Shown here piece after piece: positions 1 through 64,000 of a stretch of 64,000 nt of DNA. The notes under the pieces are model-generated. The model was given only the letters and a program-made list of their open reading frames with translations. It was not told where the DNA came from and did not search any database. Positions within the stretch are counted from its first letter, which is position 1. The number at the start of each line of letters is the position of its first letter. The stretch lies in contig NZ_BCMZ01000001.1 in assembly GCF_001485535.1 (NCBI RefSeq), positions 2,046,001 through 2,110,000 of the forward strand, given 5' to 3'. The DNA is from Halobacterium sp. CBA1132. Lineage in GTDB: Archaea > Halobacteriota > Halobacteria > Halobacteriales > Halobacteriaceae. Made by a program: the position numbers and the translations under genes.

Positions 1-6
1 GAGGTG

Positions 7-531
7 ATGACGTACGCGGTCGTCGGCTGCACGGACTGTGGCGCGCTGTGGGTCGTGGAGGGACGCCCCGACACCTCGGGCTGTCCGCGCTGCGAGCGGC
101 GCCACCAGTTCTCGAAACTCCGGAAGTTCGTCCAGACCGACGACGAGGACCACGCCCGCGAGGCGCGGGCGTCGATGCTCGCGAACCGCGCGGGCCACGG
201 CGACGCGTTCGCGGAGCTGGACGACTTCACGACGCTCGGCGACTTCGCGGAGGACGCGGGGATGAGCGACGAGGAGTTCCTCGACTCGGCAGGCGTCGAC
301 GTCGAGGAAGTGTCGGCCGTCGAGGAGCGCGTCGAGCAGTCCGGGCGCAGCCTCGGGAAGCGCGAGGCCGTGCGGACGGCGCTGCGCGAACTCGACGAAC
401 CCACGGAAGCCGAGGTGAAGGCGTTCGCGGCCGAGCACGGCGTCGACGGGGAGTACGTCGAGCGCGCGCTCGACAAACTCCGGCGTGCCGGCGACGTCAC
501 CGAGTCCGGCGACGGGTTCCGGCTACTGTAG
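7..531 (+). CDS. DUF5817-type zinc-ribbon protein
   Basis: Protein of 174 aa. A four-cysteine zinc ribbon lies at the N-terminus (CTDC at residues 8-11 and CPRC at 26-29). The middle is acidic, and the last 60 residues look like a small winged-helix fold (AEVKAFAAEHGV through GDGFRLL). The layout matches the haloarchaeal DUF5817 proteins, whose biochemical role is not established. I chose the ATG at 7 over the overlapping GTG at 4 because MTYAVVGC begins directly at the ribbon strand. The gene starts at the window edge, so its promoter cannot be seen. The ribbon and C-terminal fold suggest nucleic-acid or protein binding, which is inference. Confidence 0.85.
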   Translation: MTYAVVGCTDCGALWVVEGRPDTSGCPRCERRHQFSKLRKFVQTDDEDHAREARASMLANRAGHGDAFAELDDFTTLGDFAEDAGMSDEEFLDSAGVDVEEVSAVEERVEQSGRSLGKREAVRTALRELDEPTEAEVKAFAAEHGVDGEYVERALDKLRRAGDVTESGDGFRLL

Positions 532-577
532 CCGGCGACCCACACGTTCTTGCCGGTGGCTGTGCGAGGTTCCGACG

Positions 578-919
578 ATGGACGGACGGCTGGCGCGAGT
601 CTGGCAGGTCGTCGTCGGTGTGACGCTCGTGAGCGCAGCGGTCGTGGTCGTGCTGGCGAGCACGGACCCGTCGTGGCCGGTGCCCGGCGTGTCGACGCTG
701 GCGGCGCTGGCCGGCGTGTTCGTGGCCGGGTTCACGCTCGCCGCAATCCTGCGCGTGCTCGCCGGCGAACACGACTACGGCGTCGGGAACCTCCTCGCCG
801 TTATCGGCTGGCTCCTCCTGCTGTTCGGCGAACTGTTCGAGAGCGAGGCCGCGACTGTCGGCGGTATCGCGGTCGTGCTCGCGGCGGGCTCGTACCTCGT
901 CTGGCTGGCCCTCGATTAG
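578..919 (+). CDS. Small four-helix membrane protein
   Basis: Protein of 113 aa starting MDGRLARVWQ. Four hydrophobic segments are visible near residues 8-28, 37-62, 67-86 and 91-112, separated by short charged loops, so it is a polytopic membrane protein. An in-frame start at 485 would add 31 Arg-rich residues that read as shadow sequence of the upstream gene, so I use the ATG at 578. The stop overlaps by four bases the end of a convergent small gene. No family is recognised and no function can be assigned. Confidence 0.75.
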   Translation: MDGRLARVWQVVVGVTLVSAAVVVVLASTDPSWPVPGVSTLAALAGVFVAGFTLAAILRVLAGEHDYGVGNLLAVIGWLLLLFGELFESEAATVGGIAVVLAAGSYLVWLALD

Positions 920-1050
920 AGCGGGCCGCTGGGGAGCGCGCGCAGCAGCGTCAGCGCGAGGACGAGCACCGTCAACAGCAGCTTCAGCACCCGGAGCACG
1001 CGCACCGCCCGCGACCGCCCCTCCGGCTCGTCACCCGAGTGTGCGTTCAT
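916..1050 (-). CDS. 44-aa single-helix membrane peptide
   Basis: A short reading frame of 44 aa, MNAHSGDEPEGRSRAV then a Leu/Val-rich helix (about residues 18-39) ending in SGPL. The charged N-terminus followed by one transmembrane helix is typical of small haloarchaeal membrane peptides. GC-rich third codon positions support coding. It is convergent with the preceding gene and overlaps its last four bases. The upstream stretch (1051-1085) is AT-rich (gtaaaataat) and could hold its promoter. Function is unknown. Confidence 0.6.
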   Translation of the reverse strand: MNAHSGDEPEGRSRAVRVLRVLKLLLTVLVLALTLLRALPSGPL

Positions 1051-1113
1051 ATTCCAGTCCAGGGAGTGCGGTAAAATAATTCCGTGTCTGCCGCGGGGTG
1101 AAACTGAAAGTGC

Positions 1114-1458
1114 TCAGAAGGTGGCGGCCAACAGGACCGCGCCGGCGACGCCGACGCCGGACAGCCAGCACACGACGTCGAGCGGGTTCGGAACGGGGAG
1201 GATGCGGTCTGGCTGGTAGTCCGACGGGTCGCCGGCCTCGGCCCCGACGAGGGCGCTTCCAGCCGCGGTCTCGATGCCGGCGTCCGTGGCACCGACGACG
1301 GCGGGGACGACCAGTAGCGGGACGCCGAGCGTCAGCACGCCGAGCAGTTTCAGGGGGAAGTCCACGAGCACGGCGACGCCCGCCAGCAGCGCGACGGTGA
1401 CGGGGCCAGCGACGACGCCGTAGCGAAGCGCCGCCGTACGGAGGGAGTCGCTCGCCAT
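1114..1458 (-). CDS. Hypothetical haloarchaeal membrane protein
   Basis: Protein of 114 aa. Two long hydrophobic stretches (about residues 12-34 and 36-58) are followed by a polar acidic loop and a third hydrophobic C-terminal segment (about 95-113), so it is an integral membrane protein. The start is MASDSLRTAALRYG; longer in-frame extensions are Arg/Pro-rich shadow sequence. It lies just downstream of hmgA in the same orientation with about 46 bp between, so it may be read through with hmgA. No family is recognised. Confidence 0.7.
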   Translation of the reverse strand: MASDSLRTAALRYGVVAGPVTVALLAGVAVLVDFPLKLLGVLTLGVPLLVVPAVVGATDAGIETAAGSALVGAEAGDPSDYQPDRILPVPNPLDVVCWLSGVGVAGAVLLAATF

Positions 1459-1504
1459 GCGCGGCAAATCGCGACGCCGCCGGAAATGTCTTCTCCTGAA
1501 CAGT

Positions 1505-2719
1505 TCAGCGGCCGAGCTCGGCGTGCGCCGAGGAGAGGTGGCGGGACGCGAGCGCGGCGAGCAGGCTGAGCTCACCGGCGAGCGCGCCCGCGGCGATGAT
1601 TTCCGCGAGCGCGTCGGCGTTCGACCCGGCCGGGTCGCCGCCACCGCGCACGCCGAGCACGTCCAGCGCCTCGCGCTGGGTCGGGAGTTTGGTGCCGCCG
1701 CCGACCGTTCCGACTTCGAGGCTCGCGAAGTTCACCGAGGCGTACAACTCCTCACCCCGGTCCTCGACGGTCGTGATGGCGTTCGAGCCCTCGACGACCT
1801 GCGCGGCGTCCTGCCCGGTCGCGAGGAAGACTGCAGCGACGGTGTTCGCGGCGTGTGCGTTGAATCCGAGGCTACCGGCCTTCGCGGAGCCGACGAGGTT
1901 CTTGCGCGTGTTCGCTTCCTCGATGGCCTTCGGGGTGGTGTCGAAGCGCTCCTCGACGACCTCTCGGGGGATGGTGACGTCCGCGGTGACGGTGCGGCCG
2001 CGGCCCTCGACGGCGTTGATGGCGGCGGGCTTCTTGTCCGAGCAGAGGTTCCCCGAGAGCGCGACCAGTTCCGCGGGCGTCTCCGCCTCGACGACCTCGC
2101 TGGCGGCCTCGGTGGCGATGGTGGCCATGTTCATCCCCATCGCGTCCTTCGTGTCGTAGGCGAACCGCAGGAAGACGTTGTCGCCGACGACGTACGGCGT
2201 GATTTCGGTGAGTTCGCCGTGACTCGTGGTCTCCTCGGCGGCCTCGCGGAGCGCGTCGAAGTTGTCCTCCACCCACTCAGCGACTTCGGCGCCCTCGGTG
2301 ATGTCCGCGACCCGGAACACGGGGGCGCGCGTCATCCCGACTTTCGTCACGCGGGCGTTCGCGCCGCCCGCCGCCGTAATCGCCGAGCAACCCCGGTTCA
2401 CGGACGCGACGAGCGCGCCCTCCGTGGTCGCCATCGGGAGGTAGAACTCGTCGTCGGCGCTGCCGCCCGAGACGGCGAGCGGGCCGGCGATACCGAGCGG
2501 AAGTTGGGTGCCACCAGTGAGGTTCTCGACGGCCGTCTCGGATGCGTGGTCGGCGTCGAACGTGAACGCGCCCGTGGCGTCGAGGCTGGCCTCGGTCTCG
2601 CGTTCGAGGAGTTCGCGGCGCGCCGCGGCCGCGGTGTCGGCGTCAGCGTGCTCCTCCAGTTCGTAGAGCCTGAGGTCGCCGGACTGCACGCGGTCGGCGA
2701 GGTCGGAGGCGTCGGTCAT
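1505..2719 (-). CDS. hmgA: Hydroxymethylglutaryl-CoA reductase (NADPH)
   Basis: Protein of 404 aa that reduces HMG-CoA to mevalonate with two NADPH, the committed step of archaeal isoprenoid lipid synthesis. Visible signatures of the class I enzyme are the substrate-loop region LPLGIAGPL (residues 73-81), the catalytic Glu in MATTEGALVASVNRG (E100), the NADP/Asp region KDAMGMNMAT (about 191-200), a Lys-containing SDKKPAAIN segment (about 227-235) and a C-terminal His-rich SRHLSSAHAELGR. The length is normal for the soluble archaeal form, with no membrane anchor. It is divergent from the amidohydrolase gene across about 107 bp. This enzyme is the classical statin target in haloarchaea. Confidence 0.97.
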   Translation of the reverse strand: MTDASDLADRVQSGDLRLYELEEHADADTAAAARRELLERETEASLDATGAFTFDADHASETAVENLTGGTQLPLGIAGPLAVSGGSADDEFYLPMATTEGALVASVNRGCSAITAAGGANARVTKVGMTRAPVFRVADITEGAEVAEWVEDNFDALREAAEETTSHGELTEITPYVVGDNVFLRFAYDTKDAMGMNMATIATEAASEVVEAETPAELVALSGNLCSDKKPAAINAVEGRGRTVTADVTIPREVVEERFDTTPKAIEEANTRKNLVGSAKAGSLGFNAHAANTVAAVFLATGQDAAQVVEGSNAITTVEDRGEELYASVNFASLEVGTVGGGTKLPTQREALDVLGVRGGGDPAGSNADALAEIIAAGALAGELSLLAALASRHLSSAHAELGR

Positions 2720-2826
2720 ACGTTGGCGTCGTCGCGGGGCGCCCTGAAGGTTGTCCTTTCGGCCGGTGTGCGGCGTCGCCGACCGCTTCCCGAACGTCTA
2801 AGCGGCCGGCCGCCCGCCGTGCAGAC

Positions 2827-4341
2827 ATGACTGCGGCAGCCGACCTCGTGTTGCGGAACGGCGAGGTCCACACGCTCGGCGACGCCGAGGAGACGTACGA
2901 CGCGCTGGCAGTCCGGGACGGCCGCGTCGTCGCGCTCGCCAACGACTACGACATCGAGTTTCTCGTCGGGACCGGAACGGACGTCCTCGACCTCGACGGC
3001 GGCGTCGTCCTCCCCGGGTTCGTGGACGCGCACACGCACATGGAGACCGTCGGCCAGTACGGCGTCCACGCCGACCTGCGCGGCGCGAGTGGCCCCGAAG
3101 AGGTCACCGAGCGCCTGCGAGCGCGCGCGGCGGAGACGGACGACGAGTGGGTGCTTGGGTACGGCTACGACGAGTCCGCGTGGGACGCCGACGACCTCCG
3201 CCAGTCTGCCCTCGACGCAGTGAGCGACGACCGGCCGGTGGCGGCCATCCGCGAGGACATGCACACCGCGACCGTGAACGCCGTCGCGCTCGACGAGTAC
3301 GGCGACGAGATGCCCGACAGCGACGTGCTCGGGGACGGCCGCCTCGTGGAGGACGCCGTCGAAGTCGTCTACGAAGCGACCGAACCCGACCCCGCGGAGA
3401 CGGAGTCGCTGCTGCGCGCGGCCCAGCGCGAGGCCAACGAGCGCGGCGTCACGGCGGTCCACGACATGGTGCGGCAGTCCCACGCGCCGCGCGCGTTCCG
3501 CGACCTCGACCTCGCGGGCGACCTCACGGTGCGCGTGCGCCTGAACTACTGGAGCGACCACCTCGACGCCCTCCTCGAAACCGGCCTGCGGACGAACCAC
3601 GGCTCCGAGCTGGTCGAGGTCGGGGGCGTGAAGACCTACACGGACGGGAGTCTCGGCGGCCACACCGCGAAGCTCTCGGAGCCGTACGCGAACGCGCCCG
3701 AGGAGACCGGGCAGTGGGTGGTCGACCCCGACGAACTCGAATCACTCGTCGAGCGCGCCGACGACGCCGGCCTGCAGGTGACCGCGCACGCAATCGGCGA
3801 CGAGGCCATCGACGCCGTGCTGGACGCCTACGAGGCCGCAAACGCCGACGCGCTCCGCCATCGCATCGAGCACGTCGAACTCGCCAGCGACGACGCCATC
3901 GAGCGCATGAGCGACCTCGGTGTGGTGGCGTCGATGCAGCCGAACTTCCTGAAGTGGGCCGGCGAGGACGGCCTCTACGAGAACCGCCTCGGCACGGCAC
4001 GCCGCGAGGCGACCAACCGTTTCCCGGCCTATCTCGACGCCGGTGTGCCGCTGGCGTTCGGCAGCGACTGCATGCCACTGGACCCGCTGTTGGGCGTCCA
4101 TCACGCGGTGAACGCGCCCGCCGAAACGCAATCGCTGTCGGTCACCGAGGCGCTGCGGGCGTACACGAGCGGCGGCGCGTACGCCGGCTTCCGGGAGGAC
4201 GAACAGGGCGCAATCACGAAAGGCGCACTCGCGGACCTCGTGGTGCTCGACGAGTCCCCGTGGGAGAACCCCGAATCAATCCGGGACATCGACGTGGCCG
4301 CAACGATAGTGGACGGCGAGGTCGTCCACCGCGCGGACTGA
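2827..4341 (+). CDS. Amidohydrolase family protein (YtcJ/exoenzyme-type)
   Basis: Protein of 504 aa with the amidohydrolase superfamily metal-dependent TIM-barrel. Visible features are the beta-sandwich N-terminus, the HxH metal motif in VDAHTHMETVG (about residue 70), a KTYTDGSLGGHTA segment with the candidate bridging Lys (about 270-282), His residues in ADDAGLQVTAHAIGD and HRIEHVE, and the catalytic Asp in FGSDCMP (about 413). The layout is that of the YtcJ-like branch, whose members hydrolyse N-substituted amides, but the substrate cannot be read from the sequence. It has its own promoter region opposite hmgA. The C-terminal VDGEVVHRAD closes the sandwich domain. Confidence 0.9.
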   Translation: MTAAADLVLRNGEVHTLGDAEETYDALAVRDGRVVALANDYDIEFLVGTGTDVLDLDGGVVLPGFVDAHTHMETVGQYGVHADLRGASGPEEVTERLRARAAETDDEWVLGYGYDESAWDADDLRQSALDAVSDDRPVAAIREDMHTATVNAVALDEYGDEMPDSDVLGDGRLVEDAVEVVYEATEPDPAETESLLRAAQREANERGVTAVHDMVRQSHAPRAFRDLDLAGDLTVRVRLNYWSDHLDALLETGLRTNHGSELVEVGGVKTYTDGSLGGHTAKLSEPYANAPEETGQWVVDPDELESLVERADDAGLQVTAHAIGDEAIDAVLDAYEAANADALRHRIEHVELASDDAIERMSDLGVVASMQPNFLKWAGEDGLYENRLGTARREATNRFPAYLDAGVPLAFGSDCMPLDPLLGVHHAVNAPAETQSLSVTEALRAYTSGGAYAGFREDEQGAITKGALADLVVLDESPWENPESIRDIDVAATIVDGEVVHRAD

Positions 4342-4378
4342 CACAACGAATACGTGGCTGGCCGGACTACGCTCGACT

Positions 4379-4540
4379 ATGGCCGAAGCCGCCCTGTTCG
4401 TGCTGTTCGCCCTCCTCGCGGTCGCCGCGCCGCTGGTGCTGTACGGATTGGTTCGCTCCGAACACGACGACACCGAGCGGATGAACCGACAGGAAGCCCG
4501 CGAGCGCGTCTCCCGAGAACAGGACGACGACCGTCGCTGA
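4379..4540 (+). CDS. 53-aa single-pass membrane protein
   Basis: A short frame of 53 aa, MAEAALFVLFALLAVA then a polar, acidic and basic tail ending EQDDDRR. One transmembrane helix spans residues 4-24 and is followed by a charged cytoplasmic helix. Codon use matches neighbouring genes. It follows the amidohydrolase by about 38 bp and is convergent with gpmI, leaving only four bases between the two stop codons. Small proteins of this shape are common in haloarchaea, and the function is unknown. Confidence 0.65.
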   Translation: MAEAALFVLFALLAVAAPLVLYGLVRSEHDDTERMNRQEARERVSREQDDDRR

Positions 4541-4544
4541 CGCG

Positions 4545-6074
<1,530 letters not shown>

Positions 6075-6123
6075 ATCCGAGAGTCCGCAGGCCGCCCGTA
6101 TTTACGTGTCGCCTGCGGGCGAG

Positions 6124-6387
6124 TTAGTCGCCGTCGGGTGCGCGGGCGTCGGTCGTCGCGTCGACCTCGAACTCGGCGCCGCAGCCATCACACACCATGT
6201 GACGGCCGGGGACGGTGCGCTGGGCGGCGACCAGTCCGCACTCCGAGCAGACGCTATAGGGTCGCTCTTCGGCGGGCGCGCCGGGTTCGACGGACATCCG
6301 AACCCACGCCTCGGAGTCGGTCTCGTCGTAGAGTTCGACGCCGTCGTCGGTGCGTCGCCAGTTGACCGTGGAGTCGTCCCGCGACAT
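6124..6387 (-). CDS. Small zinc-ribbon protein (DUF7130-like)
   Basis: Protein of 87 aa. The N-terminal half is polar and acidic; the C-terminal half has a zinc ribbon with two CxxC knuckles (VCSECG and VCDGCG). Similar haloarchaeal proteins are annotated as DUF7130 rubredoxin-like proteins, and I place it there tentatively. An upstream in-frame ATG at 6414 would add nine residues, but an AT-rich box (agttaaat on the minus strand, about 6413-6420) sits about 27 bp before the ATG at 6387, which favours a leaderless start there. The function is probably structural or nucleic-acid binding, which is inference. Confidence 0.75.
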   Translation of the reverse strand: MSRDDSTVNWRRTDDGVELYDETDSEAWVRMSVEPGAPAEERPYSVCSECGLVAAQRTVPGRHMVCDGCGAEFEVDATTDARAPDGD

Positions 6388-6547
6388 CTGGTCCCCACTC
6401 TCTCCCGCGACCATTTAACTATTCTGACAAAAATTAGCTCGCCTTCGAGTAAACGGCGCCTTCGGGCGATTACCGCGAGTAAAGAAATCCCGTCGCGGCG
6501 GCCGCCCGAGCACGGACTATTTGACCCTCCGCGACCGAGAACTCGCC

Positions 6548-7840
6548 ATGACCCTCGACCCCGTCCACTTCGACGGCATCGCGGACCTCGCGAGCCGCAT
6601 CCGCCACGAGGTGGACGCCGAGGAGCACCGCGACATCGCCGAGGAGACGTGGCACAACTATCTCGACCCCCTCTACGGCGACGACGGCCCCGTTCTGGAG
6701 CCACTGGCTGAACAGCGCCGCAGCGCCGCGGATATCGAAGAACTGGCGCTCCAGCCGTCGCCGTTCGACACCGCCCACGGCCTCGACTCGGGAACCATCA
6801 ACCCGCGGACGTTCAAGAACGGGCTGGTGTTGGACCTCGCGCAGGCCGCGATGAGCGCGACCCCGAGTGAACTGGACCTCCACCGCTCGCGCACGGTCAT
6901 CACGAGCGTCCACTCCAACGACGCCGCCGTCCGCACGGACACCGACTGGCAGAAATGGGACGAAGGGTACAGCCGCGGCCGCATCGTCCACACCGCGCCC
7001 CTCGCTCGCGACCAAGAACGAGTTGTCCACGGCCTCGCGCTCTACCTCGCGGAGAGCCACCACGCGCTCGAACACGCCGACGACGTCGACGACCTGCTGT
7101 TGCTGGACGGCCCGGTCTACCCCAAGCAACTCGTGAACTGGGCGGACCGCCACGCCAGCCTCGCGGACCTCGTGACCGAGAACGAACTCGTCGCCGAGGT
7201 GCTGGAGAACTACGTCCGCCTCGTCGAGCGCTTCGCCGAGAAGGACGTGCCGCTGGCGGGGTTCGTGAAGAGCCCCGCGAGTCAGGCGCTCGTGCGCGCG
7301 CTCCGCGACCGCGGCCGGCCGACGCCGTGGGCCAGCGACGCCGCGTTCTTCGGGCAAGTACTCGAACGCCGCGAGTTCGATAACGAGGAGTACCACCGCA
7401 TCACGGACGAACTCTCGTGGACGGGCTGGTTCACCTCCACGCTCGGCGCGGACGGCGTGTTCGCGGACGGAGAGGGACTACGTCCCTCAGGCAATCGGAC
7501 GGAGTCCGATGACGCGAGCGAACTCGGCGTCGAACGCGAACTCCCCGCGGAGGCCTACGAGGTCGCGTTCCTCGTCGTCTACGACCCCCGCACCGACCTC
7601 GTCCACAAGGTGGAGTTGCCGCGCGCGTTCGCCGACAGCGAGGACTGCCGCGCCGCCGTCGAACGCTACGTCACCAGCCAAGTCGCCGCCGAAGCCGGCC
7701 CGCCCAAGCCCGTCGAGAAAGCCGACGAACTCGCGCGCATCGGCGCCAGCGAGAAAGAGGAACTCGTCCGCAAACTCGAACAGTCCTTCGACAGCCGGCG
7801 CGACGAGAACTACGACGACCAGCGCTGGTCGGACGCCTGA
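6548..7840 (+). CDS. nurA: NurA-type DNA end-resection nuclease
   Basis: Protein of 430 aa resembling haloarchaeal NurA, the 5'-3' nuclease that works with the HerA helicase in resecting double-strand breaks. The candidate catalytic region includes TAHGLDSGTINPR with Asp 80 near the first core strand, then acidic and basic core motifs through the LVNWADRHASL region, and a C-terminal KVELPRAF segment. Residues about 308-322 (EGLRPSGNRTESDDA) are encoded by a palindromic repeat that also occurs in the herA-like gene 3.6 kb downstream. Start 6548 is preferred to 6521, which would lie at the expected promoter position. An ABC exporter separates it from herA. Confidence 0.85.
   Translation: MTLDPVHFDGIADLASRIRHEVDAEEHRDIAEETWHNYLDPLYGDDGPVLEPLAEQRRSAADIEELALQPSPFDTAHGLDSGTINPRTFKNGLVLDLAQAAMSATPSELDLHRSRTVITSVHSNDAAVRTDTDWQKWDEGYSRGRIVHTAPLARDQERVVHGLALYLAESHHALEHADDVDDLLLLDGPVYPKQLVNWADRHASLADLVTENELVAEVLENYVRLVERFAEKDVPLAGFVKSPASQALVRALRDRGRPTPWASDAAFFGQVLERREFDNEEYHRITDELSWTGWFTSTLGADGVFADGEGLRPSGNRTESDDASELGVERELPAEAYEVAFLVVYDPRTDLVHKVELPRAFADSEDCRAAVERYVTSQVAAEAGPPKPVEKADELARIGASEKEELVRKLEQSFDSRRDENYDDQRWSDA
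7471..7513. repeat. Double-hairpin intragenic repeat, copy 1 (in nurA)
   Basis: Forty-three bases made of two tandem hairpins: GAGGGAC-3 nt-GTCCCTC, a short AGGCAAT spacer, then ATCGGAC-3 nt-GTCCGAT, sharing the AT of the spacer. It lies inside nurA and is read in frame as roughly EGLRPSGNRTESDD. About 38 of 43 bases match the copy at 11122-11164, and both copies are translated in the same frame. Confidence 0.9.
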
Positions 7841-7899
7841 CTGCGCGGCGCGCGAACCGCCGTCTACCTTTAAGCACGGGGAGCGAGCAGTCCCGAGTA

Positions 7900-8661
7900 A
7901 TGACCGAGCGCGCCATCGAAACGCACGGACTCACCAAGCGGTACGGCGACGAGACCGCCGTCGAGGGCCTCGAACTCGCCATCCCCGCCGGCAGCGTCTA
8001 CGGCTTCCTCGGGCCGAACGGCGCGGGGAAAACCACGACCATGCGGATGCTCACGACGCTCACGGAACCCAGCGATGGCACCGGCACGGTCGCCGGCGCG
8101 GACATCGCCGACCGCGACGCCGTCGTCTCCCGCATCGGCTACCTCCCCGAGGAACCGCCGCTGCACGCCGAACTCACGGGCCGCGAGCAACTCCGGTACA
8201 TCGCCGGCCTGCGGGACCTCCCCGAAGCGGACGCCGAAGCCCGCATCGACGACTTACTCGGTCGGTTCTCGCTGGCCGGCGACGCCGACAAGCGCATCTC
8301 CGCGTACTCGAAGGGGATGAAGCAGAAGGTCGGCATCATCCAAGCGATGCTCCACGACCCCGACGTGCTGTTCCTCGACGAACCCACGTCCGGGCTGGAC
8401 CCGCGGGCGGCCCGCACCGTCCGGGACACGATTGCGGACCTCACCGACGGCGACGCCACTGTCTTCCTCTCGACGCACATCCTCCCGGTCGTCGACGAAC
8501 TCGCAGACACCGTCGGCGTGCTCTACGACGGTCGCCTCGTCACCGAGGGGTCGCCGTCCCACCTCAAGTCGCGCGCCGAATCCGGCGACGAGCGCACCCT
8601 CGAAGACGTCTTCCTCGAAGTCACCGGCGGCATCGGCGACGCGGCCGCCGAGGAGGCCTGA
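7900..8661 (+). CDS. ABC transporter ATP-binding protein
   Basis: Protein of 253 aa, the nucleotide-binding subunit of an ABC exporter of the CcmA/DrrA class. The motifs are complete: Walker A GPNGAGKTTT (about residues 38-47), Q-loop region LPEEPPLHAELTGRE, signature YSKGMKQKVGI, Walker B VLFLDEPTSGLDP, and H-loop FLSTHILPVVDE. The next gene begins one base after its stop codon and encodes the membrane subunit, so the two are a transcriptional and probably translational unit. The substrate is unknown. A TTTAAGC box about 30 bp before the ATG fits a leaderless promoter. Confidence 0.95.
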   Translation: MTERAIETHGLTKRYGDETAVEGLELAIPAGSVYGFLGPNGAGKTTTMRMLTTLTEPSDGTGTVAGADIADRDAVVSRIGYLPEEPPLHAELTGREQLRYIAGLRDLPEADAEARIDDLLGRFSLAGDADKRISAYSKGMKQKVGIIQAMLHDPDVLFLDEPTSGLDPRAARTVRDTIADLTDGDATVFLSTHILPVVDELADTVGVLYDGRLVTEGSPSHLKSRAESGDERTLEDVFLEVTGGIGDAAAEEA

Positions 8662-8662
8662 G

Positions 8663-10273
8663 ATGGCTGTATTCCCCGACCCGAATCACGCCGCCCGCAT
8701 CGCCGCGAACGAACTCCGCATCGCGTGGCGGAACTTCCGCGGGAAGAGCGCCGCGCAACTCGCGTCCGTCGGCATCGTTGTCGTGTTCGGCGCCGTGTTC
8801 ACCGCTGCGGCCGCCTACGGCGCGTACGCCGGCGGCCAAGCGCTCGCCGAGAACCCCGAGGAGACGAGCCAACTCGTCGGCCTCATCCCCGCCGCCCTCG
8901 CCACCCTCGTCCTGTTCTTGGCGGCGTACATGACCATCGTCCAACTCGGCGACATCGACGCCCGCGACGGCTACCTCACCACGGTCCCCGCCCGCGACGT
9001 CGTCGGCGGCCTGCTGCTGGCGGGCTACGTGCGCGCCGCCGGCCTCTTCGTCGCGCCGCTGGTCGTCGCGGCCGCCGCGTTCGCCGTCGGCAGCGGCTCA
9101 CTGCTGGCGTTCCCGCTCGCGGCGGTCGCCGTGCTCGCGCTCACCGCGACCGCGTTCCTCGTCGGCTACCCAATCGGCGCCGGAATCGCCTACCTCGCCA
9201 GCCGGTCGGCGCTCGTCTCGCGGTTCAAGACGGTCATCGGCGCCGCCGCGTTCCTCGCGTACTTCGGCCTCATCGTCTCCGGGCAGTTCGACGAGGTCGT
9301 CGACCCGATTCTCGACATCGCGGAAGCCTCGCCGGTGTCGTGGTACGCCGACCTCGCCGTTCTCACCGTCGTCTCCTCGGCGAGCGCCGCGAAAGCCGCC
9401 GGCGTCCTCGTGGGTTCGGTCGTCCTCAGCGCGGGCGGCGTGCTCGCCAGCGTCCGGTTCTCCGAGCGGCGCTGGTACACCGAGAGCGTCGAAGCCGGCG
9501 AACGCGAGACCGACTCCGTCGCCGGCGGCCGCCTCGACCGGCTCGTCGGCCGCCAGCGCGCGTGGGTCGCGCGAAAGAGCTGGCTGCGCGCCCGCCGCGC
9601 ACCGATTCGACTCGTGTTCGTCGCCTACCCGGCGTTCCTGCTCGTAACACCGGTGCAGGCGAGCATCGAAGCCGGCCGCGTCACTTCATCACTCCCGCCG
9701 TCGATCGCGCTGTACGGCGCGTGGATGACCGGCGCCGCGTTCACGCTCAACCCGCTCGGCGACGAGGGCGCGGTGCTGCCGGTCACCGCGACGTCCGGGG
9801 TCTCCGGCCGCGAGTTCGTCGGCGGACTCGTCGTCGCTAGCGCCGTCTTCGGCGTCCCGCTCACGACAGCCGTCGCGGGCGCGCTCGCCGTCGTCAGCCC
9901 GCTCTCCCCGGTCGCAATCGCGTGTACGGTCGCCGCAGCCGTCGTCCTCCCCGTGTTGGCCGCGGCGCTGGCGGCCGGCGTCGGGACGACGTATCCGAAG
10001 TACGACGCCACGAACATCAGCCGCAGCCGCGAAGTCGTCGTCCCCTCGATGTGGGCGTTCGGCGTCTACACGCTCGTATTCTTGTTCACCGCGGGCATCG
10101 CTACCGCCGTCCAAATACCGTTCGCGGCCGGCGCACTCGCCAACGCCCTCGGCGTCGCCGACGCCGCCGTCCACGTCGGCGCGCTCGCTGTCGGCGTACT
10201 CCTCGTCGGACTACTCGCGGCCCTTTCGGCCCGCATCGCGGTGCGCGCGTTCGACAACTACACCGACGCCTAG
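8663..10273 (+). CDS. ABC transporter permease subunit
   Basis: Protein of 536 aa rich in Ala, Val and Leu, with about ten to twelve hydrophobic segments and a polar central loop (roughly residues 265-315, SERRWYTESVEAGERETDS). It starts MAVFPDPNHAARIAANELRI one base after the stop of the ATPase gene, so the pair forms one exporter. The N-terminal amphipathic helix before the first transmembrane segment is typical of ABC-2-like haloarchaeal permeases. No substrate-specific motif is visible. It is convergent with the small gene at 10270, overlapping by four bases. Confidence 0.9.
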   Translation: MAVFPDPNHAARIAANELRIAWRNFRGKSAAQLASVGIVVVFGAVFTAAAAYGAYAGGQALAENPEETSQLVGLIPAALATLVLFLAAYMTIVQLGDIDARDGYLTTVPARDVVGGLLLAGYVRAAGLFVAPLVVAAAAFAVGSGSLLAFPLAAVAVLALTATAFLVGYPIGAGIAYLASRSALVSRFKTVIGAAAFLAYFGLIVSGQFDEVVDPILDIAEASPVSWYADLAVLTVVSSASAAKAAGVLVGSVVLSAGGVLASVRFSERRWYTESVEAGERETDSVAGGRLDRLVGRQRAWVARKSWLRARRAPIRLVFVAYPAFLLVTPVQASIEAGRVTSSLPPSIALYGAWMTGAAFTLNPLGDEGAVLPVTATSGVSGREFVGGLVVASAVFGVPLTTAVAGALAVVSPLSPVAIACTVAAAVVLPVLAAALAAGVGTTYPKYDATNISRSREVVVPSMWAFGVYTLVFLFTAGIATAVQIPFAAGALANALGVADAAVHVGALAVGVLLVGLLAALSARIAVRAFDNYTDA

Positions 10274-10611
10274 GCGTCGACTTCGTGCTCCGGTTCGACC
10301 TCGATATCGACGTCCTCGGGGTCGACGCCGATGCGCGCGAACTGCGTTCGCACGTGCTCGCGGGCCGCCTCCAGCGCCTGCTCGCGCGTGTCGAACCCGC
10401 GCGGCATCGGCGACTCGAAGGCGACGTTGACGTCCTGTCCGCCGACCTGCTGGACACTCCCGCCGCTCTCCACCGCGTAGAACTCGTCACAGACCCAGAC
10501 GTACGGCGCCGCCTCGTCGGGCGCACCCTTGAACGACGGCGCGTCCTCGCCGCGCTCGTACAGCGTCCCCGTCAACGTCGTCCCGGCCGCCGAACCGCGC
10601 ACCAACAACAT
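10270..10611 (-). CDS. DUF7113-like small soluble protein
   Basis: Protein of 113 aa, MLLVRGSAAGTTLTGTLYERGE through EVEPEHEVDA. It is mostly beta-strand in character with an acidic C-terminal helix (REQALEAAREHV). It resembles haloarchaeal proteins grouped as DUF7113, though I cannot confirm this here. An upstream in-frame ATG at 10644 coincides with a TTAT-containing promoter-like box about 27 bp before 10611, so the shorter start is preferred. It sits divergently just upstream of the herA-like gene, leaving about 80 bp for two promoters. Function is unknown. Confidence 0.75.
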   Translation of the reverse strand: MLLVRGSAAGTTLTGTLYERGEDAPSFKGAPDEAAPYVWVCDEFYAVESGGSVQQVGGQDVNVAFESPMPRGFDTREQALEAAREHVRTQFARIGVDPEDVDIEVEPEHEVDA

Positions 10612-10693
10612 ACCCGGCCGTAGGGACGCGACGGGCATAAGCACGCGGACAGGGAGGGAAAGCGGTTAGTGCGCGGCCCGCCACTCAGAAAGC

Positions 10694-12532
10694 ATGAGCG
10701 ACCTCGGGGACTTCGCGGACCACGACGGCGGCGACGACGCCGGCGACGCTGCGGAGACGGACGCCGCCGACGACTTCGAACGCCCGGACCTCGACGACAC
10801 CGGCAGCGACGACGGCCTCGGCGCGCTCGCGGTCTCGGAGGGCCTCCGCATCCACGAGGACGGCCAAGAGACCGCGCTGAAGGCCTACGTCACCGCGAGC
10901 AACCGGTCGTCGGTCCGGCTCGGCTCGTACCTCGTCGCGCCGTACCCCGGCGGCGAGAAGCTGTTCTGCAAGATTACCGGACTGGAGTACGTGCAGGCGT
11001 TCCAGAGCGACGACGCCACCGAGATTCACGCGCGGCGCGCGATGCGCTCGGAGAGCGTCGACGAGCAGGACTACAAGTTCCTCGCGGAACTGGACCCCGT
11101 CGCGGTTCTCTACCACGACAGAGAGGGACGAAGTCCCTCAGGCAATCGGACGCAGTCCGATGATGGAGACGACCTCAAACGCCGGATGGCCGACCGCGTG
11201 CCCAAGCCCGAGACGGTGGTGCGGGCGGCCGACGACGCCACCGAAATCAAGACCGGACTGAAGATTCCGGAGGACGGCGTCTTCCTCGGCCACCTCTCGG
11301 TCGGCGGTGAGAAAGTGCGGACCGCCGCCGAACCGCCGACCATCGACTACCGCGTGAAAGATGACTACGAGGCCGGCGACCCGCTGGTCTTCCGGCACAC
11401 GCTCGTCGCGGGCGGCACCGGCTCCGGGAAGACCCACTCCGCGAAGAACGTGCTGCGGCAGTACCTCCACGAGGACCGCCGCTACCCCGTCGACGCGGGC
11501 GGCGCGGAGCGCCGGATGGCGGTCGTCCAGTTCGACCCGCAGGACGAGTACGCGCAGATGCACGACGACAACCCCGACGCGGACGCCGGCGACGAGCGCC
11601 GCTGGGAGACGCAAGGATTGGCGCACGGCGGGCACGACGACACGGTGGCGTTCGTGCCGAAGGTCGGGTCCGCGTCGTACGCCGCCGACCACCACGACGC
11701 CGAGCGCGTCGAGTTCACGATTCCGTTCTCGATGGTGCGCTCGAACCCGTGGCTGGTCGCGTCCAGCGGCCTCAACGACAACCAGTACGGCGCGCTCCAC
11801 CTGCTGCTCGACCGCTTCTTCCAGAATCACGGACAGGACGGCACCTACCGGGAGTTCTGCTCGTTCCTCGACGACCCCGCGCTCAAGGAGGAGCTCGACG
11901 AGTCCGGGCGCGTCCACGAAGCCACCTACGAGGCCGTGCTGCGGCGCGTCCACGGGATGCCGTCGGGGCTGTTCGACCAGGACGCGCGCCCGATTACGGA
12001 GCTCGTGGAGGACCGACAGTTCGTCCGCCCGGGCCGGCTGTCGGTGGTGCCGACCTACCACATCAGCAACTCGCGGGCGGCCGAGACGGTAGTGCTGGCG
12101 GTGTCGAGCCTGCTCGTCGACCAGAAGCTCTCGAACGACCCGCGCTACGAGACCATCAAGGAGACGCCGCTCGTGGTCGGGATGGACGAAGCCCACAACT
12201 TCCTCGCGGACGCCGACAGCGTGCAGGCGAACAAGGTCGTCGGGAAGTTCACCGAGGCCGCCAAACAGGGCCGCAAGGAGCGCCTGGGCCTGTTCCTCAT
12301 CACCCAGGACCCCCAGGACGTCGCCGACCCCGTGTTCAAGCAGGTGAACACGACGGTCGTGTTGAATCTCGGGGACGAGGACGCCATCAACGCCGTGAAC
12401 ATCCCGTCGTCGCTGCAGTCGAAGGTCCCCTACATGGAGAAGGGACAGATGGTCGTCTACTCGCCGGACAACTCCGAGCCGGTCGAGATTCAGGGACTGC
12501 CGACGTGCCTCACGCGACACGGCCGGGACTGA
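10694..12532 (+). CDS. herA: HerA-type hexameric ATPase/helicase
   Basis: Protein of 612 aa of the HerA/FtsK superfamily. The N-terminal 30 residues are very acidic, followed by a HAS-barrel-like domain (about 45-220). The RecA-like motor carries Walker A GGTGSGKTHSAKN (about 237-250) and Walker B PLVVGMDEAHNFL (about 492-504). Residues near 145-157 (EGRSPSGNRTQSDDG) come from the same palindromic repeat found in nurA. HerA hexamers translocate DNA and activate NurA during end resection; here the two genes are separated by an ABC exporter and a small gene. Other HerA paralogues have distinct roles, so the pairing is likely but not certain. Confidence 0.88.
   Translation: MSDLGDFADHDGGDDAGDAAETDAADDFERPDLDDTGSDDGLGALAVSEGLRIHEDGQETALKAYVTASNRSSVRLGSYLVAPYPGGEKLFCKITGLEYVQAFQSDDATEIHARRAMRSESVDEQDYKFLAELDPVAVLYHDREGRSPSGNRTQSDDGDDLKRRMADRVPKPETVVRAADDATEIKTGLKIPEDGVFLGHLSVGGEKVRTAAEPPTIDYRVKDDYEAGDPLVFRHTLVAGGTGSGKTHSAKNVLRQYLHEDRRYPVDAGGAERRMAVVQFDPQDEYAQMHDDNPDADAGDERRWETQGLAHGGHDDTVAFVPKVGSASYAADHHDAERVEFTIPFSMVRSNPWLVASSGLNDNQYGALHLLLDRFFQNHGQDGTYREFCSFLDDPALKEELDESGRVHEATYEAVLRRVHGMPSGLFDQDARPITELVEDRQFVRPGRLSVVPTYHISNSRAAETVVLAVSSLLVDQKLSNDPRYETIKETPLVVGMDEAHNFLADADSVQANKVVGKFTEAAKQGRKERLGLFLITQDPQDVADPVFKQVNTTVVLNLGDEDAINAVNIPSSLQSKVPYMEKGQMVVYSPDNSEPVEIQGLPTCLTRHGRD
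11122..11164. repeat. Double-hairpin intragenic repeat, copy 2 (in herA)
   Basis: Same two-hairpin architecture as 7471-7513: a GAGGGAC/GTCCCTC stem with loop GAA, spacer AGGCAAT, and an ATCGGAC/GTCCGAT stem with loop GCA. Stems are identical and differences fall mainly in the loops. It is translated in frame as EGRSPSGNRTQSDD within herA. Confidence 0.9.
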
Positions 12533-12605
12533 CGAGGGACGCCCCGTCGGGCGGTCCTCGGCCCATAGAATTTTCACCCGGGCTGGTCAACGTCGAGTCG
12601 ACACC

Positions 12606-13031
12606 ATGACGAAGATTCTCGTTCCCGTCGACGGCTCCGAGCAGTCCACCGAAGCCCTCGAATACGCCCTCGAACACTTCAAGGACGCCGACATCACCGC
12701 CATCAACGTCATCGACCCCATCGAAGCAGGGTACACCGCGCAGGCGACGGTTCCGGGCTACTCCGAGGAGTGGTTCGAGCAGGCCAAAGACGCCGCCGAG
12801 GAACTGTTCGACGAAGCCCAGACGACCGCCGACGAGTACGACCACGAACTCGACACGACCACGGAAGTCGGTCGACCGAGCCGCGCCATCGTCGAGTACG
12901 CCGAAGAGAACGACTTCGACCACATCGTGATGGGGAGCCACGGCCGCTCGGGCGTCTCCCGCATCCTCCTCGGCAGCGTCGCCGAGAGCGTCGTGCGGCG
13001 CTCGCCGGTGCCGGTCACCATCGTCCGATAG
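12606..13031 (+). CDS. Universal stress protein, UspA family
   Basis: Protein of 141 aa with the single UspA fold. The N-terminal strand KILVPVDGSEQSTEAL carries the first nucleotide-contact Asp. The C-terminal signature GSHGRSGVSRILLGSVAES matches the G-2x-G-9x-G(S/T) ATP-binding motif, so it is probably an ATP-binding USP acting in the cytoplasm. An AT-rich stretch (catagaattttcac) about 30 bp upstream fits a promoter. A composite repeat element begins directly after its TAG stop. Its precise stress role cannot be inferred. Confidence 0.93.
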   Translation: MTKILVPVDGSEQSTEALEYALEHFKDADITAINVIDPIEAGYTAQATVPGYSEEWFEQAKDAAEELFDEAQTTADEYDHELDTTTEVGRPSRAIVEYAEENDFDHIVMGSHGRSGVSRILLGSVAESVVRRSPVPVTIVR

Positions 13032-13524
13032 TACCTTTTGCGCTGCGCTCGGCGGCTTTGCCGCCTCGCTCGGCAAAAGCTACGCTAAAAGCACTCCTCC
13101 TTCGCTTCGCGCTATCGCGCTCCGCTCAGTCGTCGGCCCGCGCTCCCTGCTGTCGCGCGGTGAACGGCTTCGCTCGGGCTTTTCAAGCCGCTCGCTTGCC
13201 GATGCTGTCGTGTATCTCTTGCGAACAGGCGGCGCGAACGTCCACAGGCCGGTGTGCCGCACTCCCGCCTCGACCGACCTGCGCTGGGTTCAGGTCACGC
13301 CCGGGGTTGGTCCCGCTCTCCTACTTGAACCTACGCAGCCGGTAGCGACCAGCATCCGCGAGTGAGCGGTCCGAAGGACCCGAACGAAGCGGTTCACCGC
13401 GAGCCGGAGGCTCGCGGGCCGACGACTGAGGGGAGTGAGCGTAGCGAACGAACCGAAGGAGGAGTGCTTTTGGTGTCGGTTTTGCCGAGGGCCGCCGTAG
13501 GCGGCCCGCAGCGCAAAAGCGCCC
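13032..13524. repeat. Intergenic 490-bp inverted composite repeat
   Basis: No gene is supported here. The left arm begins right after the uspA stop with tacctttTGC, a variable hairpin, then GCTACGCTAAAAGCACTCC (13032-13100) and GTCGGCCCGCG...CGCGGTGAACG (about 13131-13166). The right arm (about 13350-13524) carries the same modules in reverse order and orientation, ending directly at the stop of the convergent ATPase gene. The arms enclose about 180 bp of non-repeat sequence. Related modules recur at 27765-27945 and 29330-29664. It may act as a bidirectional transcription-termination element, which is inference. Confidence 0.8.
13201..13356. other. Structured core between repeat arms, possible ncRNA
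   Basis: This 156-bp core has terminal complementarity (GATGCTG at 13201-13207 with CAGCATC at 13350-13356) and an internal GGTTCA/TGAACC stem (13287-13292 with 13326-13331) around a GGG/CCC hairpin. No convincing reading frame covers it. I looked for RNase P and SRP RNA signatures and saw none. It could be a small RNA or the remnant of a mobile element. This rests on base pairing alone. Confidence 0.3.
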
Positions 13525-14793
13525 TCAGAAGATATTCGCTTGCCGGTAGACGGAGATACCTTGATGGGTAATCTCGTAGGGCTTAGTCTCCCGTGAGTGG
13601 TTGGCGTCCCGAATCTTCTGTATTTCGACGGCGAGGCGGGTCTCCCGGAAGTCCTCCGGGCGGATGTAGCGGAGGACGACGACGGCGTCCGTGAGGTATT
13701 CGATGATGCCGTGGCGGGAGGCGAAGGCGTTGTCTTCGTTGGCTTCGCTGGTGAGCATGGTGGTGACGCCGGCGTCCTTGAGCGCTTTCGTGAAGTCGTA
13801 GATTTCGGTGCGGCGAACGGACTGGTCGTCGTACATCATCTCCAGCAGGGAGACGGAGTCGAGGACGAGTCGGCTGGCGCCGAACTCCTCGATGAGGGTC
13901 GGAAGTTCGTTGCGGATGCTCGTGAGGGAGTTGGCCATCTCGATGGGGTCGATGTCGATGACCGCGAGGTTGCCTTCCTCGGTGTGGCGGTCGAACTCCC
14001 AGCCTTTCTCGGTGGCGCTCTGGACGACGCGCTGGCGGGACTCTTCGAGCGTGATGTAGACGGCCCGTTCGCCGTTCCGGATGGCTTCGTGGAGGAACTG
14101 GAGGCCGAACGTGGTCTTCCCGGTCCCGGCGCCGCCGATGGCGACGATGAGCGAGCGCTCGGGGACGCCGCCCTGCACCATCTCGTCGAGTCCCTCGATG
14201 CCGAAGTCGATGCGCGGGATGTCGGACTCGTATTCTTCGTCCTCCTCGAAGCCGCCCGAACCGCCGGCGCCGACGTCGCCGTCGAGGTCGAACCCGAAGT
14301 CGTCCTCGCCGCCGGGCGCCGCGCCGGCGCCGCCACCGCCGCCGCCACCGCCGAACGCCGCCGCGAAGTCGTCCTCGAAGAGGTCGTCGTCATCACCGCC
14401 GCCGTCGAAGTCACCGCCGCCACCGCCTCCGCCGAACGCCGCCGCGAAGTCGTCGACGTCGCCGTCGCCGGTGTCGGGCGCGGATATATCGGTGTCGCCG
14501 AAACTCGGTGGCTCCTCAGCATCGGGTCCGTCGGGTGATTCCCCGGCGGGACCCGTCGGCGGCGTGTCGGTGTCCGAGTCGCCCACGTCGTCCGAGTCAG
14601 CGCTAGCATCGAAGTCGGACTCCTGTTCGCCGTCCGACGCCAACTCGTCGTCCTCGGCGTCGGGGCTGTCCGGTTCAGAGTCGTCCACAGATTCGTCGGC
14701 TGCGTCGCTGTCGGACGCCTGCTGGTCGTCCGGAGCGTCCTCGTCGTCCCGGAACGCGCTCTCGAACCAGTCGTCGTCCTCCTCGTCAGCCAC
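13525..14793 (-). CDS. KaiC/RAD55-family ATPase with acidic Gly-rich N-terminus
   Basis: Protein of 422 aa from a GTG start ([14 protein letters not shown]). The first 190 residues are low complexity: Asp/Glu/Ser-rich, then two copies of a [14 protein letters not shown] module separated by acidic Gly-rich linker. The RecA/KaiC-like domain follows, with [18 protein letters not shown], Walker [15 protein letters not shown] (about residues 219-232) and Walker-B-like [14 protein letters not shown]. Single-domain KaiC-like ATPases of this type are common in haloarchaea with unclear targets, often regulatory. A longer in-frame extension to 15111 overlaps nadK and is rejected. It is divergent from nadK. 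Confidence 0.85.
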
Positions 14794-14914
14794 GATGACG
14801 CCTCCGTACCGCGGCGCACTGCGCCGTCGGCTCCATGTCCGGGTGGTCGGGACACAGCGAAAAGTAGTTTCCGCCGCCCGCGGGTTTTTCAAGTGCGGCA
14901 CCCCGAGTGAGCGT

Positions 14915-15742
14915 ATGCGCGTTGGAATCGTCGCACAGCGGGGGAACTCGCGGGCCGCGTATCTCGCTGCGGACGTCCGCGAGATGCTCACCGGCGAGGA
15001 CGTGGCGGTGTGGCTGGACACGGCGACGGCGGACGCTCTGGACGGCGGCGGCCACGAGGTCGCGGAGTTCGACGCCTGCGACCTCGTGGTGAGCATCGGC
15101 GGGGACGGCACGTTCCTGTTCGCGGCGCGGGGCGCGGGGTCGACGCCGGTCCTCGGCGTGAACCTCGGTGAGGTCGGCTTCCTGAACGCAGTCGCGCCCG
15201 AGGACGCCGTCTCGGCAGTCCGCCGCGAGGTCGAGCGCTACCGGGAGACCGGGGAGGTGCGCCACCGCGAGGTGCCGCGGGCGGCGGCGTCGGGGGAGCG
15301 CGAGTGGTCGCTGACGCCCGCGCTCAACGAGGTCGTGATTCAGGGCGACCAGCGCGGGCACGGCCACGGCATCGACCTCGAGGTGCGCGTGGACGGGTCG
15401 CTGTTCGAGGCGACGCACGCCGACGGCGTCCTGATTGCGACACCCACCGGGAGCACGGCGTACAACCTCAGCGAGGGCGGCCCGCTCGTGCAACCGACCG
15501 TGGACGCGTTCGTCGTCAACGGGATGTGTTCGAGCGAGCCGATGCCGCCGCTGTTGACGCCGGCCGGCGGCGAAGTGACCGTTCGTGTCGACGGCCCGGA
15601 GTACGCCGTCGTCTCCAGCGACGGGTCGAACCGCCAGCGCGTGAAGACGCCGGAGGTCGTCACCGTCAAGGCAGCGGACGAACCGGCGCGCGTCGCGGGC
15701 CCGGACTCTGATTTCTTCCAAGCGCTGAACAAACTGAAGTAG
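14915..15742 (+). CDS. nadK: NAD(+) kinase
   Basis: Protein of 275 aa that phosphorylates NAD to NADP using ATP or polyphosphate. The diagnostic glycine-rich motif [16 protein letters not shown] is near residues 57-72, followed by [13 protein letters not shown] and the second conserved region [25 protein letters not shown], which contacts the nicotinamide and adenine moieties. The length is usual for archaeal NadK, and the start [11 protein letters not shown] is at the first core strand. The divergent upstream gene encodes the KaiC-like ATPase. Confidence 0.96.
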
Positions 15743-15811
15743 CCGCTGGCGAACGAGAGGGGGTCGCCGGAACGGAAAGGGTTAGTGAGCTACCAGCCCA
15801 ACCACGGGGTA

Positions 15812-16738
15812 ATGAGCCAGCAGCTGCCGGACGTACAGGCGACGGAGCCGGAGGTTGCAGTCGGGTTGAGTCAGGTCGGCGTGACAGGCGTCGAGAAACT
15901 CGTGAAGATCGCCCGCGAGGACAAGCGCCCCATCGTGTTGACCGCGGAGTTCGAGGTGTACGTCGACCTCCCGCAGGGCCGGAAGGGAATCGACATGAGT
16001 CGGAACATGGAGGTCATCGACGAGACGCTCGAAGACGCCGTCTCCGAGCCCGTCTACCGCGTCGAGGAGATGTGCGGGGAGACCGCCGAGCGCCTCCTCG
16101 AGAAACACGAGTACACGACGACGGCGACCGTCGAGATGGAGGCCGAGTTGATGATTCGCGACGAGACGCCCGCCAGCGAGCGCGAGACGCAGGGAACCGT
16201 CGACATCATCGCCTCGGCGACCGCCGAGGAGGGCGAGCCGACCCGGGAGGAAATCGGCGCGCGCGTCGTCGGCATGACCGTCTGTCCGTGCAGCCAGCAG
16301 ATGATGAGCCAGCACGCCCGCGAGAAGCTCGCCGACCTCGGCGTCGGCGAGGACTCCGTCCGGGAGTTCCTGCAGGAGGTGCCACAGGCGGGTCACAGCC
16401 AGCGCGGGCACGCGACGCTCACCGTCGAGACCTCCGGCGACCCGGACGTCGACCTGATGGAACTCGTGGAGGTCGCGCGCGACTCGATGAGCGCGCGCAT
16501 CTACAACCTCGCGAAGCGCCCGGACGAGGACCACATGACGTACGCCGCCCACGCGAACGCGAAGTTCGTGGAGGACTGCGTGCGCTCGATGGCCGAGGGC
16601 GTCGTCGCGGAGTTCGACTTCGACGACGACGCCGTGGTGACGATGAAGCAGTCCAACGACGAGTCCATCCACCAGCACAACGCTCACGCCGAGCGCATCG
16701 CGGAGTTCGGAACGCTAGCGGAAGAAGTCGACGCGTAG
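15812..16738 (+). CDS. mptA: GTP cyclohydrolase MptA (GTP cyclohydrolase I type 2/IV)
   Basis: Protein of 308 aa of the FolE2/MptA family (tunnelling fold). It converts GTP to a dihydroneopterin phosphate, the first step of pterin cofactor synthesis and, in haloarchaea, also of archaeosine precursor supply. Family features visible are the [20 protein letters not shown]-terminal region, the metal-site Cys/His region [17 protein letters not shown] (about residues 154-170), and RGHATLTVE. The ATG at 15812 (MSQQLPDVQ) is preferred to an upstream GTG. It belongs with the tgtA, arcS and RaSEA genes elsewhere in the window functionally but is not adjacent. Confidence 0.94.
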
Positions 16739-16767
16739 CGCGACGGAACTATTTCTCGGGTCGTTCG

Positions 16768-17568
16768 TCAGTCCAGCGTCGCGGCGTCGGTCCACGTCTC
16801 CGCAAACACCTCGAAAACATCCGCGGCGAACGTCGAGTCGTGGAGGTCTATCATCGCGAACGACTCGTCGGGCTCGACCGGGTTGGTGACTTCCAGACAG
16901 ACCTCGGCGTCGTCGACGATGGTGACGTTACCCTCGACCGTGGGGCCGATGCGGACCTCGTAGTCGGGGTGTTCGGCGAGCACGGCGACGTAGCGCTCGT
17001 TGACCTCGTCGGGGATGTTCGAGGACAGCTCTTGGGAGATGAGCACGGAGACGTCGACGCCCCGTTCGAGCGCGTCTTCGAGGTGGTCGACGATGCGGCT
17101 GGTGGTGTCCGCGACCTCGAAGCTCGTGGACTCGAAGCCCGCGACCAGTCGGACCGAGTCGTCGGCGGCGTCGATGCGTTCGAGCAGGAGGTCCAAGGAG
17201 CCCTCGGGGCCGAGTGCGGCTGTCCAGAAGCCCTCCTCGGGTTCGGAGGGCGTCCGCAGGTCGGCTTCGAGTTCGTCGACGACGGCCTCGTACTGGTCGG
17301 CTTTCTCGCGGAGTTCGCGCTTGCGGTCCTCCAGCAGGCGGTCGAGGGCGGTCTCGGGCTCGACGGCGACGTACTTCTTCGGGCGGCTTGCGGCCTGACT
17401 GCGCACGAGGTGCTGTGACTCGATGCTCCCGAGCACGTCGTAGATGCGGCCCATCGGCACGCCGCTCTCCGCGGACAACTCCTTGGCGGTTGCCGGCCCC
17501 GTTTGGAGGAGCGCGCGGTACGCGCTCGCTTCGTACTCCGAGAGGCCGAGGTCCCTCAAGTCAGCCAT
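16768..17568 (-). CDS. TrmB-family transcriptional regulator
   Basis: Protein of 266 aa. The N-terminal winged helix-turn-helix (residues 1-70, LGLSEYEASAYRALLQTGPAT and VPMGRIYDVLGSIESQHLV) is the TrmB DNA-binding domain. A short coiled-coil linker (KRELREKADQYEAVVDELE) leads to a C-terminal phospholipase D-like effector domain (about 110-266), which in family members binds sugars or other metabolites. The ligand is not deducible. TrmB proteins in haloarchaea control central carbon metabolism and cofactor genes. It is convergent with mptA, 29 bp from its stop. Confidence 0.92.
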   Translation of the reverse strand: MADLRDLGLSEYEASAYRALLQTGPATAKELSAESGVPMGRIYDVLGSIESQHLVRSQAASRPKKYVAVEPETALDRLLEDRKRELREKADQYEAVVDELEADLRTPSEPEEGFWTAALGPEGSLDLLLERIDAADDSVRLVAGFESTSFEVADTTSRIVDHLEDALERGVDVSVLISQELSSNIPDEVNERYVAVLAEHPDYEVRIGPTVEGNVTIVDDAEVCLEVTNPVEPDESFAMIDLHDSTFAADVFEVFAETWTDAATLD

Positions 17569-17632
17569 TTCGTTCCCGCTTGCGGGCCCGCCGTCAAAAA
17601 CGCACCGACGGTTTACAGTCGCGTCAGCGGGG

Positions 17633-17737
17633 TCACTCCGTCCGCTCGGGTGGTTCGGGCGGCCGCGCCTCGATGTACGGGAGGTCGTCCAGCAGTTCGT
17701 CGAGGTCGACCGTGGCGTCGGATTGCTCGCGGGCCAT
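17633..17737 (-). CDS. Putative 34-aa acidic peptide
   Basis: A short frame encoding MAREQSDATVDLDELLDDL followed by a Pro/Glu-rich tail. The amphipathic acidic helix (DLDELLDDL) and strict use of GC-ending codons look protein-like. A TTTCAAGG box lies about 28 bp upstream. It sits between the TrmB gene and the DUF255 protein, all on the minus strand, so it could be co-transcribed with either. Coding status is moderately supported and no homologous family is recognised. Confidence 0.4.
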   Translation of the reverse strand: MAREQSDATVDLDELLDDLPYIEARPPEPPERTE

Positions 17738-17813
17738 CACCACCGGATACGGCGCGAACCGCCTTGAAACCCGATTTAGAGAGGGCTGTTCGGTGTCCGT
17801 GGGCTCCCGAGTG

Positions 17814-19436
17814 CTATTGAGCGTCCGCGACGAGGTCCGCGAGCGCCTCCGGGGAGTCGACGGCGTCGGTGGTGCCGTCGGAGTCGACGAGCCACGCGGT
17901 CCCCGACTCGCCGTCGGCGTTCGGGACGACGACCTTCTCGTGGTCGGCCATGCGGAGCGCGGCGCGGTGGAGATCGCTGCCGGCGTCGTCCGCAACTTCG
18001 ACGACGAGCGGGCCGGCGACGACGCGGGACGCGGCAGTGCCGTACGCCGCGACCTGTGGCCCCATTCGCTCGGCGGCGCCCGCGAACGCGCCGACGGCGT
18101 CCGAGGCGGCCTCGTGGTAGCGCGACTCGCGCGTGAGGTAGTGGAGGTCGACGAGCGCGTCCGCCATCACCGCGGTGTCATCGATGGGGCGAAGCGGCTC
18201 GTCGAGCAAGCCCGCGCCCTCCAGCGGGCCATCGAGGAACGCGCCGGTCGCGTCCTGCAGGTCGTCGATAGTCGCGTCGGCAACGGTAACGGCGGTTTCG
18301 AGGTAGTCGCCGCCCAGCACTTGCGCGGCCGTCGCAAACGCCCGCACGACGCGAGCGCGGTCCGCGAGCAGGCCCGTCGGGGCGTCGGGGTCGTCGAAGT
18401 GCCGGACGGTCGCGCCGTCGACGAGCGTCTCCCGGAGGTAGTCGAGCGTGCGCTCGGCGTACCGGGTCGCGGTGTCGTCGTCCGTGTACGCCGCAAAGGA
18501 GAGCAGCGCGTCGGCGGTGAGCGCGTTCACGTCCGCGTACGCCGTCTCGTCGACAGGGGGTTCTGCCTTGCTCGCGCGGTCGTCGGCGTCCGCGTCGAAG
18601 TACTCACCGGCGGCCTGACTCCCGCCGAACGCCTCGCCCGTCCACAGCGTGCCCGTCGCGTAGTCGATGGTGTGCTCGGCGGGCTCGCGGTAGTCCTCGC
18701 TGCCCGTGTGGAGATACGCCGACGCGAACGCCCGCAGGAGGCTGGCGTTCTCCGCGAGCACCTTCTCGCGCTGGGCGTCCGACCAGTCCCGGCCGTGCGC
18801 GAACCGGAAGAAGCCGCCGTCCACGTCGTCCGAGAGGTTCCGGCGCACCGCGTCGAGCGTGCGCAGCGCCTGGTCGCGCTCGCGCTTGAGCGCGAACTCG
18901 ATTGTCGAGGGCAGCGGGAACTTCTCGTCGGTCCCCCAGCCGCCGTGCTCGGTGTCGAACTGCTCGCCGAGTTGGCCCGCCAGCAGTCGCTCGATGTCGC
19001 CGTTCACCGGGCCGACCGGCGGCTCACCGCCGCGGAGCGCGCGCGGCTTGCTCCCCGCGTCCTCGCCCTTCTCGTCGTACGTCTCGCGGACGCGCTGGAG
19101 CACCTGCCGGAACCCCTCCGGTTCGAGGAACGTCGCGCCCGCGATGTGCTCGCCCTCGGGCGTCACGAACACCGTCGACGGGAACCCACCCATGTTGTAC
19201 CGCTCCCGCACGCGCGGGTGCCGGTCGGCGTCCACGCGCACCGGCACAAAGTCGTCGTTGACGTTCGCCGCGATGCGCGGTTCCGCGTACGTCCGTTCGT
19301 CCATCTGCCGGCACCAGTCGCTCCACGACGCCACCAGCGACACCAGCAGCGGCACGTCGCGGTCGGCGGCCTCCGCGAACGCCTCGTCGCCCCACTCGCG
19401 CCACTCCACGCGCGTCACGTCAGCGGACTCGTCCAT
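17814..19436 (-). CDS. DUF255 thioredoxin-domain protein (YyaL/SSP411-like)
   Basis: Protein of 540 aa, shorter than most DUF255 proteins (about 650-700 aa). The N-terminal thioredoxin-like domain (about 1-125) has SLVASWSDWCRQMDERTY, where the usual CHWC is replaced by SDWC, leaving one cysteine. MGGFPSTVFVTPEGEHI provides the cis-Pro region. The remainder is an alpha-barrel resembling N-acylglucosamine 2-epimerase-type six-hairpin folds, with LAENASLLRAFASAYLHT and DAGSDLHRAALRM segments. The cellular role of the family is not established. It is divergent from the FxsA gene. Confidence 0.9.
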   Translation of the reverse strand: MDESADVTRVEWREWGDEAFAEAADRDVPLLVSLVASWSDWCRQMDERTYAEPRIAANVNDDFVPVRVDADRHPRVRERYNMGGFPSTVFVTPEGEHIAGATFLEPEGFRQVLQRVRETYDEKGEDAGSKPRALRGGEPPVGPVNGDIERLLAGQLGEQFDTEHGGWGTDEKFPLPSTIEFALKRERDQALRTLDAVRRNLSDDVDGGFFRFAHGRDWSDAQREKVLAENASLLRAFASAYLHTGSEDYREPAEHTIDYATGTLWTGEAFGGSQAAGEYFDADADDRASKAEPPVDETAYADVNALTADALLSFAAYTDDDTATRYAERTLDYLRETLVDGATVRHFDDPDAPTGLLADRARVVRAFATAAQVLGGDYLETAVTVADATIDDLQDATGAFLDGPLEGAGLLDEPLRPIDDTAVMADALVDLHYLTRESRYHEAASDAVGAFAGAAERMGPQVAAYGTAASRVVAGPLVVEVADDAGSDLHRAALRMADHEKVVVPNADGESGTAWLVDSDGTTDAVDSPEALADLVADAQ

Positions 19437-19535
19437 ACGTTCGCTGGGCGGCGAACCCGGGAAACCGTTTCGACACGGGCGAACGCCGCCCCGCCCAACA
19501 GAAAGGCTATGAATCGCCGTCGGCTACCCCGGCGT

Positions 19536-20138
19536 ATGCCCCGACTCCGGTGGCTGTTCCTCGCGCTGCTCGTGGTCCCGCTCGCGGACGCCCTCTTCTT
19601 GGTGTTCGTCGCGGGGCAAGTCGGCTGGCAGGTGACGGTCGCGCTCGTCGTCCTCACCGCCCTGCTCGGCACGCTGTTCGTGCGCGCGGAAGGCCGTCAC
19701 ACCCTGCAACGCATCCAGCGCTCGCTCGCGCAAGGGAAGACCCCGACAGACGAACTCGTGGACGGCGGCCTCCTCATCGCCGCCGGCGCATTCCTGCTCA
19801 CGCCCGGCCTCCTGACGGACGCGCTCGGGTTCCTGCTCGTCTTCCCGCTGACTCGGTACCCGTTCCGCTACGCCGTCAAGGAGTGGGTCATCAAGCCCAA
19901 ACTCGACCAGAAGACCGGCGGGTTCGCCACCGGCAACGTCTACACGTTCGGCTTCCCCGGCGGCAGCGACGACGGCGGCGCCGGCCCGTTCGCCGGCATG
20001 GGCGGCGGTGACGGCAGCGGCGGTAGCGGCCCGTTCGGCTCCAGCACCACGAGCAGCAGCGACGACGATACCATCGACCTCGACGAGGATTCCTACGACG
20101 TAGAATTCGAGGACGGCGACGACGCCGACACCCGGTAA
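19536..20138 (+). CDS. FxsA family membrane protein
   Basis: Protein of 200 aa. Transmembrane segments lie near residues 4-25 (WLFLALLVVPLADALFLVF), 27-47 and 75-105, and the FxsA hallmark EGRHTLQRIQRSLAQGK-TPTDELVDGGLLIAAG is present. The C-terminal 60 residues are Gly/Ser-rich, then acidic, likely a disordered cytoplasmic tail. FxsA in E. coli relieves phage T7 exclusion by F plasmid when overexpressed; its normal role is unknown. An upstream ATG at 19509 coincides with a CTATGAAT promoter-like box 27 bp before 19536, so the latter is chosen. A much longer open frame beginning at 17214 is antisense shadow. Confidence 0.88.
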   Translation: MPRLRWLFLALLVVPLADALFLVFVAGQVGWQVTVALVVLTALLGTLFVRAEGRHTLQRIQRSLAQGKTPTDELVDGGLLIAAGAFLLTPGLLTDALGFLLVFPLTRYPFRYAVKEWVIKPKLDQKTGGFATGNVYTFGFPGGSDDGGAGPFAGMGGGDGSGGSGPFGSSTTSSSDDDTIDLDEDSYDVEFEDGDDADTR

Positions 20139-20204
20139 CGCACGACGGCGCGCTGTAGAAAGGAAACCCTTAATTGTACCAGCGGCAAACGTCGGGATGC
20201 GTTC

Positions 20205-20278
20205 GGGCCAGTAGCTCAATTAGGTAGAGCGCCACTCTGATAAGGTGGAAGCTTCCGGTTCAAATCCGGACTGGCCCA
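20205..20278 (+). tRNA. tRNA-Ile (GAU)
   Basis: Full cloverleaf of 74 nt: acceptor GGGCCAG pairs with CTGGCCC plus discriminator A, anticodon stem CCACT/GGTGG around loop CTGATAA (anticodon GAT at 20239-20241), and T-arm TCCGG-TTCAAAT-CCGGA. There is no intron and no encoded CCA. A TTAATTG box about 35 bp upstream may be the promoter. Confidence 0.95.
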
Positions 20279-20360
20279 CTCCAATTCCTCCGCGATTTCA
20301 CCCGCGTAGGAGTCGCTGTTCTCCCGAACGGTTTTGCTTGCTCGCCGCCACTACCCATCC

Positions 20361-20663
20361 ATGACCGACGACGTAACCGAGCTCGTGGACGACCTCCACG
20401 AGCGGGCGACGGCGCTGAGCGGCGACGACGCGGCGCTCGGCGAGCTGTTCACGCCGGCGTTCATGGGGCGGCACACGGACGCGGCGACGTTCCGGGGGTT
20501 CCTCGACGACAGCGAGTGGGAGGTGGCGACGCGGTCGGACTTCGCGGCCATCGACGAGGCGGCGTTCGACGAGTACGTGGCGGCGCGCACGTCGTTCCCG
20601 GACTGGGAGTCGATGCTGGGGCAGGCGAGCGAGGAGTGGATGGCGCGCCAACTCGTCGGGTAG
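20361..20663 (+). CDS. Hypothetical acidic haloarchaeal protein
   Basis: Protein of 100 aa, MTDDVTELVDDLHERATAL through EEWMARQLVG. It is soluble, strongly acidic and predicted mostly helical, with no cysteine, signal peptide or membrane helix. The ATG at 20361 is preferred to an upstream one at 20334, because MTDDV is a typical haloarchaeal N-terminus and the extra residues are basic. It follows tRNA-Ile by 82 bp. A repeat-like stretch (ggcttttgcacgcgctgcg) follows its stop. No family is recognised. Confidence 0.7.
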   Translation: MTDDVTELVDDLHERATALSGDDAALGELFTPAFMGRHTDAATFRGFLDDSEWEVATRSDFAAIDEAAFDEYVAARTSFPDWESMLGQASEEWMARQLVG

Positions 20664-20979
20664 GGCTTTTGCACGCGCTGCGACTGCGCGTCGCTTTGAG
20701 TAGGGATGGGCGGGTACGGGAAGGTGGGCGCCGACCCACCCCCGGTGCCCGTTGGTCCCTCCCCCCGCTGATCGCCGAGGCCGACTGCCCCCAACGCCCC
20801 ACTTCGTTCCGGCCTCGGCGTCGCGGGTTTCAGTGTCCCCGCTGGCGCGTCGCGGCGCTCGCCGCAGCCAGCACATTCTCCGAGTGATACCGCGCGTAGC
20901 CAGTAGGCCGCGTGTAGATTGTAACGAGCGCGAGTCCGGAACCGGGGCTTTGACGCGGACGGAGCGCGAACGGACGCGT
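20664..20979. other. 316-bp gap with strong palindromes, no gene
   Basis: No reading frame here is convincing. Right after the preceding stop comes ggcttttgcacgcgctgcg, resembling the gene-end repeat module seen at 13032 and 27765. Two strong secondary structures follow: GGTGGG/CCCACC (20723-20740) extended by flanking CGGG/CCCG pairs, and a perfect 11-bp stem CGCCGAGGCCG/CGGCCTCGGCG (20773-20783 with 20810-20820) around a 26-nt loop. The stretch could encode a structured RNA or be another intergenic palindromic repeat. Confidence 0.5.
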
Positions 20980-21186
20980 ATGGATTCACGCGTGGCGCTC
21001 GGAGCCGTCATCGCCGCCGGAGTCGTGATTCCCGGCGTCGCGAACTACTTCCTGCATCAGGCCGGCTTCTCGACGGTCGGCGCGGTGGTGTGGGCCGTCG
21101 GCTACGCGTCGATGGCGCTAGTGGTGTGGTACGGGTGGATTCGCCCCCTCGACCTCACCGGTCCGGGCGGCGGAACGGAACCTTAA
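20980..21186 (+). CDS. Small two-helix membrane protein
   Basis: Protein of 68 aa, MDSRVALGAVIAAGVVIPG through PGGGTEP. Two hydrophobic helices occupy about residues 5-24 and 31-51, joined by an HQAGFS turn, with a short cytoplasmic tail. The open frame extends upstream to 20752 but that part crosses the palindromic region and is unlike protein; the ATG at 20980 is preferred. It is 30 bp upstream of another small membrane protein in the same direction. Function is unknown. Confidence 0.65.
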   Translation: MDSRVALGAVIAAGVVIPGVANYFLHQAGFSTVGAVVWAVGYASMALVVWYGWIRPLDLTGPGGGTEP

Positions 21187-21216
21187 AGGGGATTTCGCGG
21201 CGAAATCCAGCCAGAA

Positions 21217-21483
21217 ATGGCGTTCACACCGCTGCCCCTCGTCGACGACTTCCTCGTGAGCTACCACGTCGGGCACGCGCTGCTCGTCCTGTTCGCGCTG
21301 TCCATCGTCGGCACCATCCCACTCGGCTCCCGGAAGCTCGTGGCTCTGAACGCGACGCTGTTCGGCGTCGTCTTCTTCGTGACGCCCGGCTCGCAGCTCG
21401 GCGGCGACCCGTTCACGTACCGCTTCCTCGGCGTCGCGCTGCTCGTCATCGCGCCGGTGCTTTACACCACGGCGCGCGAGTAG
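21217..21483 (+). CDS. Small three-helix membrane protein
   Basis: Protein of 88 aa, MAFTPLPLVDDFLVSYHVG through LYTTARE. Hydrophobic segments near residues 16-35, 41-57 and 68-84 make it an integral membrane protein. It follows the preceding small membrane gene closely, and a TTAAAGGG box about 35 bp upstream may give its own promoter. It is convergent with the siroheme decarboxylase gene, 76 bp apart. No recognised family. Confidence 0.7.
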   Translation: MAFTPLPLVDDFLVSYHVGHALLVLFALSIVGTIPLGSRKLVALNATLFGVVFFVTPGSQLGGDPFTYRFLGVALLVIAPVLYTTARE

Positions 21484-21559
21484 CCGCGGCGCGGAGTCGT
21501 TACCGCATCGGCGTCGAACGCCACCCGAATTCTGCGTGCCGTCTCCCCGCGAGCAGCCG

Positions 21560-22657
21560 CTACTCGCCGACCAAGTCGTCGTAGCGCGCGCCCGTTTGCT
21601 TCAGCGTCTCCTCGGAGTAGAGTCGCTCGTGGTCGAACGGGAGGTGTTCGGCGGCGAGTTCGTCGATTTTCTCGTCGACGGCGTCGCTCTCGCGGCCGTG
21701 AATCATCGTGAAGAGGTTGTACGGCCAGTCCTGCTCGGGGCGGCGCGGCCGGTGGTAGCACAGCGTCACGTACGGAAGTTCGCCGACTTCGACGCCACGC
21801 TCGTCGAGTTCGTCGTCGGGGACGTCCCAGACGACCATGCAGTTGGCGTCGAAGCCGGTGACGACGTGGTTGACGACGCAGCCGACGCGCTTGATGCAGC
21901 CGTCCGCGAGCAAGCGCTCGGTGGCGTCGAGAACGTCCTCGACGGGCGCGCCGATGGCGTCCGCGATGTCCCGGTACGGCGTCGCTGACAGCGGGAAGCC
22001 GTCCTGTATCGCGAGCAGGAGGTCGGCGTCCAGCTGCGACAGGTCGCCGGCGGCGTCCTCGCTGATGCGGGTCGCGGAGACGTCCGTCCTGTCCAAGGAT
22101 TCGCGCTGCTCGCGGCTCCCTTCGGTCTCCGCTCGCTCGTTCGGAGACTCGCGCTCCGCGCTCGTCTCCCGGGCGAACCGGTCGCCGTTGACCACGGGGA
22201 ACTCCAGGTCGATGTAGTAGTCCGTGAGCATCGGGAGATTCAGCACCTGACAGCCCGTCTCCGCCTCGATGTCCGCGAGAATCTCGTCGCGCTTCTCGCG
22301 GCTGCCGGCGGTGACGACGAACCACTGGTTGTACTCGTGGGCGCGCCGGTAGTTGTGGTTGACCTGCTGGTAGCCGTTGATGACGTCCGCGATTTCGTCG
22401 TAGCGGTCGGCGGGCGCGCGCACCGCTGCGAGCGTCGACGACCCGACGACCGGCGGGTTCAGGACCGCGCCGAACCGCCGGAAGACGCCGTTCTCGTAGA
22501 GGCGCTCGACGCGTTCGAGCGCGTCCGCTTCCGTGATTCCGAGGTCGTCGGCGACGACTTCGAACGGGCGCTCCCGAATCGGGAACCCGCTCTGGTACTC
22601 GTCGATGAGGCGTGCGTCCACGTCGTCGACGCGTTCGCGCCAGTCGGCGGCAGCCAT
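21560..22657 (-). CDS. ahbAB: Siroheme decarboxylase, AhbA-AhbB fusion (Lrp/AsnC-like)
   Basis: Protein of 365 aa made of two tandem Lrp/AsnC-like units. Unit one (about 1-175) has VDARLIDEYQSGFPIRERPF, then HNYRRAHEYNQWFVV; unit two (about 210-365) has LDADLLLAIQDGFPLSATPY, then LCYHRPRRPEQDWPYNLF. These are the AhbA/AhbB (NirDL) signatures. The enzyme removes two acetate carboxyls from siroheme to give 12,18-didecarboxysiroheme in the alternative heme pathway. The linker around residues 180-205 (SAERESPNERAETEGSREQ) is unusual and encoded by GC-rich palindromic DNA. Many databases label such proteins as transcriptional regulators; the motifs argue for the decarboxylase. Confidence 0.85.
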   Translation of the reverse strand: MAAADWRERVDDVDARLIDEYQSGFPIRERPFEVVADDLGITEADALERVERLYENGVFRRFGAVLNPPVVGSSTLAAVRAPADRYDEIADVINGYQQVNHNYRRAHEYNQWFVVTAGSREKRDEILADIEAETGCQVLNLPMLTDYYIDLEFPVVNGDRFARETSAERESPNERAETEGSREQRESLDRTDVSATRISEDAAGDLSQLDADLLLAIQDGFPLSATPYRDIADAIGAPVEDVLDATERLLADGCIKRVGCVVNHVVTGFDANCMVVWDVPDDELDERGVEVGELPYVTLCYHRPRRPEQDWPYNLFTMIHGRESDAVDEKIDELAAEHLPFDHERLYSEETLKQTGARYDDLVGE

Positions 22658-22765
22658 TAGGGGGTCGTTGGGACTGCGTCGGCTACTGTTTACCGGTTCC
22701 CGTCGGGCGAGAGTCTGCCAGTGAAACCGGGTGGATTTACGCCGGTGGAGATGCAACGAATTGCC

Positions 22766-23824
22766 ATGAGCGATTCGTACGGCGAGTGGCCGTTGCAGCG
22801 CCTGATGACGGAAGTCGTCGGCTCCGGGCCGAAGTCCGCCGAGGACATGTCGCGCGCCCAGGCCGCGGAGGCGTTCGAGCGCATCCTCGATTTGAACCCC
22901 GACCAGACGACGCTGGGTGCGTTCTGGCTGGCGAACCGCTGGAAGCGCAACAACGGCGAAGAGCTCGGCGCGTACGTCGACGTGATGCGCCGGGAGAGCG
23001 TCGTCGCCGCCGAACCCGACGCCGACCCCGTGGACTGCGGCGCGAACTACGACGGGAAGGGCGACTCCGCGATTCTGGGCGTCGCCGCTGGCGTCGTCGC
23101 CGCGGCCGCCGGGACGCCCGTCGTCGTCCACTCCGGCGACCGCGTGCCGACGCAGAAGCAGGACGCCTACAAGCACGTCCTCGACGAACTCGGCGTGCGC
23201 ACCGACCTCGAACCCGAGGAGTCCGCCGAAATGGTCGACGAGCACGGTTTCGGGTTCTACTACCAGCCGAACTTCAACCCCGTCGTGGACGCGCTGTGGG
23301 ACCGCCGCGACCACGTGGGCGTACGGACGTTCGTCAACACCGTCGAGACGCTCGCGAACCCCGCGAACGCGGACGTCCACCTCGGCTCGTTCTACCACCT
23401 CGCGTTCGCGAAGAAGGTCGTCGAGACCGCGCGCGAGAGCGAGGAGGTCGGCTTCGACCGCGTGCTCATGTTCCAAGGGATGGAGGGATACGACGACGTT
23501 CGCCCCGGCTCCACGACGGTCGCGGAGTGGAGTGAGGGCGAGGACTTAGCGGATTTCACCATCGAGACCGACGACTACGGGATGGACATCGAGAGCGCGG
23601 ACCTCGAAGTCGACAACGTCGCCAGAGAGTCCGCCGAAATCACGGCGGACGTGCTCGCGGGCGAGCGCCGCGACCAGTTCGCGGACGCCATCAAACTCAA
23701 CGCGGCGCTGCGCATGTACGCCCGCGAGGACGCCGACTCCATCGACGAGGGCATCGAAGCCGCCGCCGACGTCATCGCCAGCGGGCGCGCGGAGAGCCTG
23801 CTCGCGGACCTCTGCTCGTTCTAG
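22766..23824 (+). CDS. TrpD-like (anthranilate phosphoribosyltransferase family) protein
   Basis: Protein of 352 aa with the TrpD/nucleoside-phosphorylase architecture: an N-terminal helical domain (PLQRLMTEVVGSGPKSAEDM) and an alpha/beta domain with DCGANYDGKGDSAILGVAAG, VVVHSGDRVPTQKQ and NTVETLANPANA. The canonical TrpD PRPP loop (GTGGD) appears as a changed DGKGD, so the substrate may differ from anthranilate, as in TrpD2 proteins. It stands alone, not in a trp operon. A GGATTTAC box about 27-32 bp before 22766 favours this start over upstream ATGs. It is divergent from ahbAB. Confidence 0.8.
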   Translation: MSDSYGEWPLQRLMTEVVGSGPKSAEDMSRAQAAEAFERILDLNPDQTTLGAFWLANRWKRNNGEELGAYVDVMRRESVVAAEPDADPVDCGANYDGKGDSAILGVAAGVVAAAAGTPVVVHSGDRVPTQKQDAYKHVLDELGVRTDLEPEESAEMVDEHGFGFYYQPNFNPVVDALWDRRDHVGVRTFVNTVETLANPANADVHLGSFYHLAFAKKVVETARESEEVGFDRVLMFQGMEGYDDVRPGSTTVAEWSEGEDLADFTIETDDYGMDIESADLEVDNVARESAEITADVLAGERRDQFADAIKLNAALRMYAREDADSIDEGIEAAADVIASGRAESLLADLCSF

Positions 23825-23872
23825 TCGTTCCGAGTAGGTAGCGTTATCCGAGTTCGTCGCCTCTTCTCGGGT

Positions 23873-24415
23873 ATGACCAAGAAGGCGACCCTCCACACGA
23901 GCGAGGGCGACATCGAGGTCGAGCTGTACGACGAGAAAGCGCCGACGACGGTCGAGAACTTCGTCAAGCTCGCGAAGGACGACCCCGCCGCCGGCGCCGA
24001 CCCCGCACCCGACACGAAGACGTGGGAGGACCCCGAGAGCGGCGAAGTCCGGGGCGACTCGCTGTACCGCGACGTCGCGTTCCACCGCGTCATCGAGGGC
24101 TTCATGATTCAGGGCGGCGACCCGACCGAGTCCGGTCGCGGCGGCCCCGGCTACGAGTTCGCCGACGAGTTCCACGACGACCTCCGACACGACGGCCCCG
24201 GCGTCCTCTCGATGGCGAACTCCGGCCCGGACACGAACGGCAGCCAGTTCTTCATCACCCTGGACGCCCAGCCCCACCTCGACGACCGCCACGCGGTCTT
24301 CGGGAAGGTCACGGACGGCATGGACGTCGTCGAGGCAATCGGCAACGTCGACACCGACCGCAACGACCAGCCGAAGCGCGAAGTCGTCCTCGAATCCGTC
24401 GAGATTCACGACTGA
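23873..24415 (+). CDS. ppiA: Cyclophilin-type peptidyl-prolyl isomerase
   Basis: Protein of 180 aa, a single cyclophilin domain that catalyses cis-trans isomerisation of Xaa-Pro bonds. The core motifs are FHRVIEGFMIQGGDPT (catalytic Arg), GVLSMANSGPDTNGSQFFIT and LDDRHAVFGKVTDGMDVV. An insertion of about 25 residues (KDDPAAGADPAPDTKTWEDP) after the first helix is typical of the haloarchaeal type. There is no signal sequence, so it is cytoplasmic. It is convergent with the transducer gene, six bases between the stops. Confidence 0.96.
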   Translation: MTKKATLHTSEGDIEVELYDEKAPTTVENFVKLAKDDPAAGADPAPDTKTWEDPESGEVRGDSLYRDVAFHRVIEGFMIQGGDPTESGRGGPGYEFADEFHDDLRHDGPGVLSMANSGPDTNGSQFFITLDAQPHLDDRHAVFGKVTDGMDVVEAIGNVDTDRNDQPKREVVLESVEIHD

Positions 24416-24421
24416 CCCGGG

Positions 24422-26035
24422 TCAGTCGCCGCGAACGCGAACGAACGGCGGGCTCGACTGGGCGTCGGCCCGGCGGATAGTGCCGTCGTCGCTCGTCGGT
24501 GTCCGGCGGCGTTCGACCGCGAGGCCGTCGGCGTCCCGGGCGACCGCGACCACTTGGTCGGCAGCGCCCGCGTAGAACGCCGCGAGCGTCTCCGGGACGA
24601 TGTCGCTGACGACGTTGAGGACGGTATCTCGGGCGTCGAAGACGCCGTCGTCGTTCTCGTAGCGGGCGGCCCGGGCGTCCGCCTCGCCGAGTATCTCCAC
24701 TTCGCCCGCGATGTTCCCAACGACCAGCAGCGGCGCGTCGCGGCGCGCGGCCGTCGTCTCATTCGCGGCGGCCAGCGACGACGCCCGGAGGTCGAAGACG
24801 TTCCGGTCGTCGGGCCAGCCGCCGAACGGGTCGAGGACGAACAGCCGGTCGTCGTCGAGGGCGTCCGCCAGCGAGTCGTCGGCGGCCGCGAACGCGTTCG
24901 CGAGCGTACCGCGGTCGAGCGTCGGCGGCGGCGTCAGCGACACCGCCGTCCCGGAGGTCGCGGCCGTCGCGACGACTTGAGCGAGTAGGCCGTCGACCGC
25001 GTCGGCGCCCGCGTCGTACCGGAGCACTGCCTGCCCGCCGACGACGAGACCGCCACCGAGGAGGTCGTCCAACCCGGGAACGCCCGTGTCGAGCGTGGGT
25101 GCGTCGGCCAGCCGCCTACGGCGGTCGGCGTCGGCGGCGGTGAGCACGCCCTCGACCTCCCCGAGCATCGCGGTCTGCTCGGAGCGCGCGTCGCGGATGG
25201 CGGCGACGTCGTCGTCGATGGCGGTCGCGCGCTCGGCGAGCGTCTCGCAGCGCTCCGCGACGGCTTCCGTGGTCTGGGCTTGGTCGTCGGTCGCCGTGGA
25301 CACCGACGAGATGCCGGCTGCGGTCTCCTCGACGGTCTCCGCCACCGCGTCGAGGCTCGCCATGGCGTCGGCGGTCTGGTCTGCGCCGCGCTCGATTTCG
25401 TCGGCGGCCTCGTCGAGTTGGGCGACGGTCTCCTCGGTGGCCGCCCGGACCGCGTCGAGGGCGTCCTCGATGTCGTCCGCCTGCTCCTGTGACTCGGCCG
25501 CCAGCTCCTTGATTTCGTCCGCGACGACGGCGAACCCGTCGTTGTCGCCGTCCGTGCGCGCGGCCTCGATAGACGCGTTCAGCGCGAGCATGTTCGTCTG
25601 GTCGGCGATGCGGTCGATGCCGGCGAGCGCGTCCGCGATGCGGTCGATGCGGTCGCGGAGCGCGTCCACCTCCGCGACGACGTCCTCGCTCACCTCGCGG
25701 ACGTCTTCCATGGTGTCGATGGCGTCCCGGGCGGCGTCGCGGCCGTCGGCGGTCTCGGCAGCCGCGCGCTCGCTCTGCTCGCTGACCTCCGTCGCGGTCG
25801 CCGCAATCTCCTGAATAGTCGCGGACAGCGACCCGACCTCGTCGACGACCCACTCGGCGTCCGCGACCTGTTCGCTGGTCCGGTCGTCGATGGCGGCGAG
25901 CTGGTCGTCGACGGTCGTCGATGCGGCGTGGACGACGTCGAGGGCTCCGCGGGCGTTGGCGAGCGACCGGTCCTCGGTCACCGCGGCGGCCTCGGCGTCG
26001 GATTCATCTGCCGGCGTGGGCTGGTCAGAACTCAT
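24422..26035 (-). CDS. Soluble MCP-type transducer fused to degenerate KaiC-like domain
   Basis: Protein of 537 aa without transmembrane segments. After an acidic leader it has a long coiled-coil methyl-accepting signalling domain (about 35-310), including the CheA/CheW-contact hairpin IADQTNMLALNASIEAARTD and NDGFAVVADEIKELAAES. From about 320 (LDTGVPGLDDLLGGGLVVGG) the C-terminus follows the KaiC/RecA pattern, but the Walker A loop reads VLRYDAGADAVD, lacking GKT. It is thus a cytoplasmic transducer with an ATPase-like domain that probably cannot hydrolyse ATP. It is divergent from the broken histidine kinase gene. Role in taxis or another CheA-linked pathway is inferred. Confidence 0.85.
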   Translation of the reverse strand: MSSDQPTPADESDAEAAAVTEDRSLANARGALDVVHAASTTVDDQLAAIDDRTSEQVADAEWVVDEVGSLSATIQEIAATATEVSEQSERAAAETADGRDAARDAIDTMEDVREVSEDVVAEVDALRDRIDRIADALAGIDRIADQTNMLALNASIEAARTDGDNDGFAVVADEIKELAAESQEQADDIEDALDAVRAATEETVAQLDEAADEIERGADQTADAMASLDAVAETVEETAAGISSVSTATDDQAQTTEAVAERCETLAERATAIDDDVAAIRDARSEQTAMLGEVEGVLTAADADRRRRLADAPTLDTGVPGLDDLLGGGLVVGGQAVLRYDAGADAVDGLLAQVVATAATSGTAVSLTPPPTLDRGTLANAFAAADDSLADALDDDRLFVLDPFGGWPDDRNVFDLRASSLAAANETTAARRDAPLLVVGNIAGEVEILGEADARAARYENDDGVFDARDTVLNVVSDIVPETLAAFYAGAADQVVAVARDADGLAVERRRTPTSDDGTIRRADAQSSPPFVRVRGD

Positions 26036-26266
26036 ACAGTTCCCCCGTCGCCGCGAGCGCGCGAGCCGACGCTCGCGGGCCGGGTTGTGGTGGTTGGTAA
26101 CACGGCATCGTTGGAGCAGTCCCTCGTCGCCGGAGAAAACAATTCCCATTCGGACAATATATGCTAATACACACATCTTTCGTGCAGGTTTCACCAAGTA
26201 TTCGAGACAATTGCCGAGATGCGCAGACGTTTATCGCACCTTCGTCGAAAATAGAGGTAGACAATC
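26036..26266. promoter_or_regulatory. Divergent promoter region, transducer / histidine kinase
   Basis: This 231-bp intergenic stretch is notably AT-rich for the genome (around 26135-26180, including caatatatgctaatac) and lies between two divergent signalling genes. A GTTTATCG box near 26229 fits the kinase promoter, and gaggtag just before the GTG may be a Shine-Dalgarno. The CATATATTG on the minus strand is about 120 bp from the transducer start, which would leave a long leader if used. Confidence 0.45.
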
Positions 26267-27251
26267 GTGGACGAACACATCGAGCCGGCCGGCGCGGACG
26301 CCGCGAGCCGGTACGCCCACCTCATCGAACACATCCAGGACGCCGTCGTCGAGTTCGAACTCGTCGACGGCGACCCCGTCGTCCGCCGCGTCAACGAGGC
26401 AGTGGCTCCGCGAGGAAGCGCGAGCGCTGGACGAACGCACGTTCTCCGGGGAGATAAACTACCAGCGCGTCCGCCGCGAGACCGCCTGCGGGCTGCGGGA
26501 GTTCCTCTACCGCGGCATCCCGTACGTCGGAGACGGCGCGACCACAGACGGGTTCGCCGTCTACACCGACCTGACGGACATCACGCGGACCGAACGCCGA
26601 CTGGAAGTGATGAACCGGGTGCTCCAGCACAACCTCCGGAACAAGGCCAACATCGTCCTCGCGTACACGACCGAACTGCTCGCGGAGTTCGACGAACAAC
26701 ACGCCCGCCGCACCGAAGCCGCCGCCCGCATCGAGGGCGCTGCCCGCGACCTCGAAACGCTGACCGAGGAGGCTGCGGACATCAACGCCGTCCTGAAGTC
26801 CACCGCGGACGACCGGACGACAGACTGCGTGCCCCTGATTCGCGACGTCGTCGAAGAACACCGCGGGAACTGGCCGGCGGCGAGCGTCGAGACCGATCTC
26901 CCCGGGTCGCTGGTCGTGCGCGCCAACCGCCGGCTCCAGTTCGCCGTCGACGCGCTCGTCGAGAACGCACTCGAACACAACCCCAGCGACGAACCCCGCG
27001 TCCGCGTGCGCGCCGCGCCCGACGACTCCGACGGCTGGGCGACCATCCGCGTCGACGACGACGGCCCGCCGATTCCCGACGACGAACGCGACGTCGTCAC
27101 CGGCGACGGCGACATCACCGCCACCCACCACGGCAGCGGCCTCGGTCTCTGGCTCGTCAAGTGGACGACCGAACTGTTCGGCGGCGAACTCACGTTCGCG
27201 ACCAGCGACCTCGGCGGCAACAGCGTCCGCCTCCGGCTTCCCAGGGCGTGA
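26267..27251 (+). pseudogene. PAS-domain sensor histidine kinase, frame-disrupted
   Basis: The first 46 codons from GTG 26267 read as a PAS start (DAASRYAHLIEHIQDAVVEF through VVRRVNEA). At about 26402 the coherent reading jumps by one base into another frame, WLREEARALDERTFSGEINY, continuing through the H-box MNRVLQHNLRNKANIV, the N-box VDALVENALEHN and the G-box HHGSGLGLWLVKW to 27251. About 25 PAS residues normally present between VNEA and WLRE are missing, so a short deletion seems to have removed PAS sequence and broken the frame. The kinase would not be made whole unless by frameshifting or if the sequence has an error. Confidence 0.8.
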
Positions 27252-27303
27252 CCGCGCACGGCCACCGACAAAACCAAACAGGCCGCCCACCGATATATCA
27301 CCA

Positions 27304-27636
27304 ATGAGCGACACCGTCGACCCCAGCGACATCGGCGAATCCGACGCGCCGCCAGTCGAGGAGAAGCCCTACAAGCTCGTCTTCGAGGCGAACAAGTGCT
27401 TCGGCGCGGGCAAGTGCGCGGAAGTCTCCGCGAACTGGGAGATGAGCCTCGCGTCCGGAATGGGCGACCCCGTCTCGTACTTCTTCGACGAGGACGACCT
27501 CGACCACAACGTCGCCGCCGCCGACGCCTGCCCCGCGAAGAAAGGCGACGGCGTCATCCACGTCGTCGACCGCCGCACCGACGAGGAGATAGCCCCCGAC
27601 CCCCACGGCGACGGCACGCTCTCCGTCGACTGGTAG
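27304..27636 (+). CDS. [3Fe-4S]-type ferredoxin
   Basis: Protein of 110 aa. The cluster ligands visible are C-x5-C in NKCFGAGKCAEVS and a third Cys in ADACPAKKG, the pattern of single [3Fe-4S] ferredoxins such as those serving P450s; no fourth ligand is in the usual spacing. It differs from the abundant plant-type 2Fe-2S haloarchaeal ferredoxin. An acidic N-terminal extension of about 25 residues is a halophilic feature. Its redox partner is not evident nearby. It lies 52 bp downstream of the broken kinase, with a GATATATC box just upstream of the ATG. Confidence 0.85.
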   Translation: MSDTVDPSDIGESDAPPVEEKPYKLVFEANKCFGAGKCAEVSANWEMSLASGMGDPVSYFFDEDDLDHNVAAADACPAKKGDGVIHVVDRRTDEEIAPDPHGDGTLSVDW

Positions 27637-27676
27637 GACCGTAACGGACTTCTCCCCGCGGCCGCCACGACGTAAT

Positions 27677-27759
27677 GCGAGGGTGGCCGAGCGGCCAAAG
27701 GCGGCGGGCTTAAGACCCGCTCCCGTAGGGGTACGTGGGTTCGAATCCCACTCCTCGCA
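27677..27759 (+). tRNA. tRNA-Leu (UAA)
   Basis: A class II tRNA of 83 nt: acceptor GCGAGGG with TCCTCGC plus A, anticodon stem GCGGG/CCCGC around loop CTTAAGA (anticodon TAA), a long variable arm (TCCCGTAGGGGTAC region) and T-arm GTGGG-TTCGAAT-CCCAC. No intron. A composite repeat begins about five bases after it. Confidence 0.95.
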
Positions 27760-27764
27760 CTCGG

Positions 27765-27945
27765 ACCTTTTGCTGCGCTCGTTCGCTTCGCTCGCTCGCT
27801 GGCAAAAGCTACGCTAAAAGCACTCCTCCCTCCCGCCGCGCCCTCCGGGCGCGTTAGTCGGTCGTCGGCCCGCGCTCCCTGCGGTCGCGCGGTGAATCGC
27901 GGACCTTCCGGGTCCTTCGGACCGCTCGGTCCGCGAATGCTAGCT
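27765..27945 (+). repeat. Composite intergenic palindromic element
   Basis: Begins just after tRNA-Leu with accttttgctgcg, a variable hairpin, and GCTACGCTAAAAGCACTCC; then GTCGTCGGCCCGCG with CGCGGTGAATCG; then GGGTCCTTCGGACC and CGGTCCGCGAATGCT. The same three modules in the same order occur at 13032 and, on the other strand, at 29330-29664. Each module is itself an imperfect palindrome. No gene lies here. Confidence 0.8.
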
Positions 27946-27971
27946 GAGGGTCTAAACTCAGTAGCTTCGAG

Positions 27972-28331
27972 CTACCCAATCAGCAGCCACGCTAATCCAA
28001 TCGCCACGCCAGCGCCGACCAGATTTCCGAGCGCGTGGAACGCGGCCGCGCCGAATCGCTCGTTCTCCACGAGGGCGACGACGTCCACGCTGAACGAGGA
28101 GAACGTGGTGAACGCCCCGCAGGCACCCGTGCCGAACAGCAGCATCGCGTCGTCGCCGGCGCCGGCGAACGTGAGCGCGGCGAGCGCGAACGTGCCGAGC
28201 ACGTTCACGAGGAGCGTGCTCGTCGGGTATCCGTCGGTCTGGACGGTTTCCCCGAGCGCGTACCGGAGCGTCGCGCCGAGCGCGCCACCGACGCCGACGA
28301 GAATCTGAGGGAGGAGCGGGAGAGCCGTCAC
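27972..28331 (-). CDS. crcB: Fluoride channel CrcB/Fluc subunit
   Basis: Protein of 119 aa with four transmembrane helices and the Fluc signatures GGALGATLRYALGE, LLVNVLGTFALAAL and FGTGACGAFTTFSSFSVD, which line the fluoride pore. It overlaps the upstream crcB by four bases (ATGA type), so the pair is translationally coupled and likely forms a heterodimeric fluoride exporter. It starts MTALPLLPQILVGVGG. The passive efflux of fluoride protects enolase and pyrophosphatase. Confidence 0.93.
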   Translation of the reverse strand: MTALPLLPQILVGVGGALGATLRYALGETVQTDGYPTSTLLVNVLGTFALAALTFAGAGDDAMLLFGTGACGAFTTFSSFSVDVVALVENERFGAAAFHALGNLVGAGVAIGLAWLLIG

Positions 28332-28708
28332 GAGCCACCTCCGTAGCGTCCGACGAGCGCGCGCCCGACGACGACGCCGAGGAAGCCGAGCAGGTAGTTC
28401 GCGGCGACGTTCGCGACCATCAGTTCCGGCGAGACGCCGGCCGTCTGGACGGCGAACGTGCTGTACGTCGTCAGCGAGGAGAGGAGTCCGGTGCCGAGGA
28501 GTCGCCGCGCACGCTCGCCGAGGGCGTCGCTGTCGGCGGCCGCGTAGACGAGCACCCCGAGCGCGAGGCTACCCGCTGCGTTCACGAGGAGCGTGCCGGG
28601 AAGGCCGGGCGCGAGCAGCGAAACCGCGTACCGGATATTCGCGCCCGCGAACCCGCCGGCGGCGACGAGCGCGAACACGGCCACTGTGGAACGGTAGTTG
28701 GGGCGCAT
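28328..28708 (-). CDS. crcB: Fluoride channel CrcB/Fluc subunit
   Basis: Protein of 126 aa, the partner of the preceding gene. Four hydrophobic helices; conserved GGFAGANIRYAVSLL, LLVNAAGSLALGVLVY and LGTGLLSSLTTYSTFAVQT pore motifs. Two distinct Fluc homologues in tandem usually make an antiparallel heterodimer. The start could also be the downstream VALVAAG region, but MRPNYRSTVAVFAL gives a suitable positively charged N-terminus. It is divergent from the DUF5813 gene with about 100 bp between. No fluoride riboswitch is recognised upstream. Confidence 0.92.
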   Translation of the reverse strand: MRPNYRSTVAVFALVAAGGFAGANIRYAVSLLAPGLPGTLLVNAAGSLALGVLVYAAADSDALGERARRLLGTGLLSSLTTYSTFAVQTAGVSPELMVANVAANYLLGFLGVVVGRALVGRYGGGS

Positions 28709-28809
28709 CGGTTCGCGGGAGTCGCCGGAACGTGCGCGCCAGCGCTACTTACGGGCGTCGAAGTCCCGGAGCGCAACACCCAACTGCGAGCGCCGCCTCC
28801 GAACGAGTA

Positions 28810-29283
28810 ATGAGTGACATCGAGCAGGAGTTCGCCGACCACGGCCGACTCACTCGGTCGGACGGCGAGTTCGTCCCGACGACGAACGACTGGGACGCCA
28901 CGGTCACGGTCCCGGACGACACGGTCGAAATCACGGTCGTCGTGCCGACACTGGACGCCGCGACGAACGACGAAGTGGCGGACGTCGTCGAGGACGGCTG
29001 GTACGACACGTTCGAGCGCCGCGTCGTCGACGCCGACAGCGTCACGCTCGCCAACGACGTCGACGTCGAGTCAGTCTCCCGCGAGGGCGGCGACATCACC
29101 GTCGAAATCACGTTCGCTCCCCGCACCGGGAAGGCGGCCGACGACGCGCTCGCGCTCGTCAACTACGTCGAGGGCACGTGGTTCCAGGGCGTCATCCCCG
29201 GCTACGACTACGTCGAGACGGTCGAGCAGATGCGCCAGCAGGCCGCGCAGAACGCGCAGAACGCCGAAGGAACACCGCTATAA
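28810..29283 (+). CDS. DUF5813-type protein
   Basis: Protein of 157 aa, MSDIEQEFADHGRLTRSDGEF through AQNAEGTPL. It is soluble, acidic and beta-rich in the middle (ATVTVPDDTVEITVVVPTLD; GGDITVEITFAPR), with a helical Gln-rich C-terminus (VETVEQMRQQAAQNAQN). It matches the haloarchaeal DUF5813 group in length and N-terminus. The ATG at 28810 is preferred to a longer frame from 28732. The function of the family is unknown. A composite repeat element follows it. Confidence 0.82.
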   Translation: MSDIEQEFADHGRLTRSDGEFVPTTNDWDATVTVPDDTVEITVVVPTLDAATNDEVADVVEDGWYDTFERRVVDADSVTLANDVDVESVSREGGDITVEITFAPRTGKAADDALALVNYVEGTWFQGVIPGYDYVETVEQMRQQAAQNAQNAEGTPL

Positions 29284-29664
29284 GTCGCAGCCTGAAGCTT
29301 CGTTCTTTCAGCGACCAATCTTCCGACACAAGCATCCGCGAGCGAGTGGTCCAACGGACCCGAGACTGAGCAGACCGGAGGTCTGCTTGTCCCTCGTTCG
29401 CTTCGCTCACGAGGACGAAGCGGTTCACTCGCGGCGAAGCCGCGAGGCCGACGAGCGACTAACGCGAACGAAGTGAGCGGCAGTCACGTGAGTGAAGCGA
29501 ACGTGACCTCGGTAGAGCGGAGCTCTACCGGCAGGAGCGAGGAGTGCTTTTAGCGTAGCTTTTGCCAGCCGAGCGAGACCGGAGGTCTCGCTGGCCGTGC
29601 GAACGGGCGCTCCGCGCCCGTGAGCAGAGAGCGCGCCGCAGGCGCGCGACCGCAGCAAAAGGTA
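29284..29664 (-). repeat. Composite intergenic palindromic element, reverse copy
   Basis: No gene is supported in this 381-bp stretch. Read on the minus strand, it starts immediately after the TAG of the RAM protein with taccttttgctgcgg, then long variable hairpins (GGCGCGC and GGGCGC stems, 29600-29650), GCTACGCTAAAAGCACTCC, more palindromes, the GTCGGCCTCGCGG module (about 29421-29454) and GGGTCC...CGCGGATGCT (29332-29360). It is the longest copy seen, apparently because extra hairpins are inserted between modules. Confidence 0.8.
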
Positions 29665-29892
29665 CTACATCGAAATGTACGTCTCGGTGTCTTCGACGCC
29701 GTCGATGTGCTGTATTTCGTCGGCGGCGATAGCTTTGACGTCGCCGGGTTCGTCGACGTCGAGTTTGGCGATGACGTCGACGTCGCCGGCGACGACGTGG
29801 GCGTCGACGACGCCGTCGATGCTGGCGATAGCACCGAGGAGGCGGTCGGCTTCGCCGGTGTTGGCTTTCACGAGGACGTAGGCGGTCACCAT
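29665..29892 (-). CDS. Stand-alone Lrp/AsnC ligand-binding (RAM) domain protein
   Basis: Protein of 75 aa, MVTAYVLVKANTGEADRLLG through VEDTETYISM. It is a lone RAM (alpha-beta-beta-alpha-beta-beta) domain without the DNA-binding HTH of Lrp proteins. It begins directly after the TAG of the upstream TrkA-type gene, so the two are an operon. A second RAM-only protein is divergent on the other side of that gene. Stand-alone RAM proteins can bind small effectors and modulate partners; a role in potassium transport regulation is inferred from context. Confidence 0.88.
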   Translation of the reverse strand: MVTAYVLVKANTGEADRLLGAIASIDGVVDAHVVAGDVDVIAKLDVDEPGDVKAIAADEIQHIDGVEDTETYISM

Positions 29893-30573
29893 CTACACCA
29901 CCTCCGTGGGGGCGTCGGTGTCCCCGACGAGTATTTGGCGGACGTCGTCGAGCGCGTCGAACTCCGCGAGGACGGCGATGCGGTCGCCGACTTCGAGGGT
30001 GTCGTCGGGGAGCGGGAGGCCGAGCGCGCCGTCGTTCTTCCCGAACGCGAGCAGGCGGGCGCGAGAGGGGAGTTCGAGTTCGCTGAGCGTGTAGCCCTGC
30101 ATGGGGGCGTCTTCGGTGACGGCGAACTGCACGATCTGGAGGTTCTCGGCGAGGTCGGCGATGGCGGTGACGTTGCCGCCGAGGAGCGCGTTCTTCGCGC
30201 CGATGGCGCCGAGGCGTTCGGGGTAGACGATTTCGTCGACTTCCTCGGCGTACTTGCGGTAGATGTTCTCGCGGTAGTCCTCGTCGATGCGCATGACGGT
30301 GCGGCAGCCGTGGTGTTTGGCGACCATGCAGGCGACGAAGTTGGTGTTGAGGTCGCCCGTGAGCGCGCCGAGCGCGTCCGCGTCGTCGACGCCGGCGCGT
30401 TCGAGGGGGTCCTCGTCGGCGCCGTCGCCTTCGACGACGTCGAAGCCTTCGTCGCTGGCGCGTTCGGCTTTGTCGTAGTCGTTCTCGACGACGGTGACCT
30501 CGTGGCCCTCGTTGTGGGTGATTCGGGCGGTTCGGAGGCCGACGCGCCCGGCGCCGACGATGAGGACGTGCAT
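29893..30573 (-). CDS. trkA: TrkA-type RCK (NAD-binding) potassium transport protein
   Basis: Protein of 226 aa. The N-terminal Rossmann domain (about 1-125) begins HVLIVGAGRVGLRTARI with the GxGxxG dinucleotide motif and an acidic residue after strand two (VVENDYDKAE). The C-terminal RCK_C domain (about 140-226, IVQFAVTEDAPMQGYTLSELEL) usually binds a ligand that gates the channel. It is cytoplasmic and should regulate a TrkH-type potassium transporter encoded elsewhere. The ATG at 30573 is chosen because the fold starts there. The following RAM gene is contiguous. Confidence 0.93.
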   Translation of the reverse strand: MHVLIVGAGRVGLRTARITHNEGHEVTVVENDYDKAERASDEGFDVVEGDGADEDPLERAGVDDADALGALTGDLNTNFVACMVAKHHGCRTVMRIDEDYRENIYRKYAEEVDEIVYPERLGAIGAKNALLGGNVTAIADLAENLQIVQFAVTEDAPMQGYTLSELELPSRARLLAFGKNDGALGLPLPDDTLEVGDRIAVLAEFDALDDVRQILVGDTDAPTEVV

Positions 30574-30661
30574 ACGCGAGGTAACGCGGGGGAGCGACAA
30601 ATAGGTTTGTGCTGCGTTACCACGCAACAACCCTTTTGGTGGCGCCCGCCGAACGGAGCGT

Positions 30662-30898
30662 ATGGTTCACGCGTTCATCATGGTGAAAACCGGCGCGGGC
30701 ACGGCCGCCGACGCCCGCGACAGCGTCGCCGACATCGACGGCGTCGTCGCGTGTCACGTTGTCGCGGGTAAGTACGACGTCATCGCGGAGGTCGACGGCG
30801 GGGAGATGCAGGACGTCCTCGACACCGTGTCGAACCGAATCGGGACTGTCGCGGGCGTGACCGAGACGAAGACGTACGTCTCGCTGGCGGCCGCCTGA
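30662..30898 (+). CDS. Stand-alone Lrp/AsnC ligand-binding (RAM) domain protein
   Basis: Protein of 78 aa, MVHAFIMVKTGAGTAADARD through TKTYVSLAAA. It is a paralogue of the RAM protein at 29665, sharing the DGVV-CHVVAG-DVIA pattern and the TETKTYVS C-terminal strand. It is divergent from trkA with about 88 bp between, containing ttgtgctgcgttacc. Together the three genes look like a potassium-regulatory module, which is inference. It is convergent with the E1-alpha gene; the stop codons abut. Confidence 0.88.
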   Translation: MVHAFIMVKTGAGTAADARDSVADIDGVVACHVVAGKYDVIAEVDGGEMQDVLDTVSNRIGTVAGVTETKTYVSLAAA

Positions 30899-31945
30899 TT
30901 AGAACTCCTGTTCCTGCGGGTCGTGGGTTTCGAGGTACGACTCCAGCCACGCCTTCTGGTCGTCGATGCGGGGCGTGCGCTCGGCGTACACGTAGTCGAA
31001 GACCTCGTCCATGTCGGGCGCGCCGACCGCCTCGGCGTCGTCGATGGCAGCGTCGAGTTCGGCTTCGGCCTCGCTCCAGCAGTCGGCGACGAACTCGTCG
31101 TCGACGACGCCGTGTTCGCGGAGGTACGCCTCGTAGCGCTCCAGCGGGTCCGCGGTGCGCCACTCCGGCAACGCTTCCTCGTCGGGCCGGTAGCGCTCGG
31201 GGTCGTCGCTGGTGGTGTGGGCGCCCTGTCGATACGTGAGGCTCTCGACGAGCACGGGTTCGCCCGCGCGGGCGTCGTCGAGCGCGTCTCGCACTGTCTC
31301 GTAGACGGCGACGGGGTCGTTACCGTCGACCTGCACGCCCTCGAAGCCGTACGCCTCGGCTTTCACGGCGATGGAGTCGCTGGCGGTCTGCCGCTCGCGG
31401 GGCAAGGAGATGGCCCAGTTGTTGTTCTCGCAGAAGAAGACGACGGGCGCGTCGAAGACGCCCGCGAAGTTCATCGCCTCGTGGAAGTCGCCCTCGCTGG
31501 TCGCGCCGTCCCCGAAGTACGCGACGACGGCGTCCTCGTCGCCGGTGTAGTTCATCGCCATCCCCGCGCCGACGGCGTGGGGGAGTTGGCTGGCGATGGG
31601 GACCGCCTGCGGGAAGTTGTCGACGTCGTGGTCGGAGTGGAACTCCGCGAACCCGCGGCGGAAGAGGAGAATGTCGCTTGCGGGGACGCCGCGCGCCAAC
31701 TGCATCGCGTTCGAGCGGTACGTCGGGAACAGCCAGTCGTCGTCGCTCATCGCGTGTGCGGCGCCGACCTGCGAGCCCTCCTGCCCGCTGAACGGCGGGT
31801 AGCCGGGCATCCAGCCGCGGCGCTGGAGGGAGAGCGCGCGCTCGTCGAACTCCCGAGCGAGAACCACGTCACGGAACAGCTCTCGGGCGGTCGCCTCGTC
31901 GACGGCCGTCTCCGCGAGGGGGCGCTCCCCGATAGCGCGGTGCAT
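30899..31945 (-). CDS. Thiamine-diphosphate-dependent 2-oxo acid dehydrogenase E1 alpha subunit
   Basis: Protein of 348 aa. The ThDP motif is intact: YFGDGATSEGDFHEAMNFAG through FFCENNNWAIS. The phosphorylation-loop-like YRQGAHTTSDDPERYR is present. It catalyses oxidative decarboxylation of a 2-oxo acid (pyruvate or branched-chain) with an E1 beta partner. No E1 beta, E2 or E3 gene is adjacent, so this is an orphan alpha subunit or works with subunits encoded elsewhere. An ATCGGTAAG box about 27 bp before the ATG at 31945 favours this start over 31969. Confidence 0.92.
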   Translation of the reverse strand: MHRAIGERPLAETAVDEATARELFRDVVLAREFDERALSLQRRGWMPGYPPFSGQEGSQVGAAHAMSDDDWLFPTYRSNAMQLARGVPASDILLFRRGFAEFHSDHDVDNFPQAVPIASQLPHAVGAGMAMNYTGDEDAVVAYFGDGATSEGDFHEAMNFAGVFDAPVVFFCENNNWAISLPRERQTASDSIAVKAEAYGFEGVQVDGNDPVAVYETVRDALDDARAGEPVLVESLTYRQGAHTTSDDPERYRPDEEALPEWRTADPLERYEAYLREHGVVDDEFVADCWSEAEAELDAAIDDAEAVGAPDMDEVFDYVYAERTPRIDDQKAWLESYLETHDPQEQEF

Positions 31946-32009
31946 ACCTGAGAGTTCCCGCACAGTCACTTACCGATAGCGAAAAGCACGCCGAGCACCA
32001 ACGTCGGGT

Positions 32010-32324
32010 ATGGTCTCGGTCGTCACCGCCGCGGGCGTCGGCGTCATCGTGCTCGTGCACACCGCGATTGCCGCCGTAGGCGCGCGCTACTTCCGCATCA
32101 CCCTGAAGACGCGCTGGGGGTCGGTGCTGTACACTGCCATCCTGATTCCGCTCGTCTACGTGGCCACGACACTCGCGCTCGGCGTGCTCGGACTCGGCGC
32201 GGGCGCGTTCGAGGACCCCGGACAGCTCATCGTCGTGACGTGGGCGTTCCCGTTCTTCCTCGGGTGGTCTATCGACCTGTTCTGGATTCCCGCCCCCGAG
32301 GAGTTCGAGGACTCACCGGAGTAA
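32010..32324 (+). CDS. Hypothetical three-helix membrane protein
   Basis: Protein of 104 aa, MVSVVTAAGVGVIVLVHTA through EEFEDSPE. Transmembrane helices are visible near residues 5-25, 38-62 and 73-93, with an acidic cytoplasmic tail. It is divergent from the E1-alpha gene and convergent with the next gene, overlapping its end by 12 bases. No recognised family; probably a conserved haloarchaeal membrane protein. Confidence 0.75.
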   Translation: MVSVVTAAGVGVIVLVHTAIAAVGARYFRITLKTRWGSVLYTAILIPLVYVATTLALGVLGLGAGAFEDPGQLIVVTWAFPFFLGWSIDLFWIPAPEEFEDSPE

Positions 32325-32684
32325 GCGAACGACGAACAGCGCGGTCAGCGTCGGGATGGCGGTGAGTTCGCCCAGTCCCGCCAGCGCCGCGACGGCTTCC
32401 CACACGTACACTGTTCCGAGCGTCCCGAACGCCGTCGCAGCGACGAGCGCGCCGCCGACGATTCTGACGGCTGCGACGGCGCCGCTATCCACCGTGAGCG
32501 CGAGCGCGGCGTCGGCGGCGTCGAACAACAGCAGCACGGCGAGAACAGTACGCGGGGACGCCCGCGGGTCGGGGCCGTCGCCGGGCGCGGGCCACAGGAT
32601 GCGGAAGTTCTCCGGGAACAGGGACGGCAAGCGAATCGGCGGCAGTTTCAGGGAGAACCCGCTGTCGTCGCGGTCGTCGGGCAT
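32313..32684 (-). CDS. Hypothetical membrane protein upstream-coupled to tmk
   Basis: Protein of 123 aa, starting MPDDRDDSGFSLKLPPIRLP. After a polar N-terminus of about 40 residues there are three to four hydrophobic helices (VLAVLLLFDAADAALALTV, AVRIVGGALVAATAFGTLG, YVWEAVAALAGLGEL, PTLTALFVVRLL). The gene begins two bases after the tmk stop in the same direction, so it is co-transcribed with tmk. A longer frame to 33167 is antisense or shadow of tmk. Function is unknown. Confidence 0.7.
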   Translation of the reverse strand: MPDDRDDSGFSLKLPPIRLPSLFPENFRILWPAPGDGPDPRASPRTVLAVLLLFDAADAALALTVDSGAVAAVRIVGGALVAATAFGTLGTVYVWEAVAALAGLGELTAIPTLTALFVVRLLR

Positions 32685-32686
32685 TG

Positions 32687-33277
32687 CTACTCGGCGGCGA
32701 GCACGCGGTCGAGGACGTCCTCGGCGTCCGCCAACACTTCCTCGGGCGACTGGGTGGCGTCGATGCGGACGAAGCGCTCGGGCTCGTACTCGGCCAGTTG
32801 TTCGTAGTTCTCGCGGACGCGACTGAGGAACTCCACCTGTTCGAATTTGTTCGTCGCGCCGGCGCGCGCAGCGCCGGTCTCGGGGTCCACATCGAAGAAC
32901 AGCGTGAGGTCGGGCGGGCGCGTCCACGGCTGGTGGACGCCGCGGACGTACTCCATCGGGCGGTCGACGACGCCGTCGAGGGCGACGCCCTGGTAGGCGT
33001 ACCGGGAGTCCGAGTACCGGTCCGAAATCACGACGTCGCCGCGGTCGAGCGCCGGTCGAATCACCCGCGAGAGGTGGTCGGCGTGGTCGGCGGTGTAGAG
33101 GAACAGTTCGGCGAGCGGGTCGGCGTCGTCCTCGCCGATGGAGCGCCGGACGGCGTCGCCGTACCACGAGTCGGTGGGCTCGCGGGTGAACGTGTAGCCG
33201 TCGCCGCGGGCGTCCCGCAGGGCCTCCCAGACCGTGGTCTTGCCGCTGCCGTCGATGCCCTCCAGCGTGACGAGCAT
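32687..33277 (-). CDS. tmk: dTMP kinase (thymidylate kinase)
   Basis: Protein of 196 aa that phosphorylates dTMP to dTDP. P-loop [16 protein letters not shown] (residues 5-20), the substrate-binding [11 protein letters not shown], the DR(Y/H) motif in [16 protein letters not shown] and the lid region [14 protein letters not shown] are all present. Length is typical. It starts [10 protein letters not shown], with the P-loop strand at the N-terminus. It heads a probable two-gene unit with the following membrane protein gene. Confidence 0.96.
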
Positions 33278-33412
33278 GCCGGAACGACGGCGACGGACGT
33301 ACTAACGGCTTCGGGTTCCAGTTCGGCCGAGGCCGAAAGCGGTCGTTCCCGCCGGTAGATTACCGGCGCGGGCGGGCATAGTTTTAGGGAGTTGCCGGCC
33401 GTCTTCGGGGAT

Positions 33413-34315
33413 ATGGACGTGCTGGTCACCGGCGGAACGGGATTCATCGGGACGCATCTGTGCCGCGAACTCGACGACCGAGGCCACGAGGTGACGGCGC
33501 TCTCGCGACACCCCGACGAGGCGGCCCTGCCGGACTCCGTGGAGACGGTCGTCGGCGACGTGACGGCCTACGACTCTATCAGGTCGGCCGTCGAGGGTCA
33601 CGACGCGGTGGTGAACCTCGTGGCGCTGTCCCCGCTGTTCAAGCCAAGCGGCGGCGACGACCGGCACTTCGAGGTCCACCTCGGCGGCACCGAGAACGTC
33701 GTCGAGGCCGCCGAGGAGGCGGACGTCGAGTACCTGCTCCAGTTGTCCGCGCTGGGCGCGGACGCGGACGGCCCGACGGCGTACATTCGCTCGAAGGGGC
33801 GCGCCGAGGAGGTCGTTCGGAGTTCGGACCTCGCGTACACCATCGTGCGGCCGTCGGTCGTGTTCGGCGAGGGCGGGGAGTTCGTCTCGTTCACGAAGCA
33901 ACTCACGACGCCGTACGTCACCGGACTTCCGGGCGGCGGGAAGACGCGGTTCCAGCCGATCTGGGTGGACGACCTCGTCGGAATGCTCGGTTCGGCCGTG
34001 GAGGACGACGAGCACTGGGGAGAGACGTACGAACTCGGCGGCCCGGACGTGTTGACCCTCGGGGACGTGACTCGGCTGGTCTACCGCTCGGAGGGCAAGT
34101 CCGTTCGGGTGCTCTCGGTGCCGATGCCGCTGGCGGGTATCGGGATGCGGCTGGCGGGCCCGCTGCCGTTCGTGCCGTTCGGCACCGACCAGTACCGGTC
34201 GCTGAAGTTCGACAACACCGTCGAGGACAACGACGTCGAGGCGTTCGGCGTCGACGAGTCCGAGTTGACGACGCTGGCGTCGTTCCTCGGCGTCGGCGAA
34301 CACGTCAGCGCGTAG
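33413..34315 (+). CDS. NDUFA9-like NAD(P)-binding (atypical SDR) protein
   Basis: Protein of 300 aa. The Rossmann glycine motif VTGGTGFIGTHLCREL is at residues 4-19, then VVGDVTAYDSI, and YIRSKGRAEEVV with Tyr and Lys in a YxxxK-like position (here YIRSK). The central region PTIVFGEGGEFV-type (VRPSVVFGEGGEF) matches the NDUFA9 complex I-associated family of atypical SDRs. In archaea these may be sugar-nucleotide or quinone-related reductases; the substrate is unknown. A GTTTTAGGG box about 30 bp upstream fits the ATG at 33413. Confidence 0.88.
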   Translation: MDVLVTGGTGFIGTHLCRELDDRGHEVTALSRHPDEAALPDSVETVVGDVTAYDSIRSAVEGHDAVVNLVALSPLFKPSGGDDRHFEVHLGGTENVVEAAEEADVEYLLQLSALGADADGPTAYIRSKGRAEEVVRSSDLAYTIVRPSVVFGEGGEFVSFTKQLTTPYVTGLPGGGKTRFQPIWVDDLVGMLGSAVEDDEHWGETYELGGPDVLTLGDVTRLVYRSEGKSVRVLSVPMPLAGIGMRLAGPLPFVPFGTDQYRSLKFDNTVEDNDVEAFGVDESELTTLASFLGVGEHVSA

Positions 34316-34444
34316 ACGATACCCGTCAAACTTAAACATACCGAGAGGTGTGGCCGAGAGCGCACCCGACAGAGAGCCGTCGACTGCGCTCCGTCGGGCG
34401 AAAACCGGCGTCGGCGCTGAACCGTCGGACACGCGTCTGCAAAA

Positions 34445-34455
34445 GCCTTATACCC
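34445..34455 (+). promoter_or_regulatory. Candidate cetZ1 promoter (TATA-like box)
   Basis: The box GCCTTATACCC lies about 35 bp before the cetZ1 ATG at 34489, the strongest TATA-like match in the 173-bp gap following the NDUFA9-like gene. It would leave a leader of roughly 10 nt. The rest of the gap contains no gene. Confidence 0.5.
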
Positions 34456-34488
34456 TCGTTTCCACTCTAAGTGTGCAAAGGGTTCCGT

Positions 34489-35670
34489 ATGAAACTGGCA
34501 ATGATCGGGTTCGGCCAGGCGGGCGGTAAAATACTCGACAAGTTCCTCGAGTACGACAAGCGGCACGACTCCAACATCGTGCGTGCCGCGGTCGCCGTCA
34601 ACACCGCCAAAGCCGACCTCATGGGCTTGGAGCACGTTCCACAGGAGAATCGCGTCCTCATCGGACAGTCCCGCGTGAAAGGACACGGCGTCGGCGCCGA
34701 CAACGAACTCGGCGCCGAAATCGCCGAGGAGGACATCGACGAGGTGCAGGGTGCAATCGACTCCATCCCGGTCCACGAGGTCGACGCGTTCCTCGTCATC
34801 TCCGGGCTGGGCGGCGGCACGGGCTCCGGCGGCTCCCCGGTCATCGCCAAACACCTCAAGCGCATCTACACCGAACCCGTCTACGGCCTCGGCGTGCTGC
34901 CCGGCACCGACGAGGGCGGCATCTACACGCTGAACGCCGCGCGGTCGTTCCAGACGTTCGTCCGCGAGGTCGACAACCTCCTCGTGTTCGACAACGACGC
35001 GTGGCGCAAGTCCGGCGAGTCAGTGCAGGGCGGCTACGACGAAATCAACGAGGAAATCGTCACTCGCTTCGGCATCCTCTTCGGCGCCGGCGAAGTCGAG
35101 CAGGGCGGCGACGTCGCCGAGTCCGTCGTCGACTCCAGCGAGATTATCAACACGCTCGCGGGCGGCGGCGTCTCCACGGTCGGGTACGCCTCCGAGGACG
35201 TCGACAACGAGGACAACGGCAGCGGCCTGCTGTCCCGGTTCACGGGTGGCGACGACGACTCGTTCGAGGATTCGGCGTCGACGACGAACCGCATCACGAG
35301 CCTCGTCCGGAAGGCCGCGCTGGGCCGACTTACGCTCCCGTGCGAAATCGAGGGTACCGAGCGCGCGCTGCTGGTCACCGCCGGCCCGCCGAAGTACCTC
35401 AATCGGAAAGGCATCGAGCGCGGCCGCAAGTGGCTCGAGGAGCAGACCGGCTCGATGGAGGTTCGTGGCGGCGACTACCCCGTGCCGAACTCCCAGCAGG
35501 TCGCGTCGGTCGTCCTGCTGTCGGGCGTGAACAACGTCCCGCGCATCAAGGAGCTGCAGGAAGTCGCCATCGAAGCCCAAGACAACATCGACGACATCCG
35601 TGACGAAAGCGAAGAGAACTTGGAAGAATTGGTCGAAGACGACGACGATGAGCTTGAACCGCTGTTCTAA
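34489..35670 (+). CDS. cetZ1: CetZ tubulin-superfamily cytoskeletal protein (CetZ1 group)
   Basis: Protein of 393 aa. The tubulin/FtsZ GTP-binding fold starts at KLAMIGFGQAGGKILDKF; the signature loop GLGGGTGSGGSPV is near residues 107-119 and the T7-region Asn/Asp segment follows (DEGGIYTLNAARSF). The length and sequence match CetZ1, the haloarchaeal GTPase that controls cell shape and the rod transition needed for swimming. The acidic C-terminal tail (LEELVEDDDDELEPLF) is typical. The next gene starts inside its last 23 bases, so the two are translationally coupled. An upstream in-frame ATG at 34471 is disfavoured. Confidence 0.95.
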   Translation: MKLAMIGFGQAGGKILDKFLEYDKRHDSNIVRAAVAVNTAKADLMGLEHVPQENRVLIGQSRVKGHGVGADNELGAEIAEEDIDEVQGAIDSIPVHEVDAFLVISGLGGGTGSGGSPVIAKHLKRIYTEPVYGLGVLPGTDEGGIYTLNAARSFQTFVREVDNLLVFDNDAWRKSGESVQGGYDEINEEIVTRFGILFGAGEVEQGGDVAESVVDSSEIINTLAGGGVSTVGYASEDVDNEDNGSGLLSRFTGGDDDSFEDSASTTNRITSLVRKAALGRLTLPCEIEGTERALLVTAGPPKYLNRKGIERGRKWLEEQTGSMEVRGGDYPVPNSQQVASVVLLSGVNNVPRIKELQEVAIEAQDNIDDIRDESEENLEELVEDDDDELEPLF

Positions 35671-36433
35671 ACTCGCGGTCGCTCTCGTCGTCCTCCTCGC
35701 TGTCGCCGCGGTCCCGGCAGCCGCTGTCTCGATCAGCGGCGACGCGCCGGGTAGCGTGCAGTCCGGCGAGCAACGGGAGACGACGTTCACCGTCACAGAC
35801 CCCTTCGAGAACTACGAGGAGTGGACGCTGCAGGCCAGTACCGACCTCACGGACGTCACGTGGCAGGTCGTGACCTTCGACAACGCCGGCAACCAAATCG
35901 ACGAAGCGACGCTCACCGGGCAGTCAGTGAGCCACGACTTCGCGGCGTCCAGTGGGGCGGTGCGCGCCGAAGTCAGCATCGTCGGCACGGTGCCGTCGTC
36001 GAGCGCGTGGTCGTGGAGCTACGACCCCGCGCAGACGATTACGTACGCCGAGTTCGTGCAGGCCCAACCCGGCGGCGCCAGCAACACGCTGGAGACGTAC
36101 AAGACCCGGCCGTACACCGCGAAGAGCCAGGAGGCGCGGACCGCCATCAGTGACGCCGAGGCCGCCATCGAGAACGCTCAGAACGCGGGCGCCAGCGTCA
36201 GTGGCGCCGAGAGCGACCTCCAGGACGCCATCGAGTTCTACGAGGGCGGGAACTTCGAGCAGGCGATTAGCAACGCCGAGCAGGCCGAGTCCACCGCGAA
36301 GAACGCGGCGTCCTCGGCCCAGCGCACGGACCTCATCATCATGGTCGCAGCCGCACTCGTCGTCCTGTTGTTGCTGGCTGGGGGCGTCTACTGGTACTTC
36401 CAGCAGCGCGACAGCTACGACAAACTCGGCTGA
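35648..36433 (+). CDS. Secreted/membrane-anchored protein coupled to cetZ1
   Basis: Protein of 261 aa. A signal-like hydrophobic N-terminus (LAVALVVLLAVAAVPAAAV, about residues 9-27) precedes an extracellular beta-rich domain (about 30-130) and a helical Ala/Glu-rich stretch (ISDAEAAIENAQNAGAS; FEQAISNAEQAESTAKNA) likely to form a coiled coil. A C-terminal transmembrane helix (LIIMVAAALVVLLLLAGGVYW) ends in a short basic/acidic tail, RDSYDKLG. The gene overlaps cetZ1 by 23 bases and is followed three bases later by cofC. No family is recognised; the arrangement suggests a membrane partner of CetZ1, which is inference. Confidence 0.85.
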   Translation: MSLNRCSKLAVALVVLLAVAAVPAAAVSISGDAPGSVQSGEQRETTFTVTDPFENYEEWTLQASTDLTDVTWQVVTFDNAGNQIDEATLTGQSVSHDFAASSGAVRAEVSIVGTVPSSSAWSWSYDPAQTITYAEFVQAQPGGASNTLETYKTRPYTAKSQEARTAISDAEAAIENAQNAGASVSGAESDLQDAIEFYEGGNFEQAISNAEQAESTAKNAASSAQRTDLIIMVAAALVVLLLLAGGVYWYFQQRDSYDKLG

Positions 36434-36436
36434 GGG

Positions 36437-37054
36437 ATGCGAACCTTCGTCCCGTTCGACCCGACGAACCCGAACACGCGCCTCTCCTCGCTGCTGTCCG
36501 TCGACGAACGCCGAGCGTTCGCTACGGCGATGCTGACCGATGTCCTCGACGCGGTGCGGCGGGCCGGCGGCGCGCCGACCGTGCTGGCGACCGCACCCCC
36601 CGAGCAGGACGTGGACGCACCGGTACGAGTCGACGACCGGCCGCTGTCCGTCGCCGTGAACGACGCGCTCGCCGACGAACTGCCGGCAGCGGTCGTGATG
36701 GCGGACCTCGCGCTCGCGACGCCGGACGCTCTCCAGCGACTGTTCGACGCCGACGGGGACGTCGTCGTCGCGCCCGGCCGCGGCGGCGGCACGAACGCGC
36801 TCGTCGTCCGCCACCCCGAGTTCAGCGTCAACTACCACGGCGCCTCGTTTCGCGACCACGTCGACGCCGCTGACGCCGTCGGGGCGTCCGTCGAAACCGT
36901 GGACTCGTTCCGACTCGCCGCCGACGTCGACGAGCGCTCGGACCTCCTCGACGTACTCGTCCACGACGACAGCGGCGCTGCCGGCGACTGGCTGCGCGAA
37001 GCGGGCTTCCGCGTCACCGTCGAGGACGGGACGCCAAACGTCGGCCGGCACTGA
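36437..37054 (+). CDS. cofC: 2-phospho-L-lactate guanylyltransferase CofC
   Basis: Protein of 205 aa of the nucleotidyltransferase (GT-A-like) fold. It activates 2-phospholactate (or phosphoenolpyruvate) with GTP for coenzyme F420 synthesis. Diagnostic features are MRTFVPFDPTNPNTRLSSLLS, DELPAAVVMADLALAT and VVVAPGRGGGTNALVV; the last is the phosphate and metal region. It follows the CetZ-coupled gene by three bases and belongs with cofG downstream. The N-terminus usually reads VPFK(P) in the family; here it is VPFDPTNPN, with the haloarchaeal pattern. Confidence 0.93.
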   Translation: MRTFVPFDPTNPNTRLSSLLSVDERRAFATAMLTDVLDAVRRAGGAPTVLATAPPEQDVDAPVRVDDRPLSVAVNDALADELPAAVVMADLALATPDALQRLFDADGDVVVAPGRGGGTNALVVRHPEFSVNYHGASFRDHVDAADAVGASVETVDSFRLAADVDERSDLLDVLVHDDSGAAGDWLREAGFRVTVEDGTPNVGRH

Positions 37055-37106
37055 GCCGGGTTGGGGAACCAACACTGCTAAACGACGGCCAACCGACCGC
37101 ACGGGT

Positions 37107-37547
37107 ATGCAGCCGTTGCAACTGGCGCGAGCGGTCGGCGCGCTGCTCGGACTGGCGGTGCTGGGGGCGGTGCTCTTTCAGGCCGCGCTGGCCGCGCTTG
37201 CGGGAGCGGGCGTGCCCTCGCGAGCGGCGTCGCCGACGGCGGTCGGCGCAGTGTTGCCGGTGTTGCTCGCGCTCGCGGACGCGTACACGCCGCTGGGAAG
37301 CCACGGCCGGACGGCCGCGCTCCGCGAGCGGCCCGCGACTGGCCTCGCTGCGGACGCGCTGCTGGCGGCGGCCGTCGGTGGCGTCGTCGGCTACGCCGGC
37401 AGCAACCTCTTCCTGTCCGCGAGCGCAAGCAGTCTCGCGGAACTGGTGGTTGTGTCGGCGGCGTCGCTGTCGGGGTACGTGACGTTCGTCGCGCGGAACC
37501 TCGACGCGTACGGCGGCCGCGAGGACGAGGGGGAGGTGCAGCCGTGA
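37107..37547 (+). CDS. Membrane protein embedded in the F420 cluster
   Basis: Protein of 146 aa with four hydrophobic segments (about residues 5-33, 41-62, 75-105 and 108-130) and an acidic C-terminal tail (GREDEGEVQP). It begins 52 bp after cofC, and its TGA overlaps the GTG start of cofG, so it is translationally coupled with cofG. No conserved family is recognised. The position between cofC and cofG suggests a link to F420 metabolism or transport, which is inference only. Confidence 0.75.
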   Translation: MQPLQLARAVGALLGLAVLGAVLFQAALAALAGAGVPSRAASPTAVGAVLPVLLALADAYTPLGSHGRTAALRERPATGLAADALLAAAVGGVVGYAGSNLFLSASASSLAELVVVSAASLSGYVTFVARNLDAYGGREDEGEVQP

Positions 37548-38653
37548 GTTCGATTCCGGGCGCCGACGAGTACGGTGTCGACGTCGAGATTCGGGACGCG
37601 GACCGGGCGGCCGCCCTCGACGTGCGCCCCGAGGACGTCGAGGCCGCCGAGGAGTTGACGTTCGCGCGGAACGTGTTCGTGCCGCTGACGACCGCGTGCC
37701 GGTACACGTGTACGTACTGCACGTACTACGACCCGCCGGGCGAGGCCGAACTGATGAGTCCCGAAGCGATTCGGGAGACGTGCCAGACGGGCGCCGCAGC
37801 GGGCTGTACGGAGGCGCTGTTCACGTTCGGCGACGACCCTGACGACCGCTACACGGCGGTCCACGACCAACTCGACAAGTGGGGCTTTGCCTCCATCCAC
37901 GAGTACCTCCGGCACGCCTGCGAAATCGCCTTGGAGGAGGGGTTGTTGCCGCACGCGAATCCGGGCGACCAGACGCGCGAGCAGCTGGCGACGGTCGCGG
38001 ACGTGAACGCGTCGATGGGCGTAATGTTGGAGACGACGGCGGACGTGCAGGCCCACGGCGGCCCGCGCGCGAAGAACCCCGGGCAGCGCCTCCACACAAT
38101 CGACGTGGCGGGCGAACTCGGTGTGCCGTTCACGACCGGGATTCTGGCGGGCATCGGCGAGGGCTGGAGCGACCGCGCAGACAGCCTGCTCGCAATTCGA
38201 GACCTCCACGAGCGCCACGGCCACGTCCAAGAGGTCATCGTCCAGCCGGTGAGTCCGAACGAGCGCTGGACCGAGGACCCGCCGGAGCGGGAGACGATGC
38301 GGCGCGCCGTAGCGATGGCGCGCGCGGTCCTCCCCGAGGACGTGGCGGTGCAGGTACCGCCGAACCTCGCGGACGCCCGTGCGCTCCTCGATTGCGGCGT
38401 CGAGGACCTCGGCGGCGTCTCCCCGGTCACGAAAGACCACATCAACCCCGACTACGCGTGGCCGGCGCTGCGCGAACTCGAAGCCATCGCCGACCACGGC
38501 GGCGTGCCGCTCCGCGAGCGCCTGCCGGTCTACGAGCGGTTCCTCCCCGAGAACGGCGTGGAGAACGAGTGGGTGAGCGAGCGCATCGGGCGCGCGGTCG
38601 CCGGCAGCGAGCGGTTCCAGTCGGTGCTCGGCGGGGGCGCGCCGCGGCCGTAG
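37544..38653 (+). CDS. cofG: FO synthase subunit 1 (radical SAM, CofG)
   Basis: Protein of 369 aa. The radical SAM cluster motif CRYTCTYCTYYDPPG is at about residues 54-68. Other CofG features are EALFTFGDDPDDRYTAVHDQL, VMLETTADVQAHGGPRAKNP and GVSPVTKDHINPDYAWP. With CofH it makes the deazaflavin FO from a pyrimidine and tyrosine. It starts with GTG at 37544 overlapping the stop of the upstream membrane gene. It is convergent with a DUF457 gene, stops adjacent. Confidence 0.95.
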   Translation: MSSIPGADEYGVDVEIRDADRAAALDVRPEDVEAAEELTFARNVFVPLTTACRYTCTYCTYYDPPGEAELMSPEAIRETCQTGAAAGCTEALFTFGDDPDDRYTAVHDQLDKWGFASIHEYLRHACEIALEEGLLPHANPGDQTREQLATVADVNASMGVMLETTADVQAHGGPRAKNPGQRLHTIDVAGELGVPFTTGILAGIGEGWSDRADSLLAIRDLHERHGHVQEVIVQPVSPNERWTEDPPERETMRRAVAMARAVLPEDVAVQVPPNLADARALLDCGVEDLGGVSPVTKDHINPDYAWPALRELEAIADHGGVPLRERLPVYERFLPENGVENEWVSERIGRAVAGSERFQSVLGGGAPRP

Positions 38654-39199
38654 TCAGGCCAGGTCGAAGGCCGGGAGGCGTTTTCTGAGGAGCGTGTAGA
38701 CGACGGAGACGCCGAGCATCGCGAGCGTCAGGTCGCGCACGAGGCCGCCGTACAGCGCGACGCCGGGAGCCGAGAGCACGACCACGGCGAGCAAGTCCTC
38801 GGGCGCGCCGTCGTAGCGAATCCAGCGCCGCGGCCGAATCCACCGGCCGCGGTAGTGCGAGTAGACGCCGCGCTGGTCGTCGTTCGCCCACGGGCGCGCG
38901 CCGAGGCCGCCGCCGAGCGCGTCGGTGACGGAGTGGACGGCCGCCGACAGCACGAAGAACGCGGCGGCGACCGTCAGCACCGACGGCGCGGCGACGGCGG
39001 CGGCGAACGCGGCGGCGGCCAGCGGCCAGTAGTGCTCGGGGTAGTGCAGCGTTTTGCGGTGTTCGAGCACGCCCACGTCGAAGTCGGGGAAGACGCCGCC
39101 GGCCATCGCGCCGAGCGCGGCGGGCGCCGCTACGTCGGGCGCGACCCAGAGGACGGGCGTAGCGAACAGGACGCCCATCGCGGCGTGCGTCGTGGCCAT
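38654..39199 (-). CDS. Membrane-bound metal-dependent hydrolase (YdjM/DUF457-like)
   Basis: Protein of 181 aa with about four transmembrane helices. The conserved His/Asp residues of the LexA-regulated YdjM family are visible: [10 protein letters not shown] (His 5), [11 protein letters not shown] (Asp pair), [13 protein letters not shown] and [13 protein letters not shown]. These line a putative metal site in the membrane. The start is taken as the ATG at 39199 next to a GTG at 39202. It lies between convergent cofG and downstream of cofH, in the same direction as cofH. Its substrate is unknown. Confidence 0.87.
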
Positions 39200-39221
39200 C
39201 ACTGGCGACCACCCCGGACCA

Positions 39222-40595
39222 TCAGTCGTCGGCGCTCGCGGCGCCGCGCGTGCCGTCGCCGTCGTGGTCCGGAACCAGCGGCGTGCCGTCGGCTTTCGGG
39301 CCGAGTTGCGGGCCGAGCGTGTCGCTGTCGACGTCGAGGACGCGGCGCTCGGTGTAGTCCGTCGAGCGCTCGACGGGCGTGCGCCCGATGGCCGAAATCA
39401 TGTCGGCGTAGTCGGCGACCGACCGGAACTCGCCGTGCTGGCCGCCCGCGCGCTTCGTGATTTCCTCGCTGAGGATGGTGCCCATGAAGTCGTCGGCGCC
39501 GCAGTTCAGCAGTTTCAGCCCCTTCGCGTTCCCGAACTTCACCCACGACGACTGGATGTGCTCAACGTTGTCGAGGAACAGGCGCGCGACGGCGACGAGG
39601 AGTTCGTCCTCGGCGTCGCTGGCGCCGGTCTCGACGACGCCGCGGTCGTACAGGGGCGTCTCCTGATGGATGAAGGAGAGCGGGACGAACTCCGTGATGT
39701 TCCCGGTGCGGTCCTGCAAGTCCCGGATTACGCCGAGGTGGTGGACGCGATGGGCGGCGTTCTCGACGTGCCCGTACATCATCGTCGAGGTCATCGGGAG
39801 GCCGACGTCGGCGGCGGCCTCCATCGCGGCGACCCACTCGCCGGTGTCGATTTTCCCGGGGCAGATGACGTCGCGCACCTCGTCGACGAGGATTTCGGCT
39901 GCAGTTCCCGGCACGGTGTCGAGGCCGGCGTCGGCGAGTTCGCGGTAGACGTGACGGTAGTCCCAGTCCACGCCGCGCTGGGCGTGGTGGGCCTCCTCGG
40001 GCGTCATCGAGTGGACGTGCGCGCCGGCGTCGCTCATCGCCTCGATTTGCTCGACGTACGTGTGGGGGTCCGTGGTGTAGCGCTCGGGCGGCTTGTAGTT
40101 GTGCTCGGGGTCGTCGGGGTCGAGGGCGGCGCGGTGGTCGTCGTTCAGGCCGAACGCGGGGTGGAGGCCCGAGACGGAGGTCACCTCGTAGGCGCCGCGC
40201 TCGACGGCGTCCTCGACGACCTCGTACGACTCCTCGGGCGTCTTCGTGAAGCCGGCGTGGTCGTCGGGCGCGTCGGCCTCGAAGTTCTGGGCGGTGTCCT
40301 TGAAGTTGCAGAACAGACAGCCCGTGTTGCAGGCCGTGGTGACGTTGTTGTTGACGTTCGCGACGAACGTCACCTCGTCGCCGACGACCTCGGCGCGGCG
40401 GCGGTCGGCGGCTTCGAGGACGAGTTCCTTCCGCCGCGGGTCGATGCCGTCGCGGTCGGTGCCGGTGGTGATGAGTTCGATGCCGTCCGCGACGGAGAGG
40501 CGGCGGCCGTCGCGGGCGTTCGCCAGCGCGTTCTCGAACGACTGGTCGGACTCGGGGACCACGTCGAAATCGAACTCGCCGGCGGCGTCGGACAT
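39222..40595 (-). CDS. cofH: FO synthase subunit 2 (radical SAM, CofH)
   Basis: Protein of 457 aa. The radical SAM motif [10 protein letters not shown] (about residues 89-98) and CofH signatures [35 protein letters not shown] and [23 protein letters not shown] (read in shorter parts) are present. It works with CofG, joining a tyrosine-derived unit to the pyrimidine precursor of FO. The C-terminal 30 residues are an acidic Gly-rich tail not needed for the core fold. Its ATG at 40595 is chosen over long upstream shadow extension. It is divergent from purC. Confidence 0.94.
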
Positions 40596-40745
40596 GTTCG
40601 AGTCCAGCGCGGCCACCGCCAAAAAGCCTGCCACAGCGGCCACCCCTTCGAGACCATGCGCGAACGTGGACAACTCGACGCGGCGCGGTGGCGTTGTGGG
40701 CACGAGAGTGAAAGATTCATGGTGGTCGCCGCCGCGCGTACACCC

Positions 40746-41783
40746 ATGATGAGCGTCAAAGCGCTCCGCGTGGAAGCCGGAGCGACGCGGGACGCGCTGG
40801 GCCGGGGCGTCTTCGAGTTCAGCGACCGCTACTCGGTGTTCGACTGGGGGGAGATGCCCGACCTGATTCCGGGGAAGGGCGCGAGCCTCTGCACGATGGG
40901 CGCGTTCAACTTCGAACTCCTCGAAACCGAGGGCGTCCCCACGCACTACGTAGGAGTCCGGGACAGCGAGGGCGAGACGGTCGCGCTGGCGGACGCCGAC
41001 GAGCCGCCGACCGAGATGGAGATCGCGCTCACGCAGGTCCCGGACCTCCCGTTCGTCGGGGACAGCGAGGGCACACACGGCGGCTACGACTACGACGCCT
41101 ACCACGCCGCCGCGGACGGCAACTTCCTCGTCCCGCTGGAAGTCGTCTTCCGGAACAGCGTCCCCGTCGGGTCGAGCCTGCGGAAACGCCGCGACCCCGC
41201 CGAGTTCGACCTCGACTTCTCGTCGTGGCCCGACGAGCCGGTCGGCCTCCCGGAGCCAGTCGTGGAGTTCTCCACGAAGTACGAGGAACAGGACCGCTAC
41301 CTCTCCCGCGAGGAGGCCGACGCCATCGCGGGCCGCGCGAGCATCGAGGAGCTGGACGGACTCGCGCGCCGCGTGAACGAGGTCGTCACCGAGCGCGCCG
41401 AGGAAGCCGGGTTCACGCACGAGGACGGCAAAATCGAGTGCCTCTACGTGGACGGCGAGGTGCAGGTCGCAGACGTCGCGGGGACGTTCGACGAGAACCG
41501 CTTCGCGTACGAGGGCCGGGAGGTCTCCAAGGAGGTCGTCCGGCAGTACTACAAGCGCACCGACCCCGAGTGGGTCGAGGCCGTCGGCGGCGCCAAACGC
41601 GAGGCCGACGAGCGCGGCGTCGCCGACTGGAAGTCCCTCTGCGAGACCTCCCCGGACCCGCTCCCCGAGGAACTCGTGCAGGCGACGGCGGACATGTACG
41701 CCGCGGGCGCGAACCGCTACACGGGCCACGAGTGGTTCGACGCGCCGCCGCTGGCCGACGCGCTCGCCGCGTTCGAGGAGTGA
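40746..41783 (+). CDS. purC: Phosphoribosylaminoimidazole-succinocarboxamide synthase
   Basis: Protein of 345 aa (344 if the second of two adjacent ATGs is used), the SAICAR synthase of purine biosynthesis, which ligates aspartate to CAIR with ATP. The SAICAR signatures [41 protein letters not shown] and [20 protein letters not shown] are visible in part; the family is unmistakable from [11 protein letters not shown]. It is longer than bacterial PurC (about 240 aa) because of an archaeal C-terminal extension. A GAAAGATTC box about 30 bp upstream fits. Its stop overlaps the GTG of the VanZ-like gene. Confidence 0.94.
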
Positions 41784-42121
41784 CGCCGCGACGCTGGGCG
41801 GTCGTCGCCGTGGTCGCAATCAGCGCCGTGCTCGCCGGGTCGCTGGCGCCCGGGTCGGCGGCCGGCGGACTCCCCGCAGACGCAGACAAACTCCTGCACG
41901 CCGCCGGCTACGCCACCATCGCGCTCTCCGTCACGGGCTCGCAGCGAGCGGAGACTACCCGTGCGCTCATCGCTGTCGTGCTCGCTGCGACGCTACTGGG
42001 AGTCGGCGTGGAAGTCGTTCAGCCGACCGTCGGACGCACTGCCAGCGTTCTCGACGCGCTCGCGAACCTCCTCGGCGCGACCGCGGGCGCAGTCGGCTGG
42101 CGGCTCGCGACCGTCGAGTAG
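41780..42121 (+). CDS. VanZ-like membrane protein
   Basis: Protein of 113 aa from a GTG start overlapping the purC stop by four bases. It has VanZ-like signatures: [16 protein letters not shown] after the first helix and [23 protein letters not shown] near the end, with three to four hydrophobic helices. The VanZ family includes a glycopeptide-resistance factor, but most members have no known role. Translational coupling to purC may be incidental. Confidence 0.8.
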
Positions 42122-42172
42122 TCGCCGGAGCCACGAAGTACATCAACGCGGAGGCACGAGGCGAGAACAAGA

Positions 42173-42319
42173 ATGTTGCAGCACACGAGCGTCATCGGCG
42201 CGACAGTCGGGCAGAGTTCACTAATCGGTGCCGAGACTCCCGACGACGACGAAGACGAGGAGCAGCGAGCGCGCGGCGTCGGTCGACTGCTGTCGGCCCT
42301 GCGGCCACTCGGATTCTAA
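42173..42319 (+). CDS. Putative 48-aa small protein
   Basis: A frame encoding MLQHTSVIGATVGQSSLIGA, an acidic middle (ETPDDDEDEEQ) and a basic hydrophobic end (RLLSALRPLGF). The hydrophobic start, acidic middle and amphipathic end look protein-like, but about a quarter of its codons end in A or T, more than in neighbouring genes. It lies in the 277-bp gap between the VanZ-like gene and RaSEA. Coding status is uncertain and no family is recognised. Confidence 0.35.
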   Translation: MLQHTSVIGATVGQSSLIGAETPDDDEDEEQRARGVGRLLSALRPLGF

Positions 42320-42398
42320 CGCGCCGGTCTTTGCGACTGTTCTGGGTTCAGCGGCGTAGACGAAGCCGCTTTACGCCCGCGTCGACTCCCACTAGCCA

Positions 42399-43478
42399 AT
42401 GAGCGAGCCGAGCGCGGAGGTCTACGAGCAGGGGCGTGGGATGGACGCCCACAATCAGGTGATGCGGGAGCTGCGCGACGAGAAGGGCGCGAAAGACTAC
42501 GCGCCCGACGAACCCACGCGGGTCTGGCTGGACGAGGACAACACGCCCGACGGCGTCTACCAGAGCCTCACCATTATCCTCAACACGGGCGGGTGCCGGT
42601 GGGCGCGCGCCGGTGGCTGCACGATGTGCGGGTACGTCGCCGAGTCCGTGGAGGGCGGGACGGTCGCCCACGAGGACCTGATGGCGCAGGTCGACGCCTG
42701 CCTCGAACACGAACAGGAGGAAGCCGACGAGGAGAGCGGCCTGATAAAAATCTACACGAGCGGGTCGTTCCTCGACGAGCGCGAGGTGCCCGCCGAGACG
42801 CGACAGGCCATCGCCGAGACGTTCGCGGACCGCGAGCGCATCGTCGTGGAGAGCCTGCCGGACTTCGTCGACCAATCGAAAATCGAGGACTTCACCGAGG
42901 TCGGACTACAGACGGATGTCGCAATCGGCCTCGAAACCGCGACGGACCGCGTGCGCCACGACTGCGTGAACAAGTACTTCGACTTCAGTGACTTCGAGGC
43001 CGCGTGCGCGGAGGCCCGAAAAGCGGACGCCGGCGTGAAGGCGTACCTGCTGATGAAGCCGCCGTTCCTCTCCGAATCCGAGGCCGTCGAGGACATGAAG
43101 AAGTCCGTGCGCGAGTGCGCCGAAGTGGAGGGCTGCCACACGGTCTCGATGAACCCGACGAACGTCCAGCGGTACACGATGGTCGACCAACTGCACTTCC
43201 GCGGCGGCTACCGGCCGCCGTGGCTCTGGTCGGTCGCCGAGGTGCTGGAATCCACGGCGGACGCGGACGCCATCGTCGTCTCCGACCCCGTCGGCCACGG
43301 CAGCGACCGCGGCCCGCACAACTGCGGGGAGTGCGACGACCTCGTGCAGGAAGCAATCAAGGACTTCGACCTCCGGCAGGACCCCTCCGTCTTCTCGGAG
43401 GTGTCCTGCGAGTGCGAGGCGACGTGGGACGCGGTCGTCGAGCGCGAGACGAGCTACAACCTCCCGCTCGCGGAGTGA
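42399..43478 (+). CDS. raSEA: Archaeosine biosynthesis radical SAM protein RaSEA
   Basis: Protein of 359 aa. The radical SAM cysteines read GGCRWARAGGCTMCGYV (C-x7-C-x2-C, about residues 66-78), as in the Elp3/TIGR01210 group. LIKIYTSGSFLDEREVP, VAIGLETATDRVRH and MNPTNVQRYTMVDQLH are the other family blocks. RaSEA forms a complex with ArcS and converts lysine-modified preQ0 at tRNA position 15 to archaeosine. ArcS and TgtA are encoded 4-7 kb downstream, consistent with that pathway. It stands alone at this site, before the low-GC accessory pair. Confidence 0.9.
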   Translation: MSEPSAEVYEQGRGMDAHNQVMRELRDEKGAKDYAPDEPTRVWLDEDNTPDGVYQSLTIILNTGGCRWARAGGCTMCGYVAESVEGGTVAHEDLMAQVDACLEHEQEEADEESGLIKIYTSGSFLDEREVPAETRQAIAETFADRERIVVESLPDFVDQSKIEDFTEVGLQTDVAIGLETATDRVRHDCVNKYFDFSDFEAACAEARKADAGVKAYLLMKPPFLSESEAVEDMKKSVRECAEVEGCHTVSMNPTNVQRYTMVDQLHFRGGYRPPWLWSVAEVLESTADADAIVVSDPVGHGSDRGPHNCGECDDLVQEAIKDFDLRQDPSVFSEVSCECEATWDAVVERETSYNLPLAE

Positions 43479-43520
43479 CAGCTCCGGCCGTTCGGAGTGG
43501 AAATGTGAAGTCGAGTTAAC

Positions 43521-43958
43521 TCACTCGTGGAGGCGTTGTACTCGGTCAGAAATCCAATCTAGGACAGAGAAGAGCACCCCAAGGTGATGGGGGCTAAGCG
43601 AGGAATCTTCAGCAATTCCGGCATCTGGTGGTGGGTGGAAGTGGCTTCTGGGGGCGTCCGTTTTCGGGTGGCGGTCCCAGCGACACTGGTAGTTGGCGCT
43701 TTCTCGGGTTTCGATGTAGTGGAGGTAGTAGTCGTCAGTCGTGAACCAGTGGATATCTAGTCTGGCGCTAGCAACAGCATCCGGGTACGTACTACGGTCT
43801 AGTTGGACCTCGAGCTTTCTGGGGGAGATGCTGTTCGGTTGGAACTGCCAGGATTCGACGAGTGGGTGCGTCCCGGCACGGCGCCCCATTGTTTGGAGCG
43901 TCGTTTGGTCGAGCCGACCTTGCGGGACCGCATCCTCGTTGTTCGGTGGCTCAGACAT
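43521..43958 (-). CDS. TumE-like (DUF6516) candidate toxin
   Basis: Protein of 145 aa, MSEPPNNEDAVPQGRLDQTT through ISDRVQRLHE. The central part has RLDIHWFTTDDYYLHYIETR, YQCRWDRHPKTDAP and HFHPPPDA, a compact pattern resembling haloarchaeal proteins assigned to the TumE/DUF6516 toxin group; I cannot verify this without a search. Codon use is clearly less GC-rich than that of flanking genes. It starts 12 bp after the stop of an HTH protein gene in the same direction, a typical antitoxin-toxin order. A toxin role is inference. Confidence 0.65.
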   Translation of the reverse strand: MSEPPNNEDAVPQGRLDQTTLQTMGRRAGTHPLVESWQFQPNSISPRKLEVQLDRSTYPDAVASARLDIHWFTTDDYYLHYIETRESANYQCRWDRHPKTDAPRSHFHPPPDAGIAEDSSLSPHHLGVLFSVLDWISDRVQRLHE

Positions 43959-43970
43959 CCCTCGGGCTGG

Positions 43971-44525
43971 CTAGGGGGATGCCGTATCGTCGGCGGTGTG
44001 TTGCTGTTCTGCCCGGTGGATGGCCTGTTGGAGTACTTCGATATCGTTTCGGGTACTCCGCCAGTGACGCACCGCGTCCAAGCGGTCGTGAATCTGGTCG
44101 TGGTCGGTGGTCTCGAACTCCGTCGGCGATATCGAGTCTGGGTTCGGTGCGTCGAATTGCTCTTGGAATGCTTCGTCTTCGGCAAGGAGATCCTCAAGTT
44201 GCGACCGAAGCGAGGTCGCCGAGTGTTCTGTCGCAAGTTCGTCGATGCGCTTCCAGCGGAAATACGAGTTATTTCGTCGATATTCAACAGGACGGCCATT
44301 CTGTTGTTCGACGATTCCCATCTCAACCAACTGAGCCAGCGCATCTCGGGCGCCGTCCGTCGAGCAGGCTGCACGATCAGCAACAGTGCTTGCTGTAGCG
44401 TATTCTGTGACACCAGTCATGACGTCGTAGACTCGCTGGAACGTCGTTCGATCTTCCGTCCAGTGGTCTCGTGCACCACCCGGTTCCGTCGAGGACGCCG
44501 ATGATTCTCTGGGGTCGTCGTCCAT
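43971..44525 (-). CDS. HTH protein, DUF7342-like, candidate antitoxin/regulator
   Basis: Protein of 184 aa. It has a predicted winged HTH (about 35-85: TVADRAACSTDGARDALAQL and VEMGIVEQQNGRPVEYRRN) followed by helical segments (ELATEHSATSLRSQLEDLL; IHDRLDAVRHWRSTRNDIEV). The pattern matches haloarchaeal DUF7342 proteins. The ATG at 44525 is selected because an ATATAT-containing box lies about 30 bp upstream; the frame could extend to 44543. It is followed by the TumE-like gene. Its lower GC content suggests horizontal origin. Palindromes in the promoter suggest autoregulation. Confidence 0.75.
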   Translation of the reverse strand: MDDDPRESSASSTEPGGARDHWTEDRTTFQRVYDVMTGVTEYATASTVADRAACSTDGARDALAQLVEMGIVEQQNGRPVEYRRNNSYFRWKRIDELATEHSATSLRSQLEDLLAEDEAFQEQFDAPNPDSISPTEFETTDHDQIHDRLDAVRHWRSTRNDIEVLQQAIHRAEQQHTADDTASP

Positions 44526-44545
44526 ACACGACATTAACAACACCA

Positions 44546-44582
44546 GGAAGATATATGTTCCGTATAGAGGAGATATATCTCC
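44546..44582 (-). promoter_or_regulatory. Tandem palindromic operators/promoter of the HTH-TumE pair
   Basis: Two adjacent dyads overlap the promoter of the HTH gene: GGAAGATATATGTTCC (44546-44561, imperfect) and GGAGATATATCTCC (44569-44582, perfect 14-bp palindrome). Both centre on ATATAT, which also serves as a TATA-like box about 30 bp from the ATG. Binding by the adjacent HTH protein is the obvious possibility. Confidence 0.6.
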
Positions 44583-44689
44583 TACATTCGGCTGAGAAGC
44601 AACCGGGACAAAAGATCAGGGCCCAGAACACAGTGTTCACTGGCCTGTAGATCCGGTATTTCACGGTTAAGGAGACCGCACACGAGAGA

Positions 44690-45364
44690 TTACGCGAACG
44701 CGTCGAGGACGCCCTGCCCGTCCGTCAGGCCGAGTTCGGGGAGCGTCGCGCGCTCGGGATGGGGCATCAACACCGCGACGGATTCACGCTCGCCGAGGAC
44801 GCCCGCGACCGCGCCCGTGGAGCCATTCGGGTTCGCGGCGTCGGTGACGTCGCCGTCTTCGTCGCAGTAGCGGAACAACACGCGATTCTCGTCGACGAGG
44901 TCGTCGTAGCGCTCGTCGTCGATTTCGAAGCGCCCCTCGCCGTGTGCGATGGGGAGCGTGAGCACGTCGCCCTCGTCGTAGGCGGCGGTGAACGGCGTGT
45001 CGGCGTTCTCTACGCGGACGTGGACGTGCTCGCACTGGAAGCGCGCGCTGGCGTTCGTCGTGAACGCACCGGGCGTGAGTTTCGACTCGCAGCCGATTTG
45101 CGCGCCGTTGCAGACACCGAGGACGGGCACGCCGTCGTCGGCAAGGTCACGCACGCTGTCCATGATGGGTGACTGGGCGGCCATCGCGCCGGCGCGGAGG
45201 TAGTCGCCGTACGAGAAGCCGCCGGGGAGGACGACCCCGGACGTGTCCGCGGGGAGGTCGTCTTCGTGCCAGACGATTTCGGCGTCGACGCCGAGGTGCG
45301 AGAGCGCGCGCACGGCGTCGCGGTCGCAGTTCGACCCGCCGAAGCGGATGACAGAAACCGTCAT
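44690..45364 (-). CDS. purQ: Phosphoribosylformylglycinamidine synthase subunit PurQ
   Basis: Protein of 224 aa, the glutaminase subunit that provides ammonia to PurL. The class I amidotransferase triad is visible: nucleophile Cys in PVLGVCNGAQIGCESKL (about residue 85) and His/Glu in LMPHPERATLPE at the C-terminus. N-terminal SVIRFGGSNCDRDAVRAL is family-specific. It overlaps the purS stop by four bases (ATGA), so the subunits are translationally coupled. PurL itself is not in the window. Confidence 0.96.
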   Translation of the reverse strand: MTVSVIRFGGSNCDRDAVRALSHLGVDAEIVWHEDDLPADTSGVVLPGGFSYGDYLRAGAMAAQSPIMDSVRDLADDGVPVLGVCNGAQIGCESKLTPGAFTTNASARFQCEHVHVRVENADTPFTAAYDEGDVLTLPIAHGEGRFEIDDERYDDLVDENRVLFRYCDEDGDVTDAANPNGSTGAVAGVLGERESVAVLMPHPERATLPELGLTDGQGVLDAFA

Positions 45365-45615
45365 TCGCGCTCCGTGACGGTCACGTCGTAGTCGTGGATG
45401 GTCGGGTTCGCGAGCAGGCGGTCGGCCATCTCGCCCGCGCGCTCGGCCGCCTCGTCGCTGTCGGCGGCGTCGAGGTCGATTTCGAAGCGGTCCGCCGACC
45501 GCAGGTCCCCGAGCTCGAAGCCGAGGCGTTCGAGGGCTTTCTGGGTGGTCTCGGCCTCCGGGTCGAGGACCCCGTGCTTGAGTCGGACCGTCACCGTCGC
45601 GGTGTAGGCGGTCAT
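45361..45615 (-). CDS. purS: Phosphoribosylformylglycinamidine synthase subunit PurS
   Basis: Protein of 84 aa, the small bridging subunit of the PurLQS complex. Features: MTAYTATVTVRLKHGVLDPE, ALERLGFELGDLRSAD and a C-terminal strand HDYDVTVTERE. The start at 45615 is chosen because the first strand begins there; a frame reaching 45672 is unlike the family. It heads the purS-purQ operon and is divergent from purU over about 134 bp. Confidence 0.94.
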   Translation of the reverse strand: MTAYTATVTVRLKHGVLDPEAETTQKALERLGFELGDLRSADRFEIDLDAADSDEAAERAGEMADRLLANPTIHDYDVTVTERE

Positions 45616-45749
45616 CGCGCTGATGTGTGCGTTCGTGGTCAAAGACTCTTTTGGAAGCGTGTGAAGATACACGAACGTGTCTATTGTCGTCCTGACCGAA
45701 TCCTGCGCGAAGGACGCCGCTTATGTCCGCCGACGCCGTTGGGGCGTGT

Positions 45750-46763
45750 ATGCCGAAGCCGAACGGCAGTCCAGAGACGGCAGCGACGACGAACGACCTG
45801 ACCGAAATCACGGTCGTCGGAGCCGACCGCACGGGAATCGTCGCCGAAGTCACTGGACTGCTGTTCGAACACGGAGTCAACATCGAGGACATCGAGCAGA
45901 CCGTCCGCGACGGCGTCTTCCGCATGACGCTGCTGGCCGACACCAGCCCCGTCGACGACGCCGACGACCGCTGGGAGGCCGAGGGCGAAGCCGAACCCGC
46001 CGACCTCGCCGGCGACGCGACGACGCGCGCGGCGTTCCGCGAGCGCCTCGCCGACATCGGTGAGGAACTCGGCGTCGATGTCCGCGTGCGCTTCCCCGAC
46101 GAGCGCGACGAGGGCGTCGCCGTCCTCGTCACCAAGGAAGACCACTGCCTGCGCGCGCTCCTCGACGCGGAGTTCGACGCCGAAATCCGCGTCGTCGTCG
46201 GGAACCACCCCGACCTCGAATCCGTCGCGCGCGAACACGACGTGCCGTTCTACGACATCGGCGACGACTCCGGAACGCCCGACGAGGAGCGCCTGCTCGA
46301 CCTGCTCGACGAGTACGACGTCGACCTCGTGGTGCTCGCGCGGTACATGCGCATTCTCAGTCCCGACGTCGTCTTCCGGTACGCCGGCCGCATCATCAAC
46401 ATCCACCCGAGCCTGCTGCCCGCGTTCCCCGGCGCGCAAGCGTACCGGCAGGCCGTCGAGGAAGGGGTACGTGTCGCCGGCGTCACCGCCCACTACGTCA
46501 CCACTGACCTCGACCAAGGCCCGATTCTCACCCAGCGCGCGTTCGACGTACCGCCGACCGCCACCGTCCAGGACGTGAAAGACCGCGGGCAGCCCCTCGA
46601 AGCTGACGCGCTCGTCGAAGCCGTCCGCGTCCACCTCGCGGGCGACGCGACGGTCCGCCGCGGCAGCGTCGAAGTCACCGGCGACCACCAGTTCGGAATG
46701 CCCGACGAAGCGAGCGCCGCCAACCCCGACGCACCGGTGGACGCGCCGCCCGCCGACGACTAG
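45750..46763 (+). CDS. purU: Formyltetrahydrofolate deformylase
   Basis: Protein of 337 aa. An N-terminal ACT domain (about 15-105, LTEITVVGADRTGIVAEVTG) precedes a formyltransferase-type catalytic domain with VLVTKEDHCLRALLDAE, LDEYDVDLVVLARYMRILSP and the hallmark IINIHPSLLPAFPGAQAYRQ; GVTAHYVTTDLDQGPI supplies the catalytic His/Asp region. It releases formate from 10-formyl-THF, balancing one-carbon and purine metabolism. The C-terminal 40 residues (from HLAGDATVRRGS) extend beyond usual PurU. A CTTATG box 27 bp upstream favours 45750 over 45723. Confidence 0.93.
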   Translation: MPKPNGSPETAATTNDLTEITVVGADRTGIVAEVTGLLFEHGVNIEDIEQTVRDGVFRMTLLADTSPVDDADDRWEAEGEAEPADLAGDATTRAAFRERLADIGEELGVDVRVRFPDERDEGVAVLVTKEDHCLRALLDAEFDAEIRVVVGNHPDLESVAREHDVPFYDIGDDSGTPDEERLLDLLDEYDVDLVVLARYMRILSPDVVFRYAGRIINIHPSLLPAFPGAQAYRQAVEEGVRVAGVTAHYVTTDLDQGPILTQRAFDVPPTATVQDVKDRGQPLEADALVEAVRVHLAGDATVRRGSVEVTGDHQFGMPDEASAANPDAPVDAPPADD

Positions 46764-47182
46764 TCCTCCCACTCCGCGCGGCGCTCGTCGGCGTCCCGGG
46801 CTTCCACGAGTAAGTCGTCCTGCGCTTCCAAGAGGTCCGTCGCAGTGACGACGCCGACGAGGTCGAGGCCGTCCGCGACCGGGAGGTGGTGGATGCCGTA
46901 GTCGAACATTCGCGCGGACGCCGCCCGCACCGTCGCCGACGGCGAGACAGTAATCAGTGGCCGGCTCGCGGCGGCGTAGACGGGAATCTCGCTGAGCGGG
47001 CGGTCGTGTTCGTGGCCCGCTTCGAGGACGTCGACTTTGGTGAGGATGCCCGCGGGGTTGCCGCCCTTCTCGACGACGACGCTGCCGGTTCCCTCGTCGA
47101 GCATCAGGCCGACGGCGTCGCGGACGCTCGCCTCGGCGTCGACAGAGAGAACGTCCGTGCTCATCACGTCGCGGACCCGCAT
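46760..47182 (-). CDS. CBS-domain pair protein
   Basis: Protein of 140 aa made of two CBS motifs: MRVRDVMSTDVLSVDAEAS through GILTKVDVLE, and IPVYAAASRPLITVSPSAT through VGVVTATDLLEA. Such a Bateman module binds adenine nucleotides and regulates partners; no catalytic domain is attached. A GCGTAAGA box about 27 bp before the ATG at 47182 supports this start over 47203. It overlaps purU convergently by four bases. Its partner cannot be identified. Confidence 0.93.
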   Translation of the reverse strand: MRVRDVMSTDVLSVDAEASVRDAVGLMLDEGTGSVVVEKGGNPAGILTKVDVLEAGHEHDRPLSEIPVYAAASRPLITVSPSATVRAASARMFDYGIHHLPVADGLDLVGVVTATDLLEAQDDLLVEARDADERRAEWED

Positions 47183-47234
47183 AGAAGTGTGTTCACACAC
47201 CACGGGCGTAGCTCTTACGCCCGACCGCTCGCCG

Positions 47235-48983
47235 CTACTCGGTGTGGCGGACGTCGACGGCCATCCCGCGCGTCGCGTCGGCCATCGCCGGCCCGGGCAT
47301 CGACGCGCGCCCGACGGCGAACGCCTCCGGCCCCTCGACGACGACCTCGTCGCCGACCCGGATGTCGGCGTCCGCGTCGACGACGCCCGGCGCGAGCACG
47401 CTCCCCTCGGGCACGAACGCGTCGATTTCCACGCGCTTGGTCGGCGCGTCGCTGGCCACCCACTTTCGAGCGCCGGCGAGCGTCAGCGACAGCGTCCCGT
47501 ACTGGGGGACCAGCGCCGCCAACTGCTCGCCGTCGCCGTCCAGCGCCTGCAGTTTCGGGTAGCGGCCCTGCACCGTGAGGTCGTCGAACAGTTCGTCGCC
47601 CGCGCCGTCGCCGATAACGTAGTCCGCGACAGAGCGCAGGGTCGCCTTCTCGCGCTCCTCCACCCAGATTTTGTCCTCGCCGGCGAGCGCCGCGTTCAGT
47701 TCGCCGAGGCTCTCGTCGGTCGTCGGGTGGTCCTCGACCGTGAACTCGAAGGGCACGTCGACCTGCCCGGCGACGCGCTCGCAGATGTCGCGGTAGCCCT
47801 CCTCGGGGACGTGCGCGATGACGCGCGGGTAGTCCGTGCGGTCGATGTACCGCTTCAGCACGCGCGCGACGAAGTCCTTCTCCTCCTCGCTCCACCGCCC
47901 CGTCACCACGCTGTCGTAGTGCTGGGCGGGGTACGTGAGTTCGAGTTCCTGCGGGACGACGCCGATGGGTGACGTCATCGAGACGACGTGCGCGCGGTAG
48001 CTGGCGGCGTCCTGAAACTGCCGGTGGCTCTGACTCTCGCTGTACGGCTTCTTCGCCGAACACGGTACCAACAGCAGCGGGTGGCCGTCGAGGCGCTTCT
48101 GGTAGCGCGTGGTGACGCGCTCGGCGAAGCGCTGAATCTCCACGCGCCGGAGCGCGTCCTCGGTCGCCGACAGCAGCAGCGAGTCCCGCATCACGGGCGT
48201 GCGCTCTTCGAGGTAGCCGTACTGCTGGTCGAACTCGCGGAACGCCGCGGTCACCCACGCCTCGTGGCGGGACTGCCCCTCGACGTAGTCGCGCAGGCGG
48301 CCGTCCCGAATCCGGCGGCGGACGCGCCCCAACTCCGCCTTGAGGGCGTTGACGTTGTGGTCGACGCAGTCCTCGCGGTCGAACTCGGAGACGGGCTGCT
48401 GGCACGCCGGACACGAGCACGGCAGTTCGTCGAGGTCGGCGAGGTCGTAGGCGCCCTCTGTGGTGAGGTAGCGGCCCTGCGTCCCGCGCACGACGGCGCG
48501 GTCGGCGTCCACGAGGTCGACGCCCGCGTATACGAGCACGGCGACGTTGCGCGGCGTCGCCACCCCGGAGAGGTAGAGCGCGGTGTCGTCCGGAATCGCC
48601 TCGCGCGTGTCGACGACCGCGTCCCGGAACGCCGCGCCGTGCCCGACGATACCGGGCGCGCCCGACAGCACGTAGGCGTCCGCGCCGTAGTCGTCGGCGG
48701 TCTGCGGGGAGACGACCGCCGCACTCGGGAAGTCGACGTCCGGGTAGTCCGGCGCGAACGACTCCTGGACTTCCTCGGCCGTGCCGGACGGGAAGCCGCG
48801 GTACGGCAGCACGGTCAGAACGGACTCGTCGCCCTCGGGCGGGTCCTGTCGGCGCACCCACTCGCTGCCCGCGTCCTCGATTACGTCGTCCGCGAGCGTC
48901 GGCGTCGTCACCGACTCGGCGAGCCGGAGCTCGCCCACGCGCGCCGCGGCGTCGCGCGCGTGCACTTCGAAGTACTCGGTCAT
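47235..48983 (-). CDS. arcS: Archaeosine synthase ArcS (TGT-like)
   Basis: Protein of 582 aa. The N-terminal TGT-like domain resembles TgtA but lacks its catalytic site; a zinc-site segment CSCPACQQPVSEF and HNVNAL is at about residues 190-215. The ArcS core motif LVPCSAKKPYSESQSHRQF is near residue 315. The C-terminal PUA domain (about 505-582, VEIDAFVPEGSVLAPGVVDA) binds tRNA. ArcS attaches lysine to preQ0 in tRNA and, with RaSEA, yields archaeosine. It follows tgtA by about 44 bp in the same orientation, forming an operon. Start MTEYFEVHARDAAARVGEL parallels the TgtA N-terminus. Confidence 0.94.
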   Translation of the reverse strand: MTEYFEVHARDAAARVGELRLAESVTTPTLADDVIEDAGSEWVRRQDPPEGDESVLTVLPYRGFPSGTAEEVQESFAPDYPDVDFPSAAVVSPQTADDYGADAYVLSGAPGIVGHGAAFRDAVVDTREAIPDDTALYLSGVATPRNVAVLVYAGVDLVDADRAVVRGTQGRYLTTEGAYDLADLDELPCSCPACQQPVSEFDREDCVDHNVNALKAELGRVRRRIRDGRLRDYVEGQSRHEAWVTAAFREFDQQYGYLEERTPVMRDSLLLSATEDALRRVEIQRFAERVTTRYQKRLDGHPLLLVPCSAKKPYSESQSHRQFQDAASYRAHVVSMTSPIGVVPQELELTYPAQHYDSVVTGRWSEEEKDFVARVLKRYIDRTDYPRVIAHVPEEGYRDICERVAGQVDVPFEFTVEDHPTTDESLGELNAALAGEDKIWVEEREKATLRSVADYVIGDGAGDELFDDLTVQGRYPKLQALDGDGEQLAALVPQYGTLSLTLAGARKWVASDAPTKRVEIDAFVPEGSVLAPGVVDADADIRVGDEVVVEGPEAFAVGRASMPGPAMADATRGMAVDVRHTE

Positions 48984-49027
48984 ACACGCAGTTCGGGGCC
49001 GCGCGCCCAATTGCCTTGCCTTTCGGC

Positions 49028-50500
49028 CTACGCGTCGTCCGCGGCGATGTCCACAGTCTCCACGTCGCCGGGCACGCGGTCGAGCGCGGAGTCCGGCCAG
49101 CCGCGGTGCGCGAGCGTGAACTCCGTCTCGGGGTTGGCGTCCGCGAGCGCGGCGACACCGTCGGCGGCGGCCCCGTAGCCCGCGCGGTCCATCCGGTCGG
49201 GCGTCTCCGCCGTGAGCGGATACGTCGTCGACAGCGCGCGCGGGAACGGGCCGAACGGCGGGAGGACGTTCCACCACTCGTCGAAGCGGTCGTTCCCCGA
49301 GCCCTCCGTGAGGAGCACGTCGCCCTCCGGGGAGAGGCGTTCGAGGCGGCGGTGGTGGCGCACGACTTCGGGGCGGCGCGCGCTGTCGGCGGACGTGTAG
49401 AAGAACGCGTCCTTGCTCGCGGGGTCCGTCGTTTCGAGTTGCTCGGTGTGGTCGAGGAGCGCGCGGAAGCCGTCCAGCGTCCGGGGGTGGGCGTGTGCCC
49501 GGGCCTCCACGAGTTCCATGAGGTTCCCGGACTTGATGGCCTGCTTCACGCGCCGGAGTTCGCCGAAGGAGACGTGGAGGTTGTGTTCGGCGAGCAGTTC
49601 CTCGCGGGCGGCGTCGCCCATGCGCTCGACCTCGTTCGGAGTGTGCTCGCTGCAGACCGGGCACTCGCACGGGAAGTAGTGGAGGCTGTCGAGGTGTTCG
49701 GTCCCGTGGACCGTGAGGTAGCGGCCGTCGCGGGCGTAGATGGCGTACGCCGCCGAGTCCAGCAGGTCACAGCCCAGCGCCGCCGCGAGCGCGAACATCA
49801 TCGGGTGGCCCGCGCCGAAGAGGTGGACGGGCGCGTCCCGGCCGAGCCCTCGCTTCGCCGCCAGAACGGTCTCCGCGACGTCGTCGTAGCGATACTGGTT
49901 CATCATCGGCACGACCGCACCCACCGGGAACAAGTCGAGGTCCGTGCCGTAGGCGTGCCGCGCGGCCTCCTCGCGGAGGTCGGTGTACGTCGCGCCCTGC
50001 ACGGGCGCGTTCACGAGCATGTCGCCGACGTCGACGGTCTCCGCGAGTTCGAGGCGCTCCTGCGTGGTCGCCAGTTCCTCCTCGGCCTGCTCGCGGCTGG
50101 CGTCCGGCGGCGTCGGAATGTCCACGGGCGTCCCGACGTCGCTGCCGACGTCGTACTGGAACTGGAGAATCTCCTCGGTCGTCGTGTCGATTTCCCCGTA
50201 CTCCGCGAGCTGGAAGCTCCCCGAGTCCGTCATGATGGCGCCGTCGAAGCCCAGCATCTCGTGGAGCCCCTCCTCTCTCGCGCGCTCGTGGAGGTCCGGG
50301 TCGTTGTTGATGATGTAGGAGTTCGTGATGAGCATCTCCGCGCCGAACTCCGGGAACCGCGACGGCTCCACGGTAATCAGGTTCGGGTTGACGACCGGCA
50401 TCAGCGTCGGCGTCTCCACGGTCACGCCCGCTCGCGGGATTTCGAGTTCGCCGATGCGGGCCGCGCCGTCCTGCGCGGTCACCTCGAAGACCTCTCTCAT
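49028..50500 (-). CDS. tgtA: tRNA-guanine(15) transglycosylase TgtA
   Basis: Protein of 490 aa that exchanges G15 of tRNA for preQ0, the first tRNA step of archaeosine synthesis. The catalytic Asp is in [17 protein letters not shown] (about residues 90-106), and zinc ligands lie in [15 protein letters not shown] and [10 protein letters not shown]. The N-terminus [20 protein letters not shown] is typical. The C-terminal part is shortened or diverged relative to TgtA forms that carry a PUA domain; the PUA is instead in ArcS. It heads the tgtA-arcS operon. Confidence 0.95.
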
Positions 50501-50546
50501 TACGCCATCGTAGCCAGCGACCGCGCGTAAGGGTTTCTTTCCCGCC

Positions 50547-50720
50547 TCACTCGGCGGTCTCGACGTAGAACACTCGCTCGCGGGGAATCCGTCGGACCGT
50601 GCTGCCGTCGTCGCTGGTCACCAGCCAGTGGCCGGTGTCGCCGTCGAACGCGAGGTTGTCGTCGCTGGTCTGCCAGTTCGTGACTCCGCCCTCGGGGTCC
50701 TCGTAGACGATTGCGCCCAT
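50547..50720 (-). CDS. 57-aa acidic small protein
   Basis: A short frame: [20 protein letters not shown], then [20 protein letters not shown] and a final strand RVFYVETAE. It is acidic and beta-strand-like, with codon use matching neighbours, and is very likely a conserved haloarchaeal small protein. It sits between the NUDIX gene (30 bp upstream) and tgtA (46 bp downstream) in the same direction. No family is recognised. Confidence 0.7.
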
Positions 50721-50750
50721 ACCGGACGGTCGCGGTCGGCTACGATAAAC

Positions 50751-51308
50751 CTACCCGAGTTCGTAGTTCAGCACGCCGAGCGCGGTGCGGGCGTCCCGAA
50801 CCTCGCCGTTCCGCACGTCGTCCAGCAGGTCGTCGTAGCCGGTCGTCCGCACGCGGATGGACTCGTTGAAGTCGAGGTCCTGCTTGCCGGTCGGCCGGCA
50901 GCCCTCCGCGACGAAGTAGTGGTGGACGGCGTCCGCGACGCCGTTCGTCGGCTCGAACTCCCCGAACTTCTCGACGGACTCGGCCTCGTAGCCGGTCTCT
51001 TCGGTGAGTTCGCGGTGCGCGGCCGCCGCGAGGTCGGCGTCCTCGCTCTCGACGCCGCCCGCCGGTAGTCCGCGGTTCACGCGCCCGACCGCCTGCCGCC
51101 ACTCCTCGATGAGGACGACATCGCCGTCGGGCGTGAACGCCAGCAGGACGACCGCGGGGTCGTCGACGAGGTAGTCGAAGTCCGTCTCCGTGCCGTCCGG
51201 CAAGCGGACGTCCTCGTGGGCGATTTCGAAGCCGGGGCACTCGTAGGCCACGCGGCGGTCCAGCGTCTCCCACGCCAGCGAATCGTCAGTCGAGTCCTCC
51301 TCGGTCAC
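50751..51308 (-). CDS. NUDIX hydrolase
   Basis: Protein of 185 aa. The Nudix box region is GGVESEDADLAAAAHRELTEETGY with the essential REL-x-EE-x-G core (split here over about residues 85-107). FEPTNGVADAVHHYFVAEGC follows, like ADP-ribose pyrophosphatases (NudF-type). It hydrolyses a nucleoside-diphosphate-linked substrate; which one is not determined. One residue is inserted between the first Gly and the HREL core relative to the standard spacing. It is acidic and cytosolic. A T-tract lies just upstream. Confidence 0.9.
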   Translation of the reverse strand: MTEEDSTDDSLAWETLDRRVAYECPGFEIAHEDVRLPDGTETDFDYLVDDPAVVLLAFTPDGDVVLIEEWRQAVGRVNRGLPAGGVESEDADLAAAAHRELTEETGYEAESVEKFGEFEPTNGVADAVHHYFVAEGCRPTGKQDLDFNESIRVRTTGYDDLLDDVRNGEVRDARTALGVLNYELG

Positions 51309-51332
51309 GAACGCGGGTTCGCGCTACGCGGA

Positions 51333-51338
51333 AAAAAG
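51333..51338 (-). terminator. Oligo-T tract after P-loop kinase gene
   Basis: On the minus strand a run of six T (CCTTTTTTCC) lies 29 bp beyond the stop of the kinase gene and 25 bp before the NUDIX gene start. T-runs alone can terminate archaeal transcription. In GC-rich surroundings this stands out. Confidence 0.5.
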
Positions 51339-51366
51339 GCTGCCGCGACCGTTCGCTCCAGCGCGT

Positions 51367-51903
51367 TCAGAACAGCGCCTCAACTTGCTCGCGCGTCGAC
51401 GCCAGCCCCTCGGAGTTGTCCACGACGGCGTGCTCGCGCTCGATGCTGTCGAAGCTCTCGCGGTACTGCTGGTGGATGGCGAAGTCCGCGTCGCTGGCGT
51501 CCTCCGAGCGCTGGCGGATGCGCTCTTCGACGACTGCCTCCTCGCACTCGACTTTCACGAGCGTCGCCGCCACCCCGAGGTCGGCGGCGGTGCGCTGGGC
51601 GGTGTCGCGGTGCTCGCGGTGCTGGAACGTCCCGTCGAGCACGACGCTGCGCCCACCGCGGACGACGGCGGCGGCGCGCTCGAACAGTTCGTCGTAGACC
51701 GCGCGCATCTCCGCGTCCGTGTACTCGGGCTCCGGGAACAACTCCGTCCGGACGACGTCCGTGCGCAACAGCTCCGCGTCGAGCAGGTCGGCGGCGTGCT
51801 CGGCGACGGTCGTCTTCCCCGCGCCCGGCAGCCCGCAGACCACCACGACGCGCGGCTGCTGTTCGGTCTCCGATGCGTTCGCTGTGGCGCGCTCCCCGCT
51901 CAC
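51367..51903 (-). CDS. AAA/P-loop kinase (zeta-like, YjjB/gluconate-kinase-like)
   Basis: Protein of 178 aa. Walker A VVVCGLPGAGKTTVAEHAAD (residues 18-37) and a GRSVVLDGTFQHREHRD second motif mark the small P-loop kinase group that includes zeta toxins, adenylylsulfate kinases and other small-molecule kinases. The Arg-rich lid VEERIRQRSEDASDADF is visible. The phosphorylated substrate cannot be read. No antitoxin is adjacent, so a housekeeping kinase is more likely than a toxin. Start MSGERATANASETE gives a short acidic leader. Confidence 0.82.
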   Translation of the reverse strand: MSGERATANASETEQQPRVVVVCGLPGAGKTTVAEHAADLLDAELLRTDVVRTELFPEPEYTDAEMRAVYDELFERAAAVVRGGRSVVLDGTFQHREHRDTAQRTAADLGVAATLVKVECEEAVVEERIRQRSEDASDADFAIHQQYRESFDSIEREHAVVDNSEGLASTREQVEALF

Positions 51904-51967
51904 AGTAATCGAATTGGAAACGGCGCGCCCGGAATATGAACCTGTGGAATCCCCGTCGCGGCTGCGG

Positions 51968-52120
51968 CTACTGGACTTCGATGCCGGGCTCCGCGCTGAA
52001 CTCCTCGGCGCACGCCGGACAGAGCGCGAGATCCATCTCCGTCGGCTCGGCGGCCCCCTGCGTGAACCGGACCGTGTACCCGTCGACGTCTCCCCCGTTG
52101 CCGCAGTTCGTGCACGCCAT
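51968..52120 (-). CDS. 50-aa zinc-finger protein
   Basis: A short frame with two CxxC pairs: MACTNCGNGGDVDGYTVRFT at the start and ALCPACAEEF later. This is a compact zinc-binding knuckle typical of haloarchaeal micro-proteins. Residues between are acidic. It lies just downstream of a perfect 16-bp palindrome (52158-52173), which may be part of its promoter. Such small zinc-finger proteins have been linked to regulation or stress in haloarchaea; this one is not assigned. Confidence 0.75.
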   Translation of the reverse strand: MACTNCGNGGDVDGYTVRFTQGAAEPTEMDLALCPACAEEFSAEPGIEVQ

Positions 52121-52157
52121 CTGGTCGCCCTACTACGTCAATCCGCGAACCGTTCAC

Positions 52158-52173
52158 GCATTATCGATAATGC
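52158..52173. promoter_or_regulatory. Perfect 16-bp palindrome, candidate operator
   Basis: GCATTATCGATAATGC reads identically on both strands. It lies 38 bp upstream of the zinc-finger gene start at 52120 and about 250 bp upstream of the pilin start. A partial echo (gtggcattaacac) occurs at 52268-52280. The position and symmetry suggest a binding site for a dimeric regulator. Confidence 0.5.
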
Positions 52174-52424
52174 CACTTTACGTGGACGGCCGGAGTGTCG
52201 CCAGACCTGGTACGTACACCGCTCCGGTGCGGCCGACGACCGCATCACCGAGATTGAGAGCGGTTAACGTGGCATTAACACTGGTAATCTGTATATCATT
52301 TGAAGAGGGAAGTTAAGTACACAGAGCCGTTTGAAGCAGTAAGCACGGATTCGGCAACGGAGAGGGTAGCTCCACGCGCGACGACTCGTCGTCGCAGCCG
52401 TTCCGGTCGCGTGCAGCAAACACC
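52174..52424. other. 251-bp pilin upstream region
   Basis: No gene is seen. The segment 52262-52320 is AT-rich (ggttaacgtggcattaacac, gtatatcatttgaag), unlike most of the window, and holds TATA-like boxes such as CTGTATATC near 52290. If used, the pilin transcript would have a leader of about 100 nt. Confidence 0.4.
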
Positions 52425-52880
52425 ATGAAGAAGATCACCATGTTCGAGATGCCGGACGACGACGACCGAGGCGTGTCCCCGGTCATCGGCGTCATCCTGA
52501 TGGTCGCGATTACAGTCATCCTCGCCGCCGTCATCGCCAGCTTCGTGCTCGGCTTCGGCGACTCAGTCAGCGAGAACGTACAGGCAGGGGCAGACATTAG
52601 CGAGAAGGATGACGGTACAGCTTCTGTGACTTGGATTAGCGAAGGAAATGCAGTCGAACTGAACGTCACAGCGGACGGAGTTGGGCCAGTGGTGCTCGAG
52701 GATGTGGGTGAATCTGCAACAATCGAATATGATTCTGCTGCCACTGCCGGAGCAGCGTCAGGAACGATTACCGTGAACAGTTCAAGTACAGTTCAGGTGA
52801 CGGTAACTGCGATTGGCAGCGGTGGTTCGAAGACGGTAGTCACCCAAGAAGAAGTCGAACTTGAAGATCAGTCCCCATAA
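52425..52880 (+). CDS. Type IV pilin (archaeal pilin_N / DUF1628-type)
   Basis: Protein of 151 aa. A charged leader [16 protein letters not shown] is followed by the H-domain [20 protein letters not shown], with a prepilin peptidase (PibD) cleavage site expected between RG and VSP. The rest is an extracellular domain rich in Ser, Thr, Gly and Ala, with repeats of beta strands and no Cys. The 3' two-thirds of the gene has lower GC and more A/T-ending codons than the 5' end, hinting at a laterally acquired variable domain. It functions in adhesion or surface attachment. A second ATG at 52440 is also possible. Confidence 0.9.
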
Positions 52881-53313
52881 CGGACTAACTACACCCCGAC
52901 CTCCGCTCTCGGGTTCATTTTATTGAGCGTCCAGAAAAGCAGCTGCTGAACGTAGTACCTCATTAATCGCAGATACCGCGATACTCAGCAGATGGTTAGT
53001 TCATGTTGTTGTCGCTGTTCTCGTAGCCCAAAGGACGGAGTTACGTAGGTGCATACTCAAAACAGCAGTAACCGCTTTGAAGCGTCCCGCTCGCGCTGGG
53101 GTTGTTCTCACTATAGGGACGTGCTACTATGATATCACGCGCTCTTCACTCGAAAACGCAGGAGAAGTGGGCCGGCACGAATATTGAATTACGTCGAGAC
53201 GTGCTCGCTTCGCTGCGCGCGCCTCGCCTCATTCAAATTCGCGCGGCCGCACACACCGCCGTCGACGGACGAACGACACGCTGGTCGTTCGTCGCGTCGG
53301 AATGGAGTAGAAA
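52881..53313. other. 433-bp AT-richer gap with tRNA 3'-end duplication
   Basis: No gene is supported. The sequence from 52910 to 53150 is AT-rich with TATA-like stretches (ttcattttattgag, actatgatatca). At 53167-53187 it carries a near-copy of the tRNA-Pro 3' end. The rest holds a GC-rich palindrome cluster (cgtgctcgcttcgctgcgcgcg). It looks like remnant mobile DNA next to the tRNA. Confidence 0.45.
53167..53187 (-). repeat. Duplicated 3' end of tRNA-Pro (candidate att site)
   Basis: Plus-strand gTGGGCCGGCACGAATaTTG repeats, with one inserted base, the 3' end of the tRNA-Pro gene at 53314-53333 (TGGGCCGGCACGAATTTG). Duplication of a tRNA 3' end is the hallmark of tyrosine-recombinase integration. 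The two copies are about 146 bp apart, so only a relic of any element remains between them. Confidence 0.6.
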
Positions 53314-53386
53314 TGGGCCGGCACGAATTTGAATCGTGGTTACGGCCACCCGAAGGCCGAAGGATACCAAGCTACCCCACCGGCCC
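53314..53386 (-). tRNA. tRNA-Pro (CGG)
   Basis: Read on the minus strand, a full cloverleaf of 73 nt: acceptor GGGCCGG/CCGGCCC plus A, D-arm with GGTAGCTTGGTATCC, anticodon stem CGGCC/GGCCG with loop TTCGGGT (anticodon CGG), and T-arm CACGA-TTCAAAT-TCGTG. No intron. It lies between the pilin and katG. Confidence 0.93.
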
Positions 53387-53472
53387 GCAATCCCAAATTG
53401 GTTCGTGGTGGGTTTAACGCTTCCGAAACGCCAAACCGCGTGTGGTGAGAACACGTGACGGCGGCCTCGTGA

Positions 53473-55767
<2,295 letters not shown>

Positions 55768-55787
55768 ACCCGCGTTCGCTGCTGCAG

Positions 55788-55797
55788 TTTTTCTTTC
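55788..55797 (+). terminator. Poly-T termination signal after katG
   Basis: TTTTTCTTTC starts 21 bp after the katG stop, in an otherwise GC-rich sequence. It is also close to the end of the convergent SLOG-family gene. A T-run termination signal is likely. Confidence 0.5.
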
Positions 55798-55825
55798 GCG
55801 CTCGCACCGACCAGCCTCGCGGCCG

Positions 55826-56269
55826 TCAGTCGACGCGCGCTTCCACGTAGTCGAGTGCCTCCGCCGCCGCGTCGACGGCTTCGACGTGCGGCGCGTCGGG
55901 CGCGCCGAGGCCGGCAATCGGCCGGTCGTACACGGAACTGAAGCCGACCTCCGAGAGCGTCCCGCCCGCGCCGCCGAGGGCGACGACCGCGTCCCCGTTC
56001 ATCACGACGAGCGCGTTCCGCGCGTGCCCGAGTCCCGTCGCGATAGTAGTGTCGACGTACTCGTTGGCCGCGCTGCGGTCCTCGCCCGGAAGGATGCCGA
56101 TGGTGTGACCGCCGGCGTCGCTGGCGCCGCGGCAGGCCGCGCGCATCACGCCACCGAGTCCGCCGCAGACGACGGTGTGCCCGCGCTCGGCGAGCAGCCG
56201 ACCGACCTCGCGGGCGTTCTCGACGGCTTCGTCCGGTGGCGCGCTCGCGCCAATCACACTGACGCGCAT
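55826..56269 (-). CDS. TIGR00725 / SLOG-family (lysine-decarboxylase-like) protein
   Basis: Protein of 147 aa with a Rossmann-like SLOG fold: RVSVIGASAPPDEAVENARE, GHTVVCGGLGGVMRAACRGA and AVVALGGAGGTLSEVGFSS, the last being the GGxGTxxE-type nucleotide-binding signature. It fits the TIGR00725 family. SLOG proteins may bind nucleotide-derived ligands; the reaction is not known. It starts one base before the trmY stop (TGATG overlap) and is part of the same operon. Confidence 0.88.
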   Translation of the reverse strand: MRVSVIGASAPPDEAVENAREVGRLLAERGHTVVCGGLGGVMRAACRGASDAGGHTIGILPGEDRSAANEYVDTTIATGLGHARNALVVMNGDAVVALGGAGGTLSEVGFSSVYDRPIAGLGAPDAPHVEAVDAAAEALDYVEARVD

Positions 56270-56859
56270 CAGTAGTGGGTGAAGCCGTCGGTGTCGAGGT
56301 AGTTGTGCGCGACCGTAATCGTGTGGTCGGCGTGCAGGACTTCGGGGCCGACGCGCACGCGCTGGTCGCTGCGGTCCGCGAGGAACACGGCCTCCTCGTC
56401 GGTGAAGTCCTCGTGGTCGGAGAGCACGAAAATCGGGTCCTCGGGGGGTTCGACGGCCGCGAGCGCGTCGCCGTCCTCGTGGAGTTCGACGACGGTGCCG
56501 TCGAGGTCGTCCAGCACAGTCCGGAACCCGCGCTTGGAGACGTGGATGCCGGGCGTCGACTCGGCCTCGCGGTGGCCGATGGCGCGGTCTTTCGCCTCCA
56601 GCGCTTGCTTGAGCAGGCCGGCGATGTTTCGCTCGTCGGGGTTCATGTACCGCAGGTCGCTGCCGTCGATGCGGACGGTCACCTCGTCAGCGAGCACGAG
56701 GTGGACCTGAACGTCCCGCCGGAGGTCGTGCGAGAGGAACAGCGCGGCGTTGACGCAGCGGCAGAGCACGTCCAGCCGCCCCGCGCCGCCCGCGAGGTCG
56801 TCCAACGAGAAGTCGGGGTCGGTCGGCGCGTGGTGGCCGAGAACGACGAACTGTCTCAT
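56269..56859 (-). CDS. trmY: tRNA (pseudouridine(54)-N1)-methyltransferase TrmY
   Basis: Protein of 196 aa of the SPOUT methyltransferase superfamily. Family features: [40 protein letters not shown] and the knot-loop region [14 protein letters not shown] ([20 protein letters not shown]). TrmY methylates N1 of Psi54 in the T-loop, giving m1Psi as in archaeal tRNAs. The divergent gene encodes Pus10, which makes Psi54, so substrate and enzyme are paired. The ATG at 56859 is selected over a much longer shadow frame. Confidence 0.93.
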
Positions 56860-57016
56860 AGCGGGTGTGTCGAGCGGGCGGGGCTTACGTGGTTCGGAGG
56901 CCATCGGCAGGAAGCGCACCAGCGCTCGGTGAGGCCCCAGTGTGGGCCGGGACGAAGTCGCACGCTGCGCGGTCGGGACCGAAGAGTACGTACCAGCGGC
57001 CCGCGACAGAACGCCC

Positions 57017-58300
57017 ATGACAGTCTTAGAGGACGCGCGACGGGTGCTCGCGGAGGGCCCGATTTGCGACGCGTGCGTGGGTCGGTGTTTCGCGGAGCGG
57101 AGTTTCGGGTTGACGAACGCGGAGCGCGGGCGGGCGCTCCGGACGACTGCGGCGCTGGAGGACGACGAGCCGTACGAGGCCGTCGACCCCTCGGAGTGTT
57201 GGGTCTGCGAGGGCGCGTCGGGGCGCTTCGACGAGTTCGCGGAGTTGGTCGTCGAGGCGCTCTCCGAGCAGCGCTTCGACACGTACCAGGTGGGGACGCG
57301 AGCGCCGCCGCTCGTGGAGGAGAACGAGACGATGCTGCGGGACATCGCGGACCTCGACGAGGACGCCGGCGAACTGTTCAAGTCCGAGTGCAACCGCGAG
57401 GTCGGCAAGCGCGTCGGGCAGGCGACGGGCGCGGACGTGGACTTCGAGCGCCCGGACGTGCTGGCGGTGCTGGATGTCGAGGACGAGACCGTCGACGTGA
57501 CGGTGAACTCGGCGTTCGTCTACGGTCGCTACCGGAAACTCGAACGCGGGATTCCGCAGACGAAGTGGCCCTGCAGCGACTGCAACGGCACCGGAACGCT
57601 CGTGGATTCGCCGTGCCCGCACTGCGACGGCACGGGCTTCCTCTACCCGGAGAGCGTCGAGCAGTTGACCGCGCCGCCCGTCATCGAGGCGATGGACGGC
57701 GAGTCCGCGTCGTTCCACGGCGCGGGCCGCGAGGACATCGACGCGCTGATGCTCGGGACCGGGCGGCCGTTCGTCGTGGAGGTCGACGAGCCACAGGAGC
57801 GCCACCCGGACGCCGACGCGCTGGAGGACGCCATCAACGAGTACGCCGACGAGAAGGTCGAAGTCGAGGGGCTGCGGCTGGCGTCCTACGAGATGGTGGC
57901 GCGCGTGAAGGAACTGGACGCGCGCAAGCGCTACCGCGCGCAAGTGGAGTTCGGTGAACCGGTCACGGAAGACGCGTTCGAGGCCGCGCTCCTCGAGCTG
58001 GACGGCGCGACCATCCAGCAGGAGACGCCCCAGCGCGTGAAACACCGGCGCGCGGAGAAGGTCCGCGAGCGCGAGGTGTACGACATCGACGGCGAACTCA
58101 CGGACGACACGCACGCCGTCGTCGAGGTCGAGGGCGAGGGCGGCCTCTACATCAAGGAACTCGTCTCCAGCGACGAGGGCCGCACGGAGCCGAGTCTCGC
58201 GGGCGTGCTCGGCGTCGACGCGGTGGTGACGGCGCTGGACGTCGTGACCGTGGAGGGCGAGCGCGACGAGTTCGAGGACGAGGAGTTCTTCCTGGAATGA
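57017..58300 (+). CDS. pus10: tRNA pseudouridine(54/55) synthase Pus10
   Basis: Protein of 427 aa. An N-terminal zinc-binding THUMP-related part has [16 protein letters not shown] and [10 protein letters not shown], then Cys pairs in [10 protein letters not shown] and [14 protein letters not shown]. The PSUS catalytic domain has [20 protein letters not shown] with the catalytic Asp region, and [19 protein letters not shown] at the end. It makes Psi54 and Psi55 in archaeal tRNA. A run of overlapping stops/starts joins it to rnhB. Start [15 protein letters not shown]. Confidence 0.94.
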
Positions 58301-58932
58301 GCGCGTTCGGCGTCGACGAAGCCGGGAAGGGGCCCGTGCTGGGGTCGATGTTCGCGGCGGCGGTCGTCGGCTCCCCCGACGACCTCCCGGATGGCGTCGC
58401 GGACTCGAAACGGCTCTCGCCGGCGCGTCGCGAGACCCTCGACGAGCGAATCCGCGAGGTCTGCGAGGTCAGCGTCGCCGAGATTCCCGTCGAGCGCATC
58501 GACGACCCCGAGACGGACATGAACGCGCTCACCGTCGAAGCACAGGCGAACGCGCTCGGCGAGATTGCGACCGATGGTCTCGCTGGCTACGTGGACGCCG
58601 GTGATGTCGACGAAGCGCGCTTCGGCCGGCGGGTCGCGGACGGCGTCACAGCGGACGTGGCCGTGACCGCCGAGCACGGCGCGGACGACGAGTACGCGCT
58701 CGTGGCGGCGGCGAGCATCGTCGCGAAGGTCGCCCGCGACAGCCACGTCGGAGCCATCGCTGCGGAGTACGGCGACGTGGGCTCGGGCTACCCGAGCGAC
58801 CAGACGACCCGGGACTTCCTGCGGGAGCACGTCCGCGAGCACGACGCGCTCCCGGGGTGTGCCCGGGAGTCGTGGCAGACCAGCCGGGACGCGCTCGCGG
58901 CCGCCGAGCAGTCCGCGCTCGGGGAGTTCTAG
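58297..58932 (+). CDS. rnhB: Ribonuclease HII
   Basis: Protein of 211 aa that cleaves RNA in RNA-DNA hybrids and misincorporated ribonucleotides. [19 protein letters not shown] has the catalytic Asp-Glu pair, and [20 protein letters not shown] with [16 protein letters not shown] completes the family pattern. Length is normal for archaeal RNase HII. Start ATG overlaps the pus10 stop by four bases, so the two are coupled. Stop is convergent with the NhaC-type gene, overlapping by four bases. Confidence 0.95.
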
Positions 58933-60524
58933 TCACTCTCGGGCGTGGGAACGTCGCTCTGCTTGGGGTCGATGCCGCGACGGTTCGCGTCGAGTTCCGA
59001 GAGCGCGTACACGAGCGCGACCAGCATGCCGACGCCGACCGGGAGCAACAGCCACGGCGTGACCCGCGTGTACCCCCAGACGACCAGCAGGAGCGCGGCG
59101 ACGGCGACCACGGTGACGGCGTAGTACAGTTGCGTGCGGACGTGGTCGATGAGGTCCGCGCCCGTGAACGTCGCCGACAGCACCGTGGTGTCCGAGATGG
59201 GCGAAGAGTGGTCGCCGAAGATGGCGCCGGAGAAGACGGCGCCGACGACTGCGGCGACCATCGTGTGGCTGCCGGCGAGTTGCCACGCGACCGGCACCGC
59301 AATCGGGGTGACGATGCTCATCGTCCCCCACGAGCTGCCCGTGGAGAACGCGACGAACGCGGCGGTGAACAGAACGACGACGGGGAGCAGTTCCGGCGTG
59401 AGGAAGCCCTCGACGAGCTTCGAGACGTAGTCGGCGGTGCCGAGCGCGTCGACGACGTTCCCGATGGACCACGCGAGCACGAGAATCGTCACCGCGGTCA
59501 GCATGATGCCGAACCCGTCGATGGTGGTGTCGACGCTCTCGCCCAGGGAGAGCACGCCGTACGCGAGGCCGAGGACGTACGTGGACGCGACCATCGCGAA
59601 CGACCCGAAGACGAGCGCGAGCGCGTAGTCGGCGTCGACGACCATGTCGTACAGCGACGCGTCGGGCGCGTACCCCGTGTAGAGGGCGGAGCCGACGGTG
59701 ACGGCGATGAGTACGGCGATGGGGGCGAAAAACGAGAGGAGTTTCGGGTTCTCGACGCTGGGTTCGCCGAGCGTCGCTTCGACGTCCTGCATCGGGCGGG
59801 CGTCGTCTCGCGTGACTTTCCCCGTGGTGGAGGCGCGGTGTTCGGCGCCGAGCATCTCCCCGAAGTCTCGGCGGGAGAGCACGACGATAGCGACCATCGC
59901 GACGGCGAGGATGGCGTACATGTTGAACGGGATGGCTCGCAGGAATATCTCGAAGGAGCCGGGGCGCTCGGCCAGCGAGAGTTCTTCGTAGCCGGCGTCT
60001 ATCATCGACAACTGGAACGCCACCCACGAGGAGATGGTGAGCGTGGCGACGGGCGCGGCCGTCGAGTCGACGATGTAGGAGAGTTTCTCCCGGGAGACGC
60101 CGAGGTGGTCGGAGACGTCTTTCATCGCGGAGCCGACGACGGCGCTGTTCGCGTAGTCGTCGAAGAACAACAGCAGGCCGAGCAGCCACGCGACGACGCC
60201 GGCCGAGCGCTTGCTGTGGATGCGTTGGATGGCCCAGTCGCGGACGGCGTGGGAGCCGCCGAGGCGCCAAATCATCGCGACGGCCGACCCCAACAGCAGC
60301 GTGAAGATGATGATTTGGGCGTGGAAGATGGAGCCGTCGCCGTCGATTTGGGAGATTGAGCGCGCGATCCAGTCGAAGGTCTGTTCGAGGCCGACGCCGC
60401 CGGTGAAGATGACGGCACCCGACCACACCCCGAGGAACAGCGACAGCACCGCCTTCCGGGTGATAATGGCGAGTGCGATGGCGAGCAACGGGGGCACGAG
60501 GGAGAGGACACCGAACTCGGACAT
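58929..60524 (-). CDS. NhaC-family Na+/H+ antiporter
   Basis: Protein of 531 aa with about 12 hydrophobic helices. NhaC-type signatures include [40 protein letters not shown] and [22 protein letters not shown]. It would exchange sodium and protons or, in some family members, other substrates such as organic acids (malate/lactate). It starts [20 protein letters not shown] with a short leader. It stands alone opposite rnhB. It should aid salt and pH homeostasis. Confidence 0.92.
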
Positions 60525-60637
60525 ATCTTGGCCTTTCGCTGGATTGGCTTAAATGCCACTCTGGGCGGGTTGAAACCGCCGGGCTGGGGCGGGCAATCCA
60601 CAGATTTATCGGTCGGCGCGGCGACCGACCGGAGACG

Positions 60638-61450
60638 ATGGTCGTACAGCGATTGGACGCGCCGGACCCCGAGGCGTTCGTCGCCGCGGCGAAGGCGGCG
60701 TTCCGGGACGGCGCGGTGTTGACCGTAGAGGCCCACTGCGAGGTGGAGTACGAGGGCCGCACCAGCGGCTACCTCGGGGAGGGTGACAGACTGCTCGTCG
60801 CGAAGCCGGATGGAACCTTCCTCGTCCACCAGCCGACTGGCCACAAGCCCGTCAACTGGATGCCGGGCGGCGGCACCGTCGAGGCGCGGGAGAGCGACGG
60901 CGACGCGGTGTTGCTCGCGCGCCGCAGCAACCCCAGCGAGCGCGTGGAAGCACGCATCTCGGAGGCGTACGGCCTCACGCGCTTCGAGGCGGAGGACGGC
61001 GCCACCTACGAGGAGTCCGGCACGGAGGCGGAGATGCACGAGTACATCCAGAACAACCCGGAGAGCCTCGAAGACGGGGTCCGCATCGTCGAACACGAGC
61101 GCGAGACGAAGTACGGGTTCGTGGACTTCTACGCCGTCGACGAGGACGGCACGCCCGTCGTCGTCGAGGTCAAGCGGATTCAGGCGACGCTGAACCACTT
61201 CGACCAACTCAAGCGCTACGTCGAACTGTACTCCGAATCGAACGATGGCGAGGGGCGCGAGTCGTCAGACGAGCGGTCCTCGATTGTGAGCGGCGACGCC
61301 GCGAACGACGTCCGCGGGATGCTCGTCGCGCCGTCGGCGTCCGAGCGCGTGCGGCGCGCGCTCCGCGACAACGACATGGAGTTCGTGGAGCTGTCGGAGT
61401 TCGGGCTGGAGGCGAAGGGCGCCACCGAGGCGAAGCTCACCGACTTCTAG
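60638..61450 (+). CDS. nucS: Mismatch endonuclease NucS/EndoMS
   Basis: Protein of 270 aa. An N-terminal beta-sandwich dimerisation/DNA-binding domain (about 1-125, VEAHCEVEYEGRTSGYLGEG) is followed by a RecB-like nuclease domain with KYGFVDFYAVDEDGTPVVVE and VKRIQATLNHFDQLKRYVELY, holding the D-x-E-x-K catalytic residues. NucS/EndoMS cleaves mismatched dsDNA and is the non-canonical mismatch repair nuclease. A loop (GEGRESSDERSSIVSGD) is a halophilic acidic insertion. A GATTTATCG box about 33 bp upstream fits this start. It is convergent with the histidine kinase, stops overlapping. Confidence 0.94.
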   Translation: MVVQRLDAPDPEAFVAAAKAAFRDGAVLTVEAHCEVEYEGRTSGYLGEGDRLLVAKPDGTFLVHQPTGHKPVNWMPGGGTVEARESDGDAVLLARRSNPSERVEARISEAYGLTRFEAEDGATYEESGTEAEMHEYIQNNPESLEDGVRIVEHERETKYGFVDFYAVDEDGTPVVVEVKRIQATLNHFDQLKRYVELYSESNDGEGRESSDERSSIVSGDAANDVRGMLVAPSASERVRRALRDNDMEFVELSEFGLEAKGATEAKLTDF

Positions 61451-62502
61451 GCGGCGGGAATAGAGACGACGACCTCGTTGCCGTCGTCGTACTCGCCGAA
61501 GAACAACCGGCCGTCGTACGCGTCGGCTATCCAGCGCACCAACCAAAGGCCGACGCCGCTGCCGTGGCTGAGTTGGGTCAGTTCGCGCTTACCCGTCACC
61601 GTCTCGCGCTCGACGTCGGGAATCTCGGGGCCGTCGTCGCGCACGATAACTTCGACGCGGCCGTCGGTTCGGACGACTTCGATGCCGACCCACGGCTCGT
61701 CGCGGTCGTTGTGCTGGAGGGCGTTCTCGACGAGTTCCCGAATCGCGTCCGCGAGGTAGTCGCCCGCGGCGGCCGTCGCGTCGCCCCCGGTCACTTCGAT
61801 GGTCGCGTCAGGGTAGTCGGCGCGGAGGTCCGCAGCGATGTCCGCGACGGCGTCGTTAACGTCGTACGGGTGGGGTTTCGGCGGAGAGTCCACGAGGTTT
61901 CGGATGGTCGTGATGTGCTCGTGGAGTTCCGCGAGCCGCTCGCCGGAGCCGTGAACCTCGTCGCCGACCTCCTCACGGTCCGCCTCGTCGTCGACCACTC
62001 GAACGCGGGTCGCGTAGCTGTAGAGGCGTTGGGCTTCCGTGCGGAGGTTGTGGCGGACGAGCCGAGAGAGCACGTCGAGTTTCTCGCGCTCCCGGGCGAG
62101 TTCGCGGGTGCGGATGCGGCGCGCGTCGTTGACGCCGATGAGGACGTGGGCGACGGCGCTGACCGCGACGACGACGCTGCCGGAGAAGACGGGTGCGGCG
62201 GGCAGCGCGGAGACGGCGGACTGGTAGGCGTACAGCAGGCCGAGCGCGGCGCCGATGACGACGATGCCGAGCGCGTTCCAGCCGGCGATGCGGAGCGTCT
62301 GCCCGGCGGTGAACTCCGCGCGGTAGACGAGGAAGCCGGCGGCGACGAGCGCGGCGCCGACGAGGCCGCCGAAGCCCGCGAGCAGCCAGCCCGAGGTCGG
62401 CGGCGTCGAGGTGAGCACGTGGCGCACCATCACGGCGACGACGACGAGCCCGGTGAGACTGATGGTGGCGCTGGCGGCTGCCCGCCGCGTATCTACGGTC
62501 AT
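61447..62502 (-). CDS. Membrane-bound sensor histidine kinase
   Basis: Protein of 351 aa. About five to six transmembrane helices fill residues 8-130 (ATISLTGLVVVAVMVRHVL through SAVAHVLIGV). The H-box is LSRLVRHNLRTEAQRLYSYA (phospho-acceptor His near 155), and the HATPase domain has AIRELVENALQHNDRDEPW, VRDDGPEIP and HGSGVGLWLVRWIADAYDG. No extracellular sensor domain exists; the membrane region itself may sense. No response regulator is adjacent. The lack of a cognate partner is common in haloarchaea. It is downstream of secD in the same direction. Confidence 0.92.
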   Translation of the reverse strand: MTVDTRRAAASATISLTGLVVVAVMVRHVLTSTPPTSGWLLAGFGGLVGAALVAAGFLVYRAEFTAGQTLRIAGWNALGIVVIGAALGLLYAYQSAVSALPAAPVFSGSVVVAVSAVAHVLIGVNDARRIRTRELAREREKLDVLSRLVRHNLRTEAQRLYSYATRVRVVDDEADREEVGDEVHGSGERLAELHEHITTIRNLVDSPPKPHPYDVNDAVADIAADLRADYPDATIEVTGGDATAAAGDYLADAIRELVENALQHNDRDEPWVGIEVVRTDGRVEVIVRDDGPEIPDVERETVTGKRELTQLSHGSGVGLWLVRWIADAYDGRLFFGEYDDGNEVVVSIPAA

Positions 62503-62573
62503 ACTCTGTATGGGTCCGTAGGCGGGTTAAGCGTGGTGCTCGCACGCGGCGGCGAGCGAAGAAGCAGCCGGAG

Positions 62574-64000
62574 TCAGTGGTCGCCGGTGAGGAGGCGACG
62601 GAGGATGTCGCCGTACGCCGGCCGCGTGACGAGCACGCCGATGAGCACACCGAGGATGGTGATGATGGCGAACCCGCGGAGGTCACCGAGGCTGAGGAAC
62701 GCCAGCGGACTCATCGCGATGATGGTCGTCACCGCGGCGGCGCCGATGACCCACAGCGCCTTCCGGAACCGACTCTTGAACACGCGCTGGGAGCCGACCT
62801 CCTCGGTCATCACCTCGTCGGCGATGATGACGAGGTCGTCGACCCCGGTCCCGATGACGGCGATGAATCCGGCGATGTGCGAGAGGTCAAGCGCCAGTCC
62901 GCTCACGGCGGCGAACCCGAGCAGGATGACGACTTCCGCCAGCGCCGTGAACACCATCGGCACCGCGACCCGGGGGTCGCCGTACCGCGCGAACACGACC
63001 AGCGCCATCGCGATGGCGGCCGCGAGACCGGTCACCAGCGACAGCGGCTTGTACCGCTCGGCGAAGCTCGGGGCGACGTAGTAGGAGTCCTGGAACTTCA
63101 GTTCCGTGGGGAGCGCGCCCGCTTGGAGGTTCACGCGGAGCTCTCGGGCTTCGGACATGGAGTTGGCGGTGATGACGAACCGGGGGTCCTGCACGAAGTC
63201 CCCGTTCTGGAAGCTCTCCGCGAGGTTCGCGCGGACGCCGGCGTCGTAGACGACTTCGCCGTCGAGGACAGTGAGCAGACAGTAGCCGCCGTTGGGGAAC
63301 TGACAGCCGGCACTCGGTGCGTTCGCCGCGAACCCGTACTGGCGCATGTCAGCGGCGAACTCCTCGGCGATGTCCTGCGTGAGCGAGACCGGAACCGACG
63401 GCCGGTCGTCGATGACGCGCGCGGTGCTGACGTCGCTGCGCTGGAGCTGGGAGTGCGTGAGCACCGTCGCGTTCGTCTGGTTGCCGTTCTCCGGGTAGTA
63501 CGCCAACATCTCGACCTCACCGCGGCCCTGAATCAGCGACCGCACTTCCGAGGCGTTCTGCCCGGGCACTTCGACGACGACGTAGTGGTCCCCGGACTGG
63601 GTCTCCGTCGTGTACACCGACGCGCCGGAGAACCCGGTGGCGTCGATTTTCGTGGAGATTGTGTCGACGATTTCGGTGCGCGTCGCGGACGTGAGACCGC
63701 GGTTGACCGAGTCGTAGGCGTACCCGAGGTCGTCGAGCGCGGTGCGGACCTCGGCGGTCGTGTTGTTCGAGTACACCTCCACGACGTCGGGGCTGTCGGT
63801 GGCGGTGCGGTCGCGGGCGGTCACGCTCCCGGCTTCGATGGAGAGCGCGCTCGCCACGTCGGCTTCAAGCGCGTTCCGCGTGGTCTCGTTGGTCGGGACG
63901 TCGACGCCGCTCGCGGTGACGCCGACAGCGGTCGCGCGCAGTCGGACGCCGCCGGAGAGTTCGAGGCCGTACTGGAGGTTCGTCGGTCGGGACGCGGCGG
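62574..64000 (-). CDS. secD: Protein translocase subunit SecD (partial)
   Basis: The gene continues beyond the right window edge, so the N-terminus and start are missing. Visible residues include LQYGLELSGGVRLRATAVG near the window end, the P1 periplasmic-like domain (about codons 45-330), and a six-helix C-terminal domain with AGFIAVIGTGVDDLVIIAD, RKALWVIGAAAVTTIIAMSP and GFAIITILGVLIGVLVTRPA. SecD with SecF uses proton motive force to help release exported proteins on the outer side of the membrane. A GTG at 63857 is internal, not the true start. SecF would be expected upstream, beyond the window. Confidence 0.93.
   Translation of the reverse strand, partial: AASRPTNLQYGLELSGGVRLRATAVGVTASGVDVPTNETTRNALEADVASALSIEAGSVTARDRTATDSPDVVEVYSNNTTAEVRTALDDLGYAYDSVNRGLTSATRTEIVDTISTKIDATGFSGASVYTTETQSGDHYVVVEVPGQNASEVRSLIQGRGEVEMLAYYPENGNQTNATVLTHSQLQRSDVSTARVIDDRPSVPVSLTQDIAEEFAADMRQYGFAANAPSAGCQFPNGGYCLLTVLDGEVVYDAGVRANLAESFQNGDFVQDPRFVITANSMSEARELRVNLQAGALPTELKFQDSYYVAPSFAERYKPLSLVTGLAAAIAMALVVFARYGDPRVAVPMVFTALAEVVILLGFAAVSGLALDLSHIAGFIAVIGTGVDDLVIIADEVMTEEVGSQRVFKSRFRKALWVIGAAAVTTIIAMSPLAFLSLGDLRGFAIITILGVLIGVLVTRPAYGDILRRLLTGDH

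Follow-up and report, generated by a model that had tools for sequence, protein, structure and literature searches.

A soluble haloarchaeal chemoreceptor with an inactive KaiC-like domain as its candidate input

A gene of Halobacterium sp. CBA1132 raises the question of what a soluble chemoreceptor could sense through a C-terminal domain that resembles KaiC and has lost the motifs of an ATPase. The gene lies in a 64,000-nucleotide stretch of DNA that we analysed as a whole and refer to as the window (Table 1). An earlier sequence-only reading had proposed that the encoded protein joins an MCP signalling hairpin to a KaiC-like domain. Both halves of this proposal were borne out, the first by a match to PF00015 (MCPsignal) at residues 100-266 (E=3.8e-33; 115.2 bits against a curated cut-off of 34.6) and the second by a confirmed KaiC/RecA fold. 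We consider it likely that the protein is a cytoplasmic chemoreceptor (Htr-type MCP) that uses a pseudo-KaiC domain as its C-terminal input and signals through CheW/CheA.

Table 1. Features of the receptor locus, and of a KaiC-like ATPase gene nearby, in window positions
Feature	Position	Strand	Basis or remark
KaiC-like ATPase, intact P-loop, long acidic N-terminal region	13525..14793	-	PF06745 at residues 197-418, E=2.9e-55
Receptor gene, cytoplasmic MCP joined at its C-terminus to an inactive KaiC-like domain	24422..26035	-	537 aa (P0001), acidic
Inactive KaiC-like (RecA-fold) domain, residues 313-511	24503..25099	-	hhalign, Foldseek, dN/dS 0.226
Loop ARYENDDG, candidate binding loop	24644..24667	-	Conserved; pLDDT below 50 at 459-464
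Former Walker B strand VVGNIAGE, Asp position now Asn441	24701..24724	-	Alignment; N441 and E445 conserved across fusions
Former P-loop RYDAGADAVD, residues 339-348	24992..25021	-	Aligned with TGDAGTGKTT of active domain
MCP coiled-coil hairpin, residues 9-310	25106..26011	-	AlphaFold2 model; helices 9-160 and 166-310
Hairpin tip NMLALNASIEAARTD, residues 148-162, predicted CheW/CheA contact region	25550..25594	-	Motif also in other MCPs of the genome
Intergenic region upstream of both the receptor gene and the divergent kinase gene	26036..26266	.	
Soluble PAS histidine kinase remnant, GTG at 26267	26267..27251	+	Alignment with L093; HATPase_c E=3.2e-17

The receptor and its MCP hairpin

The receptor ORF reads on the minus strand from an ATG at 26035 to a stop at 24422. 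Its start codon is backed by orthologues with a similar start position, and ten full-length haloarchaeal orthologues from named genomes share 48-65% identity with the window receptor. No transmembrane helix is expected in the protein, where the highest Kyte-Doolittle mean over 19 residues was 1.32. The hairpin and the KaiC-like domain are its only domains, in agreement with the earlier claim that it contains neither a transmembrane segment nor a classical sensor domain. Because the receptor has no other sensor domain, the KaiC-like part is the natural candidate for the input, as had been suggested. Elsewhere in the window, one minus-strand frame at 21560-22700 encodes two Lrp/AsnC-like halves in tandem. 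Going by the impression their translation gives, these presumably resemble the siroheme decarboxylase pair AhbA/AhbB.

The AlphaFold2 model of the receptor contains an antiparallel helical hairpin, and comparison of its tip showed it to be canonical, as in other MCPs of the genome. Candidate methylation sites, on the strength of their sequence, are the Glu/Gln-type motifs ATIQE (relatives have ATIEE) and TVEET. CheW/CheA-type domains, CheR and archaellins are all encoded in the same genome, so the principal components of a taxis pathway are in place. A TAG reported in CheW proved to be an ordinary stop codon, with the CheW frame intact. Matches to a defence library reflect coiled-coil similarity. 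Some cytosolic transducers of Halobacterium salinarum interacted with CheW2 and were not pulled down with CheA as bait (PMC3579733), so coupling of the window receptor to CheA should not be assumed.

Fold and lost ATPase motifs of the C-terminal domain

Residues 313-511 were modelled as an alpha/beta domain of ~200 aa. Family-library searches with the window C-terminus alone returned nothing convincing, and Arr-ms and PAXNEB appeared only as sub-threshold, chance-like matches. A first domain profile gave a low probability (7.6%) against the window KaiC as a single sequence, and profiles of both groups were therefore built. A profile of the KaiC-like domain was searched against 391 haloarchaeal genomes, and the source genome itself was searched with families and profiles. 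Matches were found in 79 of the 391 genomes and belonged to two kinds of proteins. MCP-KaiC-like fusions, mostly of 500-550 residues, occurred in 45 genomes (~1 in 9), which answers the earlier reading's call for a co-occurrence check: the architecture recurs among the sampled haloarchaea. Two-domain KaiC proteins of ~500 residues occurred in 47 genomes, and their first domain retains Walker A, the catalytic Glu and Walker B. Their degenerate second domain (L058-L092) retains the motifs HDG and KSPxG; library models matched it weakly, below the cut-offs where these were shown.

This degenerate second domain (A5) aligned with the fused domain at an hhalign probability of 100% (E=3.6e-39 over 206 columns). 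The A5 profile matched solved KaiC structures at E=1.2e-13, and the second-domain profile of the two-domain KaiC proteins matched their own first domain at E=7.7e-08. The window domain was modelled with a pLDDT of 82 and a pTM of 0.83. The best 50 Foldseek matches to it in the PDB were KaiC, RAD51 or RAD51-paralogue complexes; the TM-scores were moderate (about 0.4-0.56; best E 6.8e-4), for a model built from a shallow alignment of 8 sequences. The earlier assignment of a RecA-like C-terminus stood up to both profile comparison and fold search. We confirm that the C-terminal domain of the receptor is a KaiC/RecA-fold domain, with the degenerate second domain of two-domain KaiC as its closest kin.

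The P-loop, which had been described as lost, is indeed replaced by RYDAGADAVD at residues 339-348, and the pattern [GA]x4GK[ST] is absent from the entire 537-aa receptor. In the alignment, the STEQT of active domains, with its catalytic Glu, corresponds to TPPPT in the fused domain. K176, which lies in the MCP part, is the only lysine of the whole receptor, and the KaiC-like domain has none. The Walker A Lys and Ser/Thr, the catalytic Glu and the Walker B Asp that characterize a KaiC ATPase (PF06745) are all missing, and homology to KaiC extends across the RecA core, as in an inactivated KaiC (iKaiC). Judged by these residues, the domain is dead as an ATPase. The suggestion that it reads nucleotide has little in its favour, since the domain keeps neither the ATPase motifs nor any lysine, and its former P-loop is poorly conserved.

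Across the folded core of 29 representative fusions, conservation was lowest in the former P-loop (0.52). It was strong (0.75-0.80) at the ends of strands 2, 3 and 4 and in the segment GE-x3-R-x3-Y-x-ND, and Y459, N461 and D462 were conserved as well. Residues 459-464 are conserved yet modelled as flexible (pLDDT below 50), which suggests, without proving, that they belong to a binding loop.

These data bear on a narrower form of the main reading, in which the domain would be a MEDS-type small-molecule sensor, its ligand pocket rebuilt where nucleotide once bound and its link to KaiC one of ancestry only. We regard this as a real, if tentative, possibility. Strands 2, 3 and 4 end in conserved polar and aromatic residues, which lie where the ligand is bound in RecA-fold proteins, and 2 of 17 fused domains matched MEDS (PF14417), with a best E of 1.1e-4. 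However, all of these scores were below the curated cut-off of 29.8 (22.1 bits for L009), and the family search found no MEDS match in the window receptor itself. One strong MEDS-domain protein is encoded elsewhere in the genome (G000:C1:61522-61998; 132 bits, open frame of 500 aa), at a position unrelated to the receptor.

Distribution, history and selection

All fused domains form a single clade (support 100/100), apart from the KaiC second domains, and this clade spans several families. The clade and the presence of the architecture in 45 of 391 genomes show that it is not a chance fusion. The KaiC-like domain was apparently acquired once by fusion. Within the source genus, 2 of 13 genomes contain the receptor and the remaining 11 lack the fused protein, in contrast to the genome of the window; no other sampled genome of the source family contains it. 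In the tree, the window domain groups among sequences of the family that includes Haloarcula. Considering this placement and the sparse occurrence in its own genus and family, the simplest reading is that the receptor reached the source genus by horizontal transfer. No relatives of the receptor were found in viral contigs.

Compared with one same-genus copy, the receptor has a dN/dS of 0.19 as a whole, 0.055 in the MCP part (residues 24-312) and 0.226 in the KaiC-like part. Both parts are therefore maintained by purifying selection. We consider it very improbable that the receptor is a plain soluble transducer whose C-terminal domain is a functionless vestige. Such a loss of function would fit the poorly conserved P-loop region and tail, and the length of the C-terminal end, which differs between sub-branches. 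Against it stand the dN/dS of the domain, its retention across several families and the average conservation of its folded core, which is on a par with that of the MCP part (0.67 versus 0.68).

The distant half of the receptor family consists of 14 loci (L044-L057) and lacks the last beta-hairpin of the domain. In two of these loci (L053 and L055), the receptor is followed by two small proteins that resemble universal stress proteins, and L055 also has a second, short MCP gene downstream. In-frame stops in several relatives were considered as recoding and rejected, as they mostly arise where a match overruns the end of a shorter protein. The receptor gene of L033 is truly split, as its ORFs show. 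In that locus (1444-3012; genome G116), a TAG near the former P-loop region separates a 328-aa MCP part from a 168-aa KaiC-like part. One genome, G367, had two receptor matches with identical scores near opposite ends of one contig (L051 and G367:C1:3030537-3031160), which may reflect either a duplication or an artefact at the ends of the assembly.

Candidate inputs, partners and known systems

The KaiC-like domain follows the hairpin and is placed at the end opposite the tip. Cytoplasmic archaeal MCPs with C-terminal input domains are a reported class, in which some of the domains are unidentified (PMC9680633). We infer that the dead KaiC-like domain is the input because the receptor has no further domain beyond it and the hairpin, and because it is placed C-terminally, as in those receptors; it might instead be an output, localisation or oligomerisation module. 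As an input, the domain would bind an intracellular ligand or protein, not ATP-Mg. The predicted binding residues are P369, D374, D402, F404, W407, N441 and E445 at the strand ends of the former nucleotide site, and the flexible loop R455-D462 would take part as well. Such binding, at the hairpin base, would alter how the tip controls CheW/CheA and, through them, the archaellum, and methylation by CheR is expected to provide adaptation. A rebuilt ligand pocket seems slightly favoured as the input over a KaiC-type ATPase or a kinase, since the strand-end residues are conserved and the domain weakly resembles MEDS.

The sequence-only reading had named the KaiC at 13525-14793 as a candidate partner and had given it an extended acidic tail. 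The acidic region lies N-terminal to the KaiC domain, not C-terminal. The gene was found in 31 of 40 relatives, among them 12 of the 13 genomes of the genus, as against 2 of 13 for the receptor, and is thus not specific to it. As its distribution does not track the receptor, we rejected it as a dedicated partner.

An alternative proposal is that the dead domain docks on the ring of an active KaiC-like ATPase and signals that ATPase's nucleotide or phosphorylation state to the chemotaxis array, whereby an energy or clock-like state would bias swimming. We think this unlikely. The closest relatives of the domain are second domains covalently joined to active KaiC domains, and stacking of a KaiC second domain on the active domain is expected from KaiC architecture. 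There is also a precedent in motility, as KaiC-family proteins touch it in archaea through ArlH and, in Haloferax volcanii, CirA (PMC13286277), and several KaiC-like ATPases are encoded in the source genome. However, no specific partner emerged. The KaiC at 13525-14793 occurs in most relatives irrespective of the receptor. Two-domain KaiC was found in 11 of the 45 receptor genomes versus 5.4 expected (odds ratio 2.8, p=0.013, ignoring kinship and with seven candidates scored per genome), and a profile search did not find this family in the source genome. The receptors have no intact copy of the KSPxG motif of two-domain KaiC, and from the distant ones that hairpin is missing. That the state of a KaiC-like ring, as a measure of cell energy or timing, directly biases swimming, with the receptor as a physical bridge between the archaeal KaiC network and bacterial-type chemotaxis, is in our view decidedly unlikely.

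A gene that the earlier reading did not mention encodes a PAS histidine kinase next to the receptor. Of the 31 close-clade loci (L013-L043), 29 have this neighbour next to the receptor, in three arrangements: mostly directly downstream with a 1- or 4-base overlap, divergently in the window and its same-genus relative, and convergently in L043. At eight loci a long open frame was taken for the kinase, which puts its listed start inside the receptor gene; these loci were counted as tandem. The kinase was absent beside L036 and L037, wider flanks included (L095 and L096), and from the 14 loci of the distant clade. The adjacent kinase is the better-supported partner compared to the KaiC at 13525-14793, and in most close orthologues the two adjacent genes probably act in the same pathway. 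The KaiC-like domain could then be mainly an adaptor for the kinase, which would be the real sensor. The conserved adjacency in three arrangements, usually with overlapping genes, argues for this, but the kinase is missing from the distant clade and damaged in the source genome, where the receptor is intact; we find the adaptor role doubtful. The damage is a loss of 71 bases just after 26400, which shifts the frame relative to the intact same-genus copy (L093 4621-5679) and is possibly an assembly error. Because the adjacent kinase is frameshifted, the receptor of the source genome either works alone or is in early decay.

Among known systems, TlpD of Helicobacter is a soluble MCP with its input domain C-terminal to the hairpin, as in the window receptor; that input is a zinc-binding CZB domain, unrelated to the pseudo-KaiC. 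Cyanobacterial KaiC has the RecA-like fold in common with the receptor, according to the Foldseek and profile matches, but the receptor has neither the ATP site nor an attached active ring domain. The second domain of the two-domain haloarchaeal KaiC (L058-L092) is homologous to the receptor domain over its full length. Its first domain is active, whereas the receptor has an MCP hairpin at that place and no intact KSPxG. KaiC-like proteins have reportedly been proposed as archaeal signalling hubs. Through the receptor family, a possible input of the KaiC network into swimming behaviour can be tested genetically, and the intact receptor-kinase pair makes Haloarcula species suitable for such tests.

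Htr13, Htr15 and Car/Htr11 of Halobacterium salinarum are likewise soluble MCPs that feed taxis and associate with CheW2 (PMC3579733). Unlike the window receptor, the cytosolic Htrs of this species are described there with no KaiC-like C-terminal domain. A survey of the chemoreceptors of archaea (PMC9680633) describes C-terminal regions that it leaves unassigned, and its main text makes no mention of KaiC. A KaiC-like identity may explain some of these regions in archaeal cytoplasmic chemoreceptors.

In the passages of PMC5847659 covered, MEDS is listed as an inactivated KaiC family, and Table 2 of that paper places MEDS/DUF835 iKaiC on archaeal receiver domains, likewise an inactivated KaiC with a signalling module. 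The partners listed in those passages are REC or PAS, as opposed to MCP in the window receptor, and no iKaiC-MCP fusion was seen in them. The literature covered contained no published MCP-KaiC fusion; it did not extend to Makarova et al. 2017, where an earlier mention is possible. Dead KaiC domains on receiver domains were already known, and their presence on a chemoreceptor looks like an addition to this theme. The MCP-KaiC-like fusion appears to be a genuine, as yet uncharacterised module that provides input to the control of movement.

What the first reader, a model, noticed from the sequence alone, without database searches (positions are those of the whole stretch)
52425..53386. tRNA-Pro 3'-end duplication beside a compositionally odd pilin
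The tRNA-Pro(CGG) 3' end (53314-53333) has a near-copy at 53167-53187, the usual footprint of integrase-mediated insertion. The neighbouring gap is AT-rich and the adjacent pilin has a low-GC variable domain. A former integrated element or an insertion hotspot is likely, with the pilin tail a possible relic or swap region.
Basis: partly seen in the sequence, partly recalled or inferred. Interest (0 to 1): 0.55.

Follow-up and report, generated by a model that had tools for sequence, protein, structure and literature searches.

The report
Hairpin cassettes trailing haloarchaeal tRNA genes
The repeated tRNA end is not just the scar of an old insertion: it is one piece of a small, folded DNA unit that sits, sometimes in rows, just behind many tRNA genes of salt-loving archaea and is conserved as if it did something.

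Summary
The duplication is real: tRNA-Pro(CGG) at 53314-53386 (-) has a copy of its 3' end at 53168-53189 (15 nt exact). But it belongs to a recurring unit of about 145 bp: trailer, hairpin H1, inverted T-arm, hairpin S, direct copy of the tRNA 3' end, trailer. In this Halobacterium genome 18 of 43 tRNA genes carry such a copy of their own 3' end within 400 nt downstream, against 0 of 43 upstream and 0 of 294 with other tRNAs' ends. tRNA-Val(GAC) has four units in a row. Palindromes of this kind were found in 45 of 117 related genomes. Of 67 haloarchaeal cases examined, 60 lie 31-262 nt behind a tRNA. S stems covary. Four orthologous units differ by 29/575 between two species, against 172/721 at four-fold sites, so they are constrained, not decaying. 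No integrase of PF00589 lies within 20 kb. The pilin is an ordinary neighbour, not a relic. How units arise (inserted at the T-loop with duplication of the tRNA end) and what they do (structured trailer, or DNA hairpin) are inferred.

The parts
53314..53386 (-). tRNA-Pro(CGG), host gene of the unit
   Evidence: ARAGORN
53300..53313 (-). trailer 1 (TTTCTACTCCATTC) directly after the tRNA
   Evidence: CTTCTCCCGCATT-like trailers follow this tRNA in genomes without the unit
53263..53299 (-). hairpin H1 (CGACGCGACGAACGACCAGCGTGTCGTTCGTCCGTCG)
   Evidence: folds; identical in G002 and G009; similar H1 after other tRNAs
53231..53240 (-). inverted T-arm 'inv' (GAATTTGAAT); pairing continues into the acceptor copy up to 53248 in this unit
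53190..53230 (-). hairpin S with GCGAAGC triloop core, class A (GCGCGCAGCGAAGCGAGCACGTCT)
   Evidence: class also at Val(CAC) and Gln(CTG) of this genome
53168..53189 (-). direct copy 'dir' of the tRNA 3' end (T-loop plus acceptor 3' strand, one inserted base)
53152..53167 (-). trailer 2 after the copy (CTTCTCCTGCGTTTTC), like the trailer of unit-free tRNA-Pro loci
52425..52880 (+). archaeal type IV pilin, ordinary neighbour, not part of the unit
   Evidence: PF07790 9.7e-16; relatives

Best explanation
The duplicate is the 3' border of a tRNA-trailing hairpin cassette. Shown: a unit reads trailer - H1 hairpin - inverted T-arm - S hairpin - direct copy of the host tRNA from the T-loop to the 3' end - trailer. 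Units stand behind many tRNAs, can be tandem, differ in S, and are gained, lost or exchanged between species, yet a shared unit is strongly constrained. Inferred origin: a hairpin (CC-S-GG) enters at the T-loop of a tRNA end, and the stretch T-loop to trailer (or to H1) is duplicated, so the tRNA stays intact. Inferred action: the unit is read with its tRNA and works as a structured 3' trailer. The fold is specific to the tRNA-sense strand.
For: 18 of 43 tRNAs, controls 0/43 and 0/294; relaxed 23 of 43, controls 0/43 upstream and 6/296. Four-unit array. 60 of 67 haloarchaeal palindromes lie 31-262 nt behind a tRNA, 50 of those 60 match its acceptor at 7/9 or better, and 1 of 67 has a tRNA on the wrong side within 300 nt. 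Covariation: 23 of 132 cells changed on both sides (shuffle mean 6.7, 0/500) and 13 of 156 (3.2, 0/500). Constraint: 29/575 against 172/721, Fisher p 2.6e-22. Sense-strand polarity 94, antisense only 5, neither 35, of 134; RNA fold z -3.5 sense, -1.7 antisense. Origin: at tRNA-Asn the G002 flank without a unit lines up with the G000 flank after the copy, starting at the T-loop. In the second Met unit the arms are GGATTTGAACC and GG while the host has AGTTCAAATCT.
Against: No expression data. G-U pairs are rare in S (37/1253, against 360/4014 in tRNAs), which fits a DNA palindrome better than an RNA helix. T-runs do not show that transcription passes the unit. Pairing of the acceptor part, needed for an RNase Z minihelix, is only weakly above chance (26/185 against 124/2050). 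Units are patchy: 2 of 32 tRNAs in G002 under the strict count, and four more have a best match of about 4 edits.
Confidence: 0.45

Rival explanations
1. The unit works as DNA: a single-stranded hairpin site recognised by a recombinase (attC-like or attP-like), whose crossover in the T-loop inserts and exchanges S cassettes.
For: Chimeric T-loop junction; S exchanged at the same site between species at Ser(GGA) and Glu(TTC); G-U poor stems; GNA triloop cores, which are very stable in DNA (recalled); one plasmid-borne tRNA-Cys carries H1-inv-S inside its T-loop.
Against: No gene in the units and no linked integrase at this locus. S gave 0 hits in 50,697 phage records and 1 in 72,556 plasmid records (one S class queried). 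The attC core GTTRRRY is not matched by GTTCAAA (by inspection; consensus recalled). Constraint on a shared unit is not expected of a purely selfish site.
Confidence: 0.27
2. The unit is the decayed remnant of one or more integrated elements (attR scar).
For: Direct copy of the tRNA 3' end; hotspot; tRNA integration sites are often in the T-loop half (recalled, Williams 2002).
Against: Similar short length and the same inverted T-arm plus hairpin at many tRNAs; constraint 5% against 24%; covariation.
Confidence: 0.12
3. Replication template switching between T-arms (11-nt microhomology at dozens of loci) builds and swaps the units, and palindrome correction keeps the arms alike, with no selected function.
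For: T-loop start of the copies; near-identical duplicated stretch at the second Met unit; G-U poor, nearly Watson-Crick-only covariation.
Against: The same S classes recur in distant genera with conserved mismatches and polarity; units are far better conserved than neighbouring spacer.
Confidence: 0.12

Closest known systems
tRNA 3'-end att duplications of tyrosine-recombinase elements (archaeal integrases reviewed in PMC8371274, passages seen; partial tRNA copies at Haloquadratum prophages, PMC3119063, passages seen)
   Same: direct copy of the tRNA 3' end starting in the T-loop; the tRNA stays intact
   Different: no element and no integrase between the copies; an inverted T-arm and hairpins instead; tandem units; constraint
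integron attC sites (archaeal integrons, PMC9668308, abstract and passages seen)
   Same: imperfect palindrome with unpaired bases and a variable tip; cassettes in rows
   Different: core GTTRRRY not matched, no cassette genes, anchored at tRNAs; IntI was not searched specifically
REP sequences and IS200/IS605-derived PATEs (PATEs in PMC3119063, passages seen)
   Same: dispersed intergenic hairpins, strand-specific fold
   Different: behind tRNAs with host-matched arms; genomes G003, G009 and G012 have units but no Y1 transposase hit
tRNA-linked small RNAs and tRNA trailers released by RNase Z (recalled; Haloferax tRNA fragments in PMC3432209, passages seen)
   Same: position and strand would allow co-transcription with the tRNA
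   Different: acceptor pairing is weak; no expression evidence here

Membership tests
integrase att duplication (integrated element) | direct repeat of the tRNA 3' end | tested here: met
integrase att duplication (integrated element) | mobile element with integrase between the repeats or nearby | tested here: not met
   124 bp between gene end and copy; no PF00589 in the fetched stretches (up to 20 kb) behind tRNA-Pro in 12 relatives
integrase att duplication (integrated element) | empty sites in relatives | tested here: met
   G004, G001, G010 and others lack the copy
integron attC array | R'/R'' cores (GTTRRRY and complement; consensus recalled) | tested here: not met
   arms are TTTGAAC and GTTCAAA (by inspection)
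integron attC array | IntI integrase | not tested
   only the broad family PF00589 was searched
REP/RAYT or PATE | Y1 transposase available in the genome | tested here: not met
   no PF01797 hit in G003, G009 and G012, which carry palindromes (G009 is 87% complete)
known RNA family | match to an Rfam model | tested here: not met
   6 loci, no match over the unit above gathering score
RNase Z substrate (acceptor-T minihelix) | acceptor stem formed by the inverted part | tested here: inconclusive
   own acceptor 26/185, other tRNAs 124/2050 at score 6 or more
archaeal tRNA intron | bulge-helix-bulge motif | not tested
   no BHB scan was made

The most novel reading that the evidence does not exclude
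Haloarchaea carry an undescribed class of modular elements anchored to tRNA 3' ends. The elements are rows of exchangeable hairpins, each bordered by a copy of the host tRNA's own end. They are inserted at the T-loop, vary between species, and are kept by selection as a regulatory or protective part of tRNA loci.
Probability: 0.45. Interest if true: 0.85.

Novelty: categorically new. Interest (0 to 1): 0.7.

Why it matters
tRNA ends are the main docking sites of mobile DNA, and a repeated 3' end is routinely read as the scar of an element. In haloarchaea that reading would often be wrong: many such repeats belong to a small structured unit under selection. If the units are transcribed they are a new class of trailer RNA; if they act as DNA they are a new kind of recombination hairpin. 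Either can be tested in Haloferax volcanii or Halobacterium salinarum.

Tried and rejected
Chance similarity: rejected. S derived from a tRNA: longest matches equal those of shuffled S. Known RNA family: none (in one search the only match overlapping the palindrome is to tRNA). Mobile carrier: one S class gave 0 phage hits and 1 plasmid hit. The 7 viral-contig pattern hits were bacterial-looking symmetric palindromes without a host tRNA upstream. Y1 transposase as mover: not found in all carriers. RNase Z minihelix: weak. T-run terminators: no difference. Large element at the window site: none seen.

Literature: searches and 84 of an open-access library listed no paper that I recognised, from titles, abstract starts and the passages read, as describing such units. 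Most subscription papers are not held, so this is no proof of absence. Papers were seen only as listings or passages. Williams 2002, DNA mini-hairpin stability and the attC consensus are recalled.

Rows dropped: from the 61-nt set I left out L105 (another class), and from the 67-nt set L208 (expanded form). From 137 palindromes I left out those of L163, L195 and L226 (not haloarchaeal). Of 108 stretches, the 80 listed were examined for tRNA position, minus 12 bacterial and 1 Woesearchaeota.

Full report
CHECK. The window is from a haloarchaeon (G000, 3.0 Mb; the window is C1:2046001-2110000). By contig coordinates its genus mates G009 and G006 match Halobacterium sp. CBA1126 and H. bonnevillei, so the genus is very probably Halobacterium. 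tRNA-Pro(CGG) lies at 53314-53386 on the minus strand. The copy of its 3' end is at 53168-53189, with 15 nt exact and one base inserted in the T-loop part. AT-richness of gap and pilin tail is confirmed.

THE UNIT. Read from the tRNA outward: trailer; hairpin H1; an inverted copy of the T-arm; hairpin S with a GCGAAGC core; the direct copy; a second trailer. The stretch folds far better than shuffles (-77.4 against -59.4 kcal/mol, z -4.6), and better on the tRNA-sense strand than on the other.

NOT ONLY HERE. In the window's own genome 23 of 44 tRNA genes score above shuffled queries for a downstream copy of their own 3' end (one of them, His, at +1 kb). A stricter rule gives 18 of 43, with 0 of 43 upstream and 0 of 294 for other tRNAs' ends. 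A relaxed rule gives 23 of 43, with controls 0 of 43 and 6 of 296. Most copies have an inverted T-arm and an S hairpin before them. tRNA-Val(GAC) carries four units in tandem, all with an extra C in the T-loop copy (TTCACAAT). tRNA-Glu has three copies in a row, and Leu(TAG) and Gly(TCC) have two each.

HOW WIDE. The exact palindrome GGATTTGAACC-N15..45-GGTTCAAATCC occurs in 28 of 117 related genomes, and with 8-nt arms in 45 of 117 genomes and 29 of 46 genera. The reversed control pattern gave 0 in both. All 28 fetched haloarchaeal loci lie 35-276 nt behind a tRNA. In the 84,980-species collection 108 stretches matched, of which 80 were listed. Of these, 67 are haloarchaeal; 60 have a tRNA 31-262 nt upstream (median 70; 23 tRNA types), 50 of the 60 continue with that tRNA's acceptor at 7/9 or better, and only 1 of the 67 has a tRNA on the wrong side within 300 nt. 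The remaining 7 haloarchaeal cases had no tRNA found nearby by ARAGORN.

STRUCTURE AND SELECTION. In two sets of 12 S hairpins the stems covary strongly, almost only between Watson-Crick pairs. G-U pairs are rare compared with tRNAs folded the same way (37/1253 against 360/4014, p 2e-14). The triloop core GNA stands on the sense strand in 94 of 134, on the other strand only in 5, and is not found in 35. Between G000 and G002 four orthologous units (Pro, Val-GAC, Val-CAC, Met) differ at 29 of 575 sites (26 of 486 without the copy). Four-fold sites of five genes next to tRNA-Pro differ at 172 of 721, and the next 200 nt beyond each unit at 32-38%. One change is compensatory (GCGAG/CTCGC to GCAAG/CTTGC at Val-CAC). 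The synonymous yardstick comes from the tRNA-Pro locus only, so for the other three units it is an approximation.

TURNOVER AND ORIGIN. Phe, Tyr, Arg(TCG), Asp and Asn have a unit in G000 but not in G002. Val(GAC), Val(CAC) and Met have more units in G000. Ser(GGA) and Glu have different S in the same place. At Asn the G002 sequence from its T-loop onward lines up with G000 from the copy onward, so the inserted block is 3' end + trailer + H1 + inv + S. At Met the second unit's arms are of the common type while the host T-arm differs, which puts the junction at the T-loop. Inverted arms follow the host in the T-loop and T-stem part. The acceptor part is matched only weakly above other tRNAs. 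A plasmid tRNA array of Haloarcula halophila has H1-inv-S inside the T-loop of its tRNA-Cys.

THE LOCUS. From tRNA-Pro to the AAA_33 gene the distance is 905, 1139, 1204, 1222, 2175, 3963, 4860, 5496, 6303, 7226 and 12336 bp in 11 relatives, and about 1.4 kb in the window. This is an insertion hotspot; G007 has an att-like copy at +2.5 kb. No PF00589 integrase lies in the fetched stretches. The pilin (PF07790) stands beside tRNA-Pro also in G002, G009, G011, G008 and G021, and 4.8 kb away in G012. It gave no match in the fetched stretches of G001, G003, G004, G005, G006, G007, G010, G013 and G022. Its C-terminal TVVTQEE/TVVAQEE motif is kept in G002 and G011, while the middle varies.

VERDICT. 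That it is read with the tRNA and works as a trailer is my best guess (0.45); a DNA recombination hairpin is the main rival (0.27). Mechanism and function need experiments.

Noticed in passing
L147 858-3993 (Haloarcula halophila plasmid NZ_CP119561.1): A plasmid array of predicted tRNAs (23 in the stretch L147) beside a TROVE (Ro60-like) protein gene. tRNA-Cys has the H1-inv-S module in its T-loop, and another tRNA (about 3330-3460) is split in the T-arm by a second hairpin type ending in GCTCAG.
   Followed up: partly
L040, L041, L065, L055 (tRNA-Ala CGC, Gly CCC, Ser GGA, Arg CCT of G000): A second insertion type (hairpins ending ...GCTCAG or GCTCAC before TCCC) sits inside or beside the 3'-end copies, in three of them between a repeated CCC.
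   Followed up: no
L053, L046, L052, L047, window 53168-53189: The T-loop copy carries one extra base (TTCACAAT or TTCAATAT) at several tRNAs, unpaired against the inverted arm.
   Followed up: partly
L010, L013, L014, L017, L020: After tRNA-Pro in other species a different conserved end (TATACCC...TTTTCC...GACACTTAGCGGCCGCT) leads, in some, into a zinc-ribbon-like reading frame, probably the edge of a mobile element.
   Followed up: partly
L133 (tRNA-Arg TCG of G002): A pilin gene also stands directly behind another tRNA, so pilins may favour tRNA-linked sites.
   Followed up: no
L082-L087, L156, L157, L225: Unrelated palindromes of a tRNA 3' half (variable loop to acceptor, inverted and direct) in bacterial contigs incl. 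Bifidobacterium, without a host tRNA upstream.
   Followed up: no
L163 (Woesearchaeota): A palindrome of the same layout 37 nt behind tRNA-Ser(CGA), matching its acceptor 9/9, outside Halobacteria.
   Followed up: no
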